Source: a virus
IMG/VR virus record: IMGVR_UViG_3300012928_000058
Coordinates: 1-20,734 of that record
Length of the DNA stretch: 20,734 bases
Direction: 5' to 3' (one strand)
The translations under genes were made by a program, and so were the position numbers. Positions 1-20,734 of the stretch are shown here, in pieces; within the stretch, counting starts at the first letter, position 1; each line of letters opens with the position of its first letter. The notes below the pieces were generated by a model. The model did not search any database. It had not been told where the DNA came from and saw only the letters and a list, made by a program, of their open reading frames with translations.

Positions 1-1
1 A

Positions 2-607
2 GGTGCGGATAGAATCCTTACAATGGATCTTCATGCTGGACAGATACAGGGCTTCTTTGATATACCAGTGGATGATTTAACAAGCCGTGTAGTATTTGCC
101 AAGGACATCAAAAAGACAATTGGCATCATAGACGATCCAGACATTGAACAGGTAGGCACAGTATTTGTTTCACCTGATGCTGGAGGTGTTGTCCGTGCTA
201 GAAAGTTTGCTGATATGTTCAACGGTGACATAGCAATAGTGGACAAACGTAGACCAGAAGCAGGCAAGTCAGAAGTAATGAATCTAATAGGAGATGTAAA
301 AGGTAAACATGCTATCCTTGTAGATGACATTGTTGACTCAGGTGGTACACTATGTAATGCCGCACAAGCAATTATTGATGCTGGTGCTTTGAGTGTACGG
401 GCATATATCACACACGGAGTATTGACAGGAGAAGCATGTCAAAAGGTTGAAAAGAGTGCTCTTGCTGAATTAGTTGTTACTGACAGCATTCCTAATCGTT
501 GTCCTAAAGGTTGCAAGAAAACAAGACAGGTGTCTGTTGCCCAACTGTTTGGTGAAGCAATAAGAAGAGTAACAAATGAGGAGTCTGTTAGCAGTCTTTT
601 TGTGTAA
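2..607 (+). CDS. prs: Ribose-phosphate pyrophosphokinase (PRPP synthetase), 3' part
   Basis: The frame is open from base 2 without a start, so this is the C-terminal ~201 residues of a family usually ~310 long. It transfers pyrophosphate from ATP to ribose-5-phosphate to give PRPP for nucleotide and NAD synthesis in the cytoplasm. The visible part begins with the family hallmark MDLHAGQIQGFF. It continues with SPDAGGVVRARK and the PRPP-binding loop ILVDDIVDSGGTL, where family members usually have VDDxxxTxGT; here the Thr is Ser. The stop codon overlaps the next start by one base (TAATG). T4-like phage KVP40 also carries a prs gene, there with nadV; no nadV is seen here. The family call is firm. 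Confidence 0.93.
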   Translation, partial: GADRILTMDLHAGQIQGFFDIPVDDLTSRVVFAKDIKKTIGIIDDPDIEQVGTVFVSPDAGGVVRARKFADMFNGDIAIVDKRRPEAGKSEVMNLIGDVKGKHAILVDDIVDSGGTLCNAAQAIIDAGALSVRAYITHGVLTGEACQKVEKSALAELVVTDSIPNRCPKGCKKTRQVSVAQLFGEAIRRVTNEESVSSLFV

Positions 608-930
608 TGGAATTTGTAATTAAAGCAATCATTGGCGGAATAATTATAGCGACAGTAAGCACCGTAAGTGAAAAGTATCCTACAATTGGTGCCTTTATAT
701 TAGGTATTCCTTTGGCTAGTTTTGTTTCTTTTACATTTTTATACTATGCTGGAGTTGATGTACAAACATTTAGAACACTGAGTATTCAAACAGTTTATTT
801 TGTTTTAATCAGTCTTTTGTTTTTTCCTGTATTTGTTTATTTTTTACCCACGTATGGTTTTTGGATAGCAATGTCCATAGGAACTGTTTTGACAGGATCT
901 CTAATGTTTGGCTTGTTTAGATATTTGTAG
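607..930 (+). CDS. DUF3147-like small membrane protein
   Basis: The 107-aa protein is very hydrophobic, with about four predicted membrane segments (residues ~3-20, 27-47, 60-82 and 86-106). The order, the 'PTIGAFILGIPLAS' turn after helix 1 and the length resemble the DUF3147 family of bacterial inner-membrane proteins, recognised from memory. Its ATG overlaps the prs stop, so translation is probably coupled to prs. Its function is unknown. It ends two bases from the converging lipase gene on the other strand, and no terminator hairpin lies between them. Confidence 0.7.
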   Translation: MEFVIKAIIGGIIIATVSTVSEKYPTIGAFILGIPLASFVSFTFLYYAGVDVQTFRTLSIQTVYFVLISLLFFPVFVYFLPTYGFWIAMSIGTVLTGSLMFGLFRYL

Positions 931-931
931 G

Positions 932-1693
932 TTAGCTTTTCCAGCCATCAATGTGTTTGATATAGTCTGAAATATTATGATCTGAAAAGTTATCTATTCT
1001 TTTCTTTTTGATGCCCATCCACATACCTCTAAGGCGATCCTTAAACAGTTGCCATCCTGAAGGATTTCTTACATTGCCATAAGCATTTATGTAATGTTTC
1101 TCTCCGTGATGTACATAGCCCATTATCCATAAAGGCACACCAGTGACTATATCGTTGTTGTTCACCCAACGGTGATGTGTTACACCTAAACTGTTTACAT
1201 ACTTTCTCCAACCTACTCTAGGTGAACCATATGTATGCAGTTCAACAGGATCATTTAGTTCTTCATTATGCAGGCATCTACTAGCCATAATAGTTGCCAT
1301 TGCGGCACCTAAACTATGTCCACAGAACCATAAGTGTTTTTTAAGATTAACTTTTCTATTGATATCTTCACAAACCATAGGCCATAGATCATCTACTTCT
1401 TGTTTAAATCCTAAATGTACCTTTCCAACGGTTTCAGCCATTACTGGCACAGCTCTTAAATCTGCCCTAATATCATTGAATTCGTTTGGTTGTGTACCTC
1501 TACAAGCAATCACAATATCCGTTTTGTTCATAAAACGATATGCTTGAGCTCCGTCTCTGTCATAGAATTCTGTTGTAGTAAATCCTAACTTTTTTGCTTG
1601 ACTTGTTGCTTTTTTTACGTTATAATAAGCTATACTTGATAACTTTGCAAACAAAAGAGTTCTATCTTTGAAACTTGACTTAATTATACTCAT
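932..1693 (-). CDS. Class 3 lipase-like alpha/beta hydrolase
   Basis: This is the only convincing minus-strand gene in the window (~253 aa). A GxSxG nucleophile elbow is present (FCGHSLGAAMA, Ser near residue 128). It is followed by HTYGSPRVG, as in fungal-type class 3 lipases, then NNNDIVTGVP (Asp candidate) and a His in VHHGEKHYIN, giving a plausible Ser-Asp-His triad. The substrate is unknown: lipid hydrolysis during lysis or lipid scavenging are both possible. No signal peptide is seen. The start at 1693 is preferred because GAGGG sits seven bases upstream; an in-frame ATG at 1699 is only one base from it. A late-type GATAAATA on this strand lies at 1718-1725. Confidence 0.85.
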   Translation of the reverse strand: MSIIKSSFKDRTLLFAKLSSIAYYNVKKATSQAKKLGFTTTEFYDRDGAQAYRFMNKTDIVIACRGTQPNEFNDIRADLRAVPVMAETVGKVHLGFKQEVDDLWPMVCEDINRKVNLKKHLWFCGHSLGAAMATIMASRCLHNEELNDPVELHTYGSPRVGWRKYVNSLGVTHHRWVNNNDIVTGVPLWIMGYVHHGEKHYINAYGNVRNPSGWQLFKDRLRGMWMGIKKKRIDNFSDHNISDYIKHIDGWKS

Positions 1694-1717
1694 CTTCATA
1701 CCCTCGTATTATAATAA

Positions 1718-1725
1718 TATTTATC
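1718..1725 (-). promoter_or_regulatory. T4-type late promoter motif (GATAAATA) for the lipase gene
   Basis: Read on the minus strand the bases are GATAAATA, one mismatch from the T4 late consensus TATAAATA. The lipase start lies about 25 bases downstream with a GAGGG ribosome site between. A TATAAT at 1708-1713 on the same strand has no good -35, so a sigma-70 reading is less likely. Confidence 0.5.
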
Positions 1726-1735
1726 TGTACGTGAG

Positions 1736-1743
1736 CTAAATAC
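1736..1743 (+). promoter_or_regulatory. Late-type promoter motif CTAAATAC
   Basis: The bases CTAAATAC match the NTAAATA motif found at many gene starts in this window. It diverges from the minus-strand motif at 1718-1725. Downstream, GTTAT (1744-1748) and ATAAC (1754-1758) could form a small hairpin with the AGG ribosome site in or beside its loop, just before the ATG at 1763. Confidence 0.5.
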
Positions 1744-1762
1744 GTTATATAGGATAACAGCA

Positions 1763-2023
1763 ATGAAAAAAGTTACCAGATCAATACTAGAAGAGCTTAA
1801 TAACCTGCATTTAAACAAGGATCGCGAGAGCCTTATAGCAACTACAGGTAATAATCTGATCGAAAGCACAATCAATCTATTTCAAAAGATATCAGACCAA
1901 TATTCTGCAGAAGAAGCAGTAGAGTTAGAACGTAGATTCATTAACAGTATTAAATCAGGTGATGGTCGCAAATTTAAACGTGGAATTCAGAAAATAAAAG
2001 AGAGCAAGAAGAATGATTCTTAA
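1763..2023 (+). CDS. Conserved small phage protein, function unknown
   Basis: The 86-aa, mostly helical and charged protein begins MKKVTRSILEELNNLHLNKD and has a basic C-terminus. I recall similar short proteins at this place in T4-like cyanophages, but know no function. It is the first gene of the plus-strand late block, with AGGA eight bases before the ATG. It overlaps the start of the next gene by 11 bases, which suggests coupled translation. It lacks the M-x-[LIVF]-x-E leader found on many proteins downstream. Confidence 0.75.
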   Translation: MKKVTRSILEELNNLHLNKDRESLIATTGNNLIESTINLFQKISDQYSAEEAVELERRFINSIKSGDGRKFKRGIQKIKESKKNDS

Positions 2024-4274
2024 AGAAGGTGGTAACATTTTCAAGGACGCAGATGGCAAGCCTGTTACACAACGTATTGCTAGAGACGATATAGATCCAA
2101 CATTGGATTGGGTTGAAAAGATTACTGGTATCGATCATAAAGATATGAAGTTGGGTAGCACAGGTATCAAAAGTTCTAGTGGTGATATAGATGTTGCAGT
2201 AAATCAAGCAGAAGTAAACAAGGAAGAGTTATTTCAAAAACTAGTTGCCTGGGCTGAAAAAAATCATCCAGACGATCCAGCTAGATCTTGGGTAGCTAAA
2301 TCAGGTACCAATGTGCATTTTAAAACACCCATAAACGGCAATCCAGCAAACGGTTTTGTGCAAACTGATTTAATGTTTGGTGATCCTAATTGGATGAAAT
2401 TTGCCTTAAAGGGTATGGGTGATGGCACTGTATACAAAGGTGCTCATAGAATGATCATGTTAGCCAGCATTGCAAAAGCACAAGGCATGCAATGGTCTCC
2501 TACCAAAGGATTAGTAGACAGAGAAACAAAAGAAGTTATCACAACAGATCCAAACGAAATAGCAAAAAGATTAATTGGGCAAGGTGCAAACAGAGCAAAC
2601 CTTGACAGTGTAGAAACAATTAACAAGGCAATCAAAGGACGTCCTGACTACGAGGACCTTGTTGCAGATGCAAGATCAAACTTTGAGAAACAAGGATTAC
2701 CTATGCCGGAATCAAGATCAATGCGTCAAGGTATGATGATAGCAGAAAAGAATATTTTACAAAAGGCAGTCGGAAAACTAGGCAACATCGGAAAGACAGC
2801 CGTTGCAGGATTCAAAGCAGGACACACAATTACACCTCCAGGACAAGGAGGAAATCCTTTTGATGCATATAAGAAAGCAGGTGGTGGTAAAACTACACTA
2901 GGACAAATAGGAGACCTTGCTAAAACAGTTTTCATAGGTAAAGATAAAAAGCCAGTAGCAGGAAAAGATGCTAAGGCACAGAAATTAGAAATTTGGGTAG
3001 AAAAGAACGGTAAAGAAAAACTTATTCCTTTCCAAAACTTGCCTACTTGGCAAAAGAATGGATGGATACCATTAGGTACAGAAAAGGATGCACCTCCGCA
3101 AAAGAAAAATATATTTGGAAAAAAGGTAGATCAAGATGGAAGACCTTTAGAAGATTCCATTATAAGAGAAGAAGGTGCTAGAATCGATCATGCAGAAGAT
3201 TATGTTTTCTTTAAAGGTAGTAAAGGTGCAATGCATGCCTTAGACTCTTTGAGAAACATGGCTAGTGGAGGACATAAAGATGTTACTATCAAATGGGACG
3301 GATCTCCCGCAATCATTTTTGGACGCAATGAAGATGGAGAGTTTATACTTACAGACAAATCAGGTTTCGGAGCAAAAGGATACGATGGAAAAGCAAAGTC
3401 TGGAGAAGACTTACAAAAAATGCTTATGGCCCGCCCCGGAGCCAGCAACCCTGATCCAAAAAAAGCTGATGCATATAAAAAGTTTGCAAGCGGAATGAGA
3501 GACATCTTTGATTACTATGAAAGTGCAGTGCCAAATGATCACAGAGGATTCTTCAAAGGTGATCTGCTTTACAAACAAACACCAACAGTGAGAGATAAAA
3601 ACTTTATATTCAAACCAAACATTGTTGAATATGCAGTTGATGTAAACAGCGACTTGGGTAAGAAGATTGCAAGATCAAAAACAGGAGTTGTAATACACAG
3701 ACAAGTTGACATTGACGGAGCTGAATCTCCATTAAAGGATTTTGGAATCTTCCAAGGTAATGATGTGTTAGTAGTACCTCCAGTGACTGTTGAAACACCT
3801 CCAGAAGTACCTAACGAAGAAGTAGAAAGATTAGGTCAAATCATAAGCAAAGATGCAAAAGCTATTGATACATTATTAGATGCGAATAAATTACGTCAGA
3901 TGCAGATGACAGACTTTCCAAAAATTTTATATAACTACATGAACAGCAAGGTAGACACAGGACTAGATGGACTAGGTAGAGATTTTGTTAAATGGCTTTC
4001 TACAAGTAAAGTCAGTAGAAGGAAGCAAGAAAAAATTATCCAATATATAAAAGACAATGTTACAGCTTTCTCCAGCTTATGGGAAGTTGTTACAGGTATA
4101 ATGAAAGTAAAGGATAGTATAATATCACAACTTGATGCACAAGGTGGACCAGTCAAGGCTAGAACTGGCGATGCTGATGGTGGTGAAGGTTACGTGTTAG
4201 CTCATCCTGCGGGCGATATGAAACTAGTTAATAGAGCAGGATTCACAGCCGCAAACAGAGCTGTACAACGATAG
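2013..4274 (+). CDS. Pol-beta-type nucleotidyltransferase fused to an ATP-ligase-like domain (DUF6267-like)
   Basis: This 753-aa protein has two enzyme-like halves. Residues ~40-125 show the Pol-beta superfamily pattern: GSTG (48-51), then DID (58-60), then a third acid in VQTDLMF (Asp119). Residues ~390-753 look like a covalent nucleotidyltransferase/ligase: IKWDGSPAIIFGR (K427-x-D-G, motif I), FFKGDLLY (513-520), EGYV (725-728, motif IV-like) and MKLVNR (K737, motif V-like). The stretch from motif I to motif IV is longer than in typical ligases. Related cyanophage proteins are, as I recall, annotated only as virion or DUF6267 proteins. The N-terminus MILKEGG contains an LxE site, so it may be packaged in the capsid and clipped. 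It overlaps the upstream gene by 11 bases. Confidence 0.8.
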   Translation: MILKEGGNIFKDADGKPVTQRIARDDIDPTLDWVEKITGIDHKDMKLGSTGIKSSSGDIDVAVNQAEVNKEELFQKLVAWAEKNHPDDPARSWVAKSGTNVHFKTPINGNPANGFVQTDLMFGDPNWMKFALKGMGDGTVYKGAHRMIMLASIAKAQGMQWSPTKGLVDRETKEVITTDPNEIAKRLIGQGANRANLDSVETINKAIKGRPDYEDLVADARSNFEKQGLPMPESRSMRQGMMIAEKNILQKAVGKLGNIGKTAVAGFKAGHTITPPGQGGNPFDAYKKAGGGKTTLGQIGDLAKTVFIGKDKKPVAGKDAKAQKLEIWVEKNGKEKLIPFQNLPTWQKNGWIPLGTEKDAPPQKKNIFGKKVDQDGRPLEDSIIREEGARIDHAEDYVFFKGSKGAMHALDSLRNMASGGHKDVTIKWDGSPAIIFGRNEDGEFILTDKSGFGAKGYDGKAKSGEDLQKMLMARPGASNPDPKKADAYKKFASGMRDIFDYYESAVPNDHRGFFKGDLLYKQTPTVRDKNFIFKPNIVEYAVDVNSDLGKKIARSKTGVVIHRQVDIDGAESPLKDFGIFQGNDVLVVPPVTVETPPEVPNEEVERLGQIISKDAKAIDTLLDANKLRQMQMTDFPKILYNYMNSKVDTGLDGLGRDFVKWLSTSKVSRRKQEKIIQYIKDNVTAFSSLWEVVTGIMKVKDSIISQLDAQGGPVKARTGDADGGEGYVLAHPAGDMKLVNRAGFTAANRAVQR

Positions 4275-4283
4275 GAGAAACTA

Positions 4284-4682
4284 ATGAAACTGACAGAACT
4301 CGCTAATGGCGAAGAATTTTTAAAGATACTAGAGGACCTTGCGGAAATAGATGGTACGTATGATATGGATCCAAAGACAAAAGCATTTGTCAAAATGGGT
4401 CAAAAGATTACTGCATCTCTTTCAATTGGTTCAGGAGTTGAATGGCCAGATGATGAGCAATTCAACAAAGCCGCGAAACTTGGACAACAACTTTCGTCAA
4501 TAGGATCTAGCTTTGGTGCAAAAAATGCTGGCGAAGCATTAAAGGCCGCTGGTGTTACACCCGATGAAGCAAAAGAGATTATTGGTAAAGTTAAAGATGC
4601 CAAGATTGATATTGCAAAAACTGTAAAAGATCCAGATCATTCTGGAGAAGATAAGTTAGCAAAAGCAATCGCGGACGCTTAA
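4284..4682 (+). CDS. Small late protein with capsid-leader-like N-terminus, unknown function
   Basis: The 132-aa protein starts MKLTELANGEEF. The LTE at residues 3-5 fits the [LI]-x-E cleavage rule of T4 prohead protease gp21, and the leader resembles that of T4 Alt. The rest is a soluble, Ala/Lys/Asp-rich helical protein with no motif I recognise. AGGAGA lies seven bases before the ATG, and the gene begins nine bases after the large nucleotidyltransferase gene. It is one base from the next start, so it probably belongs to the same late transcript. Confidence 0.72.
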   Translation: MKLTELANGEEFLKILEDLAEIDGTYDMDPKTKAFVKMGQKITASLSIGSGVEWPDDEQFNKAAKLGQQLSSIGSSFGAKNAGEALKAAGVTPDEAKEIIGKVKDAKIDIAKTVKDPDHSGEDKLAKAIADA

Positions 4683-4683
4683 T

Positions 4684-5562
4684 ATGGAATTTATTCAAGA
4701 GTTACACGAAGCAAGATTGACTCGTAACGGCAGTTCGGTACGAACACTCACTTATACTGACTGTTGTGAAAGGGCATATCTTACTATGTTGGTTCTTGAA
4801 TTATTGAGACGTTTTCCAAACTCCGCACCTTATGCTCACGGATATGCAAAACTTACAAGTGGCTATGACAGCTACAAGTATTTTAGAATGGGTGGGTCTG
4901 ATTTATACAACTTCGTCTATTTTATCGTTGGTGACGATGATGCTCTAAATAAATTAAAAGATCCAGGTGCGGCCAAAACTTTGCGTCAAAGAACAAACTT
5001 TCCTTTAATGGCCTTCAACAGATATGTTAGCAAGCTCGCAAGAGGACAAGCAACAACCAGTGAAGACCAATCATTAATGATTAGATTGGAAGGAATATTA
5101 AGAGTAACAAATAGTGATTACAAGTCTGTAAGAAGAAGTATATTCAGTCTAAACAGTCTTTCAACACCAGAAAAGAAAAAGACAGTTACAAGATTATTAT
5201 TTGCAGTCAGAGCAAAACTTAGATCAAGTGACATCATTGAATACTTAGAGCAATTATCTGTAGAGAGAGATTTAGAAACATATAAAATTACTGATCCTGA
5301 ACCAAAGATAAGCGTACCTGACATAGACGTTACAGGACAGGACCTAGCAGGCTATAGATATCTTGTCGGTGCAAAGAATTTAATGCTTACTAAAAAGTTT
5401 TTAGAACTTGCAAAGAATAACAAAAGTGTATCTGCAAACATTTTACAAGCATACATGCCAGCTATTATAATGCTAGATAATATAGTAAAAGGTGGCCCTG
5501 CATTCATACAAATGCTTAGAGCTTTAGAAAATCGAGCCAAAAAAACGTCTAATAGACGCTAA
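4684..5562 (+). CDS. Conserved phage protein with T4-internal-protein-like leader
   Basis: The 292-aa protein begins MEFIQELHEARLTR. This resembles the T4 IPIII leader (MKTYQEFIAEA) and the T4 Alt leader (MELITELFDE) as I remember them, and contains IQE, an [LI]xE cleavage site. The body is helical and basic, with YTDCCERAYLTMLVLELLRR and many Lys/Arg residues, and ends KKTSNRR. I recall homologues in marine T4-like phages but no assigned function. No clear ribosome site precedes the ATG; with one base after the previous stop, reinitiation is likely. A small hairpin (CGTCT/AGACG, 5546-5558) overlaps the stop codon. Confidence 0.75.
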   Translation: MEFIQELHEARLTRNGSSVRTLTYTDCCERAYLTMLVLELLRRFPNSAPYAHGYAKLTSGYDSYKYFRMGGSDLYNFVYFIVGDDDALNKLKDPGAAKTLRQRTNFPLMAFNRYVSKLARGQATTSEDQSLMIRLEGILRVTNSDYKSVRRSIFSLNSLSTPEKKKTVTRLLFAVRAKLRSSDIIEYLEQLSVERDLETYKITDPEPKISVPDIDVTGQDLAGYRYLVGAKNLMLTKKFLELAKNNKSVSANILQAYMPAIIMLDNIVKGGPAFIQMLRALENRAKKTSNRR

Positions 5563-5575
5563 TTTTCCTAAATTG

Positions 5576-5611
5576 GTAAATACATATAACAACTTCTTAG
5601 AGTAAAGAAGT
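5576..5611 (+). promoter_or_regulatory. Late-type promoter GTAAATAC with a 5'-leader hairpin
   Basis: GTAAATAC (5576-5583) is followed after eight bases by a perfect 7-bp stem, ACTTCTT (5592-5598) with AAGAAGT (5605-5611), loop AGAGTA. If transcription starts 6-8 bases after the motif, the hairpin would sit at the very 5' end of the mRNA. The ATG at 5641 follows. Confidence 0.5.
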
Positions 5612-5640
5612 ATGTCATTAAGAGAAAATAGGAGAAAACA

Positions 5641-5973
5641 ATGGCAGGACAAACTAAAGTTAATCAGGACGGACGCGATCATGGCGTTCAGTATTCAGTA
5701 GCAAACTTAAAGTGTATGGAATTAGATGCAGGTGCAACACTTGCGGCTAAAGACGGTATCGATGGATTCATCGCAACTGTAGTACAAGAATTCCAACCTT
5801 TACTTTACAAATCAACAGGTACTGCTGGTAAAATCTTTATGGTAGTTGATGGTCACGGTGTGACTGCGGCGGCTATGCAGACTCGTTACCAAGCATTAGG
5901 TACAGTTGATGGCATCGACTGTAGTGCATTGACAATCGTTGAAAGAGACATCGACGCATTTGACGCAACATAA
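5641..5973 (+). CDS. Probable abundant virion protein, first of two stand-alone late cassettes
   Basis: The 110-aa protein (starts MAGQTKVNQD, ends DIDAFDAT) is acidic and Ala/Gly/Thr-rich, with alternating hydrophobics suggesting beta structure; I do not recognise the family. What stands out is the expression unit: its own late-type promoter, a leader hairpin, a strong AGGAGA ribosome site and an intrinsic terminator right after the gene. The bases from the ribosome site through codon 3 (5630-5649) are identical to those of the next gene. Such a monocistronic, terminator-bounded unit suggests a high-copy structural protein, such as a capsid decoration or tail protein. This role is inference. 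Confidence 0.75.
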   Translation: MAGQTKVNQDGRDHGVQYSVANLKCMELDAGATLAAKDGIDGFIATVVQEFQPLLYKSTGTAGKIFMVVDGHGVTAAAMQTRYQALGTVDGIDCSALTIVERDIDAFDAT

Positions 5974-5994
5974 GATTTAATTAGAATCTTACAC

Positions 5995-6030
5995 AAAAAG
6001 GGCTTTTACTTCGGTATTAGCCCTTTTTTT
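5995..6030 (+). terminator. Intrinsic terminator after the first late cassette
   Basis: AAAAAGGGCT and AGCCCTTTTTTT form a long stem around a CTTCGG-containing loop and end in a run of T. The A-tract opposite the T-tract makes it potentially bidirectional. A second inverted repeat, AAGATT/AATCTT, lies just upstream at 5972-5990. Confidence 0.9.
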
Positions 6031-6041
6031 ATGGCTGATGA

Positions 6042-6049
6042 CATAAATA
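6042..6049 (+). promoter_or_regulatory. Late-type promoter CATAAATA
   Basis: CATAAATA differs by one base from the T4 late consensus. It lies between the terminator at 5995-6030 and the ATG at 6078, so the next gene has its own promoter. Confidence 0.6.
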
Positions 6050-6077
6050 TATACAACATAACCATAAGGAGAAAACA

Positions 6078-6422
6078 ATGGCAGGATTAGCACAAGGAGC
6101 AGGTGGTTTAGCTCAAGAAGGTAATGGTGTAGGCGGACGTACTAGAATCATTAACCTAGCAAAAACTAACATGACCGAAGCAGAACTACAAGCGGCTTTA
6201 GAATTTTTAGCGGCAGGTGGAACAGCAGGAACTGACGATGCTCACACTATTTCAGGTGTAAGTGTACTTACAGAATCAGGTATTTTCACAAGTGGAACAA
6301 CTGATAATGTACAAGTTGCAATCCAAGGTACAGGCGCATTTACTGCGGCTTCAAACTTTGGTATTGGTTCAACTGGTGTAACAAGTTCATTACTAGCTGA
6401 CTTCAATCAAAACCCAATGTAA
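6078..6422 (+). CDS. Probable abundant virion protein, second stand-alone late cassette
   Basis: The 114-aa protein (starts MAGLAQGAGG, ends FNQNPM) is Gly/Ala/Thr-rich and low in charge, with a short predicted helix (TEAELQAALEFLAAGG) and then Gly/Thr/Ser-rich beta-like sequence; the family is unknown to me. It sits between a late-type promoter and a strong terminator. It shares a 20-base identical initiation region (6067-6086) with the previous cassette, although the two proteins do not look homologous beyond MAG. A high-copy structural role is likely but inferred. Confidence 0.75.
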   Translation: MAGLAQGAGGLAQEGNGVGGRTRIINLAKTNMTEAELQAALEFLAAGGTAGTDDAHTISGVSVLTESGIFTSGTTDNVQVAIQGTGAFTAASNFGIGSTGVTSSLLADFNQNPM

Positions 6423-6449
6423 TATAATACATTAGGTTAATATATTAAA

Positions 6450-6481
6450 GGGCTCATTCACATTGTTTGAGCCCTTTTTTT
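6450..6481 (+). terminator. Intrinsic terminator after the second late cassette
   Basis: A 7-bp GC-rich stem, GGGCTCA (6450-6456) with TGAGCCC (6468-6474), is followed by seven T. It is preceded by AAA opposite the T run. Confidence 0.92.
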
Positions 6482-6488
6482 ATGACCA

Positions 6489-6496
6489 CTAAATAC
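6489..6496 (+). promoter_or_regulatory. Late-type promoter motif CTAAATAC abutting a start codon
   Basis: CTAAATAC ends four bases before the ATG at 6501 and eight bases after the preceding terminator's T run. If it is a promoter, the mRNA would start at or next to the ATG and be leaderless. Confidence 0.5.
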
Positions 6497-6500
6497 TTTG

Positions 6501-6914
6501 ATGAAAGCCTATACACTTATTGATATAACTGAAACAAAACAATATAGAAGTGCTGATAAAAAACTAATACATCAGCAGGCTAACTTCATGACATTCTTTC
6601 AAACACTTTGTTTAAGTCATAACTTTCTTTATGACGTTTCTCCAGAAAAAATTGAAATGAGTGAAAAAGAATTGAAAGAAATTGGCTTTGGTACAAACTA
6701 TAAAGGCAAGCACAATGTATGGTGCATTACACTATCCGTAGATGAAGGTCGTACGTTCCCAGAACTAGAATCTGTTGAAAAAGATTTTGATCTTGTGCCT
6801 GTGATCTCAGGGCTAGATGAGACAATTGAGATAAATAACAATGTATTCAGAACAACAGATAAAAAGGCAAAAAACATAGTATTAGTAAGGCAAACATCAC
6901 ATAATCAGGCATAG
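6501..6914 (+). CDS. Conserved T4-like marine phage protein, function unknown
   Basis: The 137-aa protein begins MKAYTLIDITETKQYRSADK and includes QQANFMTFFQTL, IGFGTNYKGKHNVW and, near the end, VFRTTDKKAKNIV. I recall the same pattern in hypothetical proteins of cyanophages and related phages; no function is known to me. The ATG at 6501 is preferred over an in-frame TTG at 6498 because the homologues start MKAY. No ribosome site is visible, and the late-type motif lies four bases upstream. Confidence 0.78.
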   Translation: MKAYTLIDITETKQYRSADKKLIHQQANFMTFFQTLCLSHNFLYDVSPEKIEMSEKELKEIGFGTNYKGKHNVWCITLSVDEGRTFPELESVEKDFDLVPVISGLDETIEINNNVFRTTDKKAKNIVLVRQTSHNQA

Positions 6915-6964
6915 TATTGAAGGCCCCTACCGCGAGTTGAATACATGGTATGGAGATATAGATT

Positions 6965-7201
6965 ATGGCAAGAGCCACAAAACTAGAGCGAGAGAGTTTA
7001 GAAGCACACGTAGATTTGTGCGAACAAAGATATAATAATTTAGAAGCTCGTCTTGCAAAGATTGAAACAAAAGTGGAGCATATCCACTCAGACATTACAA
7101 ACGGCAACAAAGCTATGATGAAAGTAGTTTTGGGTGCAACAGGCACCATAGTCGCTGGTCTATTATCTACCATCGTTGTCCTTTTAATTTCCTTTAACTA
7201 A
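6965..7201 (+). CDS. Coiled-coil protein with one C-terminal membrane helix (XhlA-like)
   Basis: The 78-aa protein has an N-terminal heptad-like region (residues ~5-50, with ERESLEAHVDLCEQRYNNLEARLAKIETKVEHI). A single hydrophobic segment follows (residues ~53-77, VVLGATGTIVAGLLSTIVVLLI), ending in FN. This layout is that of the XhlA haemolysin/holin-accessory family, so a role with host membrane or lysis is possible. Other short phage proteins share the same layout, so this is a structural analogy. GGAGA lies about nine bases before the ATG. It stands just before the basic-protein genes. Confidence 0.72.
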   Translation: MARATKLERESLEAHVDLCEQRYNNLEARLAKIETKVEHIHSDITNGNKAMMKVVLGATGTIVAGLLSTIVVLLISFN

Positions 7202-7208
7202 TAAATAC
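7201..7208 (+). promoter_or_regulatory. Late-type promoter motif ATAAATAC
   Basis: ATAAATAC begins at the last base of the preceding stop codon. It ends seven bases before the ATG at 7216, which has no visible ribosome site. It may drive the 7216-8886 gene run. Confidence 0.55.
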
Positions 7209-7215
7209 AAGTGTT

Positions 7216-7497
7216 ATGCTAGTAAACGAAATCATATCATCTGACCTTTCAGAGAAACAAATATGGGGAAGACGTGGCAAGAAGCTAGTTAGAAAGTACA
7301 GATGTGCTTCTGGTAGACGTCAAGGTCGCATTGTTGCTAATATTGCACAATGTTTTGCCGCTCCTAATATGAAGGCTAGAATGTCAATGAAACGCACTAG
7401 AGCAAGACTAGGTGCTAGAATGGCACGAAAAGCACGTAGAACAAAAAGAACTAATCCAGCTTCAATTGCTTTGAAAAGATTGAACAAGAGAGGTTGA
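7216..7497 (+). CDS. Arg/Lys-rich internal protein, first paralogue
   Basis: The 93-aa protein has an N-terminal leader MLVNEIISSDLSEKQIWG followed by a strongly basic body (KKLVRKYRC, KMRMKRTRARLGARMARKARR-like stretches, end KRLNKRG). Cys30 and Cys46 are spaced 16 apart, as in the next gene's product, and the block [KV]VRKYRCxSG-x-[RK]-x-GRIVA is shared. The charge suggests DNA binding or condensation inside the capsid; I recall equivalents in marine T4-like phages without assigned function. The VNE at residues 3-5 deviates slightly from the [LI]xE cleavage rule. The stop lies one base before the next start. Confidence 0.75.
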   Translation: MLVNEIISSDLSEKQIWGRRGKKLVRKYRCASGRRQGRIVANIAQCFAAPNMKARMSMKRTRARLGARMARKARRTKRTNPASIALKRLNKRG

Positions 7498-7498
7498 A

Positions 7499-7816
7499 AT
7501 GCAGATTAATGAGATCATACCTGAAGGTGCAATACAAATATTCGGTAGAAGCAAAGGTAAGGTAGTTCGAAAATACAGATGCACAAGCGGTCAAAAGAAA
7601 GGACGTATTGTTGCAAAGCCTCAGACTTGCAGTAACCCTATTAGAGTGTCAAGTAGAATTAGTATTAAAAAAGCAAAAGCTAGAAAGTCTCCACTCATTA
7701 AAATTAAAAGTAGATATACAAAACGTATGAGTCCAACAAGTAGAAGACTTACGAGGTTAAATAAAACTAGAATGAAACCAACTAAACGAACAGCTAAACG
7801 TAAGAGAATGAAATAA
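7499..7816 (+). CDS. Arg/Lys-rich internal protein, second paralogue
   Basis: This 105-aa protein is a diverged tandem copy of the preceding gene product. It starts MQINEIIPEGAIQIFGR, shares VRKYRCTSG and GRIVA, and has Cys28 and Cys44 with the same spacing. The C-terminal half is almost all Lys, Arg, Ser and Thr (ending KRTAKRKRMK), typical of nucleic-acid-condensing proteins. The INE at residues 3-5 fits the [LI]xE cleavage rule of T4-type prohead protease. The stop overlaps the next ATG (TAATG). Confidence 0.75.
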   Translation: MQINEIIPEGAIQIFGRSKGKVVRKYRCTSGQKKGRIVAKPQTCSNPIRVSSRISIKKAKARKSPLIKIKSRYTKRMSPTSRRLTRLNKTRMKPTKRTAKRKRMK

Positions 7817-8268
7817 TGAGATTCCACGAATTTAATCAAAGAACAGATGAAGTGCTACCGGCAGTAGGAGCGGCAGTAGGTGCTGTGGGTAGAGTTGCCG
7901 CGAAGGGTGCTATGGCGGCAGGAAGAGTAGGAGCCAAAATGGGAACAGCCGCGGCTAAAGGTGCAGGTAAGGTAGCCGCTAAAGGAGTCAAAGCAGGTGC
8001 AAACATGGCTAAACAAGCTGGTATGAAGATGGCACAAGGTGTTGCAAAAAAAGCACAAAAGGTTGGTAGAGAAGTAGGCGATATGGCCGCACAACAATTA
8101 TTGAAACCAGGAGCAGAACTTCCAGTGGGAGGACAACAGGTTAAAGTAGATAAAGTTACAGGTGACGAAGTAACATTGGCAGATCCTAAAAACAAGGATG
8201 CTCCAAAAACAGTCATTAAGAAAAAAGATCCAATTATCAAAACAGCTTTGGATAACATGATATCATGA
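7816..8268 (+). CDS. Ala/Lys/Gly-rich histone-H1-like protein with capsid-type leader
   Basis: The 150-aa protein begins MRFHEFNQRTDEVLPAVG. Residues ~15-90 are low-complexity Ala/Gly/Lys with repeated AAKG and AGxVxAK units, much like the tail of histone H1 or bacterial H1-like proteins. The C-terminal third (GGQQVKVDKVTGDEVTLADP) looks like a small beta domain. It is likely basic overall and may help neutralise packaged DNA; this is inference. The FHE leader is a near match to the [LI]xE cleavage rule. It overlaps its neighbours by one base upstream and four downstream, so the genes are tightly coupled. Confidence 0.72.
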   Translation: MRFHEFNQRTDEVLPAVGAAVGAVGRVAAKGAMAAGRVGAKMGTAAAKGAGKVAAKGVKAGANMAKQAGMKMAQGVAKKAQKVGREVGDMAAQQLLKPGAELPVGGQQVKVDKVTGDEVTLADPKNKDAPKTVIKKKDPIIKTALDNMIS

Positions 8269-8471
8269 AGATAAATGAACTGATACATGAATTCACTATC
8301 CATCAAACCAATGAAGAAAAGGATCTTTTGAAACGTATGCAAGACGTACGACCATTTAACAGTTATTCAGAACGAGAAAGACTCATAATCGAGAATCTAA
8401 TAAGGAAAGCATTAGTAAGTAAGATAGTTGAGGGAAAAACTGTAATGGTTGTAGCGAATGAATATCGATAA
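8265..8471 (+). CDS. Small conserved phage protein with capsid-type leader
   Basis: The 68-aa protein begins MKINELIHEFTIHQTNEEKD and is helical and charged (SERERLIIENLIRKALVSKI in the middle). I recall similar short proteins in T4-like cyanophages; no function is known to me. INE at residues 3-5 fits the [LI]xE rule, and a second IHE follows at 7-9. The ATG overlaps the previous stop (ATGA), and the 3' end overlaps the next gene by 14 bases. Confidence 0.7.
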   Translation: MKINELIHEFTIHQTNEEKDLLKRMQDVRPFNSYSERERLIIENLIRKALVSKIVEGKTVMVVANEYR

Positions 8472-8886
8472 GCAATTAGCAAAACAATTAGAAGAAATCA
8501 TCGAAACAGGTTTGGATCAAGTTGCGATTCCTTATCAAAAAGGTAATAGCATACGAGTCAAAAACTACGTGATTAGAAGTCATAGAAATGGTTATAGGCT
8601 GTTTGATATTGCTACAAATAGTCATATCGTAACAACATTTACCAAGACTGCCGCACTTGCAATAGCAAAATTATTAGCCGAAAAGCAGAATTTTGAGCTA
8701 AAACAACTTATAAAATTGGATGATAAGGTAGCAAAGCACTATATGGATGCACTTTATGCCAAGAATACTATAAAAAGAGGTGGTTCTACTGAAAGAATTG
8801 AAACAGCAGAAGTGAGATTTGAAATAGCAACAGAGAATGCTTGGACCGCTTTAGCTGACATAGAAAGATATATATTTGATAAATAA
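8458..8886 (+). CDS. Conserved T4-like marine phage protein, function unknown
   Basis: The 142-aa protein begins MNIDKQLAKQLEEIIETGLDQ, followed by IPYQKGNSIRVKNYVIR and a helical C-terminus. I recall close counterparts in cyanophages, always hypothetical. It lacks the capsid-leader pattern of its neighbours. The start at 8458 lies inside the 3' end of the preceding gene, so coupled translation is likely. The stop codon lies within a late-type GATAAATA motif that probably drives the next gene. Confidence 0.75.
   Translation: MNIDKQLAKQLEEIIETGLDQVAIPYQKGNSIRVKNYVIRSHRNGYRLFDIATNSHIVTTFTKTAALAIAKLLAEKQNFELKQLIKLDDKVAKHYMDALYAKNTIKRGGSTERIETAEVRFEIATENAWTALADIERYIFDK
8878..8885 (+). promoter_or_regulatory. 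Late-type promoter GATAAATA
   Basis: GATAAATA overlaps the end of the preceding gene and lies about 32 bases before the ATG at 8918, with AAAGGA between. It matches the minus-strand motif before the lipase gene exactly. Confidence 0.55.
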
Positions 8887-8917
8887 ATGTGTAGGTTGAT
8901 AATAAAAGGAATTAACA

Positions 8918-9796
8918 ATGCAGATTAGAGAATTTACTAGACCCGTAACAGTAGCAACACTGAACGAAAATCTTCAGAAAAGATTCGGGCAAAAAATAGA
9001 TGTATCAAAATTTACATTAGAGCAATTAGAAGATGCTCGCAACAGAGTTAGAACACTTTTATCACAAGTAGAAACAAATGAAAGTTTCGATTCAGTGAAC
9101 ACCAGCGATGTATACCAAAAGAATAAATTATTCCTTGATATTCTCAACCAAGCCATTGCTGAAGCTGATCACGATAAAGAAGATGAAAAAGACGATGATA
9201 AGAAGATGGTTGTATCTAAAGCAGATAAGAAAAACAATACACCTGCTTATCAAAACTATAAAAAAGGCGACAAGCGTTACAAAGCCGCAGATGATCTAAA
9301 TGAAGGGGCAGAAGAAGAGGCCGCTCTTACTATGGCCGCAAAGGACATGGTAGACAGAGTTACAGGCTGGATGGAAGACACAGCAGAAATGCAAACTGAA
9401 TCTATGTTAGAAATAGGCGACAAGATTAGAGATGAAATGGGTGTTGAAAAGTCGGAAGAATTTATCGGCAGTGTTAAACCAGCACTTGAAAGTTTATTCA
9501 CGTCATTGGAAAGCACCAGAGACGCTCTAACAAGTGGCGTAGCCATTTTGACGGGCGAAGGCGCACCAGCTACAATGGGCGATGAAGTTCCTGCAGAAGA
9601 TCCAGAAGGCGAAATGGAACCAACAGTTGACGCAGAAGCAGGAGCGGAAACAGAAGACCCAGCAGAAGGCGACGAGTTTGCAACCGCAGATGCATCAGCA
9701 GGAGGCGATGAACCGGCAGACAGGGCCAAACGCGAAAGCGTTGAATTAAGCAGAAAATTAGGTTTGCTCTTAGCAGACTCAAAAAAAAAGGCCTAA
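8918..9796 (+). CDS. Acidic prohead-core-like protein, zero-frame product
   Basis: The 292-aa protein begins MQIREFTRPVTVATLNENL (IRE fits the [LI]xE cleavage rule). It continues with a helical region (LEQLEDARNRVRTLLSQVE), a Lys/Asp-rich linker (~residues 85-125) and the conserved block KDMVDRVTGWMEDTAEMQTE. A low-complexity Glu/Ala/Asp segment (~215-270) follows, and it ends LLLADSKKKA. I recall homologues in T4-like cyanophages as structural or prohead-core proteins. The high acidity fits a scaffold or internal core role. The zero frame stops right after A9-G at 9781-9790, and the -1 frame continues (see the extension entry). AAAGGA precedes the ATG. Confidence 0.82.
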   Translation: MQIREFTRPVTVATLNENLQKRFGQKIDVSKFTLEQLEDARNRVRTLLSQVETNESFDSVNTSDVYQKNKLFLDILNQAIAEADHDKEDEKDDDKKMVVSKADKKNNTPAYQNYKKGDKRYKAADDLNEGAEEEAALTMAAKDMVDRVTGWMEDTAEMQTESMLEIGDKIRDEMGVEKSEEFIGSVKPALESLFTSLESTRDALTSGVAILTGEGAPATMGDEVPAEDPEGEMEPTVDAEAGAETEDPAEGDEFATADASAGGDEPADRAKRESVELSRKLGLLLADSKKKA

Positions 9797-10095
9797 CGCT
9801 ATCTGAAGAAACCAGAGACGGTCTGGCACAGGTTCTACACTTAAAACTTCAACAAGGCGCAACTAAAATTAGTTGGAATGACCTTAACGATTTCCTCGAC
9901 AACGTAGGCAGTGAACACTTTGACAAAGACAGTTTCGTACAGGCCTTTAACAACGACAAAAGAATTCAAGACATGGTCGACAGTTTCGATGAGAACGGTG
10001 TTACGCTAAAGGGTGGAGCAGAACCAAAAGCAGAACCTGAAGACGATACTGTCGACAACATGGCATCCAGAGCCGCAAACAAAGCAATATCATAA
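8918..10095 (+). CDS. Acidic core-like protein, predicted -1 frameshift product
   Basis: At 9784-9790 the zero-frame bases A_AAA_AAG form a classic bacterial -1 slippery heptamer, four bases before the UAA at 9794. Slipping back one base continues with GGC CTA ACG and stays open for 101 codons to the stop at 10093-10095. The extension reads GLTLSEETRDGLAQVL, includes ISWNDLNDFLDNVG and MVDSFDENGVTLKGG, and ends NMASRAANKAIS. Its acidic, helical composition matches the upstream part. Its first ATG is about 60 codons in and has no ribosome site, so it is not a separate gene. A weak stem (CCAGA 9812-9816 with TCTGG 9822-9826) lies downstream. Alternatives are RNA polymerase slippage on A9 or an indel error in the homopolymer. 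Confidence 0.6.
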
Positions 10096-10100
10096 TCAAC

Positions 10101-10129
10101 TTGACAAACACCTAGATCTGTTATATACT
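10101..10129 (+). promoter_or_regulatory. Near-consensus sigma-70 promoter
   Basis: TTGACA (10101-10106), a 17-base spacer and TATACT (10124-10129) form an almost ideal host sigma-70 promoter. TGGAG (10136-10140) and the ATG at 10146 follow directly, so the leader is about ten bases or less. It probably starts early expression of the 10146-13289 operon. Confidence 0.9.
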
Positions 10130-10145
10130 AACAGTTGGAGTTAGT

Positions 10146-10745
10146 ATGAGTCTTTTAAGAAAGAGCAACAACATTGAATTTTATGCAGTACCCAATCAAC
10201 ATTGGATCGTTACTGCTGAGTATCCATTTTATAAAGATTTGGAAAAGTTTTTTGATTTTTCTAATGAGGATATAAGCAAAGGATCTTGCACTATAAATGG
10301 AATACAACGTCCTATTAGAAATAATGAATGGGAAAAAGAAAGACAAAATTATAAGGATTGGTTCTTGGATATATTTAGACAAGTTCAAGTTCCAATAAAA
10401 GAAATACACGATAGACAAAATGAACAGGAACATAAAGCCTGGACTATAAATTATTTTCCAGGAGGATGGCAAGCTGGGCATTTTCATAGCACAGAAAAAT
10501 ACAAACAAGAAAATAAAAGATTTGCATCTAGTGTAATGTTTTTTGACAGCTTACAACCAACAAAAGATAATCCATTCAATGGTTGCCTTTACACTATATT
10601 ACAAGACCCTAACGGCTACACTTATGATCACAAGTTTCATCCTAGTCCAGGTAAGGTAGTTGTGATGGACGACAGAGTATGGCATGGTGCATATCCCACA
10701 GAAGATATGAGAAGATGCCTAGTATGGGATTTTGATATAGCATGA
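10146..10745 (+). CDS. Probable 2OG-Fe(II) oxygenase
   Basis: The 199-aa protein resembles the short 2-oxoglutarate/Fe(II) oxygenases common in marine T4-like phages. It shows INYFPGGWQAGHFHSTE (His112 and His114 as metal-ligand candidates). A distal VVMDDRVWHGAYPTEDMRRC follows, with His180 and Arg189/190 fitting the second His and the 2OG-binding Arg of the double-stranded beta-helix fold. The usual HxD/E is HxH...E here, so the ligand assignment is uncertain. The substrate is unknown. It is the first gene after a strong sigma-70 promoter, so probably early. Its stop overlaps the hemC start (ATGA). Confidence 0.65.
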   Translation: MSLLRKSNNIEFYAVPNQHWIVTAEYPFYKDLEKFFDFSNEDISKGSCTINGIQRPIRNNEWEKERQNYKDWFLDIFRQVQVPIKEIHDRQNEQEHKAWTINYFPGGWQAGHFHSTEKYKQENKRFASSVMFFDSLQPTKDNPFNGCLYTILQDPNGYTYDHKFHPSPGKVVVMDDRVWHGAYPTEDMRRCLVWDFDIA

Positions 10746-11485
10746 AGATAGGAGTACGAGGAAGTAAGCTGGCTTTAGCTTACGCAGAAAAAGCCAAACA
10801 GGCAATTGGACAAGGTGAAATTGTTGTAATAGAAACGGCAGGAGATTTGAATCCTGATACTCCTATTAACGAGATAGGCGGTAAAGGAATATTCTGTAAA
10901 GCTATTGAACAACAATTATTAGAAGGAAACATAGATGTTGCGGTTCATAGTCTTAAGGACATGCCAGGAGATGATGAACATCCTGACTTACAAATTTGTG
11001 CAGTCTTAGAACGTAATAGTCCCCACGATGTTCTATTAGGAAAAATAAAAAATAATTTTGTCTTAGGTACTAGTAGTCCAAGACGAAAAGCACAACTAGA
11101 ACAACTGTATGCAAATCAATCAGTGCAGATCAAACCAATTAGAGGAAACATAGATACAAGATTAAAAAAACTTGACGCAGGAGAATATGATGCTATAGTA
11201 TTAGCAGAAGCAGGCTTGCAGGCTCTTGCAATAGAGAGGACTTACACAAAAGTTCCTATTGTTCCAGCAGTAGGACAAGGTATCATAGCTTTGCAAACCA
11301 GAAAAGATGATGTTGAAACAAATGAGGTTGTAAGTAAAGTAAATCATAAGTTAACAAGCGAACACGCAAAATTAGAAAGAGCCTTGTTGAAAGGTATAGG
11401 TGGAGACTGTGAAACAAAGGTTGCCGCAATAGCTACAGGTAGCAATCCTATTAAACTTGAAGCAGTATATTATGCAGATGAATAA
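10742..11485 (+). CDS. hemC: Hydroxymethylbilane synthase (porphobilinogen deaminase), C-terminally short
   Basis: The enzyme joins four porphobilinogens into hydroxymethylbilane, a committed step to haem, sirohaem and cobalamin. The 247-aa protein has the family motifs in order: GVRGSKLALAYA at the N-terminus, GGKGIFCKAIEQQLL, AVHSLKDMP with catalytic Asp73, GTSSPRRKAQL (Arg114/115), RGNIDTRL, and VPAVGQGIIALQ. GGDCETKVAA holds Cys223, the expected attachment site of the dipyrromethane cofactor. The usual length is ~300-315; here domain 3 stops soon after its second strand (LEAVYYADE), so about 60 residues are missing. Active-site residues are retained, so it may work. It overlaps both neighbours. 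Haem-pathway genes are rare in phages. Confidence 0.93.
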   Translation: MKIGVRGSKLALAYAEKAKQAIGQGEIVVIETAGDLNPDTPINEIGGKGIFCKAIEQQLLEGNIDVAVHSLKDMPGDDEHPDLQICAVLERNSPHDVLLGKIKNNFVLGTSSPRRKAQLEQLYANQSVQIKPIRGNIDTRLKKLDAGEYDAIVLAEAGLQALAIERTYTKVPIVPAVGQGIIALQTRKDDVETNEVVSKVNHKLTSEHAKLERALLKGIGGDCETKVAAIATGSNPIKLEAVYYADE

Positions 11486-12005
11486 AATTTTAATGATTAT
11501 GGTATTGGTACTGCTTGGATTTTGTCATCCTGTAAATGCAGAACACAAAGGTCATACTGTTGCGTCTATGGTGCAATGGATAGTTGACAACTCTCGTTAT
11601 GAATATCATGGAGACCCTTATCCTGAAGTATTGCGAGAATCACCCCTGTCAGTATGCTCTGAAATATATCCAGACAGTGAACCACACGATGACTGTAATA
11701 TAGCAGGTTACTATGACCATGAGTCAAATAAAATTGTTATATCTGAAACAGTCACTGAATACATGGTAGAGGATCATTTTACCGAAGTAGTTTTGCTACA
11801 TGAACTGGTACATTTTGTTCAATATTACGATGGCGAATATGAACGAGCTGAATGTAAACAAGCATTAGAAATTGATGCTTTTGAACTACAGGATCAATGG
11901 ATAGATCTACAAGGTATAGACCCAGAACAAAAGAATGATCCACTGTTTGTAGTATTTGTGACCATGTGTGACAGGCACTATGGTCCAATAGGAAATACAC
12001 ATTAG
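11472..12005 (+). CDS. Secreted HExxH zinc-metalloprotease-like protein
   Basis: The ~177-aa protein begins with a signal peptide (MNKILMIMVLVLLGFCHPVNA, likely cut after VNA), so it should act in the periplasm or outside. The core has LLHELVHFVQYY with HELVH at residues 110-114, a zincin motif. Glu133 in LEIDAFELQ is a good third zinc ligand, as in small metallopeptidase-like families such as DUF6647 (from memory). Four or more Cys could form disulfides. Starts at ATG 11472 or 11478 are both possible; neither has a clear ribosome site, and both lie inside the hemC 3' end. The target is unknown: envelope remodelling, lysis or superinfection exclusion are guesses. Confidence 0.75.
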   Translation: MQMNKILMIMVLVLLGFCHPVNAEHKGHTVASMVQWIVDNSRYEYHGDPYPEVLRESPLSVCSEIYPDSEPHDDCNIAGYYDHESNKIVISETVTEYMVEDHFTEVVLLHELVHFVQYYDGEYERAECKQALEIDAFELQDQWIDLQGIDPEQKNDPLFVVFVTMCDRHYGPIGNTH

Positions 12006-12013
12006 GAAATTAA

Positions 12014-12700
12014 ATGACTCTTATTACAGAAAAATATGATTACAAAGAAATACAAAAGAAAAGTGTAGAAGGTAGAAGATTATATGCTTGTCCAGATGGT
12101 AATGCTGTCGCTAGTGTAACAACAATTTTAGATGCTACAAAAGATAAGACACATTTGATTGCTTGGCGTAAAAGAGTTGGAGAAACAAAAGCAAAAGAAA
12201 TTACCACTGAGGCGGCAGGTGTTGGTACACGTATGCACAAATATTTGGAAGACTATATTGCAGACTATCCAAATTGGCCTACACCAGGAAGTAATCCTTA
12301 TGCCCAGCAGGCACATAAAATGGCATCTACTATTAGAGAAAATGTATTAGAAAGCCATGTAACAGAAATATGGGGGAGTGAAGTCCAACTGTATCACCCA
12401 AAAATTTATGCAGGTACAACAGACCTAGTAGGCACTTATGATGATAAGCCTGCAATTATGGATTTCAAGCAGACTAATAAACCTAAGAAAAAAGAGTGGG
12501 TAGAAGATTACTATCTACAATTAACAGCCTATGCTCTCGCACATAACGAATTGTATGGTACTGACATCAAGGAAGGACATGTATTCATGTGTTCTAGAGA
12601 CTTACAGTATCAACAGTTTGATTTATGGCCTGAGGATTTTGCACACTGGGAATCAAAATGGTGGGATAGAGTTTATGAGTACTACGACAAACACAACTAA
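12014..12700 (+). CDS. PD-(D/E)XK nuclease, RecB/Cas4/MGME1-like
   Basis: The 228-aa protein has the motif series of single-domain RecB-type nucleases: GTRMHKYLEDY (His75, Glu79), YAGTTDLVG (Asp137), AIMDFKQT (Asp150-x-Lys152) and EDYYLQLTAYA (Gln169, Tyr173). Such enzymes are usually DNA exonucleases. In T4-like marine phages they are common and probably take part in recombination or degradation of host DNA. The gene starts eight bases after the metalloprotease stop with AGGAAATTAA as a weak ribosome site. Its 3' end overlaps the GIY-YIG gene by 26 bases. Confidence 0.85.
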   Translation: MTLITEKYDYKEIQKKSVEGRRLYACPDGNAVASVTTILDATKDKTHLIAWRKRVGETKAKEITTEAAGVGTRMHKYLEDYIADYPNWPTPGSNPYAQQAHKMASTIRENVLESHVTEIWGSEVQLYHPKIYAGTTDLVGTYDDKPAIMDFKQTNKPKKKEWVEDYYLQLTAYALAHNELYGTDIKEGHVFMCSRDLQYQQFDLWPEDFAHWESKWWDRVYEYYDKHN

Positions 12701-13289
12701 GATACAGAAACTGTATCATTTTACACATAACATAACAGGAAAAAAGTATTTAGGACAGACGACCCGTGACTTAAATGTTTATAACGGATCTAGCAAAAGT
12801 TGGTTAGAACATCTTGAAAAATACGGAAATGATTATAGCACAGATATATTATTTGAGTCTGACGATCAAAAACGTTTTAAAGAGGTATGTAAGCATTACA
12901 GCGAGAAGTTTGATATTATAAACAACCCTGATTATTTTAACCTAGTAGCTGAGTATGGAGGAAGTTTAGGCGGAAAGGCTAATCCTAGTTATAAAACAGG
13001 AAAGTATGTAGGCAGATTAGATGACCCTGAACTTTACAAAAAATTAGATAGGCAAAAACACGCAGAAACATGGGAAGCAAAAAGAAAGCATACACATCCT
13101 AGAATGAACTTTTACTATCATAAACGTATGGGAAACAAGCAACGTGCAGAATACTATTGGAATAAATGGTATAAAATGGCGCCTAAAAAAAGCAAAAATA
13201 GACAAGCGATATGGTCCACAGATACATTTGAAATGTGGTACAATCGTAAGGGCAACGACTTAGACTTCAGGCATAAATACACTATATAA
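12675..13289 (+). CDS. GIY-YIG family endonuclease, probably homing type
   Basis: The 204-aa protein starts MSTTTNTTKIQKLYHFTHN; the GIY-YIG core reads KLYHFTHNITGKKYLGQTTRD (residues ~11-31, split by the T-G-K-K turn). It is followed by YNGSSKSWLEHLEKYG, typical of phage free-standing endonucleases such as the T4 Seg group. A basic C-terminal part (KRKHTHPRMNFYYHKR, then KKSKNRQAIW) probably binds DNA. The ATG at 12675 lies inside the upstream nuclease gene. A GIY-YIG gene between two functional genes is typical of homing endonucleases that spread by recombination. The cut site is unknown. Confidence 0.83.
   Translation: MSTTTNTTKIQKLYHFTHNITGKKYLGQTTRDLNVYNGSSKSWLEHLEKYGNDYSTDILFESDDQKRFKEVCKHYSEKFDIINNPDYFNLVAEYGGSLGGKANPSYKTGKYVGRLDDPELYKKLDRQKHAETWEAKRKHTHPRMNFYYHKRMGNKQRAEYYWNKWYKMAPKKSKNRQAIWSTDTFEMWYNRKGNDLDFRHKYTI
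13272..13280 (+). promoter_or_regulatory. Late-type promoter CATAAATAC
   Basis: CATAAATAC lies at the 3' end of the endonuclease gene, followed by AAGGAG (13288-13293) seven bases before the GTG start at 13301. It probably drives the tail-fibre gene late in infection. Confidence 0.6.
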
Positions 13290-13300
13290 GGAGTTTAACA

Positions 13301-14920
13301 GTGGCAGTCGTACAGATATCCAGGATACAGATAAGAAGAGGACAAAAGAATCAAGGTTCAGGTGTACCTCAATTAGCTGGTGGTGAGTTTGGTTGGGCAG
13401 TAGATTCAAGAGAACTATACATAGGAAATGGATCTGTAGCAGAAGGTGCACCAGCCGTAGGTAATTCAAAAATTATTACAGAGCATGATGATTTATTCAC
13501 ACTTGCAAATTCATACACATACCTAGGTGGAACTATTGTACAGACAGGTGCAAGTTCAACTTCTCCAATTAAAAGAACATTACAACAAAGATTAGACGAA
13601 GTAGTAAACATAAGATCGTTTGGTGCTCCGGGTGATGGAACCGATCAAACTGTAGCGATTCAGAGGGCTTTAGATCAACTATATATCAATTCATCAACCA
13701 AAGGTACTGAAGCAAGCAGAGTGAAACTTTATATTCCTGCAGGAGTATATAATATTTCAAACACAATATATGTTCCTCCATACGCAACAATCATAGGCGA
13801 AGGAATGGATAAAACGAAGATGAATGTTGTAAGTAACGTCATAGGATTTCAAACTGTGAATGGTAGTAGTACACCTGGCACTTATGCAGATGACAGTTCA
13901 AGCACAACTTTAAATCAAGCTACGAACGTATTCATAGAAGGAATGACTATTGCAACATCGTCAACATCATTACCTGCTATGGTTTTACAAAGTTGTAAGA
14001 ATAGTCACTTTAAAGAAATTAAAATTACAGGTCCTTGGACCACTGGCACAGCTATTAACAATGCTAATGCCGCAATTAAATTAGGAAGTTTAAGCACACT
14101 CGTAGGAACACAAAAAAATAAATTCGATCATATTATGGTAAACGGATTAAGTGTAGGTATTACAAGTGATGACGATGCATACAATAACCATTTCCATTGT
14201 TGCTACTTTAACAATTTAGGATATGGTGTAAGATTTGGTACTGGATCATCGATTGGATCACAAGGTCAATCAACAGGACCTAGTAAAAACAAAATTAGTC
14301 AATGTGAATTTTCAGACATTGATAGAGAAGGCATAATAATAACAAACGGAACAAACAACTTTAGCTCGCACAATAACTATCATGGTGTAGGTAATGTTGG
14401 CGGTAATGAAGGTAATGCACAATATAGTGTCTTAGATTTTACTGCGGCAGGAAATAGCTCTGTTGAGGATACTTTTAGTAGAACAGCAGATCTTTCAAAT
14501 AGTCAACAATTTATTACATCATTCCCTTATGTCTCAGAAATAAAAGGAAGCGTAAATGCTTCACTAGGTGGACACATGTCATTAGAAGTAGCAGAGCAGA
14601 CATCACCAGTTTACTTTTTTAGATTACCCGGAGACTACACTAGGACTTATGAAGTTGAATACTATTACAATAGCAATTTGGTAAATGCACAAAGAAGCGG
14701 AAAGATGACTTTCCAACTCGATGTTGCAACCAATACGTTAAATTTTATTGATGATCACGATTACCAAGGTGACACAAACTATGAAACAGCAATCACATTT
14801 ACTGCCTCAACTGTGAATACAAATGGACAAACAGGGGTTGACACAATAGTGGTTTCTATGTTAAACTCTACAGTAAATGATAACGGAAAGTTCAACTACA
14901 AAATCAAAGTTCTAGGTTAA
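13301..14920 (+). CDS. Tail fibre/tailspike protein with pectate-lyase-like beta-helix
   Basis: The 539-aa protein starts at a GTG with AAGGAG seven bases upstream. The N-terminus (RIQIRRGQKNQGSGVPQLA, then GGEFGWAVDSRELYIGNG) is a virion-attachment motif seen in many phage tail fibres. Residues ~100-125 carry VNIRSFGAPGDGTDQTVAIQRALD, the entry strand of the pectate-lyase-3 right-handed beta-helix. Residues ~140-380 are beta-helix-like, with IIGEGMDKTKM, NNHFHCCYFNN and NKISQCEFSDI turns. The C-terminal ~150 residues are a different beta-rich domain that may bind receptor or trimerise. The likely role is binding, and perhaps degrading, a host surface polysaccharide. The stop overlaps the next ATG. 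Confidence 0.88.
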   Translation: MAVVQISRIQIRRGQKNQGSGVPQLAGGEFGWAVDSRELYIGNGSVAEGAPAVGNSKIITEHDDLFTLANSYTYLGGTIVQTGASSTSPIKRTLQQRLDEVVNIRSFGAPGDGTDQTVAIQRALDQLYINSSTKGTEASRVKLYIPAGVYNISNTIYVPPYATIIGEGMDKTKMNVVSNVIGFQTVNGSSTPGTYADDSSSTTLNQATNVFIEGMTIATSSTSLPAMVLQSCKNSHFKEIKITGPWTTGTAINNANAAIKLGSLSTLVGTQKNKFDHIMVNGLSVGITSDDDAYNNHFHCCYFNNLGYGVRFGTGSSIGSQGQSTGPSKNKISQCEFSDIDREGIIITNGTNNFSSHNNYHGVGNVGGNEGNAQYSVLDFTAAGNSSVEDTFSRTADLSNSQQFITSFPYVSEIKGSVNASLGGHMSLEVAEQTSPVYFFRLPGDYTRTYEVEYYYNSNLVNAQRSGKMTFQLDVATNTLNFIDDHDYQGDTNYETAITFTASTVNTNGQTGVDTIVVSMLNSTVNDNGKFNYKIKVLG

Positions 14921-15345
14921 TGTTTGAATTAAAATTTGAAGATAAAGTGAAAGTCTGGAAAGACTTACGTGAACAGTTAGAAAGTCATCCAAGACCTTTT
15001 GATGCTCTCACACAATTTATTAACAAACTGCATGTATCGGCCCGCAAGACAAATGCTTGGGATCCGAACACACAAACACAACCCTGGCACTTGATTGAAC
15101 AAAATGAATTTACTGCGTATGAAATTGCACAACTTACTGCATATACTTTACAGTTAACAGATAGGTTTTGTGAAAGTAAAATCGAGATACATATCAGTAA
15201 GGACGTAAAGAAAGACATAAATTATTATCTAGTGTACATTGACAATGGCATTATTTTGGGATATAACGAAGAAGCTATAGCTATAGACGAACTTCCCGAA
15301 CAAGTTATATCACAAAAGATTTACTCCATGCCACCATTACACTAA
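14920..15345 (+). CDS. Conserved phage protein, function unknown
   Basis: The 141-aa protein begins MFELKFEDKVKVWKDLREQL and includes RPFDALTQFINKL, DPNTQTQPWHLIEQNEFTAYEIA and YLVYIDNGIILGY. The PWHLI...N.F...EIA..L.YT pattern recalls a conserved cyanophage protein found near tail or structural genes; I know no function. Start and stop codons overlap with the tail-fibre gene (TAATG), so it may be a small partner, such as a chaperone, of that protein. This is inference from context. Confidence 0.75.
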   Translation: MFELKFEDKVKVWKDLREQLESHPRPFDALTQFINKLHVSARKTNAWDPNTQTQPWHLIEQNEFTAYEIAQLTAYTLQLTDRFCESKIEIHISKDVKKDINYYLVYIDNGIILGYNEEAIAIDELPEQVISQKIYSMPPLH

Positions 15346-15349
15346 ATAT
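15342..15349 (+). promoter_or_regulatory. Promoter candidate before nrdA (CTAAATAT)
   Basis: CTAAATAT fits the NTAAATA series. The same bases also provide a weak sigma-70 -10 (TAAATA, 15343-15348), with TTTACT (15320-15325) 17 bases upstream. Which form is used cannot be told from sequence. Confidence 0.35.
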
Positions 15350-15373
15350 TTTTTAATGAAAAGGGAAAGAAGT

Positions 15374-17686
15374 ATGAAGACAGATCTCAGCATCAAAAAA
15401 AGAACAGGTCAAATCGAAGGCCTAGATATCCAAAAAATACACAAAGTAGTTAATTTCGCATGTGAAGGTTTAGCAGGCGTTAGCAGTAGTTTAGTACAAA
15501 TGAACGCTGGGATTCAATTTAGTGACGGAATGACTACAAAAGAAATTCAAGACTTGCTGGTACGTTCAGCAAATGATCTTATTTCTTTAGAAAATCCAAA
15601 CTATCAGTATGTAGCGGCAAGGCTGTTACTATATGGAGTATACAAAGAAGTGTACGGTGGCTTTGAAAAAATAAGCCTTATCGAACTGATTAAGAAAAAT
15701 GTTGAACGTGGCGTATATGATTCTGCTATTCTTGATCTGTATTCAGAAGAAGAATTTGCAAAATTAGATGGCTATATACATCACAAACGTGATGAAAACT
15801 TTACATACGCAGGGCTTAGACAAGTAGTAGACAAATATCTTTGTCAAGATAGAAGTAGTGGAGAACTATTTGAATCACCACAACACATGTACATGATGAT
15901 CGCGGCAACTCTTTTTGCAAACTATCCAAAAGAGGATAGACTTTATTATGTGAGGAGATATTACGATGCGACATCGTTATTCAAGATTAACATACCAACC
16001 CCAGTCATGGCGGGGGTCAGGACGCCTATCAGGCAATTCGCCTCTTGCGTTCTCGTTGATAGCGACGACACTCTTGACTCTATCTTTGCTTCCGATATGT
16101 CTATTGGGCGTTATACTGCACAAAGGGCAGGGATCGGGATCAACTCGGGAAGAATCAGAGGAGTCAATTCAAAAATTAGGGGAGGAGAAGTAGCACACAC
16201 AGGTGTGGTTCCGTTCCTAAAAAAGTTCGAAGCAACTGTGAGATGTTGTACACAAAATGGTGTACGTGGTGGAAGTGCTACAGTTCATTTTCCTTTTTGG
16301 CATCAAGAAATTGAAGATATTTTAGTTTTAAAAAACAACAAAGGTACAGAAGATAATAGAGTTCGTAAGTTAGATTATTCAATTCAATTGAATAAAACAA
16401 TGTATGAAAGACTTTTGACTCAAGGCACTATAAGCCTTTTTTCACCTCATGACGTACCAGGACTTTACGAAGCATACTTTGGTGATGCAGATGAATTCAA
16501 AACACTTTATGAAAAGTACGAAAAGGATCCCAAGATAAAGAAAAAGACTTTACCTGCGATGGAGTTATTTTCTGCTCTAATCAAAGAACGTGCAGAAACA
16601 GGACGTATCTACATAATGAATGTGGATCATGCAAATACACATAGCTCGTTCAAAGATCCAGTTTATATGAGTAATCTATGTCAAGAAATTACATTACCTA
16701 CTAAACCTTTGCAACACATTGATGATGACAAAGGAGAAATTGCTCTATGTATTTTGAGTGCAATCAACGTAGGAGTAATCAAAGAACTTGATGATTTAGA
16801 AGAACTTTGTGATTTGGCTGTACGTGCTTTAGATGAAATAATTGATTATCAAAAGTATCCTGTAAATGCCGCTGAGATATCTACAAAAGCTAGAAGAAGT
16901 TTAGGTGTTGGTTACATAGGACTTGCACATTATCTTGCAAAGAATCAAGTTTTATATAGCGACAAGAAAGCACTTACACTTGTACACAGATTATCAGAAG
17001 CATTTCAATTCAACTTGTTGAAAGCATCTTTAAATCTTGCTAAAGAAAAAGGTAAGTGTGATGGTTTTGAAAGAACAAAATATGCTGACGGCATTTTACC
17101 AATTGACACATACAAGAAAGAGCTTGATGAAATTTGTGATATCAAGTTGCAATATGATTGGGATTGGCTAAGAGAAGAAATTGTCAAACACGGTATTAGA
17201 CATTCTACTTTATCAGCACAAATGCCAAGTGAAAGTTCTTCCGTTGTTAGTAATGCTACTAACGGAATAGAACCGCCGAGAGGCTATCTATCTGTAAAGA
17301 AATCAAAGAAAGGTCCTTTGAAACAAGTGGTTCCGCAATATCAAACATTAAAGAATCACTACACCCTTTTATGGGATATGCCTAGCAATGACGGATACAT
17401 AAATATTGTTGCTGTCATGCAGAAGTTTTTTGACCAGGCAATATCTGGTAATTGGAGTTATAATCCAACGCATTTTGACAATAATGAAGTGCCTATGAGC
17501 ATTATGATTAAAGATTTGTTGAATACGTATAAGTATGGATGGAAAACTTCATATTACCAAAACACTTATGATTACAAAAGTGATGGAGATATCGAGGACG
17601 AACCAAAGCAAGAGCCTCTTTCAAGAGAGGAGTTTGAGGGTACGGACAAAGAATATGAGGAGCATTGTGAAGCCTGTGCAATTTAA
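15374..17686 (+). CDS. nrdA: Ribonucleoside-diphosphate reductase, large subunit
   Basis: Class Ia/b alpha subunit, reducing ribonucleotides to deoxyribonucleotides with NrdB in the cytoplasm. From the start at 15374 (770 aa; GGGAAAGAAGT upstream gives better spacing than the in-frame ATG at 15356) the key residues are visible. They are Cys225 in RQFASCVLVD, Asn434/Cys436/Glu438 in SNLCQEI, Cys459 in ALCILSAIN, the block PSESSSVVSNATNGIEPPRGY near the radical-transfer tyrosines, and the C-terminal CEACAI redox pair. The N-terminus looks like an ATP cone. Bases ~16001-16140, around the Cys225 codon, are about 53% GC by hand count and use AGG/GGG/ATC codons unlike the rest (see findings). The neighbours nrdB and glutaredoxin complete the system. 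Confidence 0.97.
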   Translation: MKTDLSIKKRTGQIEGLDIQKIHKVVNFACEGLAGVSSSLVQMNAGIQFSDGMTTKEIQDLLVRSANDLISLENPNYQYVAARLLLYGVYKEVYGGFEKISLIELIKKNVERGVYDSAILDLYSEEEFAKLDGYIHHKRDENFTYAGLRQVVDKYLCQDRSSGELFESPQHMYMMIAATLFANYPKEDRLYYVRRYYDATSLFKINIPTPVMAGVRTPIRQFASCVLVDSDDTLDSIFASDMSIGRYTAQRAGIGINSGRIRGVNSKIRGGEVAHTGVVPFLKKFEATVRCCTQNGVRGGSATVHFPFWHQEIEDILVLKNNKGTEDNRVRKLDYSIQLNKTMYERLLTQGTISLFSPHDVPGLYEAYFGDADEFKTLYEKYEKDPKIKKKTLPAMELFSALIKERAETGRIYIMNVDHANTHSSFKDPVYMSNLCQEITLPTKPLQHIDDDKGEIALCILSAINVGVIKELDDLEELCDLAVRALDEIIDYQKYPVNAAEISTKARRSLGVGYIGLAHYLAKNQVLYSDKKALTLVHRLSEAFQFNLLKASLNLAKEKGKCDGFERTKYADGILPIDTYKKELDEICDIKLQYDWDWLREEIVKHGIRHSTLSAQMPSESSSVVSNATNGIEPPRGYLSVKKSKKGPLKQVVPQYQTLKNHYTLLWDMPSNDGYINIVAVMQKFFDQAISGNWSYNPTHFDNNEVPMSIMIKDLLNTYKYGWKTSYYQNTYDYKSDGDIEDEPKQEPLSREEFEGTDKEYEEHCEACAI

Positions 17687-17689
17687 TGC

Positions 17690-17721
17690 TTGACTTTACA
17701 GTGAATTGATGTTAATATAGT
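17690..17721 (+). promoter_or_regulatory. Sigma-70-like promoter before nrdB
   Basis: TTGACT (17690-17695) is a good -35. TAATAT at 17713 (17-base spacer) or TATAGT at 17716 (20-base spacer) can serve as the -10. It lies in the 60-base gap between nrdA and nrdB and points to host-polymerase transcription of nrdB. Confidence 0.7.
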
Positions 17722-17746
17722 ATTAGGAAAATGAAAGAAAGAGAAA

Positions 17747-18850
17747 ATGGCAAAAACAGTTTTTAATCAAGAGAAAGTAGATTTTACCAAAGCACACATG
17801 TTCTTTGGGCCGGATCAAAACACACAAAGGTATGATCAGTTCAAGTTTCCAGAGTTTGACAAATTAAATCAAACAATGCTTGGATATTTTTGGAGACCAG
17901 AAGAAGTATCGCTACAAAAGGATAGAGCGGACTATCAACAGTTTCGTCCAGAACAGAAACATATTTTTACAAGTAATTTGAAATATCAAACACTATTAGA
18001 TAGTGTGCAAGGTAGAGGACCAAGTTTAGCTTTCTTGCCATACGTTAGCATTCCTGAACTAGAAGGTTGTATTGTTACTTGGGATTTCTTTGAAACAATT
18101 CATTCACGTTCTTACACACACATAATGAAGAATGTTTATCCTGACCCAAGTGAAGTGTTTGATACTATTCTTGATGATAAAGAAATTTTAAAACGTGCAA
18201 CAGCCGTTACAAAAAATTATGACTCATTTACTTTGGCCGCTGATGATTGGTTCCAAAGAAAAACAGGCAATATCAAAGACGTTAAGAAGAAAATGTTTCT
18301 TGCAATGATGAATGTTAACATCTTAGAAGGTTTGAGATTTTATGTATCTTTTGCATGTACATTTGCATTTGCGGAATCAAAAGTTATGGAAGGCTCTGCA
18401 AAAATTATTTCGTTAATTGCAAGAGATGAAGCAACACATTTAAACTTGTCAACCCACGTAATTAAGAATTGGTTAAAGGGATTAGACGATCCAGAAATGA
18501 AAAAGGTCGCGGCAAGTTGTGAGGAAGAAGTGTATGATATGTGGCGTACATGCGTCGACGAAGAAAAAGCATGGGCCAATTATCTATTCAAGGACGGAGC
18601 GATTATAGGTTTGAACGAAGAACTTTTACATCATTACGTGGAGTTTATTGCAAACAAAAGATTAAAAGCTCTTGGTTATAAACCATTATATGATCGTCCA
18701 CTTAATAATAATCCGTTACCTTGGACACAACACTGGTTATCAAGTTCAGGTCTTCAAGTGGCACCACAAGAGACAGAAGTTGAAAGCTATATTATCGGGG
18801 GCATTAAACAAGACGTAGATGAAGATGTACTGAAAGGATTTACTTTATGA
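17747..18850 (+). CDS. nrdB: Ribonucleoside-diphosphate reductase, small subunit
   Basis: The 367-aa ferritin-like subunit makes the tyrosyl radical used by NrdA. Di-iron and radical residues are present: Asp85 (LLDSVQ), Glu116 and His119 in FFETIHSRSY, radical Tyr123, Glu194 in NILEGLRFYVSF, and Glu228/His231 in ARDEATH. The C-terminal tail (residues ~340-367, ending VLKGFTL) is the expected NrdA docking peptide. The presence of Tyr123 argues for the ordinary tyrosyl-radical type. A sigma-70-like promoter precedes the gene, and GAGAAA stands before the ATG. The stop overlaps the glutaredoxin start. Confidence 0.97.
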   Translation: MAKTVFNQEKVDFTKAHMFFGPDQNTQRYDQFKFPEFDKLNQTMLGYFWRPEEVSLQKDRADYQQFRPEQKHIFTSNLKYQTLLDSVQGRGPSLAFLPYVSIPELEGCIVTWDFFETIHSRSYTHIMKNVYPDPSEVFDTILDDKEILKRATAVTKNYDSFTLAADDWFQRKTGNIKDVKKKMFLAMMNVNILEGLRFYVSFACTFAFAESKVMEGSAKIISLIARDEATHLNLSTHVIKNWLKGLDDPEMKKVAASCEEEVYDMWRTCVDEEKAWANYLFKDGAIIGLNEELLHHYVEFIANKRLKALGYKPLYDRPLNNNPLPWTQHWLSSSGLQVAPQETEVESYIIGGIKQDVDEDVLKGFTL

Positions 18851-19122
18851 TGAACATCACAATTTACAGTAAGCCCATGTGCCCTAGTTGTGTGAAAGCA
18901 AAGAACGTATTTAAAAATTTACGTTTAGAATTCACAGAAAAAACAATTGGATCAGACATTCAGCCTAGTGAGTTGATGCAACTTTTTGAAGAAAAAGGAT
19001 TACCACAACCACGTACCGCTCCACAGATCTTTATTGGAGAACAGCACATTGGAGGTTACGAAGCCCTTGTCAAATATATTGAAGACACAGGCTTTAACGG
19101 ATCGGGGAGTTCAACCGGCTGA
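18847..19122 (+). CDS. grx: Glutaredoxin
   Basis: The 91-aa thioredoxin-fold protein has the redox site CPSC (Cys12/Cys15), TAPQIFI with the cis-proline, and HIGGYEALVKYI near the C-terminus. It should use glutathione to reduce the C-terminal cysteines of NrdA, as phage T4 NrdC does. The ATG overlaps the nrdB stop; a second ATG follows directly (18850). A short Gly/Ser-rich tail (GSGSSTG) follows the domain. The stop overlaps the next start. Confidence 0.92.
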   Translation: MMNITIYSKPMCPSCVKAKNVFKNLRLEFTEKTIGSDIQPSELMQLFEEKGLPQPRTAPQIFIGEQHIGGYEALVKYIEDTGFNGSGSSTG

Positions 19123-19415
19123 TGTTAATAGAAAAACCATATAGTGTCGGTGACACCGTCACTTTTAAAACTGTGGCTGGCGAAGAGGTAGTAGCTAGAG
19201 TCACGGATGTTAAAGACGATTCTATAAAGATTAAAAAGCCTATGGTTTTGACCATGACCGAAAAAGGAATTGGAATGGTTCCGTTCGCTTTGACAGTTAG
19301 CATGGATACTGAAATGCTAATTAATCTAGGAAACGTTGTATTCATTGCTAAGACAAGTGAGACGACAGCGAAGCAATATATAGAATCAACAACTGGACTC
19401 AAAGTAGTCAATTAA
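19122..19415 (+). CDS. LSm/Sm-fold-like small protein
   Basis: The 97-aa beta-rich protein contains VGDTVTFKTVAGEEVVARVTDV and KIKKPMVLT, then INLGNVVFIAKTS. This order resembles the Sm1 and Sm2 halves of LSm/Hfq proteins, in which residues ~8-75 would form the barrel. I recall similar phage proteins in cyanophages called hypothetical. RNA binding is therefore possible but unproven; the Hfq KH motif is absent. The ATG overlaps the glutaredoxin stop, so it lies in the nrdB-grx operon and precedes the Hc1-like gene. Confidence 0.6.
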   Translation: MLIEKPYSVGDTVTFKTVAGEEVVARVTDVKDDSIKIKKPMVLTMTEKGIGMVPFALTVSMDTEMLINLGNVVFIAKTSETTAKQYIESTTGLKVVN

Positions 19416-19427
19416 AGGAGAATAACT

Positions 19428-19607
19428 ATGTCAGATATACACGAACAGATTAAGGCGCAGTACGAAGCATACCTAGCAGAAGCTGAGTCTTTTGATACCA
19501 AAGGTGTAAAAGCCGCGGCCGCAAGAGCAAGAAAAGCTCTAGGTGAGATGGGTAAATTGGCAAAAGCTCGAAGAGCTGAGATCCAAGACAAAAAGAACAA
19601 TATGTAA
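19428..19607 (+). CDS. Histone Hc1-like small protein
   Basis: The 59-aa protein starts MSDIHEQIKAQYEAYLAEAE and has AAAARARKALGEMGKLAKARR before ending KKNNM. This reads like the conserved helical domain of chlamydial/bacterial histone H1-like Hc1 (GxKAAGxRxRKALxELKxLA...R). A strong AGGAG lies seven bases before the ATG, 12 bases after the previous stop, so it is surely translated. It lacks the basic tail of Hc1, so DNA binding would rest on the helical part alone. The stop codon lies next to the late-type motif AATAAATA, which probably drives the cold-shock gene. Confidence 0.78.
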   Translation: MSDIHEQIKAQYEAYLAEAESFDTKGVKAAAARARKALGEMGKLAKARRAEIQDKKNNM

Positions 19608-19645
19608 TAAATATTATGTTGAGGCGTGGCGCCAATGTCACGCCT
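19606..19645 (+). promoter_or_regulatory. Late-type promoter and leader hairpin of the cold-shock gene
   Basis: AATAAATA (19606-19613) is followed after eight bases by AGGCGTG (19622-19628) and CACGCCT (19639-19645), a 7-bp GC-rich stem. Only two T follow it, so it is a poor terminator. It more likely sits at the 5' end of the cold-shock mRNA. AAGGG (19656-19660) serves the ATG at 19670. Confidence 0.5.
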
Positions 19646-19669
19646 TTACAATAAGAAGGGCATAAAAAT

Positions 19670-19891
19670 ATGGCACAACAAGGAAAACTTAAATGGTACA
19701 ATCACGTAAAAGGCTACGGCTTTTTATCTCGTGAAGAAGGACAAAAAGATTTGTTCGTTCATGTATCTGAGTTCCGCAAAGCAGGAATTAAAAAAATTGT
19801 TGAAGGTATGATTGTAGAATATACAATTACTGACCACAACGGTAAGCCTGTAGCAACAGACATTCTAATCGTACATACACCAGAAGCTTAA
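19670..19891 (+). CDS. csp: Cold-shock protein (CspA-like)
   Basis: The 73-aa single cold-shock domain binds single-stranded RNA or DNA. RNP1 appears as KGYGFLSRE and RNP2 as DLFVHVSEF, after the typical GKLKWYNHVKGYGF opening. It ends in ...ILIVHTPEA. Phage cold-shock proteins are thought to act as RNA chaperones or antiterminators; here that is inference. The gene has its own late-type promoter and a hairpin leader. It follows the LSm-like and Hc1-like genes, forming a group of small nucleic-acid-binding candidates. Confidence 0.93.
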   Translation: MAQQGKLKWYNHVKGYGFLSREEGQKDLFVHVSEFRKAGIKKIVEGMIVEYTITDHNGKPVATDILIVHTPEA

Positions 19892-19894
19892 TCA

Positions 19895-19902
19895 CTAAAT
19901 AC
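19895..19902 (+). promoter_or_regulatory. Late-type promoter motif CTAAATAC abutting a start codon
   Basis: CTAAATAC ends four bases before the ATG at 19907, the same spacing as at 6489-6501. No ribosome site intervenes, so a leaderless transcript is predicted. Confidence 0.5.
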
Positions 19903-19906
19903 GTAT

Positions 19907-20122
19907 ATGCAAGACAACAATTTTGCAACGTTATCAAGTGAAGAGAAGGTCACGAATATAAAAGATAGAATTTTAGATTTCAAGGCCCGCAACCCTCACT
20001 TGTATCCGGAATTAAGAAAGGAAGTGATGTCCAGTGACCATAACGTGGATCCTGTTTCTGCTAGTATTGAAGCACGCCTTAGCAGATTTAATTTTACAAA
20101 GCCGTCTAAATACCGGCGATAA
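19907..20122 (+). CDS. Small phage protein, function unknown
   Basis: The 71-aa soluble, charged, helical protein (starts MQDNNFATLSSEEKVTNI, ends FTKPSKYRR) has no motif I recognise. It has no ribosome site, and a CTAAATAC motif ends four bases upstream. Its last 89 bases overlap the start of the DUF3307-like gene in another frame. Both frames look coding: the upstream one by its charged protein, the downstream one by family resemblance. Confidence 0.6.
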   Translation: MQDNNFATLSSEEKVTNIKDRILDFKARNPHLYPELRKEVMSSDHNVDPVSASIEARLSRFNFTKPSKYRR

Positions 20123-20414
20123 AGCTGATCTAAGAACAGCAAAAGGGTATATCCATGCTACTGACCATGCTCTACTCACTTTCGCAGTATTCATATTTTT
20201 TATAAATCCGTACTATGCAGTTGCACTTGGTTTACTAGACTTTGTGTTACATTTTGCAATAGATTACAGTAAGACAAAATTTGTTAGAAAATATGGAATA
20301 ATCCAGAACAGTAGATCATTCTGGATAGTACAGGGTGTTGATCAAATAGCACACTATTCTTGTTACATGCTGTATACCTACATAGCATTTTGGTATGTGC
20401 TATGGCCGATGTAA
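20034..20414 (+). CDS. DUF3307-like membrane protein
   Basis: The 126-aa protein opens with a hydrophobic helix containing LVLKHALADLILQSRL, the hallmark of DUF3307 (HxxADFxLQ). Next come HATDHALLTFAVFIFF and LLDFVLHFAIDYSK, so about four membrane helices in all. Members are found in bacteria and phages; the function is unknown. The start is a GTG at 20034, inside the preceding gene. An ATG start would lie too far in and remove the signature. The 3' end overlaps the next gene by 13 bases. Confidence 0.78.
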   Translation: MTITWILFLLVLKHALADLILQSRLNTGDKADLRTAKGYIHATDHALLTFAVFIFFINPYYAVALGLLDFVLHFAIDYSKTKFVRKYGIIQNSRSFWIVQGVDQIAHYSCYMLYTYIAFWYVLWPM

Positions 20415-20590
20415 GTCTTAAAGAATGTTGTAGATTGTTCTGGATGGTGAAAGGCCATCTAAATACTTCAGAAGAAACAATACGTAGTTCATACAATAGT
20501 TACTTTAAGCGTCTCTGGTATAATAATGAAGCATACATAAAAGAAGAAGGTTTCGAAGAAGCATATAAATCTTTTCTTGACAAAATGTAA
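20402..20590 (+). CDS. Small phage protein, function unknown
   Basis: The 62-aa soluble protein begins MADVSLKECCRLFWMVKGHL and is rich in aromatic and charged residues (YNSYFKRLWYNNEAYIKEEG). The ATG at 20402 is chosen because it lies at the end of the preceding gene; upstream in-frame codons overlap that gene entirely. No family is recognised. It is the last protein gene before the tmRNA-like element. Confidence 0.6.
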   Translation: MADVSLKECCRLFWMVKGHLNTSEETIRSSYNSYFKRLWYNNEAYIKEEGFEEAYKSFLDKM

Positions 20591-20599
20591 TTTAGATGC

Positions 20600-20607
20600 T
20601 ATAAATA
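20600..20607 (+). promoter_or_regulatory. Perfect T4 late promoter TATAAATA
   Basis: TATAAATA is an exact match to the T4 late consensus. It lies between the last protein gene and the tmRNA-like element, so it may drive that RNA or a gene beyond the window. Confidence 0.6.
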
Positions 20608-20611
20608 TACT

Positions 20612-20674
20612 TACAACGTTGAAGCAATTCAAACGCTGGACAGGACCTGGGGGCAGTACCCAGCAGGTCCACCA
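20612..20674 (+). ncRNA. ssrA: Probable acceptor piece of a permuted, two-piece tmRNA
   Basis: The 3' end folds exactly like the T arm and acceptor strand of a tRNA: CTGGG (20647-20651), a 7-base loop GGCAGTA, CCCAG (20659-20663), a 7-base strand CAGGTCC (20664-20670), then ACCA. The loop is not the TTCRANY of tRNAs. GGGGGCAGTACCC before a C-rich strand and ACCA is, as I recall it, the signature of alphaproteobacterial two-piece tmRNA. In permuted genes the acceptor piece comes first and the coding piece with the tag frame follows, here beyond the window end. The 5' boundary is approximate. tmRNA rescues stalled ribosomes and tags the unfinished protein. Confidence 0.65.
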
Positions 20675-20734
20675 TAAACACTCTGTAGTTACCAGAACCT
20701 GATGGTACCCAGAAGTAAGGACAGACGCAGAGTG
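20675..20734 (+). other. Folded spacer after the tmRNA acceptor piece (candidate intervening segment)
   Basis: CACTCTG (20679-20685) pairs with CAGAGTG (20728-20734) at the window edge, enclosing a smaller stem TACCA (20690-20694)/TGGTA (20703-20707). In permuted tmRNA precursors such a structured segment is removed between the acceptor CCA and the 5' end of the coding piece. No open frame is seen. Confidence 0.4.

Follow-up and report, generated by a model that had tools for sequence, protein, structure and literature searches.

Candidate programmed -1 frameshifting joins a predicted winged-helix domain to a probable internal head protein of uncultured marine jumbo phages

Among the -1 frameshift pairs of phages, that of the gpG/gpGT-like tail chaperones is the commonest known, and such pairs are mostly known from these genes and from genes for major capsid proteins. 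Frameshifted head proteins include T7 10A/10B, the major head protein of A2, and a protein of phage Privateer (PMC7881722, PMC10885494). The internal proteins of T4 carry short capsid targeting sequences that are removed by gp21 (PMC9026906). The locus described below, for which no report of the frameshift was found in the open-access literature, is part of what is probably an internal head gene in widespread uncultured marine jumbo phages, a group not represented among the cultured phages of the collection searched, and it gives a testable link between recoding and the loading of protein into the capsid.

The slip site and its conservation

The DNA analysed here, termed the window, is the whole 20,734-nt stretch of IMG/VR record IMGVR_UViG_3300012928_000058, in which A denotes the 0-frame product, B the -1 frame extension and A-B the fused product, which would be 392 aa long (Table 1). 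An earlier, sequence-only reading of this DNA had drawn attention to a gene ending TCA AAA AAA AAG GCC TAA, with A_AAA_AAG in frame ahead of the stop, and re-reading of 9779-9796 as the in-frame 3' end of ORF 8918-9796 agrees; its claims that the -1 frame remains free of stops over 101 codons to 10095 and that both products are acidic (pI ~4.4 for A and for B) likewise stand. No ATG, GTG or TTG was found near the beginning of B in the -1 frame from 9790, as expected of an extension that had been said to possess no usable start of its own, and the promoter placed after B is plausible as a consensus match. Automated gene prediction would cut A short and either overlook B or give it a wrong start.

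Table 1. Coordinates of features of the A-B locus and its flanks in the window
Feature	Position	Strand	Remarks
Gene A	8918..9796	+	292 aa, acidic (pI 4.4); homologue of the RaK2/CBB/PA5oct virion structural protein
LNE/G ahead of the conserved core of A; predicted head-protease site	9296..9304	+	Sequence motif; putative cleavage
Nine-A run	9781..9789	+	Sole A or T run of at least 8 in the window
Slippery heptamer A_AAA_AAG, 0 frame	9784..9790	+	Overlapping A_AAA_AAA sits one codon upstream
B, -1 frame extension	9790..10095	+	101 codons and TAA (10093-10095); predicted winged-helix domain
0-frame stop TAA	9794..9796	+	One codon past the slip codon
LSE, [LIV]xE motif opening B, predicted head-protease cleavage site	9799..9807	+	Conserved motif
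Weak 5-bp stem-loop CCAGA-GACGG-TCTGG, 3' of the slip site	9812..9826	+	-6.4 kcal/mol alone
Sigma-70-like promoter match TTGACA-17-TATACT, past the end of B	10101..10129	+	11/12 consensus positions; consensus match only

Scanning of IMG/VR with A returned more than 500 relatives, and in the best 80 loci of these (50 non-identical), which were inspected first, the run consists of exactly nine As throughout, a 0-frame stop follows 1-22 nt after it, and the -1 extension spans ~98-119 codons, one being ended by a contig edge. Four further IMG/VR scans brought the collection to at least 172 non-identical loci encoding both A and B. This set comprises the best 80 loci per scan and favours close relatives, so that fractions hold for these loci rather than for the whole family, and counts refer to non-identical sequences, many of them mutually related. 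The slip form, consisting of an in-phase heptamer, an early 0-frame stop and a stop-free -1 extension, is found in 165 of the 172 non-identical loci listed. All 165 have A_AAA_AAR in phase; all have a 0-frame stop no more than six codons from the slip codon, where chance would place a stop within seven codons in ~40% of loci; and all have an extension, 53-137 aa in length, that is free of internal stops. The same arrangement occurs in two independent contigs from public MAGs. Tracts of nine or more As number 97 at the slip site versus 5 elsewhere in 604 kb (101 loci less than 85% alike), and the two other A9/T9 tracts of a 357-kb relative both lie within longer ORFs, neither at a gene end. The arrangement is thus beyond chance, because it recurs in 165 non-identical relatives and because A9+ tracts are concentrated at the slip site.

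The two MAGs that contain these phage genes (contigs L421 and L422) are filed as Neomarinimicrobiota and Rickettsiales; the contigs are probably mis-binned phage, and their placement says nothing on the host.

Homopolymers are error-prone, and a split frame at such a run could reflect a sequencing or assembly error (the sequence-only reading had itself considered that ten As might be the true number) or a decaying pseudogene. Either origin is vanishingly improbable and was rejected: 165 non-identical loci, drawn from many metagenomes, and two MAG contigs share the run and the frame change, a recurrence that rules out a missing tenth A and shows the A-run, frame change and extension to be kept among homologues, as that reading had anticipated. 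In addition, pN/pS across 153 close pairs is 0.21 in the -1 frame, versus 1.2 and 2.5 in the other two frames, and by this comparison of sequences B is under purifying selection in the -1 frame.

The run itself varies in length. Nine As are present in 142 of the 165 slip loci, ten in 6 (mostly TCA AAA AAA AAA followed by the stop), only eight in 7 (TCT AAA AAA AAG, for example) and six in 10 (GGA or TCA AAA AAG), and the A8 and A10 forms always contain the in-phase heptamer. In L284, one of the six-A loci, B has an ATG as well, and the remaining 7 of the 172 loci have a B with its own ATG and no slip site. This natural series, running from A6, A8, A9 and A10 through A6 with an own start to an own start only, bears on how slip sites arise and disappear. 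Two loci, L059 and L062, have a tandem pair of A9 tracts ahead of the 0-frame stop.

Could B instead be translated independently, by re-initiation at a non-canonical start near the A stop and with no frameshift? B is a separate own-ATG gene in the 7 family loci, and the gene that follows the A homologue in cultured jumbo phages (see below) begins at its own start. Yet in 142 of the 165 slip loci the beginning of B has no ATG, GTG or TTG close by, and a nearby ATG in the B frame is present in only 3; the heptamer keeps its phase even though the distance from the A stop to B differs between loci; and the slip site and an own start for B almost exclude each other, L284 being the sole locus with both. 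Independent translation would also leave the conservation of the A-run without a reason, and we regard it as highly improbable. In L284 (3440-3500) a six-A slip site is followed a few codons later by an in-frame ATG for B (MLVSDILLKE), and this locus is a possible intermediate between the slip and own-start states.

Homologues in which the two parts are separate genes had been named as evidence that would count against frameshifting. Such homologues do occur, both in the 7 family loci and in RaK2, CBB and PA5oct. The 7 family loci represent an alternative state rather than a refutation, however, because they have no slip site and because, in a tree of A cores, they are nested at two places among the slip forms (bootstrap support does not settle the placement), a pattern suggestive of two or more losses of the slip site within the clade.

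Ribosomal versus transcriptional slippage

Slippage by RNA polymerase, as described for Thermus dnaX, would provide another route to the fused product: addition of one A, or loss of two, within the A9 tract would yield some transcripts that encode the fusion in-frame. Several features of the run point in this direction. Nine As are kept in 142 of the 165 slip loci although six suffice for the heptamer; four loci with TCG for TCA (L013, L016, L017 and L020) still have nine As, the run being shifted one base along the frame, because AAG is replaced by AAA; and these genomes have very few other A9 tracts. A long homopolymer of about nine or more is nonetheless not universal, being reduced to eight As in seven loci and to six in nine loci that have no other start. 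These nine A6 loci (GGA or TCA AAA AAG), each from a different metagenome, keep the same heptamer, frame and extension, and the A8 and A10 forms retain the in-phase heptamer in every case.

RNA structure downstream of the slip site also bears on the mechanism. The z-scores used here come from single-sequence folding compared with shuffles that preserve the protein and codon use, and the 101 representatives, less than 85% identical in B, are not independent. Structure is strongest over the 0-105 nt that follow the slip site, with a mean z of about -1.0 to -1.2 against mostly -0.1 to -0.4 elsewhere. A folding segment with z below -2 lies just after the slip site in 62 of the 101 representatives versus 28 further downstream and 16 upstream, and the near-versus-far difference gives p 2e-8 in a paired test that ignores kinship among loci. 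In the A6 loci, which include one clade with GGA AAA AAG, a hairpin lies 5 nt downstream of the slip site, with z near -4 in L246 and L258; its covariation amounts to one compensatory pair only, too thin to count. A second family of hairpins, ~50-70 nt downstream, does have compensatory changes. Upstream of the slip site of family loci no strong Shine-Dalgarno-like stimulator is seen; the mean signal near -17 is weak.

The structure enriched 3' of the tract is not yet transcribed when the polymerase would slip and cannot act on it, and ribosomal slippage is favoured for this reason. Together with the A6 loci, this disfavours transcriptional slippage as the general mechanism, and we consider it unlikely; ribosomal slippage fits the sequences better. 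Programmed -1 ribosomal frameshifting, yielding A and A-B from one gene, is thus proposed with high confidence on the comparative evidence.

The window is itself unremarkable in this respect. The weak stem noted by the sequence-only reading is present where it was placed and pairs as described, but the stimulatory role offered for it is not supported: downstream structure in the window (z -0.37 over 0-60 nt) is not significant and no stronger than in synonymous-codon shuffles, whereas some other clades have strong stems. The clade of the window presumably relies instead on the long A-run, which puts two overlapping heptamers on offer.

The 357-kb relative (L417, L419) has a single cluster of 24 tRNA genes, Lys-TTT and Lys-CTT among them. 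A tRNA-Lys(CTT) should lower slipping on AAG, and its presence counts against the frameshift. The same relative has a predicted tmRNA (L419:15163-15596) with the tag VAVNDNNFALAA.

Identity of A and a possible route of B into the head

A matches phrog_14154 (E 3.9e-13), a head and packaging family, and is homologous to the virion structural protein of phages RaK2, CBB, XaC1 and PA5oct, with 23-28% identity and invariant residues in common; a Pfam search gave no match for A or B. Downstream of the A homologue these four phages have first a separate 104-116-aa gene and then an exonuclease, and the PA5oct record lists A and the next gene as structural by ESI-MS/MS. A profile comparison (hhalign) of the small gene of these jumbo phages with B was not significant; by position, size and motifs the two are likely homologous. 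When A and B from the window and from other members of the family served as tblastn queries against the phage collection, no cultured phage that carries the frameshifted pair came up. On these similarities A is a probable head or core protein, probably internal, and not the capsid protein.

The layout of a short product with a frameshifted extension of ~100 residues resembles that of the gpG/gpGT-like tail assembly chaperones, and A and B might be suspected of being such a pair. Their surroundings fit this poorly. In the window, A is accompanied by an exonuclease, NrdA/NrdB, small proteins and a pectate-lyase-like tail protein, and no tape measure gene was recognised next to it. The homologue of A belongs to a head-and-packaging PHROG, and the PA5oct pair is recorded as structural, whereas tail assembly chaperones are not usually known as virion components. 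An identity as tail chaperones was rejected on this misfit of neighbourhood and virion annotation and is very unlikely.

Other genes of the window include porphobilinogen deaminase HemC (10742-11485; PF01379, E 5e-61), with NrdA/NrdB downstream, a PRPP-synthetase-like gene (23-607), a class 3 lipase gene on the minus strand (932-1699; PF01764) and a cold-shock domain gene (19670-19891; PF00313). ORFs at 7216, 7499, 7816, 8265 and 8918 open with short peptides that resemble one another (M-x-[IVF]-x-E-[FIL]) and may be a common head-targeting leader. The variable linker of A (9206-9312 in the window, 2501-2607 in L086) shares MVVxxADKKxNTPAYQxxKxGDKRYKAAD with gp185 of Synechococcus phage S-SSM5, and this stretch may be a mobile motif of cyanophage proteins.

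The sequence-only reading treated B as added length, which it is, but B appears to be more than a longer tail. The AlphaFold2 model of B has winged-helix topology in a core, residues 11-67, that is predicted with confidence (pLDDT ~90), and its best Foldseek matches in the PDB are winged-helix proteins, none below E 0.001. B is therefore predicted, from these models, to be a separately folding winged-helix domain, and it would lie behind a putative head-protease site. In the model its first helix begins directly after a conserved [LIV]xE, a motif that lies no more than 14 residues into B in 162 of the 165 slip loci, against a background of 2.6% and 13% in composition shuffles. The same motif, as [LIVM]xE/G, stands ahead of the conserved A core in 95 representatives, out of 96 for which it was located.

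A protease that could act at such sites is encoded by both long relatives (261 and 357 kb; the window is a fragment only), which have a gp21-type prohead protease (PF03420, E ~1e-26) together with a gp23-type capsid protein carrying YLAE/S at the position expected from the cleavage of T4 gp23. Where B has its own start in this family it opens with MKISDIINE/G or MRVSDIILE/E, and such leaders (MKISDIINE-like) resemble the capsid targeting sequences of T4 (PMC9026906). Fusion to A may quite possibly package B in the prohead, a gp21-type protease then cutting it free, a reading of the motifs that we hold at somewhat less than even confidence.

The proposed sequence of events is as follows. Most ribosomes would stop at the TAA at 9794 and release A (292 aa), while a fraction would slip back one base on A_AAA_AAG (9784-9790) and continue for 101 codons to give the 392-aa A-B; B has no other evident expression route in this genome. 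Through the A-B fusion a minority share of B would enter the prohead, and there the gp21-type protease would cut after [LIV]xE before the A core and again before B, and B would thereby be freed inside the capsid. The frameshift may accordingly be a dosing or loading device, in which a set fraction of the core protein carries winged-helix cargo into the prohead, the protease frees it, and the cargo may be injected with the DNA. In evolution the frameshift would stand in for a capsid-targeting leader, with lineages switching between a B that has its own start and a targeting peptide and a B fused by frameshifting. This wider proposal is the more tentative of the two.

Comparison with known systems

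The tail assembly chaperones, lambda G/GT and relatives, are likewise a frameshift pair conserved in many phages. The present pair differs in its neighbourhood, which has no adjoining tape measure gene, and in that the A homologue is a virion protein. Adjacent structural gene pairs of RaK2-like and PA5oct-like jumbo phages (CBB gp298/gp299, for example) have the same order of A, small gene and exonuclease, a clearly homologous A, and a small gene similar to B in size, in its [LIV]xE motif and in a C-terminal motif; unlike A-B, they are two genes with their own starts and no slip site.

As for the slip site, E. coli dnaX shares the in-phase A_AAA_AAG heptamer, and a downstream stem is present in several of the clades studied here. 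The two differ in that the shift truncates the dnaX protein and extends A, that the A-run is six there and usually nine here, and that no strong upstream Shine-Dalgarno stimulator is seen here.

The own-start forms of B resemble the T4 internal proteins (PMC9026906) in having a short N-terminal peptide that ends in an [LI]xE site, and the long relatives resemble T4 in combining a gp21-type protease with a gp23-type capsid protein. The slip forms depart from T4 in that fusion to A would take the place of the targeting-like peptide. T7 10A/10B, A2 and Privateer provide a parallel for the recoding itself, each having a structural gene with a minor form that bears a C-terminal extension made by -1 frameshifting. 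What sets the A-B pair apart from these is that the extended protein is probably an internal or core head protein rather than a capsid protein, and that the added part is predicted to fold as a winged-helix domain, with a putative head-protease site in front of it.
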